Assembly: GCF_009735645.1 (NCBI RefSeq)
Contig: NZ_CP032550.1
Coordinates: 1,984,001-2,048,000 of the forward strand
Direction: 5' to 3'
Source: Microbacterium oryzae
Lineage (GTDB): Bacteria > Actinomycetota > Actinomycetes > Actinomycetales > Microbacteriaceae
Length of the DNA: 64,000 nt
Shown: piece after piece, positions 1 through 64,000 of the stretch
How the letters are laid out: each line of letters begins with the position of its first letter
Numbering within the stretch: position 1 is the stretch's first letter
Notes under the pieces: generated by a model
The model's input: only the letters and a program-made list of their open reading frames with translations
The model's database searches: none
Told to the model about the DNA's origin: nothing
Made by a program: the position numbers and the translations under genes

Positions 1-679
1 CGACCCGCAGAGCCCCTCGTGGCTGCTGGAGCGCCTCGCTCCGCACGTCGAAGCCGGTCTGTTCACCGCGCTCTACCGAGAGTCCGTGTCGTGGCAGGAC
101 GTAGCCGTCGACGCCCGATCCCTCACCGGCGCGAGCGGGTCCATCCTGCTCACGACCAACCTCGACAACGACGACGCGATCGCCGACGACTTCGTCGAGC
201 GCCTGCAGGCCCTCGCGCGCAGGCACCCGCGTGCCGCGCTGTTCCTCGGCCGAGGGATCATCGCCCACGGCGACGAGGTGTACCTGCGCCGCGACGATGA
301 GAACGCGTTCTGCAGCGTGGCCGAGCCGTGGGACGCGCCGGTCACGGCGTGGCGCGACTGGCACACCCTGCTGCACGACCATCTCCCGGTCGTGACCGAT
401 GGCGGACGGCCGGCCTGGCTGCAAGTCGTGCACGGCGGAAACGTCAGCAATCGCGTGCGCGGCGTGCGGGTGTCCCCCTTCGCCTACCGCGCGCTGTTCG
501 GCGACCTCCTGGATGAGCTGCCGGCCCCGCCGCGCGGCACGGTGGCGTTCGATCGCCTGGTGCGCTCCCCCGCGCGCTTCTCGCGGGAGACAGTGCGCGG
601 CCTCGGCAAGCGCGCGTTCGTGGCCGTGGCCGGCAAGGACGGCCTCGACCGGCTCAAGGCGAGGATGGCGGGGCAGTGA
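1..679 (+). CDS. Putative rhamnosyltransferase (Rhamno_transf family), 5' truncated by the window edge
   Basis: The reading frame is open from base 2, so the N-terminus lies outside the window; 225 residues are visible. The stretch TTNLDNDDAIADDF matches the DxDD-type donor-site motif of the putative rhamnosyltransferase family (PF11316), a GT-A-like family found in surface-polysaccharide loci. It would transfer a sugar, by family name rhamnose, to a growing glycan in the cytoplasm. The TGA stop overlaps the GTG start of the next gene (GTGA), so the two are translationally coupled. Donor and acceptor cannot be read from the sequence. Confidence 0.75.
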   Translation, partial: DPQSPSWLLERLAPHVEAGLFTALYRESVSWQDVAVDARSLTGASGSILLTTNLDNDDAIADDFVERLQALARRHPRAALFLGRGIIAHGDEVYLRRDDENAFCSVAEPWDAPVTAWRDWHTLLHDHLPVVTDGGRPAWLQVVHGGNVSNRVRGVRVSPFAYRALFGDLLDELPAPPRGTVAFDRLVRSPARFSRETVRGLGKRAFVAVAGKDGLDRLKARMAGQ

Positions 680-1905
680 GCTCCGTCGGCATCCCCGCGG
701 CTCCCGCACCCCGCGCTCCGCGTCGACGACTGCTCGCGCGGCTGCGCGGGCGCACGCCCGGTTACCTGCTGCGCTTCGCCGCGTTGCGCGTGCACGATCG
801 ACTGGACGCCGAACGGCTCCGCTTTCCCGTCCGCGAGGAGGATCTCGCGGATTCGCGACTGCTGCAGCCATTCGAGGTCCGCCCGGTCCCGACCGACCGC
901 GCCGCCCGCGTGGCGTGGGTGATCCAGCCTCCGAGCGCGGGCTCCGGCGGTCACACGACCCTGTTCCGGATGGTCCGCGCGGCAGCGGACGCCGGATACG
1001 ACAGCACGCTCCTCCTCTACGACCGGCATGACGGCGACATCGACTATTACCGCGATGTCATCCGGGCCGCCTGGCCCTGGCTCCAGGACGTGGCCGTCGA
1101 GCGCGCCGACAAGCAGATCGTCGGATACGACGCCGTCGTGGCATCGAGTTGGTCGACAGCGCATGTCATCGCGACGCGGGCCCGCGAGGGACGTCGTCTC
1201 TACTTCATCCAGGACTACGAGCCGTTCTTCACCCCCCGCGGATCGGAGTACGCGTACGCGGAGGACTCGTACCGGCTCGGCTTCCGCAACCTCGCTCTCG
1301 GAGAGATGGTGCACGGCCTGCTGCGCGACGAGCTCGGCGCGGCCAGCGACCTGATCCCCTTCGGTCTCGACACCGAGACCTACCGCGCGCCCGATGTGGC
1401 CGGCGCGCGGCGCGGCGTCGCCTGGTATGCCAAGCGTGGGAACGACCGCCGCGGGTACTCGCATGCCGTGCGGGCTCTGGAGATCTTCCACTCCCGTCAC
1501 CCGGAGGAGCCCATTCACATCTACGGGGACGTCGTGTCCGACGCGACGTTCCCCGCGATCAATCACGGGAGCCTCTCGCCCAGCGGGCTGAACGCGCTCT
1601 ACGGCTCGGTCGTGGCGGGGCTCGCGCTGTCGTTCACGAACGTCTCGCTCGTTCCCGAGGAGATGCTCGCGGCGGGCGCCATCCCCGTGGTCAACGACGA
1701 CCGCTACGCACGGATGGTCCTCGGCAACTCTGAGGTCGTGTGGGCGCATGCGACGCCGGCAGCGCTGGCTGAGGCGCTGGGCGCCGTGGTCGAGCGCGAG
1801 GACCGCGCCCAGCACGCGGCGGCGGCGGCGGCGAGTGTCGCCGGTCGCTCCTGGAGTCCCGGCACCGAGGCGCTGCTGCGCGTGCTGCGGAGCGAGCTCG
1901 GCTGA
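676..1905 (+). CDS. WsaF-like glycosyltransferase (GT-B, rhamnosyltransferase type)
   Basis: A 409-residue protein with a GTG start that overlaps the previous stop by four bases. After a short N-terminal helical part, the stretches VAWVIQPPSAGSGGHTT (about residue 77) and YFIQDYEPFFTPRGSEY are typical of WsaF-type rhamnosyltransferases, known from the S-layer glycan locus of Geobacillus. The C-terminal half carries a GT-B nucleotide-sugar site region (FTNVSLVPEEMLAAGAIPVV). It probably adds rhamnose or a similar sugar to a lipid-linked glycan at the inner membrane face. The family is well supported; the exact linkage is unknown. Confidence 0.8.
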   Translation: MSSVGIPAAPAPRAPRRRLLARLRGRTPGYLLRFAALRVHDRLDAERLRFPVREEDLADSRLLQPFEVRPVPTDRAARVAWVIQPPSAGSGGHTTLFRMVRAAADAGYDSTLLLYDRHDGDIDYYRDVIRAAWPWLQDVAVERADKQIVGYDAVVASSWSTAHVIATRAREGRRLYFIQDYEPFFTPRGSEYAYAEDSYRLGFRNLALGEMVHGLLRDELGAASDLIPFGLDTETYRAPDVAGARRGVAWYAKRGNDRRGYSHAVRALEIFHSRHPEEPIHIYGDVVSDATFPAINHGSLSPSGLNALYGSVVAGLALSFTNVSLVPEEMLAAGAIPVVNDDRYARMVLGNSEVVWAHATPAALAEALGAVVEREDRAQHAAAAAASVAGRSWSPGTEALLRVLRSELG

Positions 1906-1915
1906 CTTCCGCGCC

Positions 1916-1959
1916 GACGCGAGACGCCGCCGAGCTCAGGCTCGGCGGCGTCTCGCGTC
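1916..1959. terminator. Bidirectional terminator hairpin between convergent genes
   Basis: A perfect 19-bp stem (1916-1934 with 1941-1959) around a 6-base loop CTCAGG lies in the 69-bp gap between the end of the WsaF-like gene and the end of the convergent polymerase gene. Neither side has a clear U-tract, which is common for actinobacterial terminators. Confidence 0.8.
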
Positions 1960-1974
1960 AGCTGCGCTCGCGCT

Positions 1975-3420
1975 TCACCCCTGGGTGAGGCCGGTCGCGC
2001 GGCGGATCGCCGACACCGGGGCGTCGGGGGTGAGGCGCATCCCCAGCATGTGCGTCCGTGCCGTGCGGCCCGGGGCCATCCCCCGCATGAACTCGGAATC
2101 GGCATGCCCGATCGAGCGGATGGAGCCGCACAGCCCCGCGAGCAGGAACAGCATCCCGCCGGCCATCGGAAAGGAGAGACCGTCGAAGAAGGCCAGCACG
2201 ACCGCGACGGCCAACATGGCCGCCGCGAGCACGCGCCCGTAGAGCTGAGCATCCTGGTGGGGCGACTGCCGCCTGACGGCGAAGGCGCTGGCCACGGCGG
2301 CGAGGATGAACAGAGCCAGTGCGGCGACGCCGGCGATGCCCGTCTCGGCCGTGCTCAGCGCCCACTGGTTGTCGAAGATGTAATAGCGCGGAAGGAACGT
2401 CCCGAAGCCCGCGCCGAGCACGGGCGACCCCGACAGGAAGAAGGGCAGCAGCTCGAGCGCCGCCACCCGCGACTGCGTGCTCGAGTCGTTGGAGGCGCCG
2501 CCGGCGAACATCCCGCTCAGCGTGCCGAACAGGCCCGGTATGGCGACGACCGCGGCAGCCGCGAGGAAGCCCGTGCCGAAGATGACGACGGCGCGATAGC
2601 GGCTCGGCAGAGCGGGGATGGTGGCCATCACCGCAACGGCGAAGCCGATGAGCGCCGAGCGCGAGACGGCGAGGAAGCACCCCAGGGCGAGGAGCGCGAG
2701 GGCGAACCACCAGCGCGCGCGCCCGGACTTCGCACGTTCGGGCGCGCGGGCGATGGCCGCGGCGACCGCGAGCGGCACGCACGCCGCGAGCACGGTCGCG
2801 TATTCCAGGGGGTGGGTCGCGGTGGCCGACGACCGGGTGAAGCCACCGCGGTCCGCGAGCCCCGTCGCGCTCCCGGTGAAGCCGGGAAGCCCGTCGAGGA
2901 AGCCGATCAGCGGCTGATCCGTGGCGAACTGCGCCAGCCCGAGCAGAGCCAGCAGCGCGCCGCCGACGACGATCCGTCGCGTCAGCTTCGTCAGGTCGCG
3001 CATCGTGGAGATCCCGTCGATGGCGACGAGGAAGACGCCGGCCCACGAGACGAGCCTGGCCACCGCCATGAAGGCGGTGCTGATCTGATCCTCCGGCTGC
3101 CCGCGCAGCAGCGCTGCGGCGAAGCCCAGCAGCAGTACGACTACGAGTGCGCCGAATGCCAGCCGCACCGGCTGCGAGGTCGGACGCACCGCGATCCCCC
3201 GTGCCTGCAGCCGGCTCATCGTCCACCACAGCATGAGCACCAGGCCCCAGAGGAAGGACGGCCGGCCGAGCCCTCCCAGCGCCGAGAGGGCGAGATTGGA
3301 CGGAAAGGCGAACAGCAGGACGAGGTAGATCGTGAGCATGGTCACGGCGTCCACGCCATGCCCCCGGATGACCGCGTGCGCTGATGCGGGAAGGGCGCTG
3401 TACGCCCCACGAAGGCTCAC
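1975..3420 (-). CDS. O-antigen ligase/polymerase-like membrane protein (Wzy family)
   Basis: 481 residues with about a dozen predicted membrane segments. The central part has the Wzy_C (PF04932) pattern: a large loop, then a helix with the signature LGCFLAVSRSALIGF. Such proteins polymerise lipid-linked repeat units or ligate glycans at the outer face of the membrane. The GTG start at 3420 overlaps the stop of the upstream chain-length gene (GTGA), making this the last gene of the operon that begins at 6002. In a monoderm host polymerase is the likelier role than lipid A ligase. A second possible start lies about 26 residues inside. Confidence 0.8.
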   Translation of the reverse strand: MSLRGAYSALPASAHAVIRGHGVDAVTMLTIYLVLLFAFPSNLALSALGGLGRPSFLWGLVLMLWWTMSRLQARGIAVRPTSQPVRLAFGALVVVLLLGFAAALLRGQPEDQISTAFMAVARLVSWAGVFLVAIDGISTMRDLTKLTRRIVVGGALLALLGLAQFATDQPLIGFLDGLPGFTGSATGLADRGGFTRSSATATHPLEYATVLAACVPLAVAAAIARAPERAKSGRARWWFALALLALGCFLAVSRSALIGFAVAVMATIPALPSRYRAVVIFGTGFLAAAAVVAIPGLFGTLSGMFAGGASNDSSTQSRVAALELLPFFLSGSPVLGAGFGTFLPRYYIFDNQWALSTAETGIAGVAALALFILAAVASAFAVRRQSPHQDAQLYGRVLAAAMLAVAVVLAFFDGLSFPMAGGMLFLLAGLCGSIRSIGHADSEFMRGMAPGRTARTHMLGMRLTPDAPVSAIRRATGLTQG

Positions 3421-4205
3421 GATCGTCGTGCGTCTCGGGTCGCGCGCGTGCGACGTTCGGACGGGCGGGAGGAGATGCCAGCGGCCGCAGGTGTCTCGAC
3501 GAGATCCCGGACGTCGAGGTCGTCGTCCTCGCCGGTGTCCTGTCCGAACGAATCCGGCAACGCCCGCTCCGCGGCCGCTCGCGCGCTCTCCCTGCGGGAG
3601 CGCTTCCGACGCCGGCTCCGCGCGAGCCCGTCTACGAGGCCGGCCATGCCCAGCGTGAGGAGGAGGACGAGGAGGCCCGCGCCGCCCGCGAACGTGATGC
3701 GGTTGCGCTGATCGATGGTGCTGGACGCGTCGACGTTCAGAGGGAGCACGCTGATGCGGTCCTCGGCGATGACGTCGGCCTTGGCCTGGATGTCGTCGAG
3801 GACGACCGCCGTGCGCTCGATCATGTCGGTGAGGATCTCCTCCGCCTCGGCGTCGGTGGGGCCGGACACGTCGATGCGGACGACCGGGCCGGCGGTGGAG
3901 AAGTCGCGTGCCACGGTGACCGTCGCACCAGGATGGTCGGCAGTGACCTCCTCGATGAGGCTCTCGGCGCCGAGCGCGAGCGAGAGCACGTCGGCGGCCT
4001 GACCCAGCCCGTCGATATAGAGGTAGGGGTTCCCGCCTTCCGGGATGCTGAGCGCGCCGGGAAGCAGCAGCTGGCTGGCCGAGCGCTGGTAGTCCGGCGT
4101 CACCTCGGACCAGACGAACACCACGGCTCCCGCGGCGAGGAGGACTCCCGCGACGATCACGTACCAGCGTCGGACGAGCATGCGCAGAGCGTCTGCGAGC
4201 CTCAT
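3417..4205 (-). CDS. Wzz/chain-length-determinant-like membrane protein
   Basis: 262 residues. It begins MRLADALRMLVRRWYVIVAG with one N-terminal membrane segment, has an extracytoplasmic alpha/beta domain (about residues 40-165), a second membrane segment (FAGGAGLLVLLLTLGMAG) and an acidic/basic cytoplasmic tail. This is the YveK/Wzz topology that sets polysaccharide chain length and often activates a tyrosine kinase; no kinase gene is in this operon. The ATG at 4205 overlaps the previous stop (ATGA). The N-terminal LVRRWYVIVAG resembles that of its neighbour (MLRRWYVVVAV), suggesting an old duplication. Confidence 0.7.
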   Translation of the reverse strand: MRLADALRMLVRRWYVIVAGVLLAAGAVVFVWSEVTPDYQRSASQLLLPGALSIPEGGNPYLYIDGLGQAADVLSLALGAESLIEEVTADHPGATVTVARDFSTAGPVVRIDVSGPTDAEAEEILTDMIERTAVVLDDIQAKADVIAEDRISVLPLNVDASSTIDQRNRITFAGGAGLLVLLLTLGMAGLVDGLARSRRRKRSRRESARAAAERALPDSFGQDTGEDDDLDVRDLVETPAAAGISSRPSERRTRATRDARRS

Positions 4206-4897
4206 GCGGTCACCTCTTTCCGGTTCCACCTGCGATTGCGTTGCGAGGCGCGCGTGCGCGCCGGCATCATGTCGTCGACGGCCGCCGCGCACCAGCCGCC
4301 GACGAGAAGGGCGACCGTGCCGAGCGCGGCGAGTGCCGCGAGCGTGGTCAGCCGTCCAGAGCCCACGTGGTAGATCTCGGTCGTCACCGGCTCGACGGTC
4401 GTCTGGAAGCGCGCCCTCGGCGCGATCCGCATGGCCTCCTGCTGCGACCGCGTCAGCTCGGCGACCCGGTCGAGCAGAGCGCGCTGCCGCGTCTCGACCC
4501 ACGCCGGTGTCGGCCCGACGATCTGCAGTTCGATGGCCGCGCGCGGGTAGCTCACGCTCCACTGCCCGCCGGTGCTCGGCAGGGAGACCAGAACACCCTC
4601 GCGGATGCCGGCCCCGTAGTACGGCGCCTCCGTGGTCGCGTAGCGCGGGGGCTCCTCTCCGTCGTTGATGACGCGGGCGACGGACGCCGCGAAGGCGATC
4701 GCCCCTTTCTGCGTCGACCCGTCCGTGTCGAAGGGGCCCGTGTAGTCACCCGGCGCCACGAAGGCGATGACAGTGCGGGTGGCATAGACGCCCCCCGCCG
4801 AGATCGATGAGGACGCGAACAGCCCGACACCGAGGAACACGGCAACGACCACGTACCACCGCCGGAGCATCACGCCGAGAAGCTCACGCACGGTCAC
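4202..4897 (-). CDS. Wzz/chain-length-determinant-like membrane protein, upstream paralogue
   Basis: 231 residues from a GTG at 4897. That start is chosen because AAGGAG lies 7 bases upstream; longer forms would overlap the previous gene far more. The protein starts MTVRELLGVMLRRWYVVVAV (membrane segment 1), has an extracytoplasmic domain, and a second membrane segment (TTLAALAALGTVALLVGG) followed by a basic tail. Topology matches Wzz/YveK chain-length regulators, though the external domain is divergent. It overlaps the preceding glycosyltransferase by 14 bp and the next gene by 4 bp. Two different copies side by side suggest a heteromeric assembly. Confidence 0.65.
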   Translation of the reverse strand: MTVRELLGVMLRRWYVVVAVFLGVGLFASSSISAGGVYATRTVIAFVAPGDYTGPFDTDGSTQKGAIAFAASVARVINDGEEPPRYATTEAPYYGAGIREGVLVSLPSTGGQWSVSYPRAAIELQIVGPTPAWVETRQRALLDRVAELTRSQQEAMRIAPRARFQTTVEPVTTEIYHVGSGRLTTLAALAALGTVALLVGGWCAAAVDDMMPARTRASQRNRRWNRKEVTA

Positions 4898-6002
4898 GAG
4901 CGCGCTCCTTGTCTCCGTGTTCGGAGCCAGCGACCTCCGAGAGGACGCGACCGATTCCCTCGCTGAAGACGGCGTGCGACCTGCGCTCGGCAAGAGCTCG
5001 GCCCCGCCGTCCCATCTCCGCGGCGCGCTCGGGGTCGTTCCAGAGCTCGACGATCGCCCTTCGGAGGGCGGCGACGTCGCCCTGAGGAACCCACAGTCCT
5101 TCGACGCCGTGTACGAAGGCGTCGCGCTGACCCTCCACGGCCGACACGATCACCGCTCTGCCCATGGCCCACGCCTCGTTCATCGAGGTGATGCCGTTGT
5201 CGCTGGTGGTGGGCTGCAGCGGCACGATGACGAAGCGCGAGCGCTCGTAGAGCGCCCGGAGCTCGACCGGCGGCATCGTTCCGAACGTCACGTTGTCGGG
5301 AACGCTCTCCTCGCCAGCGCGATCGACCTCGCCGGCGTTCCACCAGTCCGGACGCCCGGTGTCGAGCACCCCCGCGATGTGGCAGGGGATGCCGGTGCCT
5401 TCGAGCGCGGCGACGAGGGTCGCGTAGTCGCGCATCTCGCCCCCGGCCGCCGAGATCGTCGTCTGCGCGACGTCGCGACGCGCGCGCCAGAAGTCGACAT
5501 CGAGAGTCCAGGGGAGCGCGACGAGCTTGTCCGCCGGCACGCCGAGCTCCTCGACTGCGAACTCCCGCTGAGCTGCGGGCGGAAGGATGATCCTCGCCAG
5601 GTGCGAGTGGACGCGCTTCAGCAGAATCGCCTTCTTGGGCTCCGACACCCGGGTGAGCAATGCGACCACGGGCATGCGACGGCGCGTGAGCTTGAGCAGG
5701 GACGCGAGCACGAGCGCCACGTCCGCAACGCTCCAGCAGAAGACGACGTCGTAGCGATCACCGACGCGGTACGCCTCCAGCACCTGCACCATCCAGATCG
5801 GCAGCCGGCGGTAGACCGCGTGAAGCCACCGCGGCGGGTTCGTGCGCAGGCGCTGGTCCAGGTAGTGGATGTCGGCGTCGACGTCCGTGATCCAAGCGGA
5901 GGGCTGCGCGCCCCGCGCACGGAGCTCGGGCAGCTCGTCGGGGTACGGGGGGAAGAAGAGGGCATTCGGGATCAGAAGCACACGCGTGCGCTCGCCGCTC
6001 AT
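4884..6002 (-). CDS. GT-B glycosyltransferase (GT4-like)
   Basis: 372 residues. The N-terminal Rossmann start RVLLIPNALFFPPYP and the C-terminal half, with SRFVIVPLQPTTSDNGITSMNEAWAMGRAVIV, give the E-x7-E-type donor-sugar site of GT-B retaining enzymes. Cytoplasmic addition of one sugar to a lipid-linked repeat unit is likely. It is the first main gene of the operon 6002 to 1975. Its ATG overlaps the stop of a 37-codon reading frame (ATGA), and a roughly 200-base structured leader lies in front. The sugar specificity is not readable. Confidence 0.75.
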   Translation of the reverse strand: MSGERTRVLLIPNALFFPPYPDELPELRARGAQPSAWITDVDADIHYLDQRLRTNPPRWLHAVYRRLPIWMVQVLEAYRVGDRYDVVFCWSVADVALVLASLLKLTRRRMPVVALLTRVSEPKKAILLKRVHSHLARIILPPAAQREFAVEELGVPADKLVALPWTLDVDFWRARRDVAQTTISAAGGEMRDYATLVAALEGTGIPCHIAGVLDTGRPDWWNAGEVDRAGEESVPDNVTFGTMPPVELRALYERSRFVIVPLQPTTSDNGITSMNEAWAMGRAVIVSAVEGQRDAFVHGVEGLWVPQGDVAALRRAIVELWNDPERAAEMGRRGRALAERRSHAVFSEGIGRVLSEVAGSEHGDKERARDRA

Positions 6003-6112
6003 GACCTCGGACCCGATTCCCGCCGACCGGCGAGACGTGCGCCCGGCGCGGACCGGACTGAGGCCCGCTCCCGCCCCCGCAAATGGACATGATTCAGCGC
6101 ATCAGAAAACAT
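5999..6112 (-). CDS. Possible 37-residue leader peptide coupled to the glycosyltransferase
   Basis: An ATG with GGGGAG 5 bases upstream opens a 37-codon frame (MFSDALNHVHLRGRERASVR...) whose TGA overlaps the glycosyltransferase ATG. The peptide is basic and low in complexity and matches no family I know. It may simply carry ribosomes into the operon (translational coupling). It could also be an artefact of high-GC sequence. Confidence 0.35.
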   Translation of the reverse strand: MFSDALNHVHLRGRERASVRSAPGARLAGRRESGPRS

Positions 6113-6130
6113 CGCTACTCCCCGTGACTC

Positions 6131-6179
6131 GCCGCGCCCGGTAGCGCGGCCGACGACGCCTCGCCCGGATGCGAGGCAT
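6131..6179 (-). promoter_or_regulatory. Tandem hairpins in the leader of the polysaccharide operon
   Basis: Read on the minus strand, a stem of 7 perfect pairs (extendable to 9 with one G-U) with loop ATCCGG spans 6156-6179. It is followed by a second 7-bp stem with loop TACCGG at 6131-6150. The first hairpin shares its apex CGC-ATCCGG-GCG with the hairpin in front of the flippase operon, on a different stem sequence. They sit just downstream of the shared two-part motif, so they would lie near the 5' end of the mRNA. Confidence 0.6.
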
Positions 6180-6193
6180 TCGCCGTCACAGGA

Positions 6194-6222
6194 GAAGAGG
6201 CGCGGCATGCGCCCCTGATACA
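6194..6222 (-). promoter_or_regulatory. Copy A of the two-part element TGTATCAGG-N14-CTCTTC
   Basis: On the minus strand TGTATCAGG (6222-6214), 14 bases, then CTCTTC (6199-6194). It lies between the terminator of the PIG-L gene and the glycosyltransferase operon, exactly where that operon's promoter should be. Half-site lengths and spacing fit a -35/-10 pair of an alternative sigma factor. A regulator-binding site is the other option. Confidence 0.6.
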
Positions 6223-6226
6223 TGGG

Positions 6227-6260
6227 AGCGTGGCGGCGACCTTGCGGCCGCCGCCACGCT
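6227..6260 (-). terminator. Terminator hairpin after the PIG-L deacetylase gene
   Basis: A perfect 12-bp stem (6227-6238 with 6249-6260) and a 10-base loop, 6 bp past the stop codon of the PIG-L gene on the minus strand. It isolates that gene from the downstream polysaccharide operon. Confidence 0.7.
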
Positions 6261-6266
6261 TCGCAC

Positions 6267-9077
6267 TCACGGAGTGGCTGGCGCTCCGTTGTAGGTCGAG
6301 ATCTCCGCCAGCCCGACGTTGCCGGTGCTGCCCGACACCGCCGTCACCGTGAAGCGAAGCGACGTCGTGGTTCGCGCCGGGAAGGTCACGATCGTGGCGG
6401 CCCCGCTGTTGTTCAACGCGGGAACCGTCACCGTCGACCCGTCGGAGAAGGTCAGGGTTCCCCCCAGCACCTGGTCGGAGCCGTTCGGCCGGTCATAGAG
6501 GTACACCCGGTCGATGGTCGTGGCCTGCGTCCAGTTCAGACGCAACCACGCTCCGCTGCGCTCGCCGTCGGACGACCACTCCGCCCCGGCGTTGGCGGGG
6601 TACCCCGCCGCCACCGCGTCGATCGCCTGCGTCGCCGCCTGGCCGGGCACCTGGGACGACGCCGACACGAGCGCGTTGCGCGCCGAGTTCGGGCCGCTGT
6701 AGGCGGCCGGCCCGGGTGCCGGCGCGGTGCCCGTCTGAACGGGCTCGCCACTGTATGCCTCCATCTCCGCCAGCCCGGCGTTCTCGGTGTTGGCGGAAGT
6801 CGCCGTCACCGTGAACCGGACCGACGTCGTCGCCCGCGCTGGGAACGCCACGATCGTGGCGGAGCCGTTGTTGTTCAGCGCCGGCACGGTCACGGTCGAG
6901 CCGTCCGAGAACGTCAGCGTGCCACCTTGGATGTGGTCGGCCCCGTTGGGCCGGTCGAAGAGCTGCACACGGTCGAGAGTCTGCGCCTGCGTCCACTGCA
7001 GCTGCAGCCACGCGCCCGCACGCTGTCCGTCGGAGGACCACTCGGCTGCGGAGTTGCCGGGGTAGCCCGCCACCACCGCATCGATCGCCGCCGTCGCCGG
7101 CTGACCGGTCGCCTGCGATGACGCCGACACCAGCGCGTTCCGCGCCGCGTTGGGTCCGCTGTACGCCGCCGGGCCCGGTGTCGGCGTCGGGGTCGGCGAC
7201 GGGTCGCCGTTGTACGTCTCGATCTCCGCGAGCCCGATGTTGTCGGTGCTGCCGGAGGCCGAGGTCACCGTGAACCGCACCGACGTCGTCGACCGCGCCG
7301 GGAACGTCACCTCCGTGACGGAGCCGTTGTTGTTCAGCGCGGGCACGGTCACCGTCGAGCCGTCCGAGAACGTCAACGTCCCGCCCAGCACCTGATCCGC
7401 CGCATTCGGTCGATCGAAGAGACGGACCCGGTCGAGAGTCTGCGCCTGCGTCCACTGCAGCTGCAGCCACGCGCCCGCACGCTGTCCGTCGGAGGACCAC
7501 TCGGCTGCGGAGTTGCCGGGGTAGCCCGCCACCACCGCATCGATCGCCGCCGTCGCCGGCTGACCGGTCGCCTGCGACGACGCCGACACCAGCGCGTTCC
7601 GCGCCGCGTTGGGTCCGCTGTACGCCGCCGGGCCCGGTGTCGGCGTCGGAGTGGGTGTCGGCGTCGGCGTCGGCGTCGGAGTCGGCGTCGGCGTCGGCGT
7701 CGGCGTCGGAGTCGGCGTCGGAGTCGGAGTCGGAGTCGACGTCGGGTTGCCGTTGTACACCTCGATCTCCGCCAGTCCGACGTTCGCGGTCGCCGAGGAG
7801 GTCGCCGTCACCGTGAAGCGGATCGTGCGCGCGGCGCGGGCCGGGAAGGTGACCACCGTCGCCGAGCCGTTGTTGTTCAGCGCCGGCACCGTCACCGTCG
7901 AGCCGTCCGAGAACCGCAGCGTTCCACCCTGGATGTGATCGGATCCGTTGGGCCGGTCATAGAGGATTACTCGGTCGACTGTCTGCGGGTCCGCCCAGGC
8001 CAGCTCAAGCCATGCGCCGGAGCGCTGGGAGTCGGACGACCACTCGGCTGTGTCGTCGGCCGGGTAGCCGGAGACGACGGCGTCGATCGCGTTCGTGTCC
8101 TCCTGACCGTCGCTCTCCGACGATGCGCGCACGGTGGCGTTGCGCGCGATGTTCGGACCGTCGTACGGAGCGGGCCCCGGCAGGGGCGTGACAGCCGCTG
8201 GCAGGGGGGCGAGGTACTGCCGCTCCATCCACTGTGCTTCGACACCGCCAGGGCACGTGGTGTTCGGGCAGAGGAGCTGGTCGTACTTCGCGTAGCTGAG
8301 CAGAGCCGCCCGCTTGTCCTCCAGCGCCTGATCCGTCACGTTCGCCGGGGAGTTCTTCGACCCGTACCCCACGTACGCCCGCACCTCGCCGCGGTAGGCG
8401 TCGAGCGCCTCGACGGAGAACAGCGCGGCGGCACGGTGATCGGAATGGTCGCCCTGCCCGGTGCGGGCGTCCTGGATGCGGACGGTGCTCGGCTGCGTGT
8501 CGTCGAGGATGGCCGTCAGCGTCGCGAGCAGCTCGCTGCGTGTGTACGTGGCGGAGGCGTCCAGCGCGCGCAGCGACGGGATGACCCCGTCCCACAGCCG
8601 TTGCAGGGACGTGCCTCCGGTGCTCGAGAATCCGCTGCCGCTGAGACCGCCGTCCGGCAGCCTCAGGAAGATGTCGACGACCTGCCCCGCACCGGGGCTG
8701 GTCACCGCCTGCACCGTGCGACCGGCGTATGTGGGGCGCGAACTCGTCCATGTCGCGCCGGGTGCGAGCTCGAGCAGGGTCGCGTAGGCGGCCTGCGATC
8801 CGAGCTCCCGACGCTGCCAGTAGTCGGCGCTGCCTCCCGAGTCGCCGGCGGTGAGGAACACGTTCACGAGGCAGTCGCCTGCGGCGAGACTGTTCTGGAT
8901 GTCCGGGTTCATGAACAGCAGGTCATCATCCTGGTGCGCGATGATCGACAGATCCGTCTCCGCGCAGTCGGCCGCGCTCGCGGTCGTCGGGATGCCGAGG
9001 ACCGCCGCTCCCGCGACGAGGACGACGGTCAGCGCGATCCCCAGCCATCGTCCCGTGCGGGACAGGTAATCAGACAC
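6267..9077 (-). CDS. Secreted PIG-L family deacetylase with four discoidin-like repeats
   Basis: 936 residues. The GTG at 9077 is chosen because GGGGAG lies 7 bases upstream and a signal peptide follows (hydrophobic 11-29, cleavage after TASA at about 36). Residues 43-300 are a PIG-L/LmbE domain with SIIAHQDDDLLF and a DHSDH motif, the zinc ligands of N-acetylglucosamine deacetylases. Then come four beta-rich repeats of about 145 residues (each GPNxARNAxVxASS...EWSSD...FSDGSTVTVPALNN...), similar to F5/8-type galactose-binding modules. Linkers are proline-threonine-rich, the longest about 17 TP units. It likely deacetylates an extracellular or wall glycan while bound to it. It lies 44 bp behind the flippase operon. 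Confidence 0.8.
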   Translation of the reverse strand: MSDYLSRTGRWLGIALTVVLVAGAAVLGIPTTASAADCAETDLSIIAHQDDDLLFMNPDIQNSLAAGDCLVNVFLTAGDSGGSADYWQRRELGSQAAYATLLELAPGATWTSSRPTYAGRTVQAVTSPGAGQVVDIFLRLPDGGLSGSGFSSTGGTSLQRLWDGVIPSLRALDASATYTRSELLATLTAILDDTQPSTVRIQDARTGQGDHSDHRAAALFSVEALDAYRGEVRAYVGYGSKNSPANVTDQALEDKRAALLSYAKYDQLLCPNTTCPGGVEAQWMERQYLAPLPAAVTPLPGPAPYDGPNIARNATVRASSESDGQEDTNAIDAVVSGYPADDTAEWSSDSQRSGAWLELAWADPQTVDRVILYDRPNGSDHIQGGTLRFSDGSTVTVPALNNNGSATVVTFPARAARTIRFTVTATSSATANVGLAEIEVYNGNPTSTPTPTPTPTPTPTPTPTPTPTPTPTPTPTPTPTPGPAAYSGPNAARNALVSASSQATGQPATAAIDAVVAGYPGNSAAEWSSDGQRAGAWLQLQWTQAQTLDRVRLFDRPNAADQVLGGTLTFSDGSTVTVPALNNNGSVTEVTFPARSTTSVRFTVTSASGSTDNIGLAEIETYNGDPSPTPTPTPGPAAYSGPNAARNALVSASSQATGQPATAAIDAVVAGYPGNSAAEWSSDGQRAGAWLQLQWTQAQTLDRVQLFDRPNGADHIQGGTLTFSDGSTVTVPALNNNGSATIVAFPARATTSVRFTVTATSANTENAGLAEMEAYSGEPVQTGTAPAPGPAAYSGPNSARNALVSASSQVPGQAATQAIDAVAAGYPANAGAEWSSDGERSGAWLRLNWTQATTIDRVYLYDRPNGSDQVLGGTLTFSDGSTVTVPALNNSGAATIVTFPARTTTSLRFTVTAVSGSTGNVGLAEISTYNGAPATP
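6970..7190. repeat. 221-bp internal duplication, copy 1 (copy 2 at 7429-7649)
   Basis: The two segments inside the PIG-L gene are 459 bp (153 codons) apart and differ at one silent position (GAT/GAC) by my reading. The adjoining parts of the same domain repeats are clearly more divergent. This indicates recent duplication or gene conversion between binding modules 2 and 3. Confidence 0.9.
7637..7739. repeat. Hexanucleotide microsatellite encoding a (TP)n linker
   Basis: About 17 tandem units of GTCGGC/GTCGGA (plus-strand view) code for Thr-Pro repeats between the first and second binding modules of the PIG-L protein. The six-base period keeps frame, so slippage would change linker length only. 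Confidence 0.9.
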
Positions 9078-9121
9078 GGTGGTACTCCCCAGATGTGTTG
9101 AAGGCACCGAGCGGGCGGGGC

Positions 9122-10543
9122 TCATGGCCGCGCCGCCGCTCGGAGGATCTCCGCGTGGTCGGCGACCATCGCGGGTTCGGTGAAGGGCGCCGGCGTGGCG
9201 GGCACTCGCTGTCGAGCCATCCGACTCACGCGCAGCAGCGCCCGTGCGAACTCCGCGCGGTTGCGCTGATGGCGCTGACGACGGGCGCGAGCGAGTTCGC
9301 GCTGCGATGCGTCCGGCAGTGCGCTCGGCACGACCTCGCCCCAGCCGTCTGCGGCTTCCACCAGCTGCCGCGTGAAGCCGACATCGGACAGCACGACGGG
9401 GAGGCCGCACGAGACGGCCTCTAGCGCCGAGATGGGCCCGCCCTCGGAGAACGAGTCGAGCGCATAGACGTCGGCGGCGGCGAAGAGCACCCAGGGGTCG
9501 GATTCGCCCAGGAGATGCACGCGGTGGCCCCGATCGTGAGCGCGTCGCAGCACATCGGCTCGACGCACCTCGAGCCAGCTGCTCGGCGCCCCTGCCAGGA
9601 CGAGACGCAGCCGCGGCTCGCTCTCCGCCGCGAGCAGGAAGGCGTCGACGAGGCCCGCCGCGTTCTTCTGGTCGCTGAAGCGCTGCAGTCCGACGACGAG
9701 GATGTCGTCGTCCTCCAGATCGGGGACAACCGCCGAGACGAGACCCCGCGCCGCCGGGCGGGAGAGCGGACTGCGCGAGCTCGCCCGGCTCACGCCGTTG
9801 ACGACTGTGCGCGGGAGCGGACGTCCCGTCCGCTCGGCGACGAATCGTGCGACCGCGTCGCTCACGGCGATGGACGATGGCGCGGCGTCGACGAGATCCC
9901 TGAGGTGCTGCCACGCGGAGTCGTCCAGATAGGACTCGAGCGCGTGGAAGACCGGCACCGTGCGATGCCCGAAGGCGATCAATGGGGTGACCAGCTCAGG
10001 ATCTGCCCGATGCAGCTGGATGACGTCGGGTCCGACGAGGCGAAGCCTGTCTGTGGTCTCGTGAGGAGCGACCACGTCGACGTCGACGCCCGCCGCCCGA
10101 AGCCGACCGGCGGTGGCGCCATCCTGAGTGGCGAGCACATGCACCTCCACACCGTGAGCGGGCAGGCCGAGCGCCAGGGTCTCGACGACCGTCTCGACTC
10201 CTCCCGAGTCGAGCGCGCCGGCGACGAGCACGCAGCGCAATGCCCGCCGACTCCCGTCTGACGAGCCGGCCTGGACGACGAGAGCCATCTCCTCTGCCGC
10301 CCGCGCTGAATCGGCCCGTGCGGGCGCTGCCGCAACGGCCGGCAGTCCGGAGCGAACGGCGACGACTCCGAGCAGGCGGTTCCAGCGCCCGAACCGCCAC
10401 CGCGCGGGCACGAGGTCCGTCACCACGGTGAGCGCCCAGACTGCGAGGACGGCCGAGGATCGACATGCGCGGACGACAGCCCGCGGGAAGCGCGCCATGG
10501 GGTGATGGTCCCACTTCCGGCGCTTGTTCGTCAGCACCTTCAT
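9122..10543 (-). CDS. GT4-type glycosyltransferase with an N-terminal extension
   Basis: 473 residues. The ATG at 10543 overlaps the flippase stop (ATGA). The first 95 residues are basic and partly hydrophobic (VLAVWALTVVTDLVPARW), perhaps membrane-associating. The GT-B core follows from RALRCVLVAGALDSGGVETVV (acceptor domain) to YALDSFSEGGPISALEAVSCGLPVVLSD, the E-x7-E donor motif of GT4 retaining enzymes. It should add one sugar in the cytoplasm to the unit exported by the adjacent flippase. Substrate unknown. Confidence 0.8.
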   Translation of the reverse strand: MKVLTNKRRKWDHHPMARFPRAVVRACRSSAVLAVWALTVVTDLVPARWRFGRWNRLLGVVAVRSGLPAVAAAPARADSARAAEEMALVVQAGSSDGSRRALRCVLVAGALDSGGVETVVETLALGLPAHGVEVHVLATQDGATAGRLRAAGVDVDVVAPHETTDRLRLVGPDVIQLHRADPELVTPLIAFGHRTVPVFHALESYLDDSAWQHLRDLVDAAPSSIAVSDAVARFVAERTGRPLPRTVVNGVSRASSRSPLSRPAARGLVSAVVPDLEDDDILVVGLQRFSDQKNAAGLVDAFLLAAESEPRLRLVLAGAPSSWLEVRRADVLRRAHDRGHRVHLLGESDPWVLFAAADVYALDSFSEGGPISALEAVSCGLPVVLSDVGFTRQLVEAADGWGEVVPSALPDASQRELARARRQRHQRNRAEFARALLRVSRMARQRVPATPAPFTEPAMVADHAEILRAAARP

Positions 10544-11949
10544 GCGCTCATCGCCCGGAGCTCGCGCTTTCCCCATCGCCAGACGACGGCGAGGTAGACA
10601 GCGACGGCCGCGAACCCGCCGACCAGCAGCGCCGGAAGAGCACTGCCGATCAGTGCCACGGCGAGCCCCGCGACCGCGAAGGCGGGGACCGTGGCGACCG
10701 TCGGCCACACAGCACCGCGCAGCAGCGCGCCCAATCGCACACCGCAGCGGCGGAGGGCGATGAGGTACATGGGGAGGATGACCACCAGCGCGACCACGAC
10801 GTGGACCCACGCCGCGCCGACGATCCCGAACGAGGTGGTCGCGAGGACCATCCCGACCACCAGTGCGAGCAGCCAGGCGATCTGCACCCACAGCACGGGG
10901 CGCGCGTGCCCGCGCGCGTAAAGGAAGCCGTTGAAGATGTCGAAGAGCACCCGGAGCGCGCCGAAGACGCCCAACGCGGAGAGCACGGGAGCCGACGTCA
11001 GCCAGCGTTCCCCGTACAGCACAGAGATCAGCGGCGCGCTCACCACAGCGAGGACGGCGCCGGCAGGCAGCGCACCCGCCCAGCCGAGCGCGGTCACCCT
11101 CGCGAGGCTCGACGACGCGTCGTCCGTGCGGGAGAAGTATGGAAGGGCGATAGCGCGCACGCTCTGCGAGAGGGCGCTCATCGGCCAATTCGAGATGTTG
11201 AAAGCGAGAACGTAGTAGCCCAGGGCAGTCGCGCCGGCGATGCGCACGAGGACGATGTTGTCGACGTTGAGGAGTCCCCACGCCAGCAGGTTCGCCGTGG
11301 CGATGGGGAGGCCGAACGCCAGCACCGGTCGCACCCGCTCGCGGTCGAGACCGTAGCGCGGCCTCTCCTTGGCGAGGACGAATTGGAGGGCCGACGAGAC
11401 GACCTGAGCGCTCACACGCCCAATGGCGAGGCCCATCACGCCGAACCCGGCGAACACCAGCAGCAGGGTGACGACGGTGGAGACGACGAAGTCGACGACG
11501 CCGATCCAGAACAGCTCGCGCTGCTGGAAGCGTCGCAGCAGCATGGCGTAGGGCACGATGCTGACGCCGGCGAGAAACAGCGTGAGCGCGAGGACCGCGA
11601 TGGCGGGCGCGGCGGCTTCGCTGCCGAGGACCTGCGCGACGAAGCCGCTTGAAGCGATCGCGAGCGCGGTCGTGACCGCGCCGCTGACCATGCCCAGGGT
11701 GGCGACCGTCGGGGCGATCTTCTCGGGCTCCTCGGATCGGATGAGGTCCGCGGAGAGCCCGAGGTCCGCGACCGTCATGAGGATGGACTGCACGGTGAGC
11801 GCGACGGCGTACACGCCGAACTGCTCGGGAGTGAGGATGCGCGCCAGCACGATCCCGACGACGAGGCTCCCCATCCGCAGGACGATGGAGCTCACGCCGC
11901 CCCAGGCGGCGCCCCGCACCGCTTTGGACTTCAGCTCGACGTCCGTCAT
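10540..11949 (-). CDS. Wzx-type polysaccharide flippase (MOP superfamily)
   Basis: 469 residues with 12-14 membrane segments. The N-terminus (SKAVRGAAWGGVSSIVLRMGSLVVG, ARILTPEQFGVYAVALTV) is the characteristic start of polysaccharide transporters of the PST/Wzx group. It would flip undecaprenyl-linked repeat units across the membrane for polymerisation by the Wzy protein encoded in the next operon. GAGGAAGGG lies about 9 bases before the ATG. A leader of roughly 150 bases carries the shared two-part motif and hairpin. It is the first gene of the operon flippase, glycosyltransferase and probably PIG-L. Confidence 0.85.
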   Translation of the reverse strand: MTDVELKSKAVRGAAWGGVSSIVLRMGSLVVGIVLARILTPEQFGVYAVALTVQSILMTVADLGLSADLIRSEEPEKIAPTVATLGMVSGAVTTALAIASSGFVAQVLGSEAAAPAIAVLALTLFLAGVSIVPYAMLLRRFQQRELFWIGVVDFVVSTVVTLLLVFAGFGVMGLAIGRVSAQVVSSALQFVLAKERPRYGLDRERVRPVLAFGLPIATANLLAWGLLNVDNIVLVRIAGATALGYYVLAFNISNWPMSALSQSVRAIALPYFSRTDDASSSLARVTALGWAGALPAGAVLAVVSAPLISVLYGERWLTSAPVLSALGVFGALRVLFDIFNGFLYARGHARPVLWVQIAWLLALVVGMVLATTSFGIVGAAWVHVVVALVVILPMYLIALRRCGVRLGALLRGAVWPTVATVPAFAVAGLAVALIGSALPALLVGGFAAVAVYLAVVWRWGKRELRAMSA

Positions 11950-12039
11950 CGCCGCCGCCCTTCCTCAGAAGAGCGAGCAGATGCAGATCGCGCGACCGCG
12001 GACCCAGATTTCCCCATGTGCGTTTCCCCAGAACCGGAA

Positions 12040-12066
12040 GAGCGTCCGCCCGGATGCGAGACGCTC
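12040..12066 (-). promoter_or_regulatory. Leader hairpin of the flippase operon
   Basis: Minus-strand stem of 7 bp (GAGCGTC with GACGCTC), a one-base bulge, then CGC-ATCCGG-GCG. The apex is identical to the hairpin in front of the other polysaccharide operon (6156-6179) while the lower stem differs in sequence but still pairs, which is covariation. The distance from CTCTTC to the apex is 19-20 bases in both. Confidence 0.6.
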
Positions 12067-12077
12067 CCTTCAGAGGG

Positions 12078-12106
12078 GAAGAGCCGTAGACGCGATCCCT
12101 GATACA
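12078..12106 (-). promoter_or_regulatory. Copy B of the two-part element
   Basis: Minus strand: TGTATCAGG (12106-12098), 14 bases, CTCTTC (12083-12078). It lies about 130 bp upstream of the flippase start. Both halves are identical to copies A and C. Confidence 0.6.
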
Positions 12107-12161
12107 TCTCCCGCGCCACGGCGGTGATCACGACGCGCCCGGGAACTCGTTCGGGTCGGCG

Positions 12162-12190
12162 TGTATCAGGAGGGGTGCGGGGTGCTCTTC
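12162..12190 (+). promoter_or_regulatory. Copy C of the two-part element, divergent from copy B
   Basis: Plus strand: TGTATCAGG (12162-12170), 14 bases, CTCTTC (12185-12190). It points away from copy B, towards a stretch with no recognisable sense-strand gene that ends in a strong hairpin. Confidence 0.55.
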
Positions 12191-12194
12191 CTCA

Positions 12195-12366
12195 TCGACG
12201 GGGACCACGCCGCAGCATGTCTGCGGCCACAGACTCCGGTGCCGATGCCGACCCCCGCGGCGCCCGCACCGGAAACCTCGGCCCTCGCGGCCGAGCAGGG
12301 TGGGGAGGGCTGCAACCCTCACACCGCCCCGGTGGCGCGCCGGAAGCGCCACCGGGGCCTTTCTCT
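12195..12366 (+). ncRNA. Candidate short transcript between copy C and the terminator
   Basis: If copy C is a promoter, transcription would begin near 12195 and end at the hairpin and U-rich tail by about 12366, giving an RNA of about 170 bases. It would hold a perfect 7-bp hairpin (GCCGCAG, loop CATGT, CTGCGGC; 12209-12227) near its 5' end, in the same place as the hairpins of the two polysaccharide leaders. No reading frame with a ribosome-binding site is seen. Ends are inferred. Confidence 0.35.
12326..12358. terminator. Hairpin terminator at the end of the CHAT gene
   Basis: Perfect 13-bp stem (12326-12338 with 12346-12358), loop GCCGGAA. On the plus strand it is followed by CTTTCTCTTCTC, so it would stop transcripts arriving from copy C. 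It also lies 11 bp beyond the CHAT stop codon on the minus strand. Confidence 0.75.
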
Positions 12367-12368
12367 TC

Positions 12369-14927
12369 TCAGAATCCGGAGCCGTAGCAGAGGAACGGCG
12401 AATCGTGGCCGGTCTCGGCGACCGCCGCCGCAAGCGCCTCTGCCGGGTCGAGCCGGGCGGCGAGCCCCTCGTGCATGACGCTCAGCAGCTCGCACGCCAC
12501 GTCGTCGGCGACGGTGACGGGGGCGGCGATCACGCAGCGGGCACCGGCGTGCAGCCAGGCCCTCGCCATCCCGATCGCCTCTTCGCCCCATCGCACCGAC
12601 GACCGACCGAGCTCGCACGCGGAGAGCACCACGAGGTCCGGTGCCTTCGCGATGGCGTCGATGTCGTACCCGAACAGCGTGCCGTCTGCCAGCTCGAATC
12701 CCGACAGCAACGGCGAGTCGGCGGAGTGGCGGCCGTGCGCGACGACGTGCAGCACATCCACCTCCTCGGCGAGCGCCGTGGCGTGCTCGACGCGGGCCGC
12801 GCCATCCGCCAGAACATGGACGGCGTCTCCGCCCGAGCCGCGCGCGCGGCGCTCCGCCTCGAGCCACCACGGCCGCGCGCCGGACTGGGCTTCCTCCGTG
12901 CCACGCGCGATCCGCGGCCCGACGACGAACCCGGCGCGCTCGAGCGCGAACGGCGTGCGGCTGCCGTGCGCCCAGCGCGACGCGGAGCGGACGTTCGTGA
13001 TCACTCGCCCGCGGAGGGCGGGCAGCATCCCCCACGGCGTGCCGTGCAGTTCGCCCGGAACCGTGATGAGAACGCGGCGCGCATCGCCGGCGATCCGCAT
13101 CGCATCGTCGACGAGCGCCTGCGACAGCCGAGCCAGTCGCCGCTCCAGGGTCTCCCGGATGAGGCGCCCGGCCGGGCTGCCGTGAGTCGCGGCCGCCGCA
13201 TTCAACTCGCTGTGGAGGCCGTCGTGCAGGTCGCGCACCGCGCGCCAGGAGAGGTCCACCAGCGCCGGCGGAGCCTGCCGACCCACCACGAGGCACGTGA
13301 GCCGACCACGCGCGTACACGAAGCTCAGCAGCACCGTCTCGTCGTCGAGGTACTCGCGGAACTCGTGCAGCGTCAGCGACGGCGGCCCGTCGATGGACGA
13401 GGTCCCGACCCACTGCCGCTCGCTCACGCGACGTCGCAGGGCCACCACGCGCGGATCGTCCGCCCAGTCCGGCGTCGCCAGCTCGGCGCGCAGCGCGCGG
13501 ATCTCCGCGAGGTCGGCGGCGTGCCGAGGGTCCTGCGGAGGTCGCACCGGCGACACCTGCTGGGTGAAGTGGCGCGCGTACTCCGACCACTCGAACACGA
13601 CCTCCGGCTTCCCGGAGCGGATGCTGGCCGCGATCCCCTCGGCGAAGACGCCGGTGCCGTGGATCGCCGCTGACGACAGCATGTCGAGCGATCCGAAGGA
13701 GCGCTGCCACGCGGACACCTCGCGGATCCCGTCCGCGGCATGCCGCCGCGCGTCGGCGTCGCGCCCGAGCGCCGCGGACCGCGCGGCCCGCGCCTCGTGG
13801 GCGAGGACGCGCACCGAAAGCGGGTCGTCGGGATCGAGCCGCGGGGCACGGCGAGGCGGATGGCCGCTGCGCGACAGGGCGGCATCCCGCACGTACCCCA
13901 GGGCACGGGCTTCCACTCGGAAGCCGAAGCGCGACAGCCTGCGCGCCGTGTGCGCGCACGCCGCCTCCAGGTCCGCTGACACGGGCTTCGACGACGTCCG
14001 ATCGGCTGTGGGCGTGAGCAGCGCGCGCAGCCGCACGCCGTCGGCCCGCACCTCCCAGGAGTCGCTGCCGAGCGCGCGGAAGCGCTGGGCCGCGCGCTGC
14101 GCGACCTGCGCCGCCCTGGCCGGGTCGTACCCCAGCAGCGTCTGCGCGAGCTGCAGCTCGGCCTCGCCGCGGGTCTGCGGCCGACGCAGGCGCCCGAAGG
14201 CGCGTGCGGCCTGCTCCAGCAGCGCCGCCGACTCGTGCAGCTGGCCGGCCTCGCGCAGCGCTTCCGCGCGGTCGAGATCGGAGATCGCCGCAGCCAGCGG
14301 CGACTCCCGCCCGAGTTCGTCGCGCGCGGCGTTCATCTGGGTGAGCGCGAGCACGAGGTCGCCCGCCAGCAGGGCGGTGTACCCGAGGTTGTGGCGCGCC
14401 TGCGCCTCCCCCGCGGCGTCGCCCAGTTCGGCGAACAGCTCGGCCGCCGCCGCGAACTCGTCTGCGCATTCCCGCAGCCGGCGCCGCTGCAGCAGGGCGA
14501 CGCCGTGGTTGAGGAGCACGTTCGCGCGAGCGACGGGGTCCTCGACGAGGGCCACGGCCGTCCGGAACAGCGCGAGTGCGGCGTCCACTCCGCCGCGGTG
14601 GAGCACGAGCGTGCCGAGCTGCCCGGAGAGGATGCCCCGGGTGGCGGGCGGCAGCTCGGGCAGCGCCAGCGCCGTCCGGCACAGCAGCTCCGCGCCCGAG
14701 GTGTCGCCGAGCTGCCCCATGGCGTAGGCCAGCGGCGCGCTGATCCGCGCCCGCAGCCCGTCGCCGTCCGCGCTCTCGAGGGCGTGCGCGAGGATCCGTC
14801 GCGCGTTGCGCAGTCGCCCTCGGCCGTTCTCGGCGATGCCGCGGCTCAGGAGCTCCTCGGCGGAGAGCGCCTCGAGACCGGAGCGCGCCCAGTACTCACC
14901 CGGCGCAGCACGGCCGTGGTCTGACAT
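12369..14927 (-). CDS. TPR-CHAT protein (caspase-like peptidase domain)
   Basis: 852 residues. About residues 25-330 are helical TPR-like repeats (for example ARANVLLNHGVALLQRRRLRECADEFAAAAELF). The C-terminus is a CHAT domain (PF12770) with the catalytic pair visible: His731 in LHVVAHGRH and Cys771 in VVLSACELG. CHAT proteins are caspase-clan cysteine peptidases, some acting in defence or programmed death when a sensor releases them. No signal peptide is visible, so it is cytoplasmic. It follows the sigma factor and the 154-residue gene at 81 bp. Substrate and trigger are unknown. The sigma factor-CHAT pairing recurs in actinobacteria as far as I recall. Confidence 0.85.
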   Translation of the reverse strand: MSDHGRAAPGEYWARSGLEALSAEELLSRGIAENGRGRLRNARRILAHALESADGDGLRARISAPLAYAMGQLGDTSGAELLCRTALALPELPPATRGILSGQLGTLVLHRGGVDAALALFRTAVALVEDPVARANVLLNHGVALLQRRRLRECADEFAAAAELFAELGDAAGEAQARHNLGYTALLAGDLVLALTQMNAARDELGRESPLAAAISDLDRAEALREAGQLHESAALLEQAARAFGRLRRPQTRGEAELQLAQTLLGYDPARAAQVAQRAAQRFRALGSDSWEVRADGVRLRALLTPTADRTSSKPVSADLEAACAHTARRLSRFGFRVEARALGYVRDAALSRSGHPPRRAPRLDPDDPLSVRVLAHEARAARSAALGRDADARRHAADGIREVSAWQRSFGSLDMLSSAAIHGTGVFAEGIAASIRSGKPEVVFEWSEYARHFTQQVSPVRPPQDPRHAADLAEIRALRAELATPDWADDPRVVALRRRVSERQWVGTSSIDGPPSLTLHEFREYLDDETVLLSFVYARGRLTCLVVGRQAPPALVDLSWRAVRDLHDGLHSELNAAAATHGSPAGRLIRETLERRLARLSQALVDDAMRIAGDARRVLITVPGELHGTPWGMLPALRGRVITNVRSASRWAHGSRTPFALERAGFVVGPRIARGTEEAQSGARPWWLEAERRARGSGGDAVHVLADGAARVEHATALAEEVDVLHVVAHGRHSADSPLLSGFELADGTLFGYDIDAIAKAPDLVVLSACELGRSSVRWGEEAIGMARAWLHAGARCVIAAPVTVADDVACELLSVMHEGLAARLDPAEALAAAVAETGHDSPFLCYGSGF

Positions 14928-15008
14928 CCGCCCTCCCCCGGCCGGTCGATCCGGTCACTACCGTATCCGGGAATCCTGCTCACCCGAAGACGGCGGGGGA
15001 ATTCGACG

Positions 15009-15473
15009 TCAGATGTCGAACCAGGGCGTCGTGAACTCGCGCATCGCCTCGTTCTGCTGCACGACCATCCGCACGCGGGAGCGGCCGCGACGGACGTGGT
15101 CGAACGCGAAGCGGCCGTCGCCGACCGTCTGGGCGCTCCACTCCTCGTCCTCCTGCGCCAGGCGCGCCGCGAGGACCGCCGGTCGCGACCATCCGTCGAC
15201 GCGGACGACACCCGATTGCGGCGCTGCAAGGTGCAGCAGCACCTCGGTGCCGTCGCCCTCGAACTGCACGGTGCGGTTGCCGTCCTCGCCGCGGACGGCG
15301 ACCTCGACGCCCTCCACGAGGGTCAGCAGCTGGAACTCGCGGTTGAGGTCGTCAACGGCGACGGCCGCGATCATGCGCTCGGCGAGTCCGGCGGGCACCG
15401 GGTCGACGTCCTCCCACGCGCTTCGCAGCGCGGCGAACAGCTCGCGGTTTTCTCCGCCGTCGGTCCCCGTCAT
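15009..15473 (-). CDS. Small protein of the sigma factor-CHAT operon, function unknown
   Basis: 154 residues, starting at an ATG that overlaps the sigma factor stop (ATGA). The first 45 residues are helical and charged (RELFAALRSAWEDVDPVPAGL). The rest is beta-rich (VEVAVRGEDGNRTVQFEGDG..., DGRFAFDHVRRGRSRVRMVV). No cysteines and no membrane segment are seen, so it is not a classical zinc-binding or membrane anti-sigma factor. Tight coupling to the sigma factor still makes a regulator of it, or an adaptor to the CHAT protein, plausible. Confidence 0.7.
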   Translation of the reverse strand: MTGTDGGENRELFAALRSAWEDVDPVPAGLAERMIAAVAVDDLNREFQLLTLVEGVEVAVRGEDGNRTVQFEGDGTEVLLHLAAPQSGVVRVDGWSRPAVLAARLAQEDEEWSAQTVGDGRFAFDHVRRGRSRVRMVVQQNEAMREFTTPWFDI

Positions 15474-16147
15474 GGGGTCCCCCCATCTCGCAGGTCTGAA
15501 TCCAGTTTCGCACGCAGCTTGGCAAGGCAGCGCTGGCGCGTGGGGCCGATGCTTCCCATCGGCATATGAAGGTCGGCGGCGATCTGCGCATAGTCAGGTC
15601 GATCGTCGAAGGCCACGATGCGCAGCAGCCGCTGACACCGCTCGTTGAGCGTCTGCACGGCGGTCCAGAGGCGATGCGACGTGTCGCGCTCGGCCACGTC
15701 TTCCTCGGCGGCGCGCTGGGTGGGCAGCCTTCCCTCGAGCTCGTCGTCGGGGAGGCTGTCGGCGCGCCGGTCGATCCGCGACACCCGCCACGCCTCGCGG
15801 CGCGCGGTCGTGCTGAGCCAGCCGTACACGGCGGTCGCGTGCGTGATCGACCCGTTCTTGCGCACGAGCGTGAGCCAGGTCGACTGGATGACGTCCTCGG
15901 CGGCGGCCTTCGGAAGACCGTAGGCCCGCACGTGGTGCCACAGCACAGGGGTCATGACCCGCACCAGCTCGTCGATCGCGCGCGGATCGCCGTCGCGCCA
16001 GCTCTCGAACGATCGCGCCGCGCGCTCCCAGCGTGCAGCAGCGACCCCGGAGTCGTGATCGGCATCGCTCTGCACGTCTTCGGGCGACGAGGAGAGCGTC
16101 CCCGGGGAGTCATCTCCCGAGGGGACCGACAGAGACAGGTCATCCAT
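15470..16147 (-). CDS. Sigma-70 family (ECF-type) RNA polymerase sigma factor
   Basis: 225 residues from the ATG at 16147 (MDDLSLSV...). An ATG 12 codons upstream (16183) is possible but would overlap the proposed promoter element. Region 2 spans about residues 55-125 (AIDELVRVMTPVLWHHVRAYG..AEDVIQSTWLTLVR). Region 4 follows at about 155-215 (LNERCQRLLRIVAFDDRPDYAQIAADLHMPMGSIGPTRQRCLAKL), a helix-turn-helix. It has no region 3, as in ECF factors. It heads the operon sigma, 154-residue protein, CHAT. A variant of the two-part element lies directly upstream, suggesting autoregulation. Confidence 0.85.
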   Translation of the reverse strand: MDDLSLSVPSGDDSPGTLSSSPEDVQSDADHDSGVAAARWERAARSFESWRDGDPRAIDELVRVMTPVLWHHVRAYGLPKAAAEDVIQSTWLTLVRKNGSITHATAVYGWLSTTARREAWRVSRIDRRADSLPDDELEGRLPTQRAAEEDVAERDTSHRLWTAVQTLNERCQRLLRIVAFDDRPDYAQIAADLHMPMGSIGPTRQRCLAKLRAKLDSDLRDGGTP

Positions 16148-16172
16148 GTCGCACTCATTGTGCCCATATACG

Positions 16173-16202
16173 GAAGGAGTCATGCAAATCCACCCTGATA
16201 CG
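16173..16202 (-). promoter_or_regulatory. Copy D (variant) of the two-part element before the sigma factor gene
   Basis: Minus strand: CGTATCAGG (16202-16194, 8 of 9 matches), 14 bases, then CTCCTTC in place of CTCTTC. Placed as a promoter it would start transcription 20-25 bases before the ATG at 16147. It is weaker than copies A-C but has identical spacing. Confidence 0.4.
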
Positions 16203-16241
16203 TGACGAGGTCGTGATGCAGGAAACGTCCAGGCTCGCGCG

Positions 16242-17126
16242 TCAGAGGTCGCTGCCGGGGACCGCGAAGGTGTCGCACGCGTTCACTCCGCCCTCGTAGC
16301 CGGTCTGGAACCACCGCGTCCGCTGCTCGCTGGAGCCGTGGCTCCAGCTGTCGGGGTCGACGGCGCCGCCGGACTGCTGCTGGATGTGGTCGTCGCCGAC
16401 CGCGGCCGCCGCGTCGATGGCGTCGCGCATCTGCGCGGCCGTGGGCGCCTGGAGGTACGCGACGCCGTTGTCGTCCTCCTGCTCCGCCATGTGACCGATC
16501 CACACCCCGGCGTAGCAGTCGGCCTGCAGCTCGGTGCGGACGCTGTCGCTGTCGGCCCCCGTGCCGCCGCCCTGATGCGCGGCCAGCGCGCCGGTCAGGC
16601 CCTGCACGTGGTGCCCGTACTCGTGGGCGAGCACGTACAGCTGCGCCAGGTCGCCCGCCTCCGCGTCGTAGCGCTCGCGCAGGAGCGAGAAGAAGGTCGG
16701 GTCGATGTAGACCGTGCGGTCGGGCGGGCAGTAGAACGGCCCCGTCGCGTTCGACGCCGTGCCGCACGAGGTGGAGGCCTGTCCGTCGACGATGATGAGA
16801 TCCGGCTCCTGATAGCCCTCCACCGTCTCGCCCCAGAACTCGTCCAGCGCCAGCGACCCGGCGGCCAGGCGGCAGTCGTCGTTCTCGTTCGCGTCGCGGC
16901 CGGTCTGGCAGTCCGCGATCACGGTCTCCCCGCCTCCCCCGCCCTGCGCCGCCTGCTGCTGCCCGAGACCCCCGAGCAGCGCGCTGAGGTCGCCGCCGGT
17001 CAGCAGGTTGAGGAGGAGGAAGCCCAGGCCCAGCACGCCGACCGTGCCGCCGCCCGCGATCGCGGTGGTGCGGCCGCGGCGACGCGCGCGGTTCCGGCTC
17101 ACATCGGCGTTGTCGTTGAACGTCAT
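16242..17126 (-). CDS. Neutral zinc metallopeptidase (YpfJ/PF04228 family)
   Basis: 294 residues: a basic N-terminus (NRARRRGRTT), one membrane anchor (about 25-45), a Gly/Gln-rich linker, then a peptidase domain with the HEYGHH zinc motif in YVLAHEYGHHVQGLTGA and a downstream ELQADCYAGVW (third ligand region). Four cysteines probably form disulphides in the extracytoplasmic domain. The ATG at 17126 is used because TACGGT, a TANNNT -10 box, lies 7 bases before it with no ribosome-binding site, suggesting a leaderless mRNA. Substrate unknown. Confidence 0.85.
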   Translation of the reverse strand: MTFNDNADVSRNRARRRGRTTAIAGGGTVGVLGLGFLLLNLLTGGDLSALLGGLGQQQAAQGGGGGETVIADCQTGRDANENDDCRLAAGSLALDEFWGETVEGYQEPDLIIVDGQASTSCGTASNATGPFYCPPDRTVYIDPTFFSLLRERYDAEAGDLAQLYVLAHEYGHHVQGLTGALAAHQGGGTGADSDSVRTELQADCYAGVWIGHMAEQEDDNGVAYLQAPTAAQMRDAIDAAAAVGDDHIQQQSGGAVDPDSWSHGSSEQRTRWFQTGYEGGVNACDTFAVPGSDL

Positions 17127-17187
17127 GGGCGACACCGTACTGCTGCGCAACCGGCGTCTTCTCGGCCTTGACGCCTAGCCTGGATCC

Positions 17188-18087
17188 GTGCCCGCGAAGA
17201 TCCTCCTGTACTACCTCTTCACCCCCATCGCGGACCCGGAGGCCATCCGCCTGTGGCAGCGCGACCTCTGCGAGCTGCTGGGTCTGCGCGGGCGGATCCT
17301 CCTCTCGAAGGACGGGATCAACGGCACCGTCGGCGGCGACATGGACGCGCTCAAGCGCTACATCCGCAAGACGAAGGACTACGCGCCCTTCAGGGGCATC
17401 GACTTCAAGTGGTCGTCCGGCAGCGGGCTCGATGCGGATGGCCGGAGCCTCGACTTCCCGAGGCTGACCGTGAAGGTGCGCGATGAGATCGTCTCCTTCG
17501 GCGCCCCCGACGAGCTCCGCGTGGACGAGAACGGGGTGGTCGGCGGCGGCACGCACCTCAGCCCCGGCGCGCTGCACAAGCTCGTGGCGGAGCGCGGCGA
17601 CGACGTCGTCTTCTTCGACGGCCGCAACGCGTTCGAGGCGGCGATCGGCCGCTTCCGCGACGCGGTGGTGCCCGATGTCGCCACCACGCGCGACTTCATC
17701 GCCGAGCTCGACTCCGGTCGCTACGACGACCTGAAGGGGAAGCCGGTGGTGACGTACTGCACCGGCGGCATCCGCTGCGAGGTGCTGTCGAGCCTCATGA
17801 CCGCGCGCGGCTTCGGCGAGGTGTACCAGCTGGATGGCGGCATCGCCCGCTACGGCGAGACCTTCGGGAACACCGGCCTGTGGGAGGGCTCGCTCTACGT
17901 CTTCGACGGGCGCGAGTCGATGACCTTCGGCGACGGCGCGGCCGTCATCTCCCGCTGCTCGCGCTGCGACGCCCCCTCGGCCAGGATGGTCGACTGCGTG
18001 GACGACGCGTGCCAGGTGCGCGTGGTGCTGTGCGAGGGCTGCGGCGATGCGTCGCCCTGCCCGCGGCACGAGGCCGCCGCCGCCTGA
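17188..18087 (+). CDS. trhO: tRNA uridine(34) 5-hydroxylase TrhO (rhodanese domain)
   Basis: 299 residues. The N-terminal acylphosphatase-like domain ([33 protein letters not shown]) and the central rhodanese domain with active-site loop [13 protein letters not shown] match the YceA/TrhO family, which hydroxylates U34 of tRNA using O2. The C-terminal tail has a cysteine cluster ([20 protein letters not shown]...[10 protein letters not shown]) likely to bind zinc, as in longer family members. The GTG start has TAGCCT 6 bases upstream and no ribosome-binding site, so it is probably leaderless. Confidence 0.9.
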
Positions 18088-18091
18088 TCGC

Positions 18092-19195
18092 TCAGGGCGC
18101 CCAGGCCTGCCGCGTGGTGCGCACCCGCTCGCCGCTCTCGGCGGCCCTCGCCACGGCCATTCCGAGGAGATGGTCCTGCGCGGCCTCCGCGAGGCCGTAC
18201 CAGCCGTCGCCGCCGCGCACGTACGCCGCCATGCGCGCGAGGCACTCCGCGACGGCGATCTCGTCGTCGCTGAGCGGCGCCGGAGCGAACGGATTGCGGT
18301 ACAGCCATTCCCCGCCGCCGGTGAGGCCACGGAGGAAGTGCCCCTCGAGATTCGTGAAGTGCCCGGTGTCGACGCGGCGGATGCGGTACTCCATCGGCGT
18401 GCGCGCGTCCTGCAGGTACCGCACGTCCAGCCCGTCGATCTCGCCCCGCTCTCCGCGGGCGAGAAGACGGGTGCCGCGGATCCACGACCGGTTCTGCTGC
18501 GGCGCCCAGTCGTAGACGCCGAGTCGGCCGCCGAAGTCGAGTTGGGCGAGGGTGAGCTCGGCGGTCAGCAGCTCCTCGCGCGCCGGATCGCCGCCACGGC
18601 CGGGGCCGCCGACCAGCGGTGCGTCGAAGCGCGCCGCCGTGATCGCGGCGTCGTCGAATCCGACGCCGAGCATCCGCCGCATCACGCTCATGGCGTGGTA
18701 CCCGTGGCTGACCGAGACGCGGCACTCGCGCACCTCGCCGAGCACTCCCGACCGGGCGATGCCGAGCTGCGCGGCGATGAGCGGCTGCAGGTGATACTGC
18801 TCCGCGACCTGGACGGGCGCGTCCCGGCCGACGGCGCGGAACAGGGAGGTGAGGTCGTCCACGGAATCCGCCGGTGGCGTCTCGGTGAGCACGGGGAGGT
18901 CTCGGCGCACGGCATCGGCGATGAGCTCGGGCGCCGCCGTGCGGGGCACGGAGAGGACGAGGAAGTCGGGGCGACGGTGCGCGAGGAGCGCGTCGAGCGA
19001 GGCGAATGCGGGCGCTCCCCACTCGGCCCTCATCTGCTCGGCCGCCGCGGCATCGCGCACGACGAGTCCCGCGATCCGGAGCCGATCGGGAAGCGCGGCC
19101 GCCACCCGCAGGATGAACCGCGCGCGCCATCCGGCCCCCACGACGGCGAGCGAGACCGGCTCTGCGCTGTCGGCGTTCGTGCGGCCGCTGTGCAT
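18092..19195 (-). CDS. Gfo/Idh/MocA family oxidoreductase
   Basis: 367 residues. The ATG at 19195 is chosen for AGGAGG 4 bases upstream. The N-terminal Rossmann fold has VSLAVVGAGWRARFIL (GxGxxA-like NAD(P) site). The region VLTETPPADS stands where family members have EKP, so the usual catalytic lysine appears to be replaced. The C-terminal half is the alpha/beta substrate domain (HGYHAMSVMRRMLG). Such enzymes oxidise or reduce sugars, inositols or their derivatives. The gene is convergent with trhO, and no pathway partner is adjacent. Confidence 0.75.
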   Translation of the reverse strand: MHSGRTNADSAEPVSLAVVGAGWRARFILRVAAALPDRLRIAGLVVRDAAAAEQMRAEWGAPAFASLDALLAHRRPDFLVLSVPRTAAPELIADAVRRDLPVLTETPPADSVDDLTSLFRAVGRDAPVQVAEQYHLQPLIAAQLGIARSGVLGEVRECRVSVSHGYHAMSVMRRMLGVGFDDAAITAARFDAPLVGGPGRGGDPAREELLTAELTLAQLDFGGRLGVYDWAPQQNRSWIRGTRLLARGERGEIDGLDVRYLQDARTPMEYRIRRVDTGHFTNLEGHFLRGLTGGGEWLYRNPFAPAPLSDDEIAVAECLARMAAYVRGGDGWYGLAEAAQDHLLGMAVARAAESGERVRTTRQAWAP

Positions 19196-19298
19196 GCGCC
19201 CTCCTGTTCCGCGGCCCACCCTAGCGGGGGCGGCGACCGCGTGACGGCGTGCGACGGCGGGCGACAGAGCATCCCTCGGCGCCCGTTACCGTTGTCGT

Positions 19299-21968
19299 AT
19301 GCACGATCCCACCCCCACGGAAGTTCTCGACGCCGTCGGGCGACTGGAAGCGGAGCAGGAGATGCCCGAGCGGATGCGCGCGGATGTCCGCCTGCTCGGC
19401 TCCCTGCTCGGCCAGGTGCTCCGCGAGAGCGGCTCCGCAGACCTGTACGAGGACGTCGAGCGGCTCCGCGTGGCCACGATCCACGCCTACACCGACCCGA
19501 GCCCGGAGGCGTTCGACCGGGCTGCCCGGGTCGCGGACTCCTTCTCGGTGCAGCGGGCGGACGAGGTCGCGCGCGCCTTCACCTGCTACTTCCACCTCGT
19601 GAACCTCGCCGAGGAGCACCACCGCGTGCGGGTGCTGCGCGAGCGCGACGGCCAGCCCGAGCGCGACCCCCGCGGCACGATCGCCGGCGCGTACGCCGAG
19701 CTCGCCGCCGAGGTCGGCGAGGACGCCGCGCGCGAGCGCCTCCAGGCCCTCCGATTCCACCCCGTCTTCACCGCGCACCCCACCGAGGCCCGGCGTCGCG
19801 CGGTCTCCACGGCCATCCGCCGTCTGTCGACGCTCGTCGACGAGCTCGGTGCCGCGCCGGAGAGCAGCGCGGCGCAGCAGCGCACCACGCGCCTCATGCT
19901 CGAGGAGATCGACACCCTGTGGCGCACCGCGCCCATCCGCGCCGAGAAGCCGTCGCCCACCGACGAGGTGCGGACGGTCATGGCCGTGTTCGACGACACC
20001 CTCTTCACGACCGTGCCGGAGATCTACCGCCGGGCGGACGAGGCCATCCGCGGCGGCATCGACGGCGATCAGCCCCCGCTCGTGCGCCCGTTCGTGCGCG
20101 TGGGCACCTGGGTCGGCGGCGACCGCGACGGCAATCCGTTCGTCACCGCGAAGGTGAGCCGCCAGGCGGCGGCGATCGCGAGCGAGCACGTGCTGCTCGG
20201 TCTCGAGCGCGCGGCGCAGCGCGTGGGGCGCGGGCTCACGCTCGACGCGTCGACCACTCCTCCGAGCGATGAGCTGCTCGCGCTCTGGGAGCGGCTGCGC
20301 AGCGCGGACGAGGACGCCGCCGTCGAGATCGCCAAGCGCTCGCCGAACGAGCCGCATCGCCGCGTCGTGCTCCTGCTCTCGCGCAAGATCGCCGCGACGC
20401 GCACGCGCGATGCCGACCTCGCGTACCGCGACCCCGAGCACCTGCTGGCGGATCTCCGCATCGTGCAGGCGTCGCTCGCGCAGGGCGGCGCCGCACGCCA
20501 GGCCTACGGACAGCTGCAGCAGCTCATCTGGCAGGTGGAGACGTACGGCTTCCACCTCGCCGAGCTCGAGGTGCGCCAGCACTCGGCCGTGCACGCGAAG
20601 GTGCTCGCCGAGCTCGACGCGGGCGGCGCCCGCAGCGAGCAGACCGAGGAGGTGCTGGAGGTCTTCCGCGCGATCTCCTTCATCCAGGAGCGCTTCGGCC
20701 CGCGTGCGGCCGGCCGCTACATCGTCTCGTTCACGCAGTCCGCTGAGGACCTCGCGAACGTGCACCGCCTCGCCCGGTACGCGGTCGGCGAGGGCGGCAC
20801 CCCGCCCGTGCTCGACGTCATCCCGCTCTTCGAGACGTTCGCCGACCTGCAGGCGGCCCCGGCCATCCTCGCGGAGATCGTCGACCACCCGGAGTTCTCG
20901 GCGCGGCTCGAGGCCACCGGACGCCGCCTCGAGGTCATGCTCGGCTACTCCGACTCGTCCAAGGACGTCGGCCCCGTCGCGGCGAACCTCGCGCTGTACG
21001 AGGCGCAGGCCCTGATCGCGGCGTGGGCGCAGGAGAGCGGCATCGAGCTGACCCTCTTCCACGGCCGCGGCGGCGCCCTCGGCCGCGGCGGCGGGCCGGC
21101 GAACAGCGCCATCCTCGCCCAGCCCCCGCACTCGGTCGACGGGCGCTTCAAGCTCACCGAGCAGGGCGAGGTCATCTTCGCCCGCTACGGCGACCCCGAC
21201 ATCGCGATGCGCCACGTCGATCAGGTGGCCGCGGCCATCCTCACCGCGTCGGCGCCCTCGAACGAGGAGCGGAACCGCACGGCCGCCGAGCACTACGCCG
21301 ACATCGCCGAGGTGATGGAGACGACGTCGCGCGCGCGGTTCTTCGACCTCGTCAAGGCTCCGGGCTTCGCGCCCTGGTTCGCGACGGTGACGCCCATGGA
21401 GGAGGTCGGGCTGCTCGCGCTCGGCTCCCGTCCCGCCCGGCGCGGGCTGTCGGTCGAGTCGCTCGAGGACCTCCGGGCCATCCCCTGGGTCTTCGCGTGG
21501 ACGCAGGCGCGCATCAACCTCGCCGGATGGTTCGGGCTGGGCACCGCGCTGGAGTCCGTCGGCGACGAGGCGCGGCTGAAGGAGGCCTACGCACAGTGGC
21601 CGCTCTTCCGCACGATGATCGACAACGTCGCGATGAGCCTCGCGAAGGCCGACGACCGGATCGCGCGGCAGTACCTCGCGCTCGGCGACCGCGAGGACCT
21701 CGCGCAGCTCGTGATGGACGAGATGACGCTCACGCGCGCCTGGGTCATCCGCATCGCGGGCGGCGACGGCCTGCTGGCGAACAAGCCGGTGCTGCAGCGC
21801 GCGGTGAAGCTCCGCAGCCCGTACGTCGACGCGCTCTCGCTCCTGCAGCTGCGGGCGCTCCGCGCGCTGCGCGACGCCCCGGCCGACCTGCCCGCCGACC
21901 CCGAGCAGCAGCGACTGCTGCTCCTGTCGGTCTCGGGCGTCGCGGCCGGCCTCCAGAACACCGGGTGA
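19299..21968 (+). CDS. ppc: Phosphoenolpyruvate carboxylase
   Basis: 889 residues, normal for the family. Catalytic signatures are present: FHPVFTAHPTEARRR (catalytic His), VGTWVGGDRDGNPFVT, VMLGYSDSSKDVG and the glycine-rich loop FHGRGGALGRGGGP. It carboxylates phosphoenolpyruvate to oxaloacetate, replenishing the TCA cycle. TACCGT lies 6 bases before the ATG (19287-19292) and there is no ribosome-binding site, so the message is probably leaderless. It stands alone as a monocistronic gene. Confidence 0.97.
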   Translation: MHDPTPTEVLDAVGRLEAEQEMPERMRADVRLLGSLLGQVLRESGSADLYEDVERLRVATIHAYTDPSPEAFDRAARVADSFSVQRADEVARAFTCYFHLVNLAEEHHRVRVLRERDGQPERDPRGTIAGAYAELAAEVGEDAARERLQALRFHPVFTAHPTEARRRAVSTAIRRLSTLVDELGAAPESSAAQQRTTRLMLEEIDTLWRTAPIRAEKPSPTDEVRTVMAVFDDTLFTTVPEIYRRADEAIRGGIDGDQPPLVRPFVRVGTWVGGDRDGNPFVTAKVSRQAAAIASEHVLLGLERAAQRVGRGLTLDASTTPPSDELLALWERLRSADEDAAVEIAKRSPNEPHRRVVLLLSRKIAATRTRDADLAYRDPEHLLADLRIVQASLAQGGAARQAYGQLQQLIWQVETYGFHLAELEVRQHSAVHAKVLAELDAGGARSEQTEEVLEVFRAISFIQERFGPRAAGRYIVSFTQSAEDLANVHRLARYAVGEGGTPPVLDVIPLFETFADLQAAPAILAEIVDHPEFSARLEATGRRLEVMLGYSDSSKDVGPVAANLALYEAQALIAAWAQESGIELTLFHGRGGALGRGGGPANSAILAQPPHSVDGRFKLTEQGEVIFARYGDPDIAMRHVDQVAAAILTASAPSNEERNRTAAEHYADIAEVMETTSRARFFDLVKAPGFAPWFATVTPMEEVGLLALGSRPARRGLSVESLEDLRAIPWVFAWTQARINLAGWFGLGTALESVGDEARLKEAYAQWPLFRTMIDNVAMSLAKADDRIARQYLALGDREDLAQLVMDEMTLTRAWVIRIAGGDGLLANKPVLQRAVKLRSPYVDALSLLQLRALRALRDAPADLPADPEQQRLLLLSVSGVAAGLQNTG

Positions 21969-21982
21969 GTTCGCGCTCCCCC

Positions 21983-22047
21983 TCCGGCATGTCCCGCCTG
22001 TGCACGTCATGACCGCCTCTTGGCGTGAACGAGTGGGACATGCCGGA
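21983..22047. repeat. Inverted repeat upstream of the LacI-type regulator gene
   Basis: Arms TCCGGCATGTCCC (21983-21995) and GGGACATGCCGGA (22035-22047) are perfect complements of 13 bp, 39 bp apart. The inner part holds a small CGCC-TCTT-GGCG hairpin. It spans the end of the ppc region and the regulator promoter, so it could be a two-site operator or a structured terminator for ppc. Confidence 0.8.
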
Positions 22048-22060
22048 TTATCCTGAGCGG

Positions 22061-23083
22061 ATGGCGGGGCGGGCGGCGAGAGCCACCATGAAGGACGTGG
22101 CGGCGCTGGCCGGCGTGTCCGCGAAGACCGTCTCGAACGTCGTCACCGGCACCACGTACGTGCGTCCGGAGACGACCGAGCGCGTCGAGGCCGCCATGCG
22201 CGAGCTCGACTTCGTGCCGAACCTCAGCGCGCGCGGACTGCGCAACGGCCGCTCCGGCACCATCGCCGTCGCGCTCCCCGACCTCGGCACCGCGTTCTCC
22301 GCCGAGCTGCTGCACAGTCTCGTCGAGGTGGCGCACGAGCGCGGATTCGCCGTGCAGGTCGAGGAGACCGCCTCCGACCCCGGCCGCGAGTACGAGCTGC
22401 TCTCGCGCGCCCGCGCTCACCTCATCGACGGCCTCATCCTCAACCCCATCCGCTTCGAGGACAGCGCCATCGGGCACGCCGATCACCTGCCGCCGGTCGT
22501 CCTCATCGGCGAGGTCGAGCAGCGCGTCGCCGACCGCGTGCACGTCGACAGCCTCGCCGCGTCGCGCGAGATCACGCGGCACGTCATCGGGCAGGGCGCG
22601 CGCCGCATCGCGGCCGTGGGCGGGGATGGCGATGACGCGTCGGCGACGGCGACGAGCCGCGTGCGCCTGGCCGGGTATCGCGACGCGCTCGCGGAGGCCG
22701 GGATCCCCGCCGACCCGGCGCTCGAGATCAGCAGCCTCCCGTGGACGGTCGGCTCCGGCGCCGCCGCGGTCGAGCATCTCCTCGCGCGGGGGGCGCGCTT
22801 CGACGCGATCGTCGCGTTCACCGACTCCCTCGCCGCCGGCGCGCTGCACGCCCTCCACGCGCACGGCCTCCGCGTGCCCGAGGATGTCCTCCTCACGGGG
22901 TTCGACGACGTCGAGATCGCGCGCTTCACCACCCCCTCGCTCACGACCATTCGCTTCGACCGTCGCGCCTTCGCCCGCGAGGCGCTGACTCTGCTCGAGT
23001 GGCGCATGGGCGACCGCGCGCACGCGCCGCGCGCGGTGCGCGTTCCGTACGAGCTCGTCATCCGCGGCAGCACGTCCCGCTGA
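22061..23083 (+). CDS. LacI-family transcriptional regulator
   Basis: 340 residues from the ATG at 22061. The N-terminal helix-turn-helix ATMKDVAALAGVSAKTVSNVV and hinge (VPNLSARGLRNGRSGTI) are classical LacI. The periplasmic-binding-protein-like sensor domain follows, ending in VLLTGFDDVEIARFTTPSLTTI. It probably represses the downstream arabinoside transport operon by binding the palindrome at 23234-23249 and lets go on binding a sugar. An upstream ATG at 22025 is less likely. Confidence 0.9.
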   Translation: MAGRAARATMKDVAALAGVSAKTVSNVVTGTTYVRPETTERVEAAMRELDFVPNLSARGLRNGRSGTIAVALPDLGTAFSAELLHSLVEVAHERGFAVQVEETASDPGREYELLSRARAHLIDGLILNPIRFEDSAIGHADHLPPVVLIGEVEQRVADRVHVDSLAASREITRHVIGQGARRIAAVGGDGDDASATATSRVRLAGYRDALAEAGIPADPALEISSLPWTVGSGAAAVEHLLARGARFDAIVAFTDSLAAGALHALHAHGLRVPEDVLLTGFDDVEIARFTTPSLTTIRFDRRAFAREALTLLEWRMGDRAHAPRAVRVPYELVIRGSTSR

Positions 23084-23111
23084 TCCCGAGTCGCCCCGAG
23101 CCCTGCTCCCC

Positions 23112-23211
23112 GGGACACCGCGCAGGAGATCCGGCGCGGCGAGGGCCCTCGACCCGCGCGCTTCCGCGGCCACTTCGCGCGCACGGCGACCGATCTCCTG
23201 CGCACTGTCCC
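23112..23211. repeat. Long imperfect inverted repeat downstream of the LacI gene
   Basis: Arms of 20 bp (23112-23131 and 23192-23211) pair at 18 positions and are 60 bp apart. They enclose further GC-rich dyads. It lies between the regulator stop and the operator of the next operon, so it may end the regulator transcript. The long loop is unusual for a terminator. Confidence 0.7.
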
Positions 23212-23233
23212 GCCCCTGCCCCTTGCGCGGCCG

Positions 23234-23249
23234 ATTACATCGATGTAAT
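23234..23249. promoter_or_regulatory. LacI-type operator of the arabinoside operon
   Basis: ATTACATCGATGTAAT is a perfect 16-bp palindrome with the central CG typical of LacI-family operators. It lies 48 bp before the binding-protein start and next to a LacI-family gene, so it is the probable operator for that repressor. Confidence 0.8.
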
Positions 23250-23264
23250 GATGGCCGCACCCTG

Positions 23265-23288
23265 GTCACGAAGTCACGAAGTCACGAA
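23265..23288 (+). repeat. Three tandem copies of GTCACGAA running into the ribosome-binding site
   Basis: Three perfect 8-bp units lie at 23265-23288; the last merges with GAAGGAG, the ribosome-binding site of the binding-protein gene. Copy-number change would alter leader length but not the reading frame. Confidence 0.85.
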
Positions 23289-23297
23289 GGAGTGACG

Positions 23298-24635
23298 ATG
23301 GCGCCACCATCGCTTCATATGACGCGCCGGCAGCTGTTCGCCGGCGCCGCCGCACTCGCGGGAACCGCCCTCCTCGCCGGGTGCACGCCTCCCGGCAGCG
23401 CTCGCACCCCGCAGGAGCTGCAGTTCTGGCACCTCCTCAGCGGCGGTGACGGCGTCACGATGTCGGGCCTGCTCGACACGGTGAACGCCGCCCAGTCCGA
23501 CTACCGCGTCCGCCCCACCGTGCTCGCGTGGGGGTCGCCGTACTACACGAAGCTCGCCATGGCGGCGACCGGCGGGCGCGCGCCCGAGGTCGCGATCATG
23601 CACGCGACGCGCGTCGCCGGCTATGCGCCCGGCGGCCTGCTCGACCCGTGGGACGTCGACCGGCTCGCCGAGCTCGGCGTCGACGAGTCCACGTTCCCGG
23701 CTCCCATCTGGGAGAAGGGCCACGCGGGAGGCGAGCTCTACAGCGTGGCGCTCGACGCCCATCCGTTCGTCCTCATGTTCAACACCGACATCTGCGACGC
23801 GGCGGGCGTGCTCGACAGCGACGGGCGCCTCAACCCGACGAAGAACCCGGACGAGTTCCTCGAGCTCACGCGCGCGGTCGCGGGCTCCGCCGAGGGGCAC
23901 GGTCTCTCGTACGGCTACCTCGGCGACGGCGCGCAGATGTGGCGCCTGTTCTACACGCTCTACACGCAGCACGGGCTCGAGATGAAGCTCCCCGAGGGCG
24001 GCAAGAGCGAGCTCGATCAGGACGCCGCGGTCGAGTCGCTCGCCCTCATGCAGAGCCTGCTGGATGGCGAGATCGCGGCTCCGCAGAACGACTACCAGTC
24101 CGCGATCGCCGAGTTCGCGACCGGCCGGAGCGGCATGCTCCTCACCGGCGTGTGGGAGCTGCGCACGATGCAGGCCGCCGGCATCCCGTTCGACGCGACG
24201 ACGATCCCGACCCTGTTCGGAACGGAGTCGGTCTACGCCGACTCGCACTCGTTCGTCCTGCCGCATCAGAACGACCCGGACCCGACCAAGCGCGACCTCT
24301 CGTACCGGTTCGTCGCCGACCTGCTGAAGGGGTCGTTCGACTGGGCGGAAGCGGGTCACATCCCGGCGTACCTCCCCGTCACGCAGTCCCCCGACTACGC
24401 CGACCTCGTGCCGCAGGCGCACTATGCGGAGGCCGCCGAGCACGTGGCGTACGACCCGCCGGCCTGGTTCACCGGATCCGGCTCCAACTTCCAGGGCGAC
24501 TTCGGCGCCTCGGTGCAGGGCGCGCTGCTGAGCGGCGGCGACCCCGCCGCGGCGATCGCGGACTTCCAGCGCCGGGTCGACGCCGTGCTCTCCCGACCGA
24601 ACCCCGCCGACCCCGAGGGGACGTGGCAGTCATGA
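23298..24635 (+). CDS. ABC transporter sugar-binding lipoprotein
   Basis: 445 residues. The ATG at 23298 has AAGGAG 5 bases upstream. A Tat/Sec-like signal (MTRRQLFAGAAALAGTALLAGC) ends in the lipobox LLAGC, so the protein is lipid-anchored. The fold is an extracellular solute-binding protein family 1 (ELQFWHLLSGGDG, FLELTRAV). It captures a sugar, probably arabinose-containing oligosaccharides given the GH51 gene in the same operon, and delivers it to the two permeases. The stop overlaps the next start (ATGA). Confidence 0.9.
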   Translation: MAPPSLHMTRRQLFAGAAALAGTALLAGCTPPGSARTPQELQFWHLLSGGDGVTMSGLLDTVNAAQSDYRVRPTVLAWGSPYYTKLAMAATGGRAPEVAIMHATRVAGYAPGGLLDPWDVDRLAELGVDESTFPAPIWEKGHAGGELYSVALDAHPFVLMFNTDICDAAGVLDSDGRLNPTKNPDEFLELTRAVAGSAEGHGLSYGYLGDGAQMWRLFYTLYTQHGLEMKLPEGGKSELDQDAAVESLALMQSLLDGEIAAPQNDYQSAIAEFATGRSGMLLTGVWELRTMQAAGIPFDATTIPTLFGTESVYADSHSFVLPHQNDPDPTKRDLSYRFVADLLKGSFDWAEAGHIPAYLPVTQSPDYADLVPQAHYAEAAEHVAYDPPAWFTGSGSNFQGDFGASVQGALLSGGDPAAAIADFQRRVDAVLSRPNPADPEGTWQS

Positions 24636-25573
24636 CGACGGCACCGCAGACCACCCGCGCGATCGTCACGGGCGCCGCCCGCGAGCGGCCGGGGCACGCG
24701 GGAGGCAAGCGCGGCGAGCAGCTGGTGAGCTGGGCGTTCCTCGCTCCGTTCCTCATCGCGTTCGCGCTCTTCCTCGTGTGGCCCATCCTGCACGGCATCT
24801 ACCTGAGCTTCACCGACCAGTCGCTCACGGGCGCCGGCGGTGACATCATCGGCTTCGCGAACTACGCCGAGGCGCTGAGCGACCCGACCACGTGGCGCTC
24901 GATGGGCAACACCCTGCTGTTCACGGTGCTGTCGACGATCCCGCTCGTCGTGCTCGCGCTCATCATGGCGGTGCTCGTCGACCGCGGCATCCCCGGCCAG
25001 TGGCTGTGGCGGCTGTCGTTCTTCATGCCGTTCCTCCTGGCCTCGACCGTCATCTCGCAGATCTGGGTGTGGATCTTCAACCCGCAGATCGGCGCGGCGA
25101 ACAACCTCCTGGAGGCTGTCGGCCTGCAGCCCATCGCGTGGCTGCAGAACCCCGACACGAACCTCATCGCCATCGTCATCGCCACGGTGTGGTGGACGGT
25201 CGGGTTCAACTTCCTGCTGTACCTCGCGGCCCTCCAGAACATCCCGGCCCAGCAGTACGAGGCCGCGTCGCTCGACGGCGCGGGCCCGTGGCGTCAGCTG
25301 TGGTCGATCACGATCCCCCAGCTCGGCCCCGCGACGGTGCTCATCGTCATGCTGCAGATCCTCGCGTCGCTGAAGCTGTTCGACCAGGCGTACCAGATGC
25401 TCGGCGGCGTCGCGAGCGACACCACGCGCTCCATCGTGCAGTACATGTACGAGGCCGGCTTCGTCGGCTACCGATTCGGCTACTCGGCCGCGATCTCCTA
25501 CGTGTTCTTCGCGCTGATCGTCGTGATCGGCATCGCTCAGGCGCTCGTCGTCGGGCGCCGGAAGGAGCAGTGA
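24632..25573 (+). CDS. ABC sugar transporter permease (MalF type)
   Basis: 313 residues with six membrane segments. The binding-protein-dependent transport signature (EAASLDGAGPWRQLWSITIPQLGP, the EAA loop contacting the ATPase) is clear. The ATG at 24632 overlaps the stop of the binding protein by four bases. It pairs with the next gene to form the channel. No ATPase is encoded in the operon, so a shared MsmK/UgpC-type ATPase encoded elsewhere must power it. Confidence 0.93.
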   Translation: MTTAPQTTRAIVTGAARERPGHAGGKRGEQLVSWAFLAPFLIAFALFLVWPILHGIYLSFTDQSLTGAGGDIIGFANYAEALSDPTTWRSMGNTLLFTVLSTIPLVVLALIMAVLVDRGIPGQWLWRLSFFMPFLLASTVISQIWVWIFNPQIGAANNLLEAVGLQPIAWLQNPDTNLIAIVIATVWWTVGFNFLLYLAALQNIPAQQYEAASLDGAGPWRQLWSITIPQLGPATVLIVMLQILASLKLFDQAYQMLGGVASDTTRSIVQYMYEAGFVGYRFGYSAAISYVFFALIVVIGIAQALVVGRRKEQ

Positions 25574-26469
25574 TGACCACCCTCACCGAGACCATCGTCG
25601 CGCCGACCGGCGCCGACGCGCACGAGCGCAAGCCCGGTTCGAAGCCGTTCAGCCCCCTGCGGGTCGTCGCGTTCATCGTGCTGCTGCTGATGGCGATCGG
25701 ATGGCTGCTGCCGTTCCTCTGGGCGGTCGCGACGGCCTTCAAGACGGAGAACGACGCGGCCTCCGGCGATCCCTCCTGGATCGGTCCGAGCGGGCCGACC
25801 ACGGAGGCCTTCACGGCCATCCTCTCGCAGGGGAACGTCTGGATCTGGGCATTCAACAGCCTGTGGACGTCGGTGGCGGTGACCCTGATCACCCTCGCGA
25901 TCTCGGCGCTGGCGGCCTACGCGTTCTCGCGGATGGACTTCCGCGGTCGTCGGTGGCTCTACGTCGTCGTCATCGCCGGCATCGTCGTCCCGCCGCAGGC
26001 GCTCATCATCCCGCTGTTCTACGAGATGCTCGCCTTCCACCTCGTCGACACGCACTGGGGGCTCATCCTCCCCCAGGTCGTGGCGCCGGCGATGGTGTTC
26101 ATCCTCAAGCAGTTCTTCGACGCCGTGCCCATCGAACTCGAGGAGGCCGCCCGCGTGGACGGCGCCAGCCGCTTCCGGGTGTTCTGGTCGATCGTGCTGC
26201 CGCTCTCGCGACCGATCCTCGCGTCGGTGGCGATCTTCGTGTTCATCGGCGCGTGGAACAACTTCCTCTGGCCGTTCCTCGTCATCAACGACACCACGCT
26301 CATGACGCTGCCGGTCGGCCTGCAGACCGTCATCAGCGCCTACGGCGTGCAGTACGCGCAGATCATGGCCCAGGCCGTGCTCGCCGCGCTGCCGCTCATC
26401 ATCGTGTTCCTCATCTTCCAGAAGCAGATCGTCAAGGGCGTCGCGACCACGGGCTTCGGCGGCCAGTGA
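25573..26469 (+). CDS. ABC sugar transporter permease (MalG type)
   Basis: 298 residues with six membrane segments and the EAA loop EEAARVDGASRFRVFWSIVLPLSRP. The start overlaps the stop of the previous permease by one base (TGATG). Together with the MalF-type permease it forms the transmembrane channel of the arabinoside importer. The GH51 gene follows after 26 bp in the same operon. Confidence 0.93.
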   Translation: MTTLTETIVAPTGADAHERKPGSKPFSPLRVVAFIVLLLMAIGWLLPFLWAVATAFKTENDAASGDPSWIGPSGPTTEAFTAILSQGNVWIWAFNSLWTSVAVTLITLAISALAAYAFSRMDFRGRRWLYVVVIAGIVVPPQALIIPLFYEMLAFHLVDTHWGLILPQVVAPAMVFILKQFFDAVPIELEEAARVDGASRFRVFWSIVLPLSRPILASVAIFVFIGAWNNFLWPFLVINDTTLMTLPVGLQTVISAYGVQYAQIMAQAVLAALPLIIVFLIFQKQIVKGVATTGFGGQ

Positions 26470-26495
26470 TCTCGCGCACGCAGAACAGGAGAACC

Positions 26496-28031
26496 ATGAC
26501 CAGCGCCCGCATCACCATCGACCGCGACTTCACGATCGCCGACGTCCCGCGACGGCTCTTCGGCTCGTTCGTGGAGCACATGGGCCGGTGCGTGTACACC
26601 GGCATCTACGAGCCGGGGCACCCGCAGGCCGACGAGCGCGGCTTCCGACGCGACGTGCTGCAGCTCGTGAAGGAGCTCGGGCCCACCGTCATCCGCTACC
26701 CCGGCGGCAACTTCGTCTCCGGCTACCTCTGGGAGGACGGCGTGGGGCCGGTCGAGAACCGGCCGCGCCGCCTCGACGGGGCCTGGCACACGGTCGAGAC
26801 GAACGCGTTCGGCCTGCACGAGTTCGTCGACTGGGCCAAGGAGGCCGACGTCGAGATCATGGAGGCCGTGAACCTCGGCACCCGCGGCGTCGAGGAGGCC
26901 CGCGCGCTCGTCGAGTACGCGAACCACCCCGGCGGCACGTACTGGTCGGACCTGCGCCGCAAGAACGGTGCGGCCGATCCGTTCGACATCCGCCTCTGGT
27001 GCCTGGGCAACGAGCTGGATGGCCCCTGGCAGATCGGACACAAGACCGCAGACGAGTACGGCCGGCTCGCGCAGGAGACCGCGAAGGCCATGCGCCTGGT
27101 CGACCCCACCATCGAGCTCGTCGCCGTCGGCTCGTCCAGCAGGGAGATGCCCACCTTCGGATCGTGGGAGCACACCGTGCTCACGCACGCGTACGAGGAG
27201 GTCGACTACATCTCCATGCACGCGTACTACCAGGAGCACGACGGCGATGCCGCGTCATTCCTCGCCGAGGGCGTCGACATGGACGCGTTCATCGACGGGG
27301 TCGTCGCCACGATCGACGGCGTGAAGGCCGCCGGCAAGCACCGCAAGCAGATCGACATCTCGTTCGACGAGTGGAACGTGTGGGACCAGACCCGCTACAA
27401 CGAGATCGAGGCCCGCGAGATCGCCGCGGCGGGCTGGCGCGAGCACCCGCGCCTCATCGAGGACACCTACGACGTCACCGACGCCGTCGTCGTCGGCACG
27501 CTCCTCCACAGCCTGCTCCGGCACGGCGACCGCGTCCGCATCGCGAACCAGGCGCAGCTCGTCAACGTGATCGCGCCCATCCGCTCGGAGGAGGGCGGCC
27601 CCGCCTGGCGTCAGTCGATCTTCTGGCCGTTCGCCCGGATGGCCCAGCTCGCCAAGGGCCGGATCCTGCGGCTCGCGGTCGAGTCGTCGCAGATCCCCAC
27701 GCGCAAGTTCGGCGACGTCGATGCGGTCGACGCCGCCGCCACGTGGGACGAAGCCGACGGGACCGTCGCGCTGTTCCTCGCCAACCGCTCGCTCGAGGAG
27801 TCCGGCGAGGTGACGGTGGACCTCCGCGGACTCTCGGCCACGGCCATCCGCTCGGCCGAGGTGCTCACCACGCCCGAGGGAGGCGACCGCGCCACGGCGA
27901 ACGTCGAGGGCGACCAGGACCGCGTCGGGCTCGTGCCGCTGCGCGAGGTCGGCTTCGACGAGGGCACGCTGCGGGCGACGCTGCCTCCGCTGTCGTGGGC
28001 CGTCGTGGTGGTGGACGCCGCGAAGGCCTGA
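26496..28031 (+). CDS. abfA: Alpha-L-arabinofuranosidase, GH51
   Basis: 511 residues, typical of bacterial GH51 enzymes, without signal peptide, so it acts inside the cell on imported arabino-oligosaccharides. The (beta/alpha)8 barrel carries the acid/base Glu173 in WCLGNELDG and the nucleophile Glu292 in ISFDEWNVW. A C-terminal beta-sandwich ends the protein. It releases L-arabinose from alpha-linked side chains of arabinoxylan or arabinan. ACAGGAGAACC precedes the ATG. It is the last gene of the LacI-controlled operon and is closed by a strong hairpin. Confidence 0.93.
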   Translation: MTSARITIDRDFTIADVPRRLFGSFVEHMGRCVYTGIYEPGHPQADERGFRRDVLQLVKELGPTVIRYPGGNFVSGYLWEDGVGPVENRPRRLDGAWHTVETNAFGLHEFVDWAKEADVEIMEAVNLGTRGVEEARALVEYANHPGGTYWSDLRRKNGAADPFDIRLWCLGNELDGPWQIGHKTADEYGRLAQETAKAMRLVDPTIELVAVGSSSREMPTFGSWEHTVLTHAYEEVDYISMHAYYQEHDGDAASFLAEGVDMDAFIDGVVATIDGVKAAGKHRKQIDISFDEWNVWDQTRYNEIEAREIAAAGWREHPRLIEDTYDVTDAVVVGTLLHSLLRHGDRVRIANQAQLVNVIAPIRSEEGGPAWRQSIFWPFARMAQLAKGRILRLAVESSQIPTRKFGDVDAVDAAATWDEADGTVALFLANRSLEESGEVTVDLRGLSATAIRSAEVLTTPEGGDRATANVEGDQDRVGLVPLREVGFDEGTLRATLPPLSWAVVVVDAAKA

Positions 28032-28036
28032 CCGCA

Positions 28037-28077
28037 CGCGGCGGCGGGCGGGCTCTCAGCGCCCGCCCGCCGCCGCG
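28037..28077 (+). terminator. Terminator of the arabinoside operon
   Basis: Perfect 17-bp GC stem (28037-28053 with 28061-28077) with a 7-base loop, five bases after the arabinofuranosidase stop codon. Confidence 0.85.
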
Positions 28078-28094
28078 CGCGTAACCTGGAAGGC

Positions 28095-28358
28095 ATGACG
28101 ACTCCCGCGAGCAACGAGATCACCATGTTCGGCGCCGAGTGGTGCCGCGACTGCCGCCGCACGAAGGCGCAGCTCGACGGCCTCGGCATCGCCTACACGT
28201 ACGTCGACCTCGAGGCCGACCCCTCGGCCGCGCAGGTCGCGAAGGACATCTCCGGCCGCACGAACATCCCCGTCGTGGTCTACCCGGATGCCACCCACCA
28301 CGTCGAGCCGTCGAACGCCGACGTCGAGGCGAAGCTCAAGGAGCTGTCGCTCATCTGA
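28095..28358 (+). CDS. Glutaredoxin/mycoredoxin-like protein
   Basis: 87 residues with a thioredoxin fold: ITMFGAEWCRDCRRTKAQLD holds the CxxC active site (CRDC), and TNIPVVVYPD is the cis-proline loop. It resembles actinobacterial mycoredoxins, which reduce mycothiol-mixed disulphides, but CRDC differs from the CGYC/CPYC seen in characterised members. A TAACCT -10-like box lies 7 bases upstream of the ATG and overlaps a GGAAGG that could be a ribosome-binding site. Confidence 0.85.
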   Translation: MTTPASNEITMFGAEWCRDCRRTKAQLDGLGIAYTYVDLEADPSAAQVAKDISGRTNIPVVVYPDATHHVEPSNADVEAKLKELSLI

Positions 28359-28409
28359 GCCGGAGCGGAGCGAGGCGTCTCGCTCGCTCGACGTCTGGGA
28401 TGCGCGAGC

Positions 28410-28832
28410 TCAGGCGTCGTGGAGGTGCTTCTGACCGTGGTCGAGCACCTTCACGACGACGCCGCGACGACTGAGCTCCGCGATCGTGCGGACCTCCTCC
28501 GCGGCATCGCGCCCGAGGGCGTGCACGCTCGCGACGACGAGCACATCGCCGCCCTTCAGCCGTGAGAACAGCCGGTGCAGCCGCTCCTCCCACGACTCGA
28601 GAATGTCCGGAGCCGGGTGCCGGAAGCCGTCGATCGGCACGCCGAAGCGCGTGAGGTCCTCGCGCTGCTGGATGACCGACGGCATGTCGTCGCGCTGCAC
28701 GACGAGGCCCACGAGCCGGGATCCGGCCGGCCGCGCCTGCCACCAGCCGCCGTCGCGCTGCAGCTCGACGAAGCAGGTCGGGCACTCCGCTGCCTGGTGG
28801 ATCTCCGTGCCGGCGATCTCCGAGTGACTCAT
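28410..28832 (-). CDS. Resolvase-like protein lacking the catalytic serine
   Basis: 140 residues from the ATG at 28832, chosen for GGGGAGG 6 bases upstream. A short N-terminal part has one CxxC pair (AECPTCFVELQ). Residues 50-135 follow the serine-recombinase N-terminal fold (LFSRLKGGDVLVVASVHALGRDAAEEVRTIAELSRRGVVVKVL). The position of the catalytic Ser (normally Y-x-R-x-S) reads GLVVQRDD, so the nucleophile is absent, and there is no C-terminal DNA-binding helix-turn-helix. It is therefore not expected to recombine DNA. A regulatory or structural role is possible. Confidence 0.7.
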   Translation of the reverse strand: MSHSEIAGTEIHQAAECPTCFVELQRDGGWWQARPAGSRLVGLVVQRDDMPSVIQQREDLTRFGVPIDGFRHPAPDILESWEERLHRLFSRLKGGDVLVVASVHALGRDAAEEVRTIAELSRRGVVVKVLDHGQKHLHDA

Positions 28833-28875
28833 GCTCATCCTCCCCGCTCCATTCTGCCGTGCCGAGGGCGGAGGT

Positions 28876-28909
28876 TCCCACCCCGCGCCGGAATCGGCGC
28901 GGGGTGGGA
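28876..28909 (-). terminator. Terminator of hemH (and perhaps the carotenoid operon)
   Basis: Perfect 15-bp stem (28876-28890 with 28895-28909) and loop GAAT, 6 bases past the hemH stop on the minus strand and upstream of the resolvase-like gene. Confidence 0.85.
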
Positions 28910-28914
28910 GCACA

Positions 28915-30093
28915 TCACGGTGCGACGCCTGCCGCGGCGGGCTTGAAGCCCGCGCGCACGTTCTCGCAGCAGCCGGGGCGGCACACGTCGTACCAGGGGC
29001 CGAGCTTCGTGAGGCTCGGGCGCTCCTCCCGCGGGGTGGCTGCCATCCGCTCCTCGACGAGGTCGACGACGCCCGCCACGAAGCGCGGGTCCGCGCCCGG
29101 CGTGGGCGTGCGCACGGCCTTGAGACCCGCCTCCTCGGCGGCCTCCAGCGCCTCCTCATCGAGATCCCACATGACCTCCATGTGGTCGCTGAGGAAGCCG
29201 ACCGGCACGATCGCCACGGCCTCGGCGCTCTCGGCGGGCAGCTCCGCGATGCGGTCGCAGATGTCGGGCTCGAGCCACGGCTGCGACGCGGGGCCCGACC
29301 GCGACTGGAACACGAGCTCCCAGGAGATGTCGGCGGCCTCGGGCAGGACCTCTCCCACCTTCGCCATGACGACCTCGGCCACGGCCCGGTGCTGCGCCTC
29401 GTACGCACCGCCGGGACCGAAGTCGATGTCGCGGGGTCCCGAGCGGAGCGCGTCGTCGACGGGGATGCTGTGCGTCGTGAACAGCACCTTCACCGCCTGC
29501 GGCGCGACGCCATCCGCGAAGAACCCGCGGACGGCGTCGACGACGCCGTCGACGAACGCGTCGACGAAGCCCGGGTGGTCGAAGAACTGACGCACCTTGT
29601 CGATCGTCACCTCGCCGCCGAGGGCGGTCTCCTCGAGCACGCGGGCGAAGTCCTCGCGGTACTGGCGGCAGCTCGAGAACGAGCTGTAGGCGCTCGTCGC
29701 CACGGCGAGGAGGCGGGTGCGCCCGTCCTGGGCGGCCTCCTTCACGACATCGCCCAGGTACGGAGCCCAGTTGCGGTTGCCCCAGTAGACGGGCAGGTCG
29801 AGACCGCGCCGCGCGATCTCCGCCTCGAGCGCCGCCTTCAGCGCACGGTTCTGCGCGTTGATCGGGCTCACGCCGCCGAAGTGCCGGTAGTGGTGCGCGA
29901 CCTCCTCGAGCCGCTCGTCGGGGATGCCGCGCCCGCGCGTGACGTTGCGCAGGAACGGGATGACGTCGTCCTGCCCCTCCGGACCGCCGAACCCGGCGAG
30001 GAGAATGGCGTCGTATCGCTGGGGCGTCGAGACGAACGGTGCGCCGTCCGCCGAGGCGGGCGACGCGTACGGGACGGTGGAGGCCGTGGTCAT
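28915..30093 (-). CDS. hemH: Coproporphyrin ferrochelatase
   Basis: 392 residues from the ATG at 30093, which has AGGAGA 6-7 bases upstream. Ferrochelatase signatures are present: AILLAGFGGPEGQDDVIPFL, FGGVSPIN, the metal-site region VLFTTHSIP and VPVGFLSDHMEVMWDLD. The C-terminal CRPGCCENV with an earlier cysteine fits the [2Fe-2S] cluster of actinobacterial enzymes. It inserts iron into coproporphyrin III in the monoderm heme pathway (also called CpfC). Only 31 bp separate it from the carotenoid operon, so it may be read from the same promoter. Confidence 0.95.
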   Translation of the reverse strand: MTTASTVPYASPASADGAPFVSTPQRYDAILLAGFGGPEGQDDVIPFLRNVTRGRGIPDERLEEVAHHYRHFGGVSPINAQNRALKAALEAEIARRGLDLPVYWGNRNWAPYLGDVVKEAAQDGRTRLLAVATSAYSSFSSCRQYREDFARVLEETALGGEVTIDKVRQFFDHPGFVDAFVDGVVDAVRGFFADGVAPQAVKVLFTTHSIPVDDALRSGPRDIDFGPGGAYEAQHRAVAEVVMAKVGEVLPEAADISWELVFQSRSGPASQPWLEPDICDRIAELPAESAEAVAIVPVGFLSDHMEVMWDLDEEALEAAEEAGLKAVRTPTPGADPRFVAGVVDLVEERMAATPREERPSLTKLGPWYDVCRPGCCENVRAGFKPAAAGVAP

Positions 30094-30124
30094 GGCAGTT
30101 CTCCTGTCGGTCATGGGCGGATGG

Positions 30125-30985
30125 TCAGGCGGTCTGCATCGCGAACACGATGAGGATCATCGTGACGACGAAGCCGGCGGCGTAGTTGATCCAGAGGAAG
30201 TGGCGCCACCCGCGGTTCGCGCGAGCGGAGTCCGCGTCGGACACACGGGCGAACGGCGCGGCGGCCCACAGATAGGGCAGCGCCAGCAGCGCCGCCCATG
30301 CTCCGGGAGACCCCGTTGTCAGCATAAGCACCCCCGCTGCGAACCAGGCTGCGAGCGCGAACCACGTGGTGCGGGCGGCGCCGAGCACGGTGGCGATGGA
30401 GGCGATGCCGCCCTCGCGGTCGGGGACGACGTCCTGCACCGCGCCGAACGCGTGGCTGGCCATCCCCCACAGCAGGAACGCGGCGAGCACGGTCAGCGCA
30501 CCGCGGTCGAGGTCGCCGCCGCCGAGCACGAGCCCGTAGAGCGCGGGGCTCGTGAAGTGGATGCTCGAGGTCAGCGAGTCGAGGAACGGCACCTCTTTGA
30601 ACCGGAACGGCGGCGCCGAGTACGCGACGACGGCGAACAGGCTCACGGCGAGAACCGCCCAGGACGCGGGCGACCCGAAGATCACCAGCGCCACGACGAA
30701 CGGCAGGCACGAGAGCGCTGCCGTGAGGAGCACCGTGCGATGGTGCGCGGGCTCGAGGAGCGCGCCCTCGACGCCGCCCTTCCGCGGGTTGGCGAGGTCG
30801 GACGCGTAGTCGAAGACGTCGTTCACGCCGTACATGGCCAGGTTGTAGGGCACGAGGAAGAACAGCGTGCCGACGACGAGCGCGACGTCGACCTCGCGCG
30901 TGGCGAGCAGGTACGCCGCGGCGAACGGGAACGCCGTGTTGATCCAGCTCAGCGGGCGCGAGGAGAGGAAGAGCTCACGAATCAT
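30125..30985 (-). CDS. crtEb: Lycopene elongase/hydratase (UbiA-type prenyltransferase)
   Basis: 286 residues with 8-9 membrane segments. The two Asp-rich UbiA motifs are NDVFDYASD and QDVVPDREGG. In C50 carotenoid pathways this enzyme adds dimethylallyl units to both ends of lycopene, giving flavuxanthin. The ATG at 30985 overlaps the end of crtYf by 11 bp. Its place at the end of a crtE-B-I-Ye-Yf operon is that of CrtEb in Corynebacterium glutamicum. Confidence 0.92.
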   Translation of the reverse strand: MIRELFLSSRPLSWINTAFPFAAAYLLATREVDVALVVGTLFFLVPYNLAMYGVNDVFDYASDLANPRKGGVEGALLEPAHHRTVLLTAALSCLPFVVALVIFGSPASWAVLAVSLFAVVAYSAPPFRFKEVPFLDSLTSSIHFTSPALYGLVLGGGDLDRGALTVLAAFLLWGMASHAFGAVQDVVPDREGGIASIATVLGAARTTWFALAAWFAAGVLMLTTGSPGAWAALLALPYLWAAAPFARVSDADSARANRGWRHFLWINYAAGFVVTMILIVFAMQTA

Positions 30986-31301
30986 GTCGCCTCCGGAGGA
31001 AGAGCCAGAGGGCGGGCAGCAGGATGGCCGCGGCCAGTGGATAGGTGAAGTCCTCGACCGGGGCGGCCCCGATCCGCAGGCCGGAGATATGGCCATCCGA
31101 GTAGGCGAACAGCCCCGCCGCGATCATGACGTTGTCGAACACCGCCGTCAGCACGAGGAGCGCCGCCGACGCGAGCACCGCGGCGAGCGCGACGTTCCGC
31201 CGCGCACCCTGTCGGCTCCCCTGTCGCCGCGCGACGGTCAGGCCGGTGGCGGCCACGACCGCGACGCCGAGGAACACCGCGCACAGCAGCGCGTACGTCA
31301 C
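30975..31301 (-). CDS. crtYf: C50 carotenoid cyclase subunit (CrtYf-like)
   Basis: 108 residues, three membrane segments, in the lycopene cyclase domain family (NVMIAAGLFAYSDGHISGLRIGAAPVEDFTYPLAAAI; the P-x-E-D-F motif is diagnostic). With CrtYe it forms the heterodimeric cyclase that closes the rings of the C50 carotenoid. The GTG at 31301 overlaps the crtYe stop (GTGA). Confidence 0.9.
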   Translation of the reverse strand: MTYALLCAVFLGVAVVAATGLTVARRQGSRQGARRNVALAAVLASAALLVLTAVFDNVMIAAGLFAYSDGHISGLRIGAAPVEDFTYPLAAAILLPALWLFLRRRHDS

Positions 31302-31630
31302 GAGTGCGTCCTCTCCGCGCGGCGGGCCAGCAGACGCTCGGCGCCGCAGAAGAGCACCATGGTGAGCTCGCACAGGAAGAGCAGGAACACCGGCTCCTCG
31401 AGCGGCAGCTCCGGCGCGAGGACGATGCCCGTCATGAACGTCGTCTCGGCGCGGAAGAACACGCCCAGCGCGATCCCCGCCGCGTCCCACGCGAGGAAGA
31501 AGACGAGGCCGACCGCCAGCACGGCGAGCGCCGTGCGCGGGGCGCGCCAGAGGAACAGGCGGAAGCGCCGGTCGACGACGAGCACGCAGGCGAACGAGAC
31601 GAGGAGCGCGGCGAGATAGACGAGGCTCAC
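31298..31630 (-). CDS. crtYe: C50 carotenoid cyclase subunit (CrtYe-like)
   Basis: 110 residues, three membrane segments (YLAALLVSFACVLVVD, ALAVLAVGLVFFLAWDAAGI) and the cyclase motif LAPELPLEEPVFLLFLCE. It is the partner of CrtYf. Whether the rings formed are epsilon (decaprenoxanthin) or gamma (sarcinaxanthin) cannot be decided from the sequence. The GTG at 31630 overlaps the crtI stop (GTGA). Confidence 0.9.
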   Translation of the reverse strand: MSLVYLAALLVSFACVLVVDRRFRLFLWRAPRTALAVLAVGLVFFLAWDAAGIALGVFFRAETTFMTGIVLAPELPLEEPVFLLFLCELTMVLFCGAERLLARRAERTHS

Positions 31631-33183
31631 ACCGGCTCCGACTGCGGCTCCGGCAGCGGTCCAGCGGAGACGTCGCCCCGCAGCCGCTTCAGCACGAGCT
31701 CCGCGCTGATGAGGCACATCGGCAGGCCGATTCCGGGGATGGTCGTGGCGCCGGCGTAGAGGAGGCCGTCGACTCGGAAGGAGACGTTGGACCCGCGCAG
31801 GAACGCACTCTGACGGAGGGTGTGCGCGGGGCCGAGCGCCCCGCCCCGCCACGCGCCGAAGTCGCGCTCGAAGTCCGCCGGTCCGATGCTGCGGCGCACG
31901 ACGATCCGCTCGGCGAGGTCGGGAACCCCCGCCCACGCCGCGATCTCGGCGATGGCCGCGTCCACCGTGCGCTCCACGGCCGCGTCACCCGCGCCATCCA
32001 CCCCGCCGAAGCCGATGCCGGTGTCGGCGGGAACCGGCACGAGCACGAAGAGGTTCTCGTGACCCTCCGGGGCGACCGCATCGTCGGTCGCACTCGGACG
32101 GCACACGTACAGCGATGCGGGATCGGGGATCGACGGCTCGCGGCCGTGGATGGCGTCGAAGCCGCGGTCCCAGTCGCGCGTGAAGAACAGCGTGTGGTGC
32201 GCGAGCTCGGGCAGCTCGCCGCGCACGCCGAGCAGGGCGAGCACGGCTCCGGGGCCCGGGTCGCGCCGATCCCACCAGGCGGCGCTGCGCGAACGGCTCG
32301 CCGAGGGGAGCAGACGCTCGGTCACATGCAGGTCGGCCGACGAGACGACGGTGTCGGCGAGGAGCTGCTCGCGCGCGCCGTCCGCGCCTTCGATCTCGAC
32401 TCCGCAGGCGGCGCCATCCTTGACGAGGATGCGGCTGACGGGAGCACCCGTGCGCAGCTCGACCCCGTTCTCGGCGGCGAGGCGGGCGATCGCGTCGATG
32501 ACCGCGCTGAATCCGCCTCGCGGGTACAGCACCCCCTGCCCCACGTCGAGGTGGCTCATCAGGTGGTACATCGCGGGGGCGCGAGAGGGCGAGGTGCCGA
32601 GGAAGACCGCGGGGTACCCGAGCACCTGCCGCAGCCGCGGGTCGGCGGCGTGACGGGCGATGAAGCGCTCCATCGGCTCGGCGAGCAGGCGCGCGAGCCG
32701 CGGCAGCCGCGACAGCGTCGACGAGTCGAGCAGCGGGCGCATCGACTCGAACGTGCTGTAGAGGAACTTCGCGGTGGCCAGCCCGTACGTCTCCTCGGCC
32801 GAGGCGAGGTAGGCGTCGATCCGGTCGGCGGAGGCGGGGTCCAGCGCCTGCAGCGCCTCGCGCGCGCCCTCGGCCGGGAGATCGAACGGCTCGTCGTCGC
32901 CCTCGAAGTACACCCGGTAGGCGGGATCGAGCGGCACCAGATCGAGCTGCTCGGCGGCGGACGTGCCGAGCAGCCGGAAGAAGTGGTCGAAGACCTCGGG
33001 CATCAGGTACCACGAGGGGCCCGTGTCGAAGACGAAGCCGTCGGCGCTCCACCGGCCCGCGCGCCCGCCGAGCTCGTCGCGCGCCTCGAGGAGCGTGACG
33101 TCGGCGCCGTCGCGTGCGAGGAGCGCCGCCGTGGCGAGCCCCGAGATGCCGCCGCCGATGACGATCACCCGTCGTGCGGTCAT
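31627..33183 (-). CDS. crtI: Phytoene desaturase (lycopene-forming, CrtI)
   Basis: 518 residues. The FAD-binding start VIVIGGGISGLATAALLARDGADVTLLEARDELGG and the C-terminal LLYAGATTIPGIGLPMCLISAELV are classical CrtI signatures. It introduces four double bonds into phytoene to give lycopene at the membrane, using FAD. The ATG at 33183 overlaps the crtB stop by four bases. Confidence 0.95.
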   Translation of the reverse strand: MTARRVIVIGGGISGLATAALLARDGADVTLLEARDELGGRAGRWSADGFVFDTGPSWYLMPEVFDHFFRLLGTSAAEQLDLVPLDPAYRVYFEGDDEPFDLPAEGAREALQALDPASADRIDAYLASAEETYGLATAKFLYSTFESMRPLLDSSTLSRLPRLARLLAEPMERFIARHAADPRLRQVLGYPAVFLGTSPSRAPAMYHLMSHLDVGQGVLYPRGGFSAVIDAIARLAAENGVELRTGAPVSRILVKDGAACGVEIEGADGAREQLLADTVVSSADLHVTERLLPSASRSRSAAWWDRRDPGPGAVLALLGVRGELPELAHHTLFFTRDWDRGFDAIHGREPSIPDPASLYVCRPSATDDAVAPEGHENLFVLVPVPADTGIGFGGVDGAGDAAVERTVDAAIAEIAAWAGVPDLAERIVVRRSIGPADFERDFGAWRGGALGPAHTLRQSAFLRGSNVSFRVDGLLYAGATTIPGIGLPMCLISAELVLKRLRGDVSAGPLPEPQSEPV

Positions 33184-34052
33184 GCCGCTCCCTCTCTCGT
33201 GCCGCGCACGATGGCAGCGGCGATCACCCGGAGCTTCTCGCTCGTCGGAACCGACACGCGCCGCACGAGGAGCTCCTCGGCGGGCGCCGCGCGCAGCAGG
33301 TCGTTGAGACGGCCGAACAGGTCGGCCGCCGCGGTCGTCGCGCGCCGGGAGGCGGGCGGAAGGCGCGCGATCGCGGCGCGGGCGACGGCGAGGTCGTCGT
33401 CGATCTCCGCCACGATGCGGAGCTTGTCGGCCTCGGTGAAGGCGTGCGGGTCGACGCCGGGAAAGTACGAGCGCCCCAGCCCATCGCAGTCCTCGGCGAG
33501 ATCGCGGAGGAAGTTCACCTTCTGGAACGCCGCGCCGAGGCGTCGAGCGCCCTCCTCCATCGCCTCGTCGATCACGAGCCGGGGGTCCTCCTGGGCGAAC
33601 CCGCGCAGGCACATCGACCCGACGACCTCCGCCGAGCCGTGGATGTACCGCCGGTACGTCGCGTCGTCGGCGATCTCCACGCCGTCCGCGTCCATCCGCA
33701 TCGAGGCGAAGAACGCGCGGACGAGGTCATCGCCGATTCCGGTGCGCCGCGCGGTGTGCGCGAACGCGTGCACGACGAGGTTGGCGCTGAAGCCCGACGA
33801 CATCGCCCGCAGCGTCTCCTCCTCGAGGGCATCGAGCACGGTGCGCTTCTCCCGCGCGTCGAGCCCGGCCTCCGCGGCCGGGCCGTCGACGATCTCGTCG
33901 GCCACGCGCACCAGCGCGTACACGTCGGAGATGCAGGCGCGCACCTCGGATGGCAGGAGCCGGCTGGAGAGGCCGAACGACGTCGAGTAGGCGGAGATGA
34001 CCCGGGCCGCCGCCGCCCGTGCGGTGCGCGTGTAGAGATCGAGGCCGCTCAT
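33180..34052 (-). CDS. crtB: Phytoene synthase
   Basis: 290 residues of the squalene/phytoene synthase family: SAYSTSFGLSSRLLP, the first Asp-rich motif RVADEIVDG and the second, QKVNFLRDLAEDCDGLGRSYFP. It condenses two geranylgeranyl diphosphates to phytoene. The ATG at 34052 overlaps the crtE stop (ATGA). Confidence 0.95.
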   Translation of the reverse strand: MSGLDLYTRTARAAAARVISAYSTSFGLSSRLLPSEVRACISDVYALVRVADEIVDGPAAEAGLDAREKRTVLDALEEETLRAMSSGFSANLVVHAFAHTARRTGIGDDLVRAFFASMRMDADGVEIADDATYRRYIHGSAEVVGSMCLRGFAQEDPRLVIDEAMEEGARRLGAAFQKVNFLRDLAEDCDGLGRSYFPGVDPHAFTEADKLRIVAEIDDDLAVARAAIARLPPASRRATTAAADLFGRLNDLLRAAPAEELLVRRVSVPTSEKLRVIAAAIVRGTREGAA

Positions 34053-35098
34053 GCGTCGCGCTCCGCGCAGCGGACGGCGAGGGCGTCGAGCTCCTCGCGC
34101 AGGCCATCGGGAAGCGGCGCCTCGGCGATCTCCGCACGCGTGATCGCGCACTGCTCGGCGATGACGCGCTCGATCTCGGCCGCAGCGCCGCTCGCGACGA
34201 GCGCGCTGCGCAGCAGGGCGGCCCCCTCCTCCTCCAGCGACCGCCGGCCGAAGAGGTGGCGGACCTCGCGCCAGGCCGCCTGGTCCTCGGCGAACGCGAT
34301 GAGCAGCGTGCGCTTGCCTTCGCGCAGATCGCCGAGGGCGGTCTTGCCCGTGCGGGCCTCGACGCCGAAGACGCCGAGCACGTCGTCTCGCAGCTGGTAG
34401 AGGAACCCCATCTGCGTGCCGATGCGCTGCAGGGAGGCGTCGACGAGCGGACCGGCTCCGGCGAGCGCGGCGCCTGCCCGCAGCGGAGCCGCGAAGGAGT
34501 AGCTGGCTGTCTTCTGCTCCATCATGCGGACGATGTCGGCGGCGTCGGCGGGCATCGTGCCGTGCGCGAATCCGATGTCGGCGTGCTCCCCCGCCGAGGT
34601 GAGGAAGAGGCAGTCGTCGATGATCTCGTGCACGGCCACGCGGGCCGGGCTCTCGATCCGGGCGACGAGCGCGTGGACGGCGCTCAGCAGCAGGTCCCCC
34701 GCGAGCAGTCCGGATGCCTGGCCCCAGGCCGTCGCGGCATCGGCGCTCGCGCCCGCATCCATCGCCTCGGCGGCGAACGTGCCCGCGAGGTTCGGTCGGC
34801 CGCGCCGCACGAGGTCGCCGTCGAGCAGGTCGTCATGGAACAGCAGAGCCGTGTGCAGCAGCTCGAAGGCGGCGGCTGCGGTGTGTGCGGCCGCCTCGTC
34901 GATGCCGCCGAGCTCGGCGTGCGCGGTGAGGACCAGCCGCGGTCGCAGTCGCTTCCCACCTCGCACGGCCTCGGCCATCCGCTGCCAGAGCGCGGCGTAG
35001 GCCGGGCCGAGCTCCTCGGCGCGCGCCTGCCGCTCGGCGAAGAACGTCTGGAGCATCGCGCTCAGCGCGTCGTGTGCCATGGTGTCGCTCGTCATCAT
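34049..35098 (-). CDS. crtE: Geranylgeranyl diphosphate synthase (polyprenyl synthetase)
   Basis: 349 residues, with first Asp-rich motif LLFHDDLLDGD and second FLYQLRDDVLGVFG plus GKRLRPRLVL. It builds C20 (or longer) prenyl diphosphate from IPP and DMAPP for crtB. Two ATGs (35098, 35095) are possible; the first overlaps the idi stop (ATGA). Position directly before crtB supports the GGPP role. Confidence 0.93.
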   Translation of the reverse strand: MMTSDTMAHDALSAMLQTFFAERQARAEELGPAYAALWQRMAEAVRGGKRLRPRLVLTAHAELGGIDEAAAHTAAAAFELLHTALLFHDDLLDGDLVRRGRPNLAGTFAAEAMDAGASADAATAWGQASGLLAGDLLLSAVHALVARIESPARVAVHEIIDDCLFLTSAGEHADIGFAHGTMPADAADIVRMMEQKTASYSFAAPLRAGAALAGAGPLVDASLQRIGTQMGFLYQLRDDVLGVFGVEARTGKTALGDLREGKRTLLIAFAEDQAAWREVRHLFGRRSLEEEGAALLRSALVASGAAAEIERVIAEQCAITRAEIAEAPLPDGLREELDALAVRCAERDA

Positions 35099-35658
35099 GT
35101 CACCGCTCCCCGCCACGCGGCGCCGCTGATGGCGCCGCCGGGCGAGAGCTCCCTGGCCTGCAGCACGAGCCAGGGGCTGAAGGCCCACGGTGCGGCGTCG
35201 AGCGCCGTCGCCAGATCGTCCGCATCCACCCACCTCACGTCCATCGCCTCGTCCGGCGCGGGAGCCGGCTGGTCGTCGGCGATCGCGAAGTAGACGGGAC
35301 AGACCTCATTCTCGACCATGCCCGAGGCATCCACGGCGCGATAGCGGAAGTCGGGGAGCACCAGGCGCACATCGCGCAGGACGAGGCCGAGCTCCTCCTT
35401 CGCCCTCCGCTCGAGCGCGGCGGGAATGGCTTCGAAGGGGCTCGGATGGCCGCAGAACGCGTTCGTCCAGGTTCCCGGCCAGGTTCGCTTGGAGAGCGCG
35501 CGGCGCGAGAGCAGGACCCTCCCGCGCGGATCGAGGACGTGGCAGGAGAAGGCGAGGTGGAGCGGCGTGCTCTCCGTGTGAACGGTCGCCTTCGGCGCCG
35601 CACCCACCGAGCGCCCCTCGTCGTCGAGGAGCACCACGCGCTCGACTGCAGTCGTCAT
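35095..35658 (-). CDS. idi: Isopentenyl-diphosphate delta-isomerase, type I
   Basis: 187 residues, a Nudix-fold enzyme. WTNAFCGHP holds the catalytic cysteine, ALERRAKEELG the Nudix-like helix and VENEVCPVYF the catalytic Glu. It interconverts IPP and DMAPP, feeding crtE and the crtEb prenylations. It is the first gene of the carotenoid operon, with GAGGAGAG before the ATG and a promoter at 35685-35713. Confidence 0.95.
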   Translation of the reverse strand: MTTAVERVVLLDDEGRSVGAAPKATVHTESTPLHLAFSCHVLDPRGRVLLSRRALSKRTWPGTWTNAFCGHPSPFEAIPAALERRAKEELGLVLRDVRLVLPDFRYRAVDASGMVENEVCPVYFAIADDQPAPAPDEAMDVRWVDADDLATALDAAPWAFSPWLVLQARELSPGGAISGAAWRGAVT

Positions 35659-35684
35659 CCGTCTCTCCTCACGATCTTTTCACT

Positions 35685-35713
35685 AAGCTAGCTATCAACG
35701 TAGCTGATTTCAA
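35685..35713 (-). promoter_or_regulatory. Carotenoid operon promoter with overlapping MarR-type operator
   Basis: Minus strand: TTGAAA (35713-35708), a 17-bp spacer, then TAGCTT (35690-35685), a good housekeeping promoter about 27 bp before the idi ATG. The spacer and -10 are covered by AGCT/TAGC dyads, including AGCTA (35686-35690) and TAGCT (35701-35705), suited to repression by the divergent MarR protein. Confidence 0.65.
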
Positions 35714-35734
35714 TATGAGGGGTAAGCTCGAGCC

Positions 35735-36313
35735 GTGCCTGAAGACAAGTCGCCGACGGAGGAGCCGTTCTCGCTGCTCGATCCGCGGGTCGTCGACCCG
35801 GACGAGGAGCTGGTGCAGCGCGCCCATCTTCCGGCCGAGGAGATCATGCAGGTCGTCCGCGTCCTCGAGTCCATGAAGAGGTGGCGCGACACCGAGGCCG
35901 AGCTGAGCGAGGCGTCGCGGCGCTACATGAAGCTCGGCACCACCGACATGCGCGCGCTGCGCTACCTGATCGCCGCTCAGCGTCACGGCGCGGTCGTGAC
36001 GCCCAGCTCGATCGCCGCGCACCTCGGCATCTCCACCGCCTCGACCACGAAGCTGCTGGATCGGCTGGCCGCGGGCGGCCACGTGCGGCGCCTGCCGCAC
36101 CCGACCGATCGCCGCAGCCTGGCCATCGAGGTCAGCGAGGACACCAGCATCGCCGCGCGTGCGACCGTCGGCCGCATCCATGCGCGCCGGTTCGACGTCG
36201 CGGCATCGATGGCACCCGCGGAGCGCGAGGTGATCATCCGGTTCCTCGACGAGCTCGTCGCGACGGCAGAGGATCTGAAGCACCCCGACGAAGCGGGCGT
36301 CGCCGAGGCGTGA
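35735..36313 (+). CDS. MarR-family regulator, probable carotenoid repressor (CrtR-like)
   Basis: 192 residues, longer than usual MarR proteins because of an N-terminal extension of about 35 residues. The winged helix spans about 75-135 (TTDMRALRYLIAAQ, PSSIAAHLGISTASTTKLLDRLAAGGHVRRLPHPTDRRSLAIEV). It is divergent from idi with a 76-bp shared promoter region. In Corynebacterium glutamicum a divergent MarR protein, CrtR, represses the crt operon and responds to GGPP. The same role is inferred here from position. Confidence 0.85.
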   Translation: MPEDKSPTEEPFSLLDPRVVDPDEELVQRAHLPAEEIMQVVRVLESMKRWRDTEAELSEASRRYMKLGTTDMRALRYLIAAQRHGAVVTPSSIAAHLGISTASTTKLLDRLAAGGHVRRLPHPTDRRSLAIEVSEDTSIAARATVGRIHARRFDVAASMAPAEREVIIRFLDELVATAEDLKHPDEAGVAEA

Positions 36314-36326
36314 GCGCCGCGCGCGC

Positions 36327-38393
36327 TCAGCGCTTCTGCTTCTTCTCCTTCACAGGAGCGTCGCCGCTCGCGGCCAGCGCCGCATAGTAGGCGGCCGCCT
36401 CCTCCTGGCGCTCCCCCTCCCGACCCGAGGCGATGGGCGCGCGGACGTGCTCGGGGGCGAGGCCGAAAGCGTCGACGAGGTCCTGCGCGTGCGGGCGGAG
36501 GCGCGCGCAGAGGCGGTCGATGTAGCGGGAGACCGCCGCCGCGCGCTGCGTGGACAGGCGCCCGTGCAGCAGGTACCAGGCGAGGTGCTTCTCGATGAGG
36601 CTGAGGCCGAAGAGGTCGCGCAGCCAGGTGAGCACCTGCCGCGTGCCGTCGTCGTCGACCTGACCGAGGGCGTCCGTGAAGGCCTCCCACTGCAGGAGCT
36701 CGCCGTGGGCGCGCGCAGCCTCGAGCAGCTCGACCTGGTTCTCGTTGAAGAGGTCGCTCGCCTGCGCGGGCGTCAGCCGCGATGCCAGGCGCAGTCGACC
36801 CGCGACGTCTGCGACCATGCGCTGCACGCGGTCGGTGAGCAGCTGCTGCTGGTCGTCGGCGCGCAGACCCAGCTCGACGGAGCGGGCGGTGGATCCCAGG
36901 TCGGCCATGGCCTGGCCGAGACGACGGAGCCCCGCGCCGTGGAAGATCTTGCCCGCGGTCTCGCCGACGGCGTAGCGGGCGAGGGCGCGCGCGTCCTTGC
37001 CCTTGAACTGCGCGCCGTAGTCGGTGAGAAGGCGCTTGCCGACGAGCTGCAGCAGGACGTTGTTGTCGCCCTCGAACGTCGTGAAGACGTCGAGGTCCTG
37101 ATGAAGCGTGACGAGGCGGTTCTCTGCCATGTAGCCCGCACCGCCGCACGCCTCGCGGCATTCCTGGAGGGTCGCGAGCGCGTGCCATGTCGACAGGGGC
37201 TTCAGCGCCGCCGCGAGCGTCTCGAGGTCCTGCCGGTTCTCGTCGGTGTCGGCCTCCCCGCTGAAGACGCCGTCGAACTTCACCAGCAGCTCGTCGTGCG
37301 CGAACGCCTGCGCGTACGTGGTGGCGAGGAGCGGCAGGAGGCGGCGACGGTGCTTGCCGTAGTCCAGCAGCACCGTCTCCCCCGCACCGCTGCCGCTGTC
37401 GAACTGGCGACGCTCGTTGCCGTAGGTCACCGCGATCTTCAGTCCGAGGGCGGAGGCGAGCGTGGCCGAGCCGTCGAGCGAGACCCTGCCCTGCACGAGC
37501 GCGCCGAGCATCGTGAAGAAGCGGCGACCCGGGCTCTCGATCGGGCTGGTGTAGGTGCCGTCCGGCGCGACGTCGCCGTACCGGTTCAGGAGGTTCTCCC
37601 GCGGGACGCGCACGTGATCGAAGTGCAGCCGACCGTTGTCGATGCCGTTGAGCCCGCCCTTGACACCGTCGTCCTCGCCGCCGACGCCGGGCAGGAAGAC
37701 ACCCTGCTCGTCGCGGATCGGCACGAAGAAGCAGTGCACGCCGTAGTCGACGCCGCGGGAGATGAGCTGCGCGAACACCGTCGCGGCCTTGCCGTGCACG
37801 GCGGCGTTGCCCAGATACTCCTTCCACGCCCCGCGGAACGGCGTGTGGATGACGAACTCCTCCGTCTCGGGGTCGTAGGTCGCCGTCGTGCCGATCGACT
37901 GGACGTCCGAGCCGTGCCCGGTCTCGGTCATCGCGAAGGCGCCCGGGATCTTCAGGCTCATGATGTCGCGCAGCCACCGGTCGTGGTGCGTCTTGGTGCC
38001 CAGCTGCAGGACGGCACTGCCGAAGAGGCCCCACTGCACGCCCGACTTGATCTGCAGGCTGGGGTCGGCCAGGACCAGCTCCTCGAAGCCGGCGAGGTTG
38101 CCGCCGTTGGTGTTGCGCCCGCCGTACTCGAGCGGGTAGGCGCGCGCTCCGGCCCCGAGATCGGCGAGACGCTGCGTCTGATCGAGCACCCGCTCTCGGT
38201 GCGCGTGGTGGCTGAGGCCGTCGATCCGCCAGAACGCGGAGTCCTTGATCATCTCGCGGGCTTCGAGCCGGATGTCCGCCCACGTGCCGAGCAGCATCCG
38301 GTTGACGCGGGAGATGTCGATGCGGGCGTCGTCGGCCTCAGCGGCGACCGGGCGCGTGCTGGGCTGGACGGGACGAACGACTGTGTCGACCAT
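36327..38393 (-). CDS. Acyl-CoA oxidase/dehydrogenase family protein
   Basis: 688 residues, the length of acyl-CoA oxidases rather than dehydrogenases (about 380). FAMTETGHGSDVQSIGTTATY is the FAD/substrate motif, ACGGAGYMAENRL and FEGDNNVLLQLVGKRLL are typical of the oxidase subgroup, and two helical C-terminal domains follow. It catalyses the first, trans-2-enoyl-CoA-forming step of fatty acid beta-oxidation. GAAGAGG lies about 8 bases before the ATG. It is convergent with the MarR gene. Confidence 0.88.
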   Translation of the reverse strand: MVDTVVRPVQPSTRPVAAEADDARIDISRVNRMLLGTWADIRLEAREMIKDSAFWRIDGLSHHAHRERVLDQTQRLADLGAGARAYPLEYGGRNTNGGNLAGFEELVLADPSLQIKSGVQWGLFGSAVLQLGTKTHHDRWLRDIMSLKIPGAFAMTETGHGSDVQSIGTTATYDPETEEFVIHTPFRGAWKEYLGNAAVHGKAATVFAQLISRGVDYGVHCFFVPIRDEQGVFLPGVGGEDDGVKGGLNGIDNGRLHFDHVRVPRENLLNRYGDVAPDGTYTSPIESPGRRFFTMLGALVQGRVSLDGSATLASALGLKIAVTYGNERRQFDSGSGAGETVLLDYGKHRRRLLPLLATTYAQAFAHDELLVKFDGVFSGEADTDENRQDLETLAAALKPLSTWHALATLQECREACGGAGYMAENRLVTLHQDLDVFTTFEGDNNVLLQLVGKRLLTDYGAQFKGKDARALARYAVGETAGKIFHGAGLRRLGQAMADLGSTARSVELGLRADDQQQLLTDRVQRMVADVAGRLRLASRLTPAQASDLFNENQVELLEAARAHGELLQWEAFTDALGQVDDDGTRQVLTWLRDLFGLSLIEKHLAWYLLHGRLSTQRAAAVSRYIDRLCARLRPHAQDLVDAFGLAPEHVRAPIASGREGERQEEAAAYYAALAASGDAPVKEKKQKR

Positions 38394-38536
38394 GAGTCAC
38401 ACCTCTTCTACGGGGTGGGAAGGATGGCCTCCACGTTAGGCCTTCGACAACACCCTCGCAGATGATTTGTCCCGACCAGACAGGCCTGCATCGTCTCGGC
38501 CGCCGGGGGCGTTGTCCGTCGACGACATATCGCCCG

Positions 38537-40528
38537 TCAGCCGCCAGCGATGACGGCCAGCACGGCTTCGCCGTAGGCGTCGCGCTTCTTCGCGCCGATG
38601 CCGGGGATGCCGTCGAGGTCGGCCGGGTTCGCCGGCCGGTGCTCGGCGAGCGCGCGCAGCGTCGCGTCGCCGAACACAATGTACGCGGGAACGCCCTGCT
38701 CTCGAGCCTGCTCCGCACGCCAGGCGCGGAGCGCTTCGAAGAGACTGCGGTCCTCCGCGGCGAGCGCGTCGGCCGCGCTGGCCTTGCGCTGCGGAACGCG
38801 CGCCACGCGTCCGATCACGTCCTTGCGGAGCGGCACCGGAGTCTCCCCCCGCAGCACGCCGGTCGAGGCCGCGCTCAGCGCGAGTGTGCCGTACTCCCCC
38901 TCCGCGGCCAGCAGCCCCTGCGCGAGAAGCTGCCGGATGACGCTCCGCCAGTCCTGCTCGGACAGGTCCTGCCCGATCCCGAACGTCGACAGCTGGTCGT
39001 GCTGGAACTTCCGCATGCGTTCGCTCGACGCCCCACGCAGGATGTCGATGAGGTGCCCCGCGCCGAAGGACTGATTCCGTTCCCGCTTCAGCCGGACGAC
39101 CGTCGAGAGCAGCTTCTGCGCGGCGATCTGGCCATCCCATACCTCCGGCGGCTCGAGGCAGGTGTCGCAATTGCCGCACGGCCCGGACTCCTGACCGAAG
39201 TACCCGAGGAGGTTCTGCCGACGGCACGACACGGTCTCGCACAGCGCGAGCATCGCGTCGAGGTGCTGCGACTGCCGCTGCTGGATGGCGCGGCCGCCGT
39301 CACCCTGCTGGATCATCCGCCGCTGCTGGACGACGTCGCCGAGACCGTAGGCCATCCACGCGACGGACGGCTCGCCATCCCGCCCCGCGCGCCCGGTCTC
39401 CTGGTAGTACCCCTCGACCGACTTCGGCAGGTCGACGTGTGCGACGAAGCGCACATCGGGCTTGTCGATGCCCATGCCGAACGCGATGGTCGCGACCACA
39501 ACCACACCGTCGTCGCGCAGGAAGCGGGACTGGTGCGCAGCCCGCACGCGCGCGTCGAGACCGGCGTGATACGGGATGGCGTCGATTCCCTGCTGCGCGA
39601 GGAACGACGCGACCTGCTCGACGGACTTGCGGCTCAGCGCGTAGACGATGCCCGCCGAGCCCTCCGGCTGCGAGCGGATGAACTGCAGCAGCTGCTTGCG
39701 CGCATCCGTCTTCGGCTCGATCCGATACCGGATGTTCGGCCGGTCGAAGCTCGCGACGAAGTGCTTCGCGTCAGGGAGGCGCAGACGCTCGGTGATCTCG
39801 CGATGGGTCTCGCGCGTCGCCGTGGCCGTGAGCGCCACTCGCGGGACGCCGGGGAACCGGTCGGCGAGGGAGCCCAGGGCGAGGTAGTCCGGCCGGAAGT
39901 CGTGGCCCCACTGGCTGACGCAGTGCGCCTCGTCGATCGCGATGACGCTGAGGGCGCCGCGCTCGAGCATCCGCAGCGTCTGCTCGCCGTTCAACCGCTC
40001 GGGTGCGACGTAAAGCAGGTCGAGCTCACCGGCGACGTACGCGCGCTCGACCGCACCGCGCTCTTCGGGCGACTGCGTGGAGTTGAGGTACGCCGCACGC
40101 ACACCGTTGGCGCGCAGGGCGTCGACCTGGTCGTGCATGAGCGCGATGAGGGGCGAGACGACGAGCCCCGTTCCCTCGCGCACGAGCGCGGGAATCTGAT
40201 AGCAGACGCTCTTGCCGCCACCGGTCGGCATGAGCACGACCGCGTCGCCGCCCGCGATGACCTGCTCGACGATCGCCTCCTGGTCGCCCCGGAACGACTC
40301 GAAGCCGTAGACGGTGCGGAGCGCGTCGACCGCGGAGGGGAAGCGGGATGGCGTGGGCCGCGAAGGCACGGACCCGCCGCTCCACGGCGCGGCCGCCTCG
40401 ACCGGCGCCCACCCTTCGGGCGGCCCCTCGTCATACGGCTCTTCGGGCGGAACCCAGCTGTCGTCGTCGGGGATGCGCGCGACCATCCACGGATCGCCCT
40501 GAGGGCCGCTCTGCAGATGCGCGGACAT
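38537..40528 (-). CDS. recQ: ATP-dependent DNA helicase RecQ
   Basis: 663 residues. A disordered acidic N-terminal extension (1-60) precedes the helicase core with Walker A PTGGGKS at 101-107, DEAH at 199-202 (AIDEAHCVSQWGHDFRPDY) and the helicase C domain (GYYQETGRAGRDG). The four-cysteine zinc site (CETVSCRRQNLLGYFG...CGNCDTC), the RQC winged helix and a C-terminal HRDC domain (about 585-660) follow. It unwinds DNA 3'-5' in recombinational repair. TAGACT lies 6 bases before the ATG with no ribosome-binding site, so the mRNA is likely leaderless. Confidence 0.95.
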   Translation of the reverse strand: MSAHLQSGPQGDPWMVARIPDDDSWVPPEEPYDEGPPEGWAPVEAAAPWSGGSVPSRPTPSRFPSAVDALRTVYGFESFRGDQEAIVEQVIAGGDAVVLMPTGGGKSVCYQIPALVREGTGLVVSPLIALMHDQVDALRANGVRAAYLNSTQSPEERGAVERAYVAGELDLLYVAPERLNGEQTLRMLERGALSVIAIDEAHCVSQWGHDFRPDYLALGSLADRFPGVPRVALTATATRETHREITERLRLPDAKHFVASFDRPNIRYRIEPKTDARKQLLQFIRSQPEGSAGIVYALSRKSVEQVASFLAQQGIDAIPYHAGLDARVRAAHQSRFLRDDGVVVVATIAFGMGIDKPDVRFVAHVDLPKSVEGYYQETGRAGRDGEPSVAWMAYGLGDVVQQRRMIQQGDGGRAIQQRQSQHLDAMLALCETVSCRRQNLLGYFGQESGPCGNCDTCLEPPEVWDGQIAAQKLLSTVVRLKRERNQSFGAGHLIDILRGASSERMRKFQHDQLSTFGIGQDLSEQDWRSVIRQLLAQGLLAAEGEYGTLALSAASTGVLRGETPVPLRKDVIGRVARVPQRKASAADALAAEDRSLFEALRAWRAEQAREQGVPAYIVFGDATLRALAEHRPANPADLDGIPGIGAKKRDAYGEAVLAVIAGG

Positions 40529-40611
40529 GTCCCAAGTCTACGGAGAGCGTCTGACACCGCCCTCGACGCGTCGGATGGGCTTAGCGTGGGAGCCGACGAG
40601 AGGAGCCGATC

Positions 40612-40950
40612 ATGAGCGACCACACGGTCACCAGGAACGACAAGCTGAACCGATACGAGCTGCACGACACGGAGACCGACAAGGTCGCCGGCTACGCGGA
40701 GTTCGAACAGGGCGAGGGACGAGTGCGCTTCACGCACACCGTCGTCGACCCGGAGTTCCGAGGACGCGGTTACGGCAACACGCTGGTCTCCGACGCGTTG
40801 GCTGATGTCGCCCGACGCGGCGACGTCATCGTCCCGGAGTGCCCATTCGTCGCAGACCACCTCAAGGAGAACGAGGTCGCCGGCGCGAACGTCGAGTGGC
40901 CCGAGGGCACGCCGATCGACGCGGCCACCCCGGGAGAGCAGTCGTCGTGA
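40612..40950 (+). CDS. GCN5-like N-acetyltransferase (short YjdJ type)
   Basis: 112 residues, matching the short acetyltransferase family PF14542. VVDPEFRGRGYGNTLVSDAL is the acetyl-CoA loop, and VPECPFVADHLKEN is the conserved cysteine-containing stretch of this subgroup. GAGGAGCCGATC precedes the ATG. The substrate is unknown. Its stop overlaps the GTG of the pirin gene (GTGA), so the two are one operon. Confidence 0.88.
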   Translation: MSDHTVTRNDKLNRYELHDTETDKVAGYAEFEQGEGRVRFTHTVVDPEFRGRGYGNTLVSDALADVARRGDVIVPECPFVADHLKENEVAGANVEWPEGTPIDAATPGEQSS

Positions 40951-41933
40951 CCCGGTACGACGCCGGCGTCGAAACCGACGGCGGCGCGACCACCTGCGAC
41001 GGCCCGCGCGCGCTCCTCCTCCCCGCCCGTGAGGTGCCGCTCGGCGGCATCCGAGCGATGGACGTCCGGCGCTCACTGCCTCAGCGAGAGCTCCCCACCG
41101 TGGGCGCGTGGTGCTTCCTGGACCGGTTCGGCCCGCAGGAGACCGTGATGCGCGTGGACCCGCACCCGCACATCGGGCTGCAGACGGTCACCTGGCCGCT
41201 CGTCGGCGAGATCCGTCATCGCGACAGCCTCGGCAATGATGTCGTCGTGCGGCGCGGATCACTCAACATCATGACCGCCGGCGTCGGCATCTCCCACTCG
41301 GAATACTCGTTGGGAGACGACGCGATCGCCCTCGATGCGCTGCAGCTGTGGGTCGCCCTGCCGGAGGAGCGCCGCCACGGCGCACCGGACTTCGAGCGAC
41401 ACGACGATCTTCCGCGGCTCTCGCTCCCGACGCTGGAGGGCGATCGCGCGGTGGCCACGGTCGTTGTCGGCGAGTTCGGCTCGGTCACCTCGCCGGCCAC
41501 CATGCACACGCCGATCGTCGGCGCCGAGATCGCCCTTCCCGCCGGCTCCCGCGTGCGTGTGCCCCTTCGCTCGGACTGGGAGCACGCGATCGTGCGCGTG
41601 CAGGGCGACCTCCGCGTGGTCGCCGACGAGAACGACGACATCGCGGTGCAGGGCCAGGACCTGCTCTACCTGGGCGTGCAGCGCGATGAGATCGAGGTCG
41701 CGTCAGACCAGGGCGCGCTCGTCTTCCTTCTCGGCGGCGAGCCGTTCCCCGACGACATCGTCATGTGGTGGAACTTCGTCGCGCGCAGTCACGAGGAGAT
41801 CGCCGAAGCCCGTGAGGCGTGGGAGCGTGGAGACCGGCGATACGGAGCGGTCACGGGGCACTCGCCGAACCAGAGGGTCCCCAGCCCGCCGCTGCCCAGC
41901 GTGCGCCTCACGACGAGGCGTCGCCGGCTCTGA
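40947..41933 (+). CDS. Pirin family protein
   Basis: 328 residues from the GTG at 40947. The bicupin fold shows the pirin signatures VDPHPHIGLQTVTWPLVGEIRHRDSLG and GVGISHSEYS (metal-binding His and Glu of cupin 1) and WWNFVARS near the C-terminus. Pirins bind iron; some act as quercetinases or redox regulators. Its natural role is not evident. It is co-translated with the small acetyltransferase and convergent with the carboxypeptidase gene. Confidence 0.9.
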   Translation: MTRYDAGVETDGGATTCDGPRALLLPAREVPLGGIRAMDVRRSLPQRELPTVGAWCFLDRFGPQETVMRVDPHPHIGLQTVTWPLVGEIRHRDSLGNDVVVRRGSLNIMTAGVGISHSEYSLGDDAIALDALQLWVALPEERRHGAPDFERHDDLPRLSLPTLEGDRAVATVVVGEFGSVTSPATMHTPIVGAEIALPAGSRVRVPLRSDWEHAIVRVQGDLRVVADENDDIAVQGQDLLYLGVQRDEIEVASDQGALVFLLGGEPFPDDIVMWWNFVARSHEEIAEAREAWERGDRRYGAVTGHSPNQRVPSPPLPSVRLTTRRRRL

Positions 41934-41962
41934 TCGCGACGGGGCGCCGGGTATGCGCAGCA

Positions 41963-42886
41963 TCAGTCGGCGTAGTCGGCCGCGGCGGGGAGCCCGAAGA
42001 AATCCTCGAGGGTGTGGAACCCGCCGTCGTGGTAGCTCCGGGCCAGTTCGACGCCCACGAAGCGCAGATGCCACGGCTCGGGGTCGTATCCCGAAGTCGG
42101 CGTCTGCCCCTCCTCGTAGCGGACGATCCACCCGTGCCGCCAGGCGTTCTCGGCGAGCCAGTCGCCCTGCGGTGTGCCGGCGATCTCGTAGATCGTGCCG
42201 CACCTCCCGCTCGTGCAGGCGACGACGTCGGCCGCGAGGCCCAGCTGATGCTCGCTGAAGCCGGGCCGTGCGGAGATCGCCTCCGCACCTTCCTCACCCA
42301 GGGCGCCGAGCTGCCCCTCGAACGTGCTCACCTGCGTCCCGTATGAGCGATAGCCGCTCTGCAGCGCGATCTCCCCTGCGCCGGCCTCGACCGCGTCGGC
42401 GGCGAGCGCATCCAGCGCGGCGGCTGCCTCGGGGCGCAGACCCCCGCCGACGAGGCTGCGAGTGGCGGATGGCGTTCGCACGTCGGGCGCGTAGTCGATC
42501 GGCTCCAGCGGGCGCTGCTTGTTGACAACCGCCCAGGTCGTCGACGGATCGTCCAGCGCCACGCAGCCGGCGGCTGCCGCACGGCGGAACTCCGCTGCCC
42601 CCGTCTCCGTGGACAGGAGCTCGGAGATCGCCTCGGCGTCGTCGAGATCTCCGCTGCGCTCGCAGGGCTCCTCCACGACGACTTCGAAGCTCGGCACCGG
42701 CAGTGCTTCCACTGACCCCGGGCGCGGGTCCTCACGCTGGGTCGTCTTCACCGTGGCCGAGTCGACGGACGGATCCTCGTGCGACATCGCCCACGCGGCG
42801 CCGAGCGTGCACACCGCCACGACGCCCGCGGCGCTCGCGAGCGCGATCACCGCACGCGGAAGGTGTGCCCTCGAAGTCCGAGCCAT
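41963..42886 (-). CDS. D-alanyl-D-alanine carboxypeptidase (VanY/LAS family)
   Basis: 307 residues with an N-terminal membrane anchor (VIALASAAGVVAVCTLGAAW). The LAS peptidase domain at about 170-290 has LQSGYRSYGTQ, ARPGFSEHQLGLAADV (SxHxxGxAxD zinc motif) and EPWHLRFVG (ExxH-type final ligand). It trims the terminal D-Ala of peptidoglycan stem peptides outside the membrane. The first external part (about 35-160) has no known fold and carries two cysteines. It is divergent from the radical SAM gene. Confidence 0.88.
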   Translation of the reverse strand: MARTSRAHLPRAVIALASAAGVVAVCTLGAAWAMSHEDPSVDSATVKTTQREDPRPGSVEALPVPSFEVVVEEPCERSGDLDDAEAISELLSTETGAAEFRRAAAAGCVALDDPSTTWAVVNKQRPLEPIDYAPDVRTPSATRSLVGGGLRPEAAAALDALAADAVEAGAGEIALQSGYRSYGTQVSTFEGQLGALGEEGAEAISARPGFSEHQLGLAADVVACTSGRCGTIYEIAGTPQGDWLAENAWRHGWIVRYEEGQTPTSGYDPEPWHLRFVGVELARSYHDGGFHTLEDFFGLPAAADYAD

Positions 42887-42962
42887 GACCTCATTGTGAC
42901 CCCTCCTTGTCCTGATCCGACACCGACCCGCACTTTTGTACGATTGGATCTTGACTTCTTCT

Positions 42963-42978
42963 TCGCACCTGTGTTCGA
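42963..42978. promoter_or_regulatory. Probable LexA (SOS) box
   Basis: TCGCAC-CTGT-GTTCGA matches the actinobacterial SOS box TCGAAC-N4-GTTCGA at 11 of 12 positions. It ends 7 bp before the start of the Rv2578c-like gene and lies just behind TTGACT (42951-42956), a possible -35. Confidence 0.65.
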
Positions 42979-42985
42979 TAGAAGA

Positions 42986-44038
42986 ATGCGGTGGCAGGGG
43001 CAGCAGGTCGGAGCGGTGGACGAGGCAGCACTTCCCGGCCTCGACCAGGTGGGCGCCGGCGTGCGAACCGTGACCACCCCGGAGTTCGCCGGGATCACCT
43101 TCCACGAGGTGGTCGCCAAGTCGGCCTTGAACCACGTTCCGGGCCCGAGCTCCATGCCCTTCGACTGGACAGTGAACCCCTATCGAGGATGCAGTCACGC
43201 CTGCACTTACTGCTTCGCTCGCGGCACGCACGAGTACCTCGATCTCGACGCCGGGCGCGACTTCGACTCCCAGATCGTCGTCAAGGTGAACGTCGCAGAT
43301 GTGCTGCGGCGCGAGCTCGGACGATCGAGCTGGCAGCGGGAGCAGGTCGCCCTCGGCACGAACACCGATCCCTATCAGCGCGCCGAGGGGCGATACCGCC
43401 TCATGCCGGCGATCATCGATGCACTCGCCGACTCGGGCACGCCGTTCTCGATCCTGACCAAGGGCACGCTCCTCCGGCGCGATCTTCCGCAGCTCGCGCG
43501 GCGACGAGCGGATGTCGACATCTCCCTGGCGATGTCGATCGCGGTCTACGACGACGCCCTGCAGCACGCGCTCGAACCGGGCACGCCCTCCGCGCAGGCC
43601 CGACTGGACACAGTGCGCGCGGCCACCGACCTGGGGTTCCGCGTGCAGGTCTTCCTCATGCCGATCGTGCCGCACCTGAGCGACTCGGTGGAGGCGCTGG
43701 ACGCGGCACTCGGACGCATCAAGGCGGCGGGCGCGAGCCGGGTGATCTACGGCGCGATGCACCTGCGACCCGGCGTGAAGCCCTGGTTCTTCCAGTGGCT
43801 GCAGCGCGAGCATCCGGAGCTCGTCCCCGCGTACCGCGGGCTCTACCCGGGCGCGTCCGTCGAGGCGCCGAAGGGATACCGCACCTGGCTCGCACAGCGG
43901 GTCCGGCCGCTCGTCCGCGCGCACGGCCTGAACGGGTACGCCGAGGACGACCAGCCGACCCGCTCTCGCCCGCGCACGCCGCGCGCTGCGCCGCGGATCA
44001 TCGAGACGGGGCCGACCGCCGCGCCCACGCTGTTCTGA
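42986..44038 (+). CDS. Radical SAM protein, Rv2578c family
   Basis: 350 residues from the ATG at 42986 (MRWQGQQVG..., the usual start of this family). The iron-sulphur motif CSHACTYCF (CxxxCxxC) at about residue 69 and GTNTDPYQRAEGRYRLM place it in the spore-photoproduct-lyase-like radical SAM group that includes mycobacterial Rv2578c. That gene, as I recall, belongs to the LexA regulon, and a near-perfect SOS box is present here. A role in DNA damage response is inferred; the reaction is unknown. Confidence 0.88.
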   Translation: MRWQGQQVGAVDEAALPGLDQVGAGVRTVTTPEFAGITFHEVVAKSALNHVPGPSSMPFDWTVNPYRGCSHACTYCFARGTHEYLDLDAGRDFDSQIVVKVNVADVLRRELGRSSWQREQVALGTNTDPYQRAEGRYRLMPAIIDALADSGTPFSILTKGTLLRRDLPQLARRRADVDISLAMSIAVYDDALQHALEPGTPSAQARLDTVRAATDLGFRVQVFLMPIVPHLSDSVEALDAALGRIKAAGASRVIYGAMHLRPGVKPWFFQWLQREHPELVPAYRGLYPGASVEAPKGYRTWLAQRVRPLVRAHGLNGYAEDDQPTRSRPRTPRAAPRIIETGPTAAPTLF

Positions 44039-44047
44039 CCGCGTGAC

Positions 44048-44965
44048 TCAGCCCGAGTAGGAGACACCCCAGCGCAGCACCCATTCCTCGTCGGGCGCCA
44101 GCCAGCGCAGCCCCCGACCGGAGTTGAAGGCATCGGCGGGAGCCGTCATGGGCTCGACGGCCACCGCGAGGTCGCGGCCCGGATACTGCGTCGTCGTGAA
44201 GACGACGCCGAACTCGAAGCTCTCGTCCTGCCAGACGGTGAGCGTCCTCCCGTCGGGGGCGGCGAGAACCGTCCGCGCCATCCCGTCCACGCCCCGAGTG
44301 AGCCCGCCATACGCCCGGTCGAGGGAGACGTCGCCCAGGCGCACCCCGGGGCGCAGATCGGTCACCGCGTCCACCTCGTGCTCCGCGACGGGGAGCATGC
44401 GCTCGTCGGTCTCGAACCAGCTGGTGCCGGGCGCGGTGATCGTGAGGTCGGCGACATCGACATCGCCGATGCAGAAGAACGGATGGGCGCCCACGGCGAC
44501 GGGGGCATCCTCCGCGCCGGCGTTGACGATCCGGTGGGTGACCTCGATGCCGTCTTCGACGAGCGCATACGTCACGCTCGTCGCGAGCGTGAACGGGTAG
44601 CCCGTCTGCGGGTGGATCACCCCGGAGAGCGTCGCCTCCGCGCACGCCGCTTCGATGCCGTATGACGCGTAGCGGAGCAGACCGTGGCTCGCGTTGCCGT
44701 ACTTCGGCTCGGAGATCGCCAGCTGCTCGGTGCGTCCGCGCTGGGTCCACCGGCCGTCGCGGATGCGATTGGGCCAGGGGACGAGGACGATCCCGGACGC
44801 GGATGGCGTGCGGGCGCCTTCCGGGTAGCGGGCGACGAGGTCGACTCCACCTACCGTGAGCGCGCGCAGCGATGCGCCCACCTGCGCGATCTGGGCACTC
44901 ACCTCGCCGCGGCCGCCCTCCGCCCGAAGAAGAACCTGCTCACCCGTGGGATCGATCCGCATCAT
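44048..44965 (-). CDS. Aldose 1-epimerase family protein
   Basis: 305 residues from the ATG at 44965, which has GAGAGG 3 bases upstream; ATGs at 44989 and 44962 are alternatives. The galactose-mutarotase fold shows VPWPNRIRDGRW, ASHGLLRYASYG (catalytic His), AVGAHPFFCIG (second His) and AVAVEPMTAPADAFNSG (catalytic Glu). It interconverts the anomers of free sugars in the cytoplasm. It is divergent from the MmpL gene. Confidence 0.88.
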   Translation of the reverse strand: MMRIDPTGEQVLLRAEGGRGEVSAQIAQVGASLRALTVGGVDLVARYPEGARTPSASGIVLVPWPNRIRDGRWTQRGRTEQLAISEPKYGNASHGLLRYASYGIEAACAEATLSGVIHPQTGYPFTLATSVTYALVEDGIEVTHRIVNAGAEDAPVAVGAHPFFCIGDVDVADLTITAPGTSWFETDERMLPVAEHEVDAVTDLRPGVRLGDVSLDRAYGGLTRGVDGMARTVLAAPDGRTLTVWQDESFEFGVVFTTTQYPGRDLAVAVEPMTAPADAFNSGRGLRWLAPDEEWVLRWGVSYSG

Positions 44966-45042
44966 CGTCCTCTCTGCCGCTCCGGCCATCCGCTCTCCGG
45001 GCTTCAGTATCGCTCGCCCCGCACAGGGAAGCCTTTCTATTT

Positions 45043-45056
45043 GCTAGCTTAGCTAG
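45043..45056. promoter_or_regulatory. Box shared with the carotenoid operon promoter, upstream of mmpL
   Basis: GCTAGCTTAG (45043-45052) is identical to the minus-strand sequence of the carotenoid promoter at 35692-35683. It is part of an inverted repeat CTAGC-TTA-GCTAG (45044-45056). It contains the same TAGCTT that serves as the crt -10 box. It is a candidate second site for the MarR protein. Confidence 0.5.
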
Positions 45057-45081
45057 AGACATCGATCGATGAGGAGCACGC

Positions 45082-47292
45082 ATGGCCGAACGCCGCACGA
45101 CCGACGACCTTCCGGAGGCGCCCCGTGTGCAGACGGTGCGATCGGAGGGTCGAGCCGCTCCCCGCGCGCCGCGCTGGCTGCGCATTCTGCTTCCCGCGCT
45201 CCTCATCCTCGTATGGCTGACGGCGGCCTCGATCGGCGGGCCCTACTTCGGGAAGGTCGACGAGGTCTCATCGAACGATCAGACGACCTACCTGCCGGAG
45301 AGCGCCGACGCGACGGCGGTGCAGAAGCGCCTGGCGGACTTCACAGACGGCGATGCGATCCCCGCGGTGGTGGTGTTCTCGTCCGACGAGACCCTGTCGG
45401 ACGATGACCGCGCCGCCGTCGACGAGCGTCTGGCGGCCGCCGCGGACGTGCCGGGCATCGACGAGGTCTCCCCGGCCATCCCGTCGGAAGACGACCTGGC
45501 CATCCAGGCGTTCGTCCCGATCTCCTCCGATGCGGAGCTGGCCGACGCCGTCTCCGAACTCGGCGACACCCTCCGCGACGGGCTGCCCTCCGGACTCGAC
45601 GTGCACATCACGGGGCCGGCCGGATTCTCGAACGACCTGGTCGGCGCATTCGCGGGCATCGACGGGGTCCTCCTGCTCGTCGCCCTGCTCGCCGTCCTCG
45701 TCATCCTCGTGATCGTCTACCGCTCGCTGCTGCTGCCGGTGGCGGTGCTCTCCACGAGCCTGTTCGCGCTGTGCGTCGCGCTGCTCACCGTCTGGTGGCT
45801 GGCGAAGGCGGGCATCCTGCTGCTCAGCGGGCAGACGCAGGGCATCCTCTTCATCCTCGTGATCGGCGCGGCCACGGACTACTCGCTGCTGTACGTCTCC
45901 CGATACCGCGACGAGCTGATCCACCAGGAGAGCAGGTGGAACGCGGCGCTCACCGCCCTGCGCGGATCGTTCGAGCCGATCCTCGCGTCCGGCGGCACCG
46001 TGATCGCCGGCCTCCTCTGCCTGCTCCTGAGCGACCTGAAGTCGAACAGCACGCTGGGTCCGGTCGCCGCGATCGGCATCGTCTTCGCGATGCTGTCAGC
46101 CCTGACCCTGCTCCCCGCGCTCCTCTACGCCTTCGGCCGAGCGGCGTTCTGGCCGCGGCGCCCCGCCTTCGATCCCACGGCGGAGGCCGCTGGCGTGCCC
46201 TCTCGCGGTCTCTGGGCGCGCGTGGCGGGGCTCGTGCGCCGCCGCCCGCGCCTCATCTGGATCGTCACCACCCTGGTCCTCGCCGTCGGCTCGCTCGGCT
46301 TCACGCAGTTCCAGGCGTCGGGCGTCTCGCAGTCCGATCTCGTGCTCGGCGACTCCGAGGCGCGCGACGGGCAGGCCGTGCTCGGCGAGCACTTCGCCGG
46401 CGGTTCGGGCAGCCCCGTGTACGTCATCGTGCCCGAGGCCGATCTGCAGGAGGCGGCCGACATGCTTCTCGCGAACGACGGCGTCGACGCCGTCGCGGTC
46501 TCCGCCGACACCGACAGCGGCAGCGCCCCGGTGACGGCGGACGGGATCGCCGCCTTCGGCCCTCCCGGCACGCCGGCTCCCGAGCCGACGGTGGCGGATG
46601 GCGATGTGCTGGTGCAGGGGACGCTCGCGGATGCGGCGGACTCGGCAGCCGGCGAGGACACCGTCCGCGACCTCCGCGAGGAGCTGGCAAAGGCCATCCC
46701 CGACGCCCTCGTCGGCGGCGTGACGGCGACCGACGTGGACACGAACGACGCGTCGATCCACGACCGGAACCTCATCATCCCGGTGATCCTCGCGGTGATC
46801 CTCGTGATCCTCATGCTGCTGCTGCGGTCGGTCCTCGCGCCGGTGCTGCTCATCATCACGACGGTGCTGTCGTTCGGCACGGCGATGGGCGTCTCGGCTC
46901 TCGTGTTCAACGAGGTGCTCGGCTTCCCGGGGGCGGATCCCGCGGTGCCGCTGTACGGGTTCGTGTTCCTCGTCGCGCTCGGAATCGACTACAACATCTT
47001 CCTCATGACGCGCGTGCGAGAGGAGTCGCTCGCGCACGGGACGCGAGATGGCATCCTCCGCGGTCTCGCCATCACGGGCGGCGTCATCACCTCGGCGGGG
47101 CTCGTGCTCGCGGCGACCTTCACGGCCCTGTCGGTGATCCCGGTGCTGTTCCTCGTGCAACTCGCGTTCATCGTCGCCTTCGGCGTGCTGCTCGACACGT
47201 TCATCGTGCGGTCGCTGCTGGTCCCCGCCCTGTCGTACGACATCGGGCGTGCGATCTGGTGGCCGTCGCGTCTCGCACGCGGGGAGCACTGA
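45082..47292 (+). CDS. MmpL/RND-superfamily membrane transporter
   Basis: 736 residues with about 11-12 membrane segments in two halves. After the first segment comes an extracytoplasmic domain, then five to six helices (GILFILVIGAATDYSLLYVSRYRDEL, the conserved Asp-Tyr relay motif), and the pattern repeats (GFVFLVALGIDYNIFLMTRVREES). It is driven by proton motive force and exports lipids or other hydrophobic compounds. Its nearest functional analogue may be the RND protein Cg0722 encoded in the C. glutamicum crt operon. GAGGAG precedes the ATG. Confidence 0.9.
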   Translation: MAERRTTDDLPEAPRVQTVRSEGRAAPRAPRWLRILLPALLILVWLTAASIGGPYFGKVDEVSSNDQTTYLPESADATAVQKRLADFTDGDAIPAVVVFSSDETLSDDDRAAVDERLAAAADVPGIDEVSPAIPSEDDLAIQAFVPISSDAELADAVSELGDTLRDGLPSGLDVHITGPAGFSNDLVGAFAGIDGVLLLVALLAVLVILVIVYRSLLLPVAVLSTSLFALCVALLTVWWLAKAGILLLSGQTQGILFILVIGAATDYSLLYVSRYRDELIHQESRWNAALTALRGSFEPILASGGTVIAGLLCLLLSDLKSNSTLGPVAAIGIVFAMLSALTLLPALLYAFGRAAFWPRRPAFDPTAEAAGVPSRGLWARVAGLVRRRPRLIWIVTTLVLAVGSLGFTQFQASGVSQSDLVLGDSEARDGQAVLGEHFAGGSGSPVYVIVPEADLQEAADMLLANDGVDAVAVSADTDSGSAPVTADGIAAFGPPGTPAPEPTVADGDVLVQGTLADAADSAAGEDTVRDLREELAKAIPDALVGGVTATDVDTNDASIHDRNLIIPVILAVILVILMLLLRSVLAPVLLIITTVLSFGTAMGVSALVFNEVLGFPGADPAVPLYGFVFLVALGIDYNIFLMTRVREESLAHGTRDGILRGLAITGGVITSAGLVLAATFTALSVIPVLFLVQLAFIVAFGVLLDTFIVRSLLVPALSYDIGRAIWWPSRLARGEH

Positions 47293-47298
47293 CCGGCG

Positions 47299-47472
47299 CT
47301 ACCTCTCCGGCGGCGCCCACACCACGATGAGGAGCGTCGCGATCGGCCCCAGGAGGAGCGACAGGAGGAACCAGTTCAGCCGGGATCGGCTCTTCTGCTC
47401 GGCGAGTCCTGCATTGACGAGTGCGAGGACGAACCAGCCGCCCCCGCCGCTGAGCCAGATGTCCGAGTCCAT
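47299..47472 (-). CDS. 57-residue membrane protein, unknown function
   Basis: A short gene starting at the ATG 47472 (MDSDIWLSGGGGWFVLALVN) with two hydrophobic segments (about 13-23 and 34-52: LNWFLLSLLLGPIATLLIVV) joined by a charged turn AEQKSRSR. The pattern and the tight fit before the mmpL stop support a real gene. The ribosome-binding site is weak (GCCGGG). Confidence 0.6.
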   Translation of the reverse strand: MDSDIWLSGGGGWFVLALVNAGLAEQKSRSRLNWFLLSLLLGPIATLLIVVWAPPER

Positions 47473-47498
47473 CCCGGCAGGCTAGCCGAGACGAGAAC

Positions 47499-47533
47499 GG
47501 CCCCGTGCCATCCGCGAAGGATGGCCCGGGGCC
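47499..47533 (-). terminator. Terminator of the DEAD-box helicase gene
   Basis: 15-bp stem with one mismatch (47499-47513 with 47519-47533), loop GCGAA, 21 bp beyond the helicase stop codon on the minus strand. Confidence 0.8.
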
Positions 47534-47554
47534 GCTCTGCAGAGAGCGCTCTGC

Positions 47555-49636
47555 TTACGCGGTGAGCTCGGCCGCGGTCGGCGCGGCGCCGGCGAGCTCG
47601 GCGATCAGGTCGTCGCCGGGGCGCACCTGGTCGAACGGCGCGTCGATCTCGGCGCGCTCGAGGAGCTCGGCCATGCGGCGCTGACGCATGCGCGTGATGA
47701 GCGTGACGACGCGGCCCGAGCGACCGGCGCGGCCGGTGCGGCCGGAGCGGTGCAGGTACGTCTTGTACTCGGTGGGCGCGTCGGCCTGCACGACGAGGTC
47801 GACGTCGTCGACGTGGATGCCGCGCGCGGCGACGTCCGTGGCGACCAGCACCTGCGCGCGACCCTTCGCGAACTTCTCGATGTTGCGCGTGCGCTTGGCC
47901 TGGTTCAGGTCGCCGTGGAGGGCGACGGCGGTGAAGCCGGCGTCTTCGAACTGCTCGGCCAGCTGCTCGGCGTAGGCGCGGGTGCGGGAGAAGACGAGCG
48001 TCTTGCCCTCGCGGTCGACGAGGGTGTCGAGCACCTCGCCCTTGCTGCGCTGGTCGATGACGAGCACGCGGTGGTCGATCGTGCCGGAGTCCTGCGTCTC
48101 GTTCGCGACCTCGTAGACGGCCGGCTCGACGAGGAACTCGTCGACGAGCGCGGCGACCTCGCGGTCGAGCGTGGCGGAGAAGAGGAGCTTCTGGCCGCCC
48201 TTCGAGGTGTGACGCAGGATGCGCTGCACGGGCTCGAGGAACCCGAGCTCGCACATGTGGTCGGCCTCGTCGAGGACCGACACGATGATCTGCGACAGGT
48301 CGAGCTTGCCCTGGTCGACGAGGTCCTCGATGCGGCCGGGCGTGCCGATGATGATGTCGACGCCCTTCTTCAGCGCACCGACCTGGCGCCCCTGGGGGAC
48401 GCCGCCGTAGATCTGCGTGGTGAACAGGCCGACGCTGCGCGCGATGGGCTGCACGGTGCGGTCGATCTGCAGAGCGAGCTCGCGCGTCGGCGCCATGATG
48501 AGCGCGACGGGGGCGCGACCGAACTCGCGCTTCTGGCCCGCCTTCGACCGGAGCACGCGCTCGACGAGCGGGGCGCCGAAGGCGATGGTCTTGCCCGAGC
48601 CGGTGCGGCCGCGAGCGAGGACGTCGCGACCCGCGATGATCGGGGCGATGGTGGCGGCCTGGATCGGGAAGGGCTTCGCGGCACCGAGCTCGTCGAGCAC
48701 GCGGACGATGTTCTCGCCCAGGCCCAGGTCGGCGAACGTCACCTCGGAGTCGACCGCCTGCACGGCCTGCGCCTCGAGGCGCTCGTGCACGGTGTCGATC
48801 TGCTGCTCCTCCGCGACCGAGCGTGCGGGACGCTCGTCGCGCTGGAAGCGGGCCGGCCGCTCGTCGCGCTCGAAGCGCGGACGCTGGGCGCTGCGTGCGT
48901 CGCGAGCGGGGCGGTCGCCGTACGAGGGGCGGCCGTTGTCGCGACCGCCGCGGTCGCCGTACGAAGGACGTCCGTTGTCGCGAGCGGGACGGTCGCCGTA
49001 CGACGGACGACGGTCATCACGCGCTGGGCGGTCGTTGTACGACGGACGGCCGTTGTCGCGAACGGGGCGGTCGCCGTACGACGGACGACGGTCATCACGC
49101 GCGGGACGGTCGTTGTACGACGGACGGCCGTTGTCGCGAACGGGACGGTCGCCGTACGACGGACGACGGTCGTCACGAGCGGGACGGTCGCCGTACGAAG
49201 GACGGCCGTTGTCGCGAACGGGGCGGTCGCCGTACGAAGGACGACGGTCGTCACGCGCCGGACGGTCACCGTACGAAGGACGACGGTCATCACGCGCCGG
49301 ACGGTCACCGTACGAAGGACGACGGTCATCACGCGCCGGACGGTCACCGTACGAAGGACGACGGTCATCACGAGCCGGACGGTCACCGTACGAAGGACGA
49401 CGGTCATCACGCGGTGCGAAGCCGCCCTCGCGACGCGGGGCGTAGCCACCCTCGCGGCGGGGACCGGAGCCGCGCTCGAAGCGATCTCCATCGCGCGTGG
49501 GGCGGGCGTCGTCACGACGCGGGCCGCGGGGGCCGCCCTCGTTGCCGCGGAAGGGGCCGCCGGGCTTCTTCTTCGCGTAGCGGGGGTCGAAGTTCTGGGC
49601 GGGGCGTCCGCCGGCCGGCTTCTTGCTCTTGGGCAT
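47555..49636 (-). CDS. DEAD-box RNA helicase with a repetitive basic N-terminal tail
   Basis: 693 residues from the ATG at 49636 (MPKSKKPAGG; GAAGGA 5 bases upstream). Residues 1-270 are disordered and Arg/Gly/Asp-rich. They include 13 tandem 13-residue units of the type DDRRPSYGDRPAR (residues 77-245) and two RDERPAR units. The helicase core follows from VTFADLGL (Q-motif region), with ARGRTGSGKT (motif I), VLDEADHM (DEAD) and HRSGRTGRAG (motif VI). It remodels RNA, probably in ribosome assembly or mRNA decay. The tail should bind RNA. A 357-bp non-coding region lies upstream. Confidence 0.92.
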   Translation of the reverse strand: MPKSKKPAGGRPAQNFDPRYAKKKPGGPFRGNEGGPRGPRRDDARPTRDGDRFERGSGPRREGGYAPRREGGFAPRDDRRPSYGDRPARDDRRPSYGDRPARDDRRPSYGDRPARDDRRPSYGDRPARDDRRPSYGDRPVRDNGRPSYGDRPARDDRRPSYGDRPVRDNGRPSYNDRPARDDRRPSYGDRPVRDNGRPSYNDRPARDDRRPSYGDRPARDNGRPSYGDRGGRDNGRPSYGDRPARDARSAQRPRFERDERPARFQRDERPARSVAEEQQIDTVHERLEAQAVQAVDSEVTFADLGLGENIVRVLDELGAAKPFPIQAATIAPIIAGRDVLARGRTGSGKTIAFGAPLVERVLRSKAGQKREFGRAPVALIMAPTRELALQIDRTVQPIARSVGLFTTQIYGGVPQGRQVGALKKGVDIIIGTPGRIEDLVDQGKLDLSQIIVSVLDEADHMCELGFLEPVQRILRHTSKGGQKLLFSATLDREVAALVDEFLVEPAVYEVANETQDSGTIDHRVLVIDQRSKGEVLDTLVDREGKTLVFSRTRAYAEQLAEQFEDAGFTAVALHGDLNQAKRTRNIEKFAKGRAQVLVATDVAARGIHVDDVDLVVQADAPTEYKTYLHRSGRTGRAGRSGRVVTLITRMRQRRMAELLERAEIDAPFDQVRPGDDLIAELAGAAPTAAELTA
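48902..49408. repeat. Thirteen 39-bp tandem repeats in the helicase gene
   Basis: 13 units of 39 bp encode the DDRRPSYGDRPAR-type repeats. Units alternate between DDRR and DNGR openings. Neighbouring units near 49250-49400 are almost identical at DNA level, so length variation between strains is likely; every unit change keeps the frame. Confidence 0.92.
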
Positions 49637-49993
49637 GGTGTTCCTTCGGGTTCTCTCACGAGAACAGCGCTCGAGCGCGCACGCGCGAGCAGACCCGGAC
49701 TGTCGGGAGCCGGGGGCCATTCATGTGATGGTTCATGCGCGTCGATCGACGCTCACCATCGGCCCCTGGACTCACACCTGCCAAAACGTCCGCGCTCTGC
49801 GCGGTGTCCGAAGCCGACCGATCAACGGTACGGGAGGCGTCTGGGAAAGCCCCGGGCGGGGCCATCCGCGTCATCCCGCCGCTCGCCATCGACCCCCGCG
49901 TGTTCGAGATTTCGGAGCCGCGGTGCGGGAGTCGCCCGCAGTTACGCACACGCGCACACCCGCCCCGGCCATCCGAAATCCGGTACCGGCCAT
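49637..49993 (-). other. Non-coding region before the DEAD-box helicase gene
   Basis: 357 bp between the RND pump stop and the helicase start. It holds a perfect 6-bp hairpin (GTTCTC-TCAC-GAGAAC, 49650-49665) right before the helicase ribosome-binding site, and a GCCCC-GGGC-GGGGC hairpin near 49847 that could stop read-through from the pump gene. I see no convincing gene. A long regulated 5' leader, as in cold-responsive helicase genes, is possible. Confidence 0.4.
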
Positions 49994-52900
49994 CTACCGC
50001 CGGCGACGGCGTCGCAGCGGTGCGGCCGCCGGACCATCCGACTCGTCACTCGCGCCACGGCCGGCTCGCTTGGCAGCGCGACGCTCGCGGGCGCCCTCGA
50101 CGAGGTTGTAGAGCGTGGGCAGCACGATCAGGGTCAACAGCGTCGATGACACGAGACCGCCGATCACGACGATCGCGAGCGGCTGCGAGATGAAGCCGCC
50201 GTGACCGGTGATGCCCAGCCCCATGGGGGTGAGCGCGAAGATCGTGGCCAGCGCCGTCATCAGGATCGGCCGCAGACGCATCGAGGCGCCCGCGAGCGTG
50301 GCGTCGTGCGCGGAGAGGCCGCGCTCGCGGTACTGGTTCACGAGGTCGACGAGCACGATCGCGTTCGTCACCACGATGCCGATGAGCATGAGCACGCCGA
50401 TCAGCGATGCGACGCCGAGCGGCACCCCGGTCACGATCTGCAGCAGGATGGCCCCGGTCGCCGCGAACGGCACGGACACCAGCAGCAGCAGCGGCTGGCG
50501 CAGCGACTTGAAGGTCGCGACCATCACGACGTACACGATGAGGATGGCCGCGAGCATCGCGAGGCCCAGCTGGCTGAACGAGTCCGCCTGCTGCTCCGCG
50601 ACGCCGCCCACCGACGCCGTGGCGCCATCCGGCAGCTCGACCGCGTCGATCGCCGCGTTCACCGACGCGGTCGCGACGGCGAGGTTGTCGACCGTCGGCG
50701 GCACCGTGATCATCGCGGTGCGGCGTCCGCCCACCGTGGTGATCGACGCCGGGCCCTCGCTCTCCTCGATGGTCGCGAGGTCGCTCAGCGGCACGGTGCC
50801 GCCGGCGGTGGGGATGGCCAGATCGCGCAACTCGTCGACGGTCGCGGGCGGGTCGGCCACGGCGATGTACACCGTGAGGGCGGCGTCATCGAACTCGACG
50901 GTGCCCGCCTGCTGCGGCTGCATCGTGCCCGAGACGATCGAGCCGACCGCGGCCTCCGAGAGCCCCGCCTCGGCCGCCGCGCCGCGGTCGACCTCCACGG
51001 CGATGTAGGGCAGTGACGCGGCGAGGTCGTCGGTCAGGTCGCCGACGCCCTCGCGCCCGTCGAGTTCGGCGACCAGGACCTCGGTGGCCTCGGTGAGCGC
51101 GTCGGACGTCGGCGCATCGACGGTGACCTCGATGTCGGAGGATCCGAAGCCGGCCGATGCCGCCACGGTGAGCTCGCCCGCATCGTCGAGCTCGCCGAGC
51201 GCGTCCTGCACCTCGGTCCGCAGCGCCTCCTGGTCGACCCCGTCCTCCGTGGTGATGGAGTAGGTGACGCCCGCGCCGCCCGAGAACGCATCGCCGAGGG
51301 CGGAGCCACTGGAGCCGATGGACGCCTGCACGGTCTCGATGCCGTCGATGTCGACGAGCACGTCCTCGACCTTCCGAGCGGCCTCGTCCTTGGCCTCGAG
51401 GCTGGCGGTGTTGCCGAGGTCCTGCGACACCGACATCGTGTTCTGCCCGGTGTCGCCGAGGAAGTTGATCTTCATGAGCGGCGCGAGAGCGATCGTGCCG
51501 ACGAGGACGACGACCGCGAGGACGAGCGTCACGACGGAGTGCCGCAGCGTCCATCCGAGGATCGGGAGGTACGCCTTCTGCAGTCGCGTAGGCGGCGCGT
51601 CGGGGTGCTCGGGGTCGATGGGCTCGCCGTTCGCGTCGAGCAGGGGCTTGCCCGGGCGCATGAACCAGTAGGCGAGCACCGGCACGATCGTCAGCGCGAC
51701 GAGCAGCGAGGCGGCCATCGCGATCGTGACGGTCAGCGCGAACGGTCGGAACAGCTCGCCGACCATGTCGCCGACGAAGACGATCGGCAGGAACACGGCG
51801 ACGGTCGTGATGGTCGAGGCGGTGACGGCGCCTGCCACCTCGCGCACGGCCAGACGGATGGCGTCGCCCTTGTCCGCGCCGCCGACGTAGTGCCGCTTGA
51901 TGTTCTCGATCACGACGATCGAGTCGTCCACGACGCGGCCGATCGAGATCGTCAGCGCGCCCAGGGTCAGCAGGTTGAGCGAGTAGCCGGACGCCTGCAT
52001 TCCGATGAACGTGATGAGCACGCTCGTGGGGATGGAGATGGCGGTGACGATGGTGGAGCGGATCGACAGCAGGAACACGAGGATGACGAGCACGGCGAAC
52101 ACGAGGCCGAGCAGTCCCTCGGTCGCGAGTGTGTCGATGGACTCGACGATGAACGGCGCCTGGTCGAAGACGATCGTGAACTCCGCGTCCGGCAGCGTCT
52201 CGCGCAGGTCGTCGATGACGCTCTGCACGCCGTCCGACACCTCGACGGTGTTGGCCGCCGGCAGCTTCGTGATCGAGAGGGAGACGGCGTCCTCGCCGTT
52301 GACGCGGGAGATCGACTCGGTCGGGTCATCCGTCTGCTCGACGTCGGCGACGTCGGCGATCGTGAGCACGGGGCCCGGGATGGGCTGACCGGTCAGAGGA
52401 TCCAGGGTCGGGGCCGCGTCCGTCGCCAGCGGCAGCGCGCGCAGTGCGCCGATGTCGGCGATCTTCTCGCCCGTCTGCACGGTGAGGGTGCGATCGTCCT
52501 CCGTGATGTCACCACCCGGGAAGAGGTTGCCGTTCTGCTCGAGGGCGTCCGAGATGGCCTGCTGCGTGAGCCCGTTCTCGGCGAGCGCCTCGGCGTCCGG
52601 GGTGACGGTGATCCGCTGGCCGGTCCCGCCGACGATCTCCGCAGACCCCACCCCGTCGACGTCCTCGATCGCGGGCACCGCGATGTCCTCGAGCTGCGAG
52701 CGGCCGGTCTCACCCTCGCCGAGGCCAGACACGGCGACCTGGATCACCGGCAGATCGTCGATGCTCACCGACAGCACCTGCGGCTCGACCGACTCGGGCA
52801 GCTGCGACGCGATGCGGTTGATCGCCTGCTGCATCTTCTGCTCGGCAGTGGCGAGGTTAGATCCGTACTCGAACGTCGCCTGCACGATCGAGGCGTTCGT

Positions 52901-53158
52901 CGTCGAGGTCGCCGTCGTGGACTCGAGCCCCTCGACCCCCTGCACCGCCGTCTCGATCGGCGTCGACACGTCGGCCTCCACCACGGTGGGCGACGCCCCG
53001 GGGTACGTCGTCATCACGACGAGGGCGGGCAGCTCGATCGACGGGATGAGCTCCTGCTTCAGGCTCGTCAGCGAGAGGCCGCCGAAGACGGCCGCGCAGA
53101 TGGTGATGAGGGCGATGAGCGCCCGGTTCTTCAGACTGAGGACGGCGAGCTTCGACAC
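49994..53158 (-). CDS. RND efflux transporter (HAE1/AcrB-like)
   Basis: 1054 residues from the GTG at 53158 (MSKLAVLSLKNRALIAL). Twelve membrane segments in two repeats with two large external porter domains. Helix 4 carries the proton-relay Asp pair in LTISIGRVVDDSIVVIENIKRH. The ACR_tran signatures ELIPSIELPALVVMTTYPGASPTVVE and GVPLGVASLIGVLMLIGIVVTNAIVLVD are clear. No periplasmic adaptor gene is adjacent, as usual in actinobacteria. It exports hydrophobic or toxic compounds using the proton gradient; the substrate is unknown. Confidence 0.93.
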   Translation of the reverse strand: MSKLAVLSLKNRALIALITICAAVFGGLSLTSLKQELIPSIELPALVVMTTYPGASPTVVEADVSTPIETAVQGVEGLESTTATSTTNASIVQATFEYGSNLATAEQKMQQAINRIASQLPESVEPQVLSVSIDDLPVIQVAVSGLGEGETGRSQLEDIAVPAIEDVDGVGSAEIVGGTGQRITVTPDAEALAENGLTQQAISDALEQNGNLFPGGDITEDDRTLTVQTGEKIADIGALRALPLATDAAPTLDPLTGQPIPGPVLTIADVADVEQTDDPTESISRVNGEDAVSLSITKLPAANTVEVSDGVQSVIDDLRETLPDAEFTIVFDQAPFIVESIDTLATEGLLGLVFAVLVILVFLLSIRSTIVTAISIPTSVLITFIGMQASGYSLNLLTLGALTISIGRVVDDSIVVIENIKRHYVGGADKGDAIRLAVREVAGAVTASTITTVAVFLPIVFVGDMVGELFRPFALTVTIAMAASLLVALTIVPVLAYWFMRPGKPLLDANGEPIDPEHPDAPPTRLQKAYLPILGWTLRHSVVTLVLAVVVLVGTIALAPLMKINFLGDTGQNTMSVSQDLGNTASLEAKDEAARKVEDVLVDIDGIETVQASIGSSGSALGDAFSGGAGVTYSITTEDGVDQEALRTEVQDALGELDDAGELTVAASAGFGSSDIEVTVDAPTSDALTEATEVLVAELDGREGVGDLTDDLAASLPYIAVEVDRGAAAEAGLSEAAVGSIVSGTMQPQQAGTVEFDDAALTVYIAVADPPATVDELRDLAIPTAGGTVPLSDLATIEESEGPASITTVGGRRTAMITVPPTVDNLAVATASVNAAIDAVELPDGATASVGGVAEQQADSFSQLGLAMLAAILIVYVVMVATFKSLRQPLLLLVSVPFAATGAILLQIVTGVPLGVASLIGVLMLIGIVVTNAIVLVDLVNQYRERGLSAHDATLAGASMRLRPILMTALATIFALTPMGLGITGHGGFISQPLAIVVIGGLVSSTLLTLIVLPTLYNLVEGARERRAAKRAGRGASDESDGPAAAPLRRRRRR

Positions 53159-53275
53159 GGGGCTCTCTCGTTCGGGATGGCCAGGCAGAGCGGTCGGACC
53201 GTTCGATACGGTCCTGTATCCGAGTCCCATTGTTTCACCGCCGCGAAGGGCCTGGCTCCCCCCACGGGAGGATCC

Positions 53276-53638
53276 TCAGGCGGCGAGACCGCCGAGACCG
53301 AGACCCGCCAGGGCGGCCAGCGCGCACAGCGCGAAGGTGCCGCCGACGTCGAGGAGCGCCTTCGCGACCTGGCCTTCGCGCCAGAAGGCGGCGGCGTCGA
53401 GGGAGACGGTGCTGAAGGTCGTGTAGCCGCCGAGGAGGCCCGTCCCGAGGACCGTCAGCCACGGCCATCCGATCGATGCCCCGGTCACAGCGCCCAGCGC
53501 GAACGACCCGCTGACGTTCACCGCGAGGATGGCCCAGGGGAAGCCCCGCGGGACGACCCGCGAGAGCAGCACGTCGGCGAGCCACCGGAGGCCGGCGCCG
53601 ACGCCGCCGCCCACGGCGACGAGAGCGACGAGGGTCAT
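53276..53638 (-). CDS. crcB: Fluoride channel subunit FluC/CrcB (second of the pair)
   Basis: 120 residues with four membrane segments. LGTGLLGGYTTFSTVSLDA is the family signature with the GxTTFSTF-type sodium and fluoride path. The ATG at 53638 overlaps the stop of the first copy (ATGA). Tandem, non-identical copies imply a heterodimeric dual-topology channel that lets fluoride leave the cell. Confidence 0.92.
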   Translation of the reverse strand: MTLVALVAVGGGVGAGLRWLADVLLSRVVPRGFPWAILAVNVSGSFALGAVTGASIGWPWLTVLGTGLLGGYTTFSTVSLDAAAFWREGQVAKALLDVGGTFALCALAALAGLGLGGLAA

Positions 53639-54030
53639 CGGCGCGCCTCCCGCCTCGCGATGCGGACCCCGAGGGCCAGGCCGGCGGCCGCCGCGACGAC
53701 CGCCACCCCCAGCAGCGCCAGCGCGCCTGCGACCGCCACCAGGGGCTGCGGCCCGCGAAGGGCCTCGGCGACCTGCACGGCGAAGGCGCTGTACGTGGTG
53801 AAGCCGCCCAGCACGCCCGTGCCGAGGAAGGCGCGCCAGCGCGCATGCCGCGCACCGCACACACCGGCGACCACGCCGAGCAGCAGCGACCCCGCGACGT
53901 TGATGAGAGCGATGACGGGCACCGTCGCCCCTTCGCCCGCGAGCACGGTCAGCAGGTAGCGGGCGGTCACGCCGACCGCACCGCCGGCGCAGACGAGCGG
54001 AAGGAGCCCCCACGGGATCGCCGGGCGCAT
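53635..54030 (-). CDS. crcB: Fluoride channel subunit FluC/CrcB (first of the pair)
   Basis: 131 residues, four membrane segments, signature LGTGVLGGFTTYSAFAVQ. It is the partner of the following copy, inserted with opposite topology. No fluoride riboswitch could be recognised in the short region upstream, which is mostly taken up by the terminator of the DUF3073 gene. Confidence 0.92.
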   Translation of the reverse strand: MRPAIPWGLLPLVCAGGAVGVTARYLLTVLAGEGATVPVIALINVAGSLLLGVVAGVCGARHARWRAFLGTGVLGGFTTYSAFAVQVAEALRGPQPLVAVAGALALLGVAVVAAAAGLALGVRIARREARR

Positions 54031-54052
54031 GGTGTCAGCGTCCGCGCACAGA

Positions 54053-54084
54053 AAGTCGCCGCGGAGGGTGCTCCGCGGCGACTT
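54053..54084 (-). terminator. Terminator of the DUF3073 gene
   Basis: Perfect 14-bp stem (54053-54066 with 54071-54084), loop of four bases, followed on the minus strand by TCTGT. It separates the DUF3073 gene from the fluoride channel pair. Confidence 0.85.
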
Positions 54085-54107
54085 CCGATATTCGTTGCCC
54101 GAGAGGG

Positions 54108-54296
54108 CTACGCCTTCTCGAGTTCGTCTTCGTCTTCGTCTTCGTCCTTGTAGTCGTCCGCCCAGCGGTCGACGTACGGGTCATCGTCCGGGTGCGCCAG
54201 TTCACGCTCCAGCGCCCGATAGTCGACGCTCGGGCTGAACGACTTGAGTTCACGGGCGAGCTTTGTGTGCTTCGCCTTCTGACGGCCACGCCCCAT
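54108..54296 (-). CDS. DUF3073 family protein
   Basis: 62 residues: MGRGRQKAKHTKLARELK is the invariant start of this actinobacterial family, followed by SVDYRALERELA and an acidic tail (KDEDEDEDELEKA). The basic head suggests nucleic-acid or ribosome binding; the function is unknown. AAGGGGG lies upstream of the ATG. Confidence 0.92.
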   Translation of the reverse strand: MGRGRQKAKHTKLARELKSFSPSVDYRALERELAHPDDDPYVDRWADDYKDEDEDEDELEKA

Positions 54297-54451
54297 GCGC
54301 GAGACCCCCTTATGTTGATCCGCACCGGGCTTCTGCGACGGCCCGCGTGCGTAACTTCCGACAGCCGGCTGATGCCGGGAAAGAGTAGAGTCCAGGGTAC
54401 CACGCGGCCCTCGCACGCCGGCCGGGCTGCGGTTCGAGAGAGGACGCGCCC

Positions 54452-55003
54452 ATGAGCGACAACGAGGTCTTCCCCGCCGATGAGACCCGCGACACTGCGG
54501 CCGACGCTTCCCTGCGCGGGGCGGTGATCGTCGCCGCCGTCCCGGGGCAGGCTCCCCGCGTCATCAAGGAGGCCGCGCGGTACGCCGCGCTGCTCCGCGC
54601 GCCGCTCGTCGTGGTGCACGTCGACGTCACCCGCTTCGTCACCTACGAGGACCCGGACGGATTCGTGCAGACCGCCCCCGTCGACATCCACATCGATGCG
54701 GGCGCCGAGGAGCTCGAGGCCGTCACCCGCGCCGCCGAGGAGCACCTCACCGGCAAGGACGTGCAGTGGTCGGTGCGGCAGCTCGTCGGCGACCCGGCCC
54801 TCGCGCTCAAGCACTTCGCCGACAAGATCGACGCGCGCCTCATCGTCGTCGGCACGCGCAAGCGCGGCATCGGCGACTCGATCCGCGAGTTCTTCACGGG
54901 ATCGGTCGCCGCGCGCCTGTCGCACCGTCAGCACCGCAGCATCCTCGTGGTGCCGGTCGGCGAGCCGATCTCCGACGACGAGGACTGGCCGATCGAGGGG
55001 TAG
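54452..55003 (+). CDS. Universal stress protein (UspA family)
   Basis: 183 residues, one Usp domain. GAVIVAAVPGQAPRVIKEAARYAALL begins it, and the ATP-binding loop is partly kept in LIVVGTRKRGIGDSIREFFTGSVAARLSHRQHRSILVVPVG. The insertion after strand 2 (VTYEDPDGFVQTAPVDIHID) is unusual. It probably binds ATP and acts in stress or stationary phase. GAGAGGA precedes the ATG by 7 bases. Confidence 0.88.
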   Translation: MSDNEVFPADETRDTAADASLRGAVIVAAVPGQAPRVIKEAARYAALLRAPLVVVHVDVTRFVTYEDPDGFVQTAPVDIHIDAGAEELEAVTRAAEEHLTGKDVQWSVRQLVGDPALALKHFADKIDARLIVVGTRKRGIGDSIREFFTGSVAARLSHRQHRSILVVPVGEPISDDEDWPIEG

Positions 55004-55019
55004 CCCGGCGTCCGCGGCC

Positions 55020-55628
55020 TCAGCGGCCGCCGAGCGCCCGCTCGACGGCCGCCGCCGCGTCCTCCAGAGCTCGCGCGAGATCGTCGACGACGGATGGCGC
55101 GAGCTCGCCGCCGCGGGCGACGTGCGTGCGCAGGTCGGCGCGCACGCGCCCGCGGAACTCGCCCACGACCACCTCGGCGCGCTGCAGCTGCTCGCGTGCG
55201 CGCACGCGGGGGTCGTCGGCGCGATGCGGGCGCGCGGTCTCGGTCGTCGCATTCGCGGCGGCCGCGAGATCCGCGCGGAGGCTCTTCATCGCCTCGCTCA
55301 CACTGCTGCGGACCCCGTCGGCGATGATCCGCACCGAGTCGGCGAGCCCCGCCTGGATGCCGCCGAGTTCCTCCGCACGCGCGCGCACCTCGGCGCGCCC
55401 GGCGTCGGTGATCGCGTAGACGGTCTTGCGGCCATCCGCGGTCTTCGTCACGAGGCCCTCCTCCTCCAGCTTCGCGAGGCGCGGGTAGACCGTGCCCGCG
55501 CTCGGGGTGTAGGTGCCGCCGGTGCGCTCCGCGAACGCCTGCATGATGTCGTACCCGTGGCGCGGAGTCTCATCGAGCAGGCTCAGGAGATAGAGCCGCA
55601 GGTCGCCGTGCGAGAAGACGGGAGGCAT
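55020..55628 (-). CDS. PadR-family transcriptional regulator
   Basis: 202 residues from the ATG at 55628. The winged helix is MPPVFSHGDLRLYLLSLLDETPRHGYDIMQAF..TPSAGTVYPRLAKLEEEGLVT, typical PadR, with a long helical dimerisation region (about 100-200). Its start overlaps the stop of the DUF4097 gene by one base (TGATG). The pair forms an operon behind two ATATATC-type palindromes that it probably binds itself. Confidence 0.9.
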   Translation of the reverse strand: MPPVFSHGDLRLYLLSLLDETPRHGYDIMQAFAERTGGTYTPSAGTVYPRLAKLEEEGLVTKTADGRKTVYAITDAGRAEVRARAEELGGIQAGLADSVRIIADGVRSSVSEAMKSLRADLAAAANATTETARPHRADDPRVRAREQLQRAEVVVGEFRGRVRADLRTHVARGGELAPSVVDDLARALEDAAAAVERALGGR

Positions 55629-56530
55629 CAGAGCCCCTCCCCCTCGGCCGTCGCCTGTCCCGGCCACTGCGTCTGACCATCCGCCGCATCGGCCTGCGTG
55701 TCGGCGCCGGGCGCGACGTCGCCGCTCTCGCGCCGCACGACGGTGATGTCACCGGCGACGGTGTTCACGCGCACGTCGACGAACCGGCTGGAGAGCTCGC
55801 CCACCGAGGCGGTGTAGGTCGCCGGGCCGGACGAGGTGTAGGCGACGCCGTCGACGCGGATGCGTCCGCTGGCCGATCGCGCGACGTAGTTCGCGGGGTA
55901 GCCCGCATCGAGGCGCAGCGTCACGGTGCCGCTCACGCCCTTCGCGGAGACGCGCTCGACAGGGCCGTGGGCATCGACGAAGGTCGAGCCCGACACGGAG
56001 TCCACGTCGACGCGCGTGAGCGCGCCGGACACCGCCACGTCTCCCGACACCGTGTTGGCCGAGAAGGCGCCGGTCATCTCGCGCGCCTGCACGTCGCCGG
56101 AGACGGCGTTGACGCCGAGGTCGCCGCGCAGGCCGTCGACGAGGACGTCGCCGGAGACGGTGTTGATGCGCGCGGGGCGCTCGAGCCCGGCGACCAGCGC
56201 TCCCGCGCTCACGACACCGAGGGTGAGCGCGACCGCGCGTGGCACCGCCACGCTGATCTCCGCACGCGGTCCGCCCGCGCCGAAATTGCGGAAGACCTCG
56301 AGGAAGTTGTCCCAGCGCAGCTGCGGGTGGTCGATCTCCAGCTCGTCGCCGTCGAGCTCGACGCGGAGGTCCTTGATGGTCACGCCGTGCACCTCGATGC
56401 GCGCGTGCGGCTCGTCGTGGCCGATGATGTCGACCTGCCCGCCGATCAGCCCCACCTTCAGGCGACGGACGCCGTCGACGTCGATCGTGCGGGTCTCACC
56501 GGGATGGATGACCCATTTCTCGTCTGCCAT
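55628..56530 (-). CDS. DUF4097 beta-strand repeat (adhesin-like) protein
   Basis: 300 residues from the ATG at 56530 (GAGGAGCAGATC upstream). A series of right-handed beta-repeats reads INTVSGDVLVDGL, VNAVSGDVQAREM, ANTVSGDVAVSGA, VDSVSGSTFVDA, the DUF4097 pattern. No signal peptide or anchor is seen. It is commonly paired with a PadR regulator, as here. The function is unknown; a sensing or scaffold role is a guess. Confidence 0.88.
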   Translation of the reverse strand: MADEKWVIHPGETRTIDVDGVRRLKVGLIGGQVDIIGHDEPHARIEVHGVTIKDLRVELDGDELEIDHPQLRWDNFLEVFRNFGAGGPRAEISVAVPRAVALTLGVVSAGALVAGLERPARINTVSGDVLVDGLRGDLGVNAVSGDVQAREMTGAFSANTVSGDVAVSGALTRVDVDSVSGSTFVDAHGPVERVSAKGVSGTVTLRLDAGYPANYVARSASGRIRVDGVAYTSSGPATYTASVGELSSRFVDVRVNTVAGDITVVRRESGDVAPGADTQADAADGQTQWPGQATAEGEGL

Positions 56531-56566
56531 GATCTGCTCCTCTTCGGCGACCAGCGCCATCCGGAT

Positions 56567-56609
56567 CGAGATATATCTCGTTTCGAGCAGTAGAACACGA
56601 TATATCTCG
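56567..56609. promoter_or_regulatory. Probable PadR operator pair
   Basis: CGAGATATATCTCG (56567-56580) is a perfect 14-bp palindrome, and CGATATATCTCG (56598-56609) repeats its right part 30 bp further. They are AT-rich islands in GC-rich DNA and lie directly upstream of the DUF4097-PadR operon. They suit binding of a PadR dimer and autorepression. Confidence 0.7.
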
Positions 56610-56639
56610 AGGCGCAAGAGGGTCCGCCGTGAAGATGAC

Positions 56640-56670
56640 TTGACCTTGACGCTGCGTCAACCCGTAGCGT
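56640..56670 (+). promoter_or_regulatory. MerR-type promoter with a 19-bp spacer
   Basis: TTGACC (-35, 56640-56645) and TAGCGT (-10, 56665-56670) are 19 bp apart. The spacer holds the perfect palindrome TTGACGC-T-GCGTCAA (56646-56660). The overlong spacer with a central dyad is the hallmark of promoters activated by MerR proteins. It sits 33 bp before the TipA-like gene, so autoregulation is expected. Confidence 0.8.
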
Positions 56671-56703
56671 CGTCCGCATCCGGTCAGCAGAGAGGAGTCG
56701 GCG

Positions 56704-57462
56704 ATGGAGTGGACGATCCAGGAGGTCGCCCGACTGACGGGCACGACGAGTCGCGCCCTGCGTCACTACGACGCGATCGGCCTGCTGCGGCCATCCCGCA
56801 TCGGGCACAACGGCTATCGGCGGTACGACGAGGAGGCGCTCGTGCGCCTGCAGCGCATCCTGCTGCTGCGCGAGCTCGGGCTCGGACTGCCGCAGATCGC
56901 CGGGGTGCTGGCGCGGGAGACCAGCCCGGTCGCCGCGCTCGAGACGCATCTGGCGTGGCTGGAGAAGGAAAGAGGTCGGCTGGAGCGGCAGATCCGCTCG
57001 GTGGCGGCCACCATCGGAACCCTGAAGGAGGGCGGAGAGATCATGGCAGAGGACATGTTCGACGGATTCGACCACACGCAGCACCGCGAGGAGGTCGAGC
57101 GGCGCTGGGGTCGCGACGCATACGCCGCGGGCGACGCCTGGTGGCGTGGGATGAGCGCCGAGGAGCGGACGGCGTGGCAGCAGCGGTCCGCGCAGCTCGG
57201 CGCCGACTGGATGGCCGCGGCGAGCGCCGGCGTCGATCCGGCGTCCGACGCCGCGCAGGAGCTGGCCGCGCGTCACGTGGCGTGGCTGCGGAGCATCCCG
57301 GGCACGCCCGCCGCTGACCCCGAAGGCGACCTGCGCGGCTACGTCGTGGGGCTCGGCGAGATGTACGTCGCCGACGAGCGCTTCGCGGCGAACTACGGCG
57401 GCGTCGAGGGTGCGACGTTCGTGCGCGACGCACTGCGGGTCTACGCGGAGGCGCGCTTGTGA
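56704..57462 (+). CDS. TipA-like MerR regulator with TipAS ligand domain
   Basis: 252 residues. Residues 1-75 form the MerR winged helix (MEWTIQEVARLTGTTSRALRHYDAIGLLRP), 80-110 the dimerisation coil, and the rest a TipAS domain (FDGFDHTQHREEVERRWGRDAY, GLGEMYVADERFAANYGG), which in Streptomyces TipAL binds thiopeptide antibiotics. It likely senses a hydrophobic ligand and turns on its own promoter. No obvious target gene lies downstream. Confidence 0.9.
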   Translation: MEWTIQEVARLTGTTSRALRHYDAIGLLRPSRIGHNGYRRYDEEALVRLQRILLLRELGLGLPQIAGVLARETSPVAALETHLAWLEKERGRLERQIRSVAATIGTLKEGGEIMAEDMFDGFDHTQHREEVERRWGRDAYAAGDAWWRGMSAEERTAWQQRSAQLGADWMAAASAGVDPASDAAQELAARHVAWLRSIPGTPAADPEGDLRGYVVGLGEMYVADERFAANYGGVEGATFVRDALRVYAEARL

Positions 57463-57476
57463 CGCCATCCCCCGTT

Positions 57477-57557
57477 CCGGTTCGCCGGACTCTCTCGACT
57501 CGCCAGTGCGGGCGACACGGTTCGGGCCCCGCCCGCGTGTCGCCCGCACCGGCGAAC
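57477..57557. repeat. Nested inverted repeat in the gap before the HdeD-like gene
   Basis: Inner arms of 14 bp (57506-57519 with 57536-57549) pair perfectly around a 16-base loop. Outer arms GTTCGCCG/CGGCGAAC (57480-57487 with 57550-57557) extend the dyad. It lies between the TipA-like stop and the HdeD-like gene and may act as a terminator or an interspersed repeat. Confidence 0.7.
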
Positions 57558-57631
57558 GGGCTCGCGGGGTCTTACGCCCGACCGCGGCGCTCCGCTAGCG
57601 TCGGGGGCACGCGCCGGACTCAGGAGGAACC

Positions 57632-58207
57632 GTGACGGACACCACGCACCGCCCCATCGGCATCGCCCGCACGCTGCGCACGATCGCCATCGTCACCGGC
57701 GTCGTCTCGCTCGTCGCGGGACTCGTCATCCTCGTCTGGCCCCTGAAGTCCGCCCTGGTGATCACCGTGCTCATCGCGATCTACGCGATGGTCGCCGGCG
57801 TGATCGACATCGCGCTGGCGACGGTCTCCCGAGGGCTGAACGGATGGCTCCGCGCGGGTCTGGCGCTGCTGGGCGTCCTGTTCGTGGTCGCCTCGATCGT
57901 CGCGTTCGCGAACCTGCCGTCGACGACCGTGCTGCTGGCCGTGGTCGTGTCGACGTTCCTCGGCATCGCGTGGATCCTCGACGGGCTCCTGTCACTGCTC
58001 GCCCTGGGCGGCCCGAAGGACCCCTTCACCCCGGTGCGGCGCTCGCGCGGCTGGACGATCGCGTTCGCGATCGTGAGCATCCTCGCGGGCGTCGTCGTGC
58101 TGCTCTCGCCGCTGTTCACCGCGCTGTGGCTCTGGCTGTTCATCGGGGCGTCGCTGCTGGTGTTCGGCGTCATCCAGATCGTCCGCGCCGCGACGCTCGA
58201 GCGCTGA
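57632..58207 (+). CDS. HdeD/DUF308 family membrane protein
   Basis: 191 residues with six membrane segments (TIAIVTGVVSLVAGLVILVWP, ALLGVLFVVASIVAFANLP, TVLLAVVVSTFLGIAWILDG and others). It is the DUF308 family whose E. coli member HdeD is linked to acid resistance; the molecular role is unknown. The GTG start has AGGAGG 5 bases upstream. It is convergent with purF. Confidence 0.88.
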   Translation: MTDTTHRPIGIARTLRTIAIVTGVVSLVAGLVILVWPLKSALVITVLIAIYAMVAGVIDIALATVSRGLNGWLRAGLALLGVLFVVASIVAFANLPSTTVLLAVVVSTFLGIAWILDGLLSLLALGGPKDPFTPVRRSRGWTIAFAIVSILAGVVVLLSPLFTALWLWLFIGASLLVFGVIQIVRAATLER

Positions 58208-58216
58208 CTCAGGCGA

Positions 58217-59689
58217 TCAGGAGCCCTGCGTCTGCTCCACCCACGCGAGGTACTCCTCGCTGACGGTGCCCGTGACGTAGCGGCCGTCGAAGCAGCTCAT
58301 GTCGAGGTCGTCGAGCACCTGCCCCTCGGTGCTGCCCTCGAGGATCGCGGCCTTGAGGTCCTCGACCTCCTGGAACACGAGGTGGTCGCAGCCGAGCACC
58401 TCGGCGATCTCGGGGATCGTCCGATCGTGCGCGACGAGCTCCTTGCTCGAGGGCATGTTGATCCCGTAGACGTGCGGGTAGCGCACGGGCGGAGCGGCCG
58501 AGGCGAAGGTCACCGAACGGGCACCGGCATCGCGCGCCATCTGGATGATCTGCTTGCTCGTGGTGCCGCGGACGATGGAGTCGTCGATGAGGAGCACGTT
58601 CTTGCCGCGGAACTCGCTCGACATGGCGTTGAGCTTCTGGCGCACGCTCTTCCGGCGCACGGCCTGCCCGGGCATGATGAACGTCCGGCCGATGTAGTGG
58701 TTCTTGTAGAAGCCCTCGCGGTACTCGATGCCGAGCACGCGCGCGACCTCCATCGCGGCGGGGCGCGACGAGTCCGGGATGGGCATGACGACGTCGATCT
58801 CGTCCATCGGCACGTGCCGGGCGATCGTCGCGGCGAGCTTCGCGCCCATCCGCAGCCGCGCCTCGTAGACGGAGATGCCGTTCATGATCGAGTCGGGGCG
58901 GGCGAGATACACGTACTCGAACGAGCACGGCTTCAGCTGCGGAGCGTCCGCGCACTGCTTGGAGAACAGCTCGCCCTCGGTGGTGATGAAGATGGCCTCA
59001 CCGGGCTCGACATCCCGGACGACCTCGTAGTCGGCGTTCTCGAGGACGAGCGACTCGCTGGCGACGACCCACTCGTCGCCGCCGTCCTCCGCCGTGCGAC
59101 GGCCGAGGATGAGGGGGCGGATGCCGAACGGATCGCGGAACGCGAGGAGTCCGTAGCCCGCGATCACGGAGATCACCGAGTAGGCGCCCTCGATGCGGCG
59201 GTGCGTGCGCGAGACCGCCTCGAAGATGCGCTCGGGCTCGAGGTCGACCGGCGATGTCGTCGCCTGCAGCTCGTTCGCGAGGACGTTGAGCAGCAGCTCC
59301 GTGTCGCTGGAGGAGTTCAGGTGGCGCCGATCGCGCTGCGCCATGTCGGCGGTCAGCTCGCGCGTGTTCGTCAGGTTGCCGTTGTGGATGAGGATGAGGC
59401 CGTACGGCGCGTTCACGTAGAACGGCTGAGCCTCCTCCTCGCTGGAGGCGGTGCCCTTCGTCGCGTAGCGCACGTGGCCGAGGCCGACGTTGCCGAGCAG
59501 CGCGCGCATGTCGCGGGTGCGGAATCCCTCGCGGACCATCCCGCGCGCCTTGCTCACGTGCATGACGCCGTTCGGCTCGGCGGTGGCGATGCCCGTGGCG
59601 TCCTGGCCGCGGTGCTGCAGCAGGAGAAGCGCGTCGTAGATGTCCTGGTTGACCGGGCCGCGCCCGACCACTCCGACGATGCCGCACAT
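58217..59689 (-). CDS. purF: Amidophosphoribosyltransferase
   Basis: 490 residues. The mature N-terminal cysteine is Cys2 (MCGIVGVVG), the nucleophile of the glutaminase domain. The PRPP-binding loop VLLIDDSIVRGTTS and GMVREGFRTRDM are present. It makes phosphoribosylamine, the first committed purine intermediate. No ribosome-binding site is seen; the start lies 6 bp after the purM stop, so translation is probably coupled. Confidence 0.97.
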   Translation of the reverse strand: MCGIVGVVGRGPVNQDIYDALLLLQHRGQDATGIATAEPNGVMHVSKARGMVREGFRTRDMRALLGNVGLGHVRYATKGTASSEEEAQPFYVNAPYGLILIHNGNLTNTRELTADMAQRDRRHLNSSSDTELLLNVLANELQATTSPVDLEPERIFEAVSRTHRRIEGAYSVISVIAGYGLLAFRDPFGIRPLILGRRTAEDGGDEWVVASESLVLENADYEVVRDVEPGEAIFITTEGELFSKQCADAPQLKPCSFEYVYLARPDSIMNGISVYEARLRMGAKLAATIARHVPMDEIDVVMPIPDSSRPAAMEVARVLGIEYREGFYKNHYIGRTFIMPGQAVRRKSVRQKLNAMSSEFRGKNVLLIDDSIVRGTTSKQIIQMARDAGARSVTFASAAPPVRYPHVYGINMPSSKELVAHDRTIPEIAEVLGCDHLVFQEVEDLKAAILEGSTEGQVLDDLDMSCFDGRYVTGTVSEEYLAWVEQTQGS

Positions 59690-59695
59690 AGGGGG

Positions 59696-60835
59696 TTACT
59701 TCGCTCCGTCCGCGTACGCGCCGACCAGTCGCACGGCGCCGCCGTCGACGCCCTTGGCGCCCTGTTCGAATTCGCCCTCCGGCCGAGCTCCCGTGTGCAC
59801 GGAGCCGACCTGCCAGGCGTGGATGCCGTCGGCCGCGAGCGCGGAGACCGCCGCGTCGAGGCGCTGCGGGGCGATGACCGCGAGGAAGCCGACGCCGAGG
59901 TTCCAGGTGCCCTCACTCGACTCGAGCCGCGTGCCCGCGATGTCGTTCAGCACGCGGAAGACGGGAGAGGGCGACCACGTCGAGCGATCGACCTCCGACC
60001 ACACGTTCCGCGGAAGCACGCGCGCCAGGTTGGCCGCGATGCCGCCGCCCGTCACGTGGCTGAGGGAATGCACGTCGTCGCCGAGGGCGTCGATGAGACG
60101 CAGCAGCGGCGAGGTGTACAGACGCGTCGGCTCGAGGAGCGCCTCGCCCCAGGTGGCGCCCAGGTCATCCGAGCGGTCGCCGTAGCCGATGCCCGCGCCG
60201 TTGAGGATGTGGCGCACGAGCGAGTACCCGTTGGAATGCAGGCCGCTGGAGGCGAGCGCGAGGACGACGTCGCCGTCCTGCACGCGCTCGGCGCCCAGCA
60301 CGCGGTCGGCCTCGACGATGCCCGTCGCGGCGCCCGCCACGTCGTAGTCGTCGACGCCGAGGAGCCCGGGGTGCTCGGCCGTCTCACCGCCGACGAGCGC
60401 GGTGCCCGTCGCGGCGCAGGCGTCGGCGATGCCGCGCACGATGTCGGCGATGCGCTGCGGCACGACCTTGCCGCACGCGATGTAGTCGGTCATGAACAGC
60501 GGTCGGGCGCCGACCACGACGATGTCGTCGACGACCATGCCGACGAGGTCCTGCCCGATGGTGTCGTGCTTGTCGATCGCCTGCGCGATCGCGACCTTGG
60601 TGCCGACGCCGTCGGTGCTCGTCGCGAGCAGCGGACGGCGGAAGTCGCGCAGTGCGCTCGCGTCGAAGAGCCCGGCGAAGCCGCCGACGCCGCCGAGGAC
60701 CTCGGGGCCGTGCGTCGCGCGCACCGACGACTTCATGAGCTCGACGGCGAGGTCGCCGGCAGCCGTGTCGACGCCGGCCTGGGCGTAAGTAGATGACGGG
60801 GATTCAGCCGCAGCTGCGGTGGGATCGAAGACCAC
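59696..60835 (-). CDS. purM: Phosphoribosylformylglycinamidine cyclo-ligase
   Basis: 379 residues. YAQAGVDTAAGDLAV, LLATSTDGVGTKVAIA, DLVGMVVDDIVVVGARPLFMTDYIA and LVGGETAEHPG are the ATP-grasp-like AIR synthase motifs. It makes AIR in purine synthesis. The GTG at 60835 is chosen since TATCCT (60847-60842) lies 6 bases upstream and no ribosome-binding site exists, suggesting a leaderless purM-purF mRNA. Confidence 0.96.
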   Translation of the reverse strand: MVFDPTAAAAESPSSTYAQAGVDTAAGDLAVELMKSSVRATHGPEVLGGVGGFAGLFDASALRDFRRPLLATSTDGVGTKVAIAQAIDKHDTIGQDLVGMVVDDIVVVGARPLFMTDYIACGKVVPQRIADIVRGIADACAATGTALVGGETAEHPGLLGVDDYDVAGAATGIVEADRVLGAERVQDGDVVLALASSGLHSNGYSLVRHILNGAGIGYGDRSDDLGATWGEALLEPTRLYTSPLLRLIDALGDDVHSLSHVTGGGIAANLARVLPRNVWSEVDRSTWSPSPVFRVLNDIAGTRLESSEGTWNLGVGFLAVIAPQRLDAAVSALAADGIHAWQVGSVHTGARPEGEFEQGAKGVDGGAVRLVGAYADGAK

Positions 60836-60870
60836 CGGACAAGGATAGCGGCCGCTCCCTGTACCGAGAT

Positions 60871-61194
60871 TCAGGCTTCGTCGACCTGCTCGTGCGCGAC
60901 GTGCACCTCGCGCGTGCGGCGCCCGATCGTCCAGTCGAGGACGAGCGCGACGAGCATCCCGAGGAGGACGCCGGCGGGCACGCACCACAGCATGATGAAG
61001 CCGAACGCCTGGGACGGCGAGTACATCACCTTCGTGAAGGGACTGGCGTCGCCGGTGCCGTCGAAGACGGTCGAGAGGATGAGCGCAGCCAGGATGCCGA
61101 CGGCCGCTCCGAGCCCCGCGAAGACGCTGTACTTCGGGGCGCGGCGCACGTTCGCCACATCGGCGTCACGGCGCGCTGCGGGGATCTCGGACAT
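60871..61194 (-). CDS. Small two-segment membrane protein of unknown function
   Basis: 107 residues from the ATG at 61194 (MSEIPAARRD); an ATG at 61215 is also possible. Two or three hydrophobic segments (YSVFAGLGAAVGILAALILSTVF and GFIMLWCVPAGVLLGMLVALVLD) are separated by a short external loop, and the tail is charged. It stands 35 bp upstream of purM, a common neighbourhood in actinobacteria. I recognise no function. Confidence 0.75.
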   Translation of the reverse strand: MSEIPAARRDADVANVRRAPKYSVFAGLGAAVGILAALILSTVFDGTGDASPFTKVMYSPSQAFGFIMLWCVPAGVLLGMLVALVLDWTIGRRTREVHVAHEQVDEA

Positions 61195-61257
61195 GCTGCT
61201 ATTGTCCACCGCCATCCTGGGAACCGTCTCCCATCGAGAGGGCTCCGCCGCGCCGTC

Positions 61258-61626
61258 TCAGTAGAGGACGGGCAGCAGCGCGGCGATGTCTGCTCGGGTC
61301 CCCGAGACGGAGATGCGCCCCGCCGCGGCCTCGTCCGTCCACATCCGCTGGCCGGTGGCGACGGCGATCCATGTGAGCGGGTCGAGCTCGACGACATTGG
61401 GCGGGGTTCCCCGTGTGTGCCGCGGCCCCTCGATCACCTGCACGGCGCCGAACGGCGGCACACGCACCTCGACGCTGCCGCCGGGAGCGCGCTCCTCGAG
61501 CAGCTGCAGCAGGTATCGGACGGCCGTGGCCAGGTCCGTCCGGGCGGGTCTCGCCTCGCGGTCGACAGCGTCCGCCACCGCCGCGATGGCTGCCCGGCCG
61601 TCCCCCGTCTCGATCCTCCGCACCAT
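61258..61626 (-). CDS. Sterol-carrier (SCP2-like) family protein
   Basis: 122 residues. TAVRYLLQLLEERAPGGSVEVRVPPFGAVQVIEGP and LDPLTWIAVATGQRMWTDEAAAGRISVSGTRADIAALLPVL follow the actinobacterial SCP2-like fold (MSCP subgroup). It may bind a lipid; the role is unknown. TAGGCT lies 6 bases before the ATG without a ribosome-binding site, so the mRNA is probably leaderless. It is divergent from purD. Confidence 0.8.
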   Translation of the reverse strand: MVRRIETGDGRAAIAAVADAVDREARPARTDLATAVRYLLQLLEERAPGGSVEVRVPPFGAVQVIEGPRHTRGTPPNVVELDPLTWIAVATGQRMWTDEAAAGRISVSGTRADIAALLPVLY

Positions 61627-61694
61627 CCACCCAGCCTACGAGTCACGCCGCAGGTCGTTTCCCCGCCCGGAGGCCCCTCGGTAGGCTCTGACGC

Positions 61695-62963
61695 GTGAAG
61701 ATCCTCGTTCTCGGCTCCGGCGCACGCGAGCACGCCATCATCCTCGCCCTGAAGTCGGAGGACGCGGGCCACGAGCTGCTGGCCGCTCCGGGCAACGCCG
61801 GCATCGCGCGCGACGCGCAGATCGTCGACGTCGACATGCTCGACGGCGCCGCCGTGACCTCGTTCGCGAACGAGAACGGCGTGAACCTCGTCGTCGTCGG
61901 CCCCGAGGCGCCGCTCGTCGCCGGAGTCGCGGATGTGCTGCGCGAGCACGGCATCCCCGTGTTCGGACCGGGCCGCGCCGCCGCCGCATTGGAGGGCTCG
62001 AAGGCCTTCGCCAAGCGGATCATGGAGGACGCCGACGTGCCGACCGGCCGCGCCGTGCACGCCCGCACCCTCGAGGAGGTCGCCGGCGCGCTCGACGCCT
62101 ACGGCGCGCCGCACGTGGTGAAGGCCGACGGCCTCGCCGCAGGCAAGGGCGTCATCGTCACCTCCGACCGGCAGGCCGCCCTGGACCACGCCGCGCAGTA
62201 CCTCCCGACCGGGCCCGTGCTGGTGGAGGAGTTCCTCTCCGGACCCGAGGTCTCGCTCTTCTTCCTCAGCGACGGCGACACCGTGCGCGCTCTCAGCCCC
62301 GCGCAGGACTTCAAGCGCGCGCTCGACGGCGACGAGGGCCCGAACACCGGCGGCATGGGCGCGTACTCGCCGCTGCCGTGGCTGGCCGAGAGGTTCGGCG
62401 ACGAGGCCGCGTTCGTGCAGCAGGTGACCGACGAGGTGGCACTGCCCGTCATCCGCCGCCTCGACGAGGAGGGGACTCCCTTCATCGGCCTCCTGTACGC
62501 GGGTCTCATCCTCACGGACGCCGGCGTGCGGGTCATCGAGTTCAACGCGCGCTTCGGCGACCCGGAGACGCAGGTCGTCCTCCCGCGCCTCGTCACGCCG
62601 CTGTCGCGTCTGCTGCTCGCCGCGGCGACCGGAACGCTCGAGGACGAGCCCGCCCCGCAGTTCTCCGACGACGTGGCCGTCACCGTAGTCGTGGCGAGCG
62701 AGGGCTACCCGGAGGCTCCCCTCACCGGGCGTCCCATCACCGGGCTCGACGCGGCCGAGGCCATCGAGGGCGTCCACATCGCCCATGCGGCGACGAAGGC
62801 ATCCGACGGGGCGCTCCTCGCCACGGGTGGACGAGTGCTCAATGTCGTCGGGCGCGGATCGGACTTCCGCACCGCACGCGAGCGCGCCTACCGCGGCATC
62901 GCGGAGATCTCCCTCGAGGGCGCTCACCACCGCTCGGACATCGCCGCGCACGTCGCCGAGTAG
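61695..62963 (+). CDS. purD: Phosphoribosylamine-glycine ligase
   Basis: 422 residues. MKILVLGSGAREHAI begins the GARS N domain. The ATP-grasp domain has VVKADGLAAGKGVIV, and FNARFGDPETQVVLPRL is the family signature. It joins glycine to phosphoribosylamine, the step after purF. The GTG start has TAGGCT 7 bases upstream and no ribosome-binding site, so it is probably leaderless. It is separated from purM-purF by two short genes. Confidence 0.96.
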   Translation: MKILVLGSGAREHAIILALKSEDAGHELLAAPGNAGIARDAQIVDVDMLDGAAVTSFANENGVNLVVVGPEAPLVAGVADVLREHGIPVFGPGRAAAALEGSKAFAKRIMEDADVPTGRAVHARTLEEVAGALDAYGAPHVVKADGLAAGKGVIVTSDRQAALDHAAQYLPTGPVLVEEFLSGPEVSLFFLSDGDTVRALSPAQDFKRALDGDEGPNTGGMGAYSPLPWLAERFGDEAAFVQQVTDEVALPVIRRLDEEGTPFIGLLYAGLILTDAGVRVIEFNARFGDPETQVVLPRLVTPLSRLLLAAATGTLEDEPAPQFSDDVAVTVVVASEGYPEAPLTGRPITGLDAAEAIEGVHIAHAATKASDGALLATGGRVLNVVGRGSDFRTARERAYRGIAEISLEGAHHRSDIAAHVAE

Positions 62964-62999
62964 GGCGCGGGGGTCCCCGCCCGGTCCCGGCGCTCGCGG

Positions 63000-63413
63000 T
63001 CATCGCCGCTGCGCCTCCCAGTTGCGACAGGGCTGCGCGGAGCCGCGCGGGATGCCCGCGCATGCGGGGATCAGCTGCGGTTCCTCGGCCTCCACGAGCA
63101 CCTCCTCCCCGTCCTCGTCGAGGATCGTATGCTCGGGCGTCCACAGGTGCCGCGCGGGCTCGTAGGCGTTGAACAGCACCTCGCAGTCGCAGTAGCCGCC
63201 CTTCCGCGCCAGGCGCATCTCGAGCCCGGTCGCGCGCGGCACCCGAAGGTCGCGGAACCGCCGCGCGAAGCGGTGCGTCCCGTCGCAGCCGAACTCCGCG
63301 ACCATCCGAGACAGGAAGCACACGAGGCATTCGCCGTCGTGGGGAGTCGTCAGATCGTCGTCGATCCTCCGAACCAGGGCTTCGGCTTCTTCGCCGATGT
63401 TCTTCGTATCCAT
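63000..63413 (-). CDS. DUF2695 family protein
   Basis: 137 residues. CDGTHRFARRFRDLRVP and RKGGYCDCEVLFNAY are the DUF2695 pattern. Cysteines come in pairs or clusters (CLVC, CDC, and a C-terminal CAG...PC), suggesting metal binding. TATCCT lies 6 bases before the ATG with no ribosome-binding site (leaderless). The role is unknown. It is convergent with purD. Confidence 0.8.
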   Translation of the reverse strand: MDTKNIGEEAEALVRRIDDDLTTPHDGECLVCFLSRMVAEFGCDGTHRFARRFRDLRVPRATGLEMRLARKGGYCDCEVLFNAYEPARHLWTPEHTILDEDGEEVLVEAEEPQLIPACAGIPRGSAQPCRNWEAQRR

Positions 63414-63444
63414 GCCCGGAGGATAGGAGCGGCCACCGACATCC

Positions 63445-64000
63445 TCACCGCGCGCGCAGCCGCGGGCGAGCGGATGGCCGCGGCCGGTCGGGCGCGAGGG
63501 CCGCGAGCGTGCGCATGAGGGTCGTGAGCCACACGAAGACGAGCCCGACGGCGACCGCCTCGAGGGCCGCGGCCGAGTACATCGCGAGCGGACGCCACAG
63601 CAGCACCGCGACGACGAGCGCGATCCCGACGCCGACGGTGGTGAGCGTCAGCACCCGCGGTGGGCCGGGGACGACCGCGGTGGCGTCCACCGCGAGCACG
63701 GGGAGGAGCGCCAGCAGCAGGAACGCCGCGACGTTGTGCGCGACGGGAGCGCGATGGAGCGGCAGCAGGCCGATGGCGGCGAGGGCGGCGCCTGCCAGGG
63801 CGAAGAGCACGACGACGCGGCCGATCCGGCCGAGGGCGTCGTCGCCGAGGATGCGATGGAGGTCGCGGCCGACGTACGAGCCGACGGTCGCGAGGAGGAG
63901 CCCGCCCACCGCGAGCGTGCCGTTGAAGGCCCAGGCCGTCGCGCCACCGGCGCCGAGCTGTGAGAAGTTCCGCTCCCACCATCGGGGATCGGCCGCGGTG
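63445..64000 (-). CDS. Multi-pass membrane protein, N-terminus cut by the window edge
   Basis: 184 residues are visible and the frame is open to the edge. The first visible part, RWWERNFSQLGAGGATAWAF, is typically extracytoplasmic. Five or so hydrophobic segments follow (GTLAVGGLLLATVGSYV, VVVLFALAGAALAAIGLLPL, NVAAFLLLALLPVLAV, LTLTTVGVGIALVVAVLLW, AVAVGLVFVWLTTLM). It resembles DUF998-like actinobacterial membrane proteins. No function can be given. Confidence 0.7.
   Translation of the reverse strand, partial: TAADPRWWERNFSQLGAGGATAWAFNGTLAVGGLLLATVGSYVGRDLHRILGDDALGRIGRVVVLFALAGAALAAIGLLPLHRAPVAHNVAAFLLLALLPVLAVDATAVVPGPPRVLTLTTVGVGIALVVAVLLWRPLAMYSAAALEAVAVGLVFVWLTTLMRTLAALAPDRPRPSARPRLRAR

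Follow-up and report, generated by a model that had tools for sequence, protein, structure and literature searches.

Why the same two-part sequence element should precede two surface-polysaccharide operons and, as a variant, an ECF sigma factor gene is the question raised by this locus, a stretch of 64,000 nucleotides referred to below as the window. Sequence comparison indicates that the element is very probably a promoter, with TGTATCA at −35 and CTC at −10, that is read by the neighbouring ECF54-like sigma factor, which would switch on its own operon, an exopolysaccharide cluster and a short RNA.

The element, TGTATCAGG-N14-CTCTTC, was found with zero mismatches at three places in the window: site A (6194–6222, minus strand), site B (12078–12106, minus strand) and site C (12162–12190, plus strand). 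A fourth match with 3 mismatches, site D (16174–16202, minus strand; CGTATCAGG-N14-CTCCTTC), lies 5′ of the sigma factor gene and differs from the commonest motif form at its first base. When up to 3 mismatches were allowed, the window gave 4 matches against 0.47 expected, and 4 were reached in 0 of 100 shuffles. Across the single contig of 3,040,780 bases that makes up the genome, the exact pattern with spacings of 13–15 was found 3 times, each time inside the window, and its reversed control 0 times; from base composition, 0.0008 exact copies would be expected at spacing 14 and 0.0024 over the range 13–15. The 14-base stretches separating the two halves differ among the copies, and all four sites are intergenic by the gene calls of this analysis. 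The original observation of three identical copies with 14-base spacing, of a variant before the sigma gene and of placement in non-coding DNA is thus borne out, the variant being genuine. The motif boundaries it had drawn needed revision: the copies stand, but the conserved unit is the core (T/C)GTATCA-N16-CTC and not the full nine- and six-base halves, the final GG of the first half and the TTC being variable. This core has a −35/−10 layout and, as in ECF-type promoters, its two elements keep a fixed −35/−10 spacing and lie 5′ of the sigma gene and of its putative targets.

The whole genome was further scanned with a relaxed pattern (YGTATCAS-N14-16-CTCYN), which gave 9 matches and 0 in the reversed control. 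Seven of the nine fall inside 31 kb (1969418–2000202) together with the sigma operon and glycan genes, and the other 2 lie elsewhere in the genome. The clustered seven comprise sites A to D, two extra copies to the left of the window, namely E (genome position 1981904, plus strand; L153:17904) and F (1969418, plus strand; L153:5418), and one match that was discounted as lying inside a gene by our own ORF calling. The matches thus cluster at the glycan genes and the sigma gene.

Site D, the predicted autoregulatory promoter, is followed by the sigma factor gene (15470–16147, minus strand; 225 aa). The product qualifies as an ECF sigma factor by TIGR02937 (sigma70-ECF; 51.4 against a cut-off of 42.9) and matches PF04542 with 24.8 bits against a cut-off of 24, Pfam listing no region-4 family; it is 98% identical to its M. 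oryzae counterpart, where site D is also kept. Judged by its CHAT and subtilase neighbours, it resembles group ECF54. The following gene (15009–15473, minus strand) encodes a small conserved protein, a candidate anti-sigma partner, whose structure model (mean pLDDT 75.6) has two N-terminal helices and a beta domain and fits, without proving, an inhibitor role. This protein matched no Pfam or NCBIfam family, a PDB sequence search gave nothing useful and Foldseek returned no match below E 0.001. The third gene (12369–14927, minus strand) encodes a CHAT-domain protease-like protein (CHAT 82.7 bits, cut-off 24) with a TPR-like N terminus (TPR_12 21.5 bits, below the cut-off of 30.1), for which the PDB sequence search likewise gave nothing useful. 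A subtilase gene is present in 79 of 80 relatives' fetched stretches and absent from the window's operon and from M. album; the one S8 match in the window's own genome lies away from the sigma operon. PADLOC matches were only weak, so there is no case for a defence system.

Conservation was analysed in a comparison set of 198 genomes of the genus Microbacterium, 109 of which encode a homologue of the sigma protein (E up to 1e-25); loci were fetched for 80 of the 108 sigma-positive genomes other than our own. Relatives with the sigma–CHAT operon keep the motif, which stands 5′ of the sigma gene in 77 of the 80 (CTC at 14 or 15) and at most 520 bases after the CHAT gene in 71 (always CTC at 14). 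Counting the window as well (81 loci), [TCG]GTATCA precedes the sigma gene in 79, the CTC distance being 14 in 66 loci and 15 in 12. Over the same 81, a site lies within 520 bases after CHAT in 72, with CTC at exactly 14 in 72 of 72; 8 loci are without it, and one further contig ends too early. The sigma gene of genomes G168 and G147 lacks an upstream copy, and in M. album (G182) the CTC at this site is displaced to 17. The string TGTATCA was found before the sigma gene in 71 of 80 relatives, compared with a mean of 0.46 and a maximum of 35 for 200 anagrams, and after CHAT in 66 of 80, compared with a mean of 0.28 and a maximum of 7.

The presence of the motif also tracks that of the sigma gene across genomes. 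Searches of the 198 genomes with GTATCAGG-N13-16-CTCTTC gave 26 matches in 21 genomes (reversed control, 4), and the tight pattern TGTATCAS-N15-CTCYTB gave 177 matches (reversed control, 25) in 98 genomes. The tight pattern was carried by 91 of 109 sigma-positive genomes and by 7 of 89 sigma-negative ones (Fisher p = 5e-29, a value that ignores shared descent). Among the 7 sigma-negative genomes with a match, G003 also has, some 115 nt past its motif, the terminator sequence of the CHAT-linked RNA, and is therefore probably a broken assembly from which the operon is missing. Outside the genus, the 20 best-scoring sigma loci from other families of the order (L253–L272) were inspected, and GTATCA was found 5′ of the sigma gene in 11, with CTC at the same distance in 7, CAC in 3 and neither in 1; 3 of the 7 CTC-bearing sites lie 264–374 bases upstream of the matched part of the sigma gene. 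The other 9 of these best-scoring loci showed no GTATCA upstream of the sigma gene, which in some of them is directly 3′ of another gene. In L259 and L271, GTSFAAP is readable, which we take to be the subtilase motif. The occurrence of the motif 5′ of the sigma gene throughout the genus and again in other families supports, at the level of sequence, the earlier proposal that this sigma factor reads the element.

At the glycan genes, promoter-like site A lies 5′ of an operon of GT4/polymerase type. The predicted transcript begins with a hairpin (6155–6180, minus strand) bearing the loop GCATCCGGGC, followed by a 37-codon leader ORF (5999–6112, minus strand) that overlaps by ATGA the start of a GT4-type glycosyltransferase gene (4884–6002, minus strand). 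Farther downstream is a gene for a Wzy-like O-antigen ligase/polymerase (1975–3420, minus strand; PF04932 31.2 bits, just below the cut-off of 31.7). Promoter-like site B has the same arrangement on the minus strand, with a hairpin carrying loop GCATCCGGGC (12040–12066), a 23-codon leader ORF (11946–12017) overlapping by ATGA the start of a Wzx/MOP-type polysaccharide flippase gene (10540–11949), a second gene for a GT4 glycosyltransferase (9122–10543) and a third for a PIG-L deacetylase-like protein with F5/8 type C (DUF7402) repeats (6267–9038, start approximate). Left of the window, E precedes a gene for a GT2 glycosyltransferase with two GT2 stretches, and F precedes an exopolysaccharide priming transferase gene (EPS_sugtrans; TIGR03025 score 373 bits, cut-off 295.55).

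The leaders share more than their promoter-like sites. A scan of 84 kb from the window's own genome found the loop GCATCCGGGC 3 times, only in leaders A, B and E and about 50 nt after the site start. In the 1.18 Mb fetched, which came mostly from relatives, overlapped in part and included E, it was counted 37 times over the two strands. The stems enclosing it differ among leaders, and in the M. oryzae leader the loop is closed by CA/TG in place of CG/CG. In 6 of 7 leaders (A, B, F, M. barkeri, G168 and M. oryzae), an ORF of 17–37 codons, with its start codon chosen by us, shares an overlap of ATGA or GTGA with the gene after it; in leader E, the ATG is the start codon of the GT2 gene.

Similar wiring is observed in the window's own clade. 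In a sigma tree of the 81 loci, M. oryzae and four outgroups, the window groups with M. oryzae, M. barkeri, G168 and M. album in one clade (support 0.854), and in these four nearest relatives sites stand ahead of genes for surface glycans or surface proteins. The motif lies 5′ of a Bac_transf gene in M. barkeri (G037) and G168 and, in M. album, ahead of an epimerase gene and, with a spacing of 15, of a GT2 gene. Sites C and D are both present in M. oryzae, whose site at the position of B precedes the gene of a large protein with DUF1349, GH43_C2 and DUF4082. Among the minority of off-operon matches in other genomes that were annotated, glycan wiring was seen in this clade, and in most of the genus the tight matches are mainly the sigma and after-CHAT sites. 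Placing A and B where promoters of polysaccharide operons should be agrees with the GT4/polymerase and flippase operons that follow directly, and the claim that the copies sit at glycan operons holds for A, B, E and F but not for C, which has no evident gene downstream. The proposed coupling of the sigma factor to glycan synthesis likewise stands for this clade; across the genus, the usual second site, after CHAT, precedes a structured RNA. In place and strand, it is site B that matches this after-CHAT site of the relatives.

Site C, which points towards the 3′ end of the CHAT gene, is kept in M. oryzae and M. barkeri, and the stretch after it is conserved in both, with paired changes in two hairpins as judged by eye. 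A putative RNA from C would span 12198–12369 (plus strand, with predicted start and strand, as the transcribed strand may be either), and the stretch contains a terminator-like hairpin (12326–12358) followed by a T-rich run. A hairpin in 12326–12369, between the CHAT 3′ end and C, may terminate both converging transcripts.

At L067:9441–9600, and at equivalent positions in most of the 71 relatives with an after-CHAT site, there is a conserved structured RNA that has GGGG in its loops and also contains a terminator hairpin. A single strong hairpin (≤ −17 kcal/mol) follows the CTC by 88–161 nt in 71 of 71, a count made without a shuffled control. In a 30-sequence alignment, 5 of 12 pairs of the terminator hairpin changed on both sides, and RNAalifold on the MAFFT alignment recovered the terminator hairpin only. 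An outer stem closes just 5′ of the hairpin in the 66 relatives that have the hairpin at 85–150 nt; in an anchored swap test, its own arms gave −13.4 kcal/mol compared with −10.0 (sd 0.36) for cross-species arms, and 0 of 2000 permutations were as low. An earlier wide-window swap test of this stem was weak (own −19.0, other species −17.1). These comparisons indicate that the predicted RNA has a covarying stem. GGGG runs number 2.9 per RNA compared with 1.6 in mononucleotide shuffles, and GGGG is predicted to be unpaired more often than other G (0.53 versus 0.30). M. album, at least one of the 71, has an after-CHAT site that leads into a gene instead of the RNA. Rfam searches of the first 30 kb of the window and of five relatives produced nothing credible, and judged by the search of these five the RNA appears to be a previously undescribed structured RNA. 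The 24-mer of its terminator loop was found in 7 of 119 genomes, as a single copy in each. The RNA may encode a small peptide, since its longest ORF is slightly longer than in shuffles (40.5 versus 32.4).

Two candidate partners of the GGGG loops were rejected. Pairing with CCCC at the leader starts was set aside, since transcription probably begins downstream of the CCCC stretch. CsrA, encoded in 47 of 198 genomes, cannot be the general partner because carriers of the RNA such as G155, G190 and G012 are without it. One CsrA gene is located at G000:C1:390813–390968.

Several features distinguish a promoter of the sigma factor from other readings of the element. The promoter-like fixed spacing after CHAT, a fixed strand (the full motif is on the opposite strand after CHAT in 1 of 80), the position of the CTC about 20 bases 5′ of the conserved sigma-gene ATG in most relatives inspected and the return of the motif 5′ of the sigma gene in other families make it improbable that the element is the operator of a separate regulator, travelling with the sigma operon because that regulator does, while a different sigma factor starts transcription. 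Such an arrangement draws what probability it has from the fact that binding by the sigma factor is deduced from the DNA and from the dissimilarity of the element to the usual ECF promoter, GGAAC/CGTC. An accessory regulator may bind the same site.

Slightly less probable again is a glycan link that arose by local coincidence, with the sigma factor controlling only its own operon and the RNA and with A, B, E and F as recent copies of no effect. The restriction of tight matches mainly to sigma and after-CHAT sites in most of the genus would agree with this, but one genome has four copies before glycan genes, three of them sharing the leader hairpin loop, and sites at glycan or surface genes are also present in M. 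barkeri, G168, M. album and M. oryzae. Chance or copying of a repeat element can practically be dismissed, as 3 exact copies compare with 0.0008 expected, the anagram means fall far below the counts for TGTATCA even though the top anagrams reached 35 and 7, and the stretches between the halves differ.

With the element taken as a promoter of the ECF54-like sigma factor, the sigma factor would switch on its own operon (sigma factor, small protein and CHAT protein) from D, activate the exopolysaccharide cluster from A, B, E and F and drive the short RNA from C. By analogy, the small protein probably restrains sigma activity until CHAT-linked proteolysis releases it. At the 5′ end of the glycan transcripts there would be a folded leader and, in most cases, a short ORF whose 4-base overlap couples it to the first gene; the sequence of these parts is plain, and their function is suggested by it. 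It is an even question whether the ECF54–CHAT module is mainly an RNA-output device, with a new GGGG-loop small RNA genus-wide, of which one clade copied the promoter to exopolysaccharide genes, the shared leader loop and coupled peptides adding post-transcriptional control.

Parts of this arrangement have counterparts in known systems. Polysaccharide is controlled by ECF sigma factors of the AlgU type. Small RNAs are driven by RpoE (PMC8103513). The sigma factor here is similarly predicted from sequence to have envelope or polysaccharide targets and, as with RpoE, a small RNA, whereas its operon partners differ from those of AlgU and RpoE. In the type III-E CRISPR system Craspase/CASP-sigma, an ECF sigma factor is held by an inhibitor that is cut by a TPR-CHAT protease (PMC10028731); a TPR-CHAT protein and an ECF sigma factor also occur together here, a likeness by described parts in which the small protein would be the inhibitor. 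For ECF54 of Actinobacteria, regulation by proteolysis has been proposed, and the accessible text of PMC8999054 gives a model sequence without experiment, promoter, regulon or RNA. As described there, the sigma gene adjoins a CHAT gene, here together with a small beta-rich protein, and a subtilase gene is found in nearly all relatives; unlike that description, with its CHAT, subtilase and carboxypeptidase-type neighbours, the window's operon is without a subtilase and its small protein is without a Pfam family. Among the accessible papers, a literature search returned no experimental study of ECF54 or of an ECF sigma factor with CHAT, and a published ECF54 promoter motif may exist in the two main classification papers. 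ECF54, for which the accessible part of PMC8999054 only proposes proteolytic control, would gain from the present comparison a testable promoter, a candidate exopolysaccharide regulon in one clade and a conserved RNA output. In a single genome, one predicted promoter sequence stands ahead of four or more glycan transcription units, and the role of the actinobacterial caspase-like CHAT protein becomes testable by a simple reporter.

Other arrangements were seen around the motif. In many relatives (e.g. L094), a near-palindromic TGTGATCACA or TGTGGACACA stands immediately 5′ of the sigma-gene ATG, and it was not noticed at the after-CHAT site. In G101, G099, G073 and G110 (L013, L015, L017 and L022, at about position 1501), the motif lies, outside the sigma operon, shortly 5′ of a start codon. 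In G014, two copies diverge ahead of genes (L099:1850, minus strand, and 1862, plus strand), an arrangement that recalls the pair of sites B and C.
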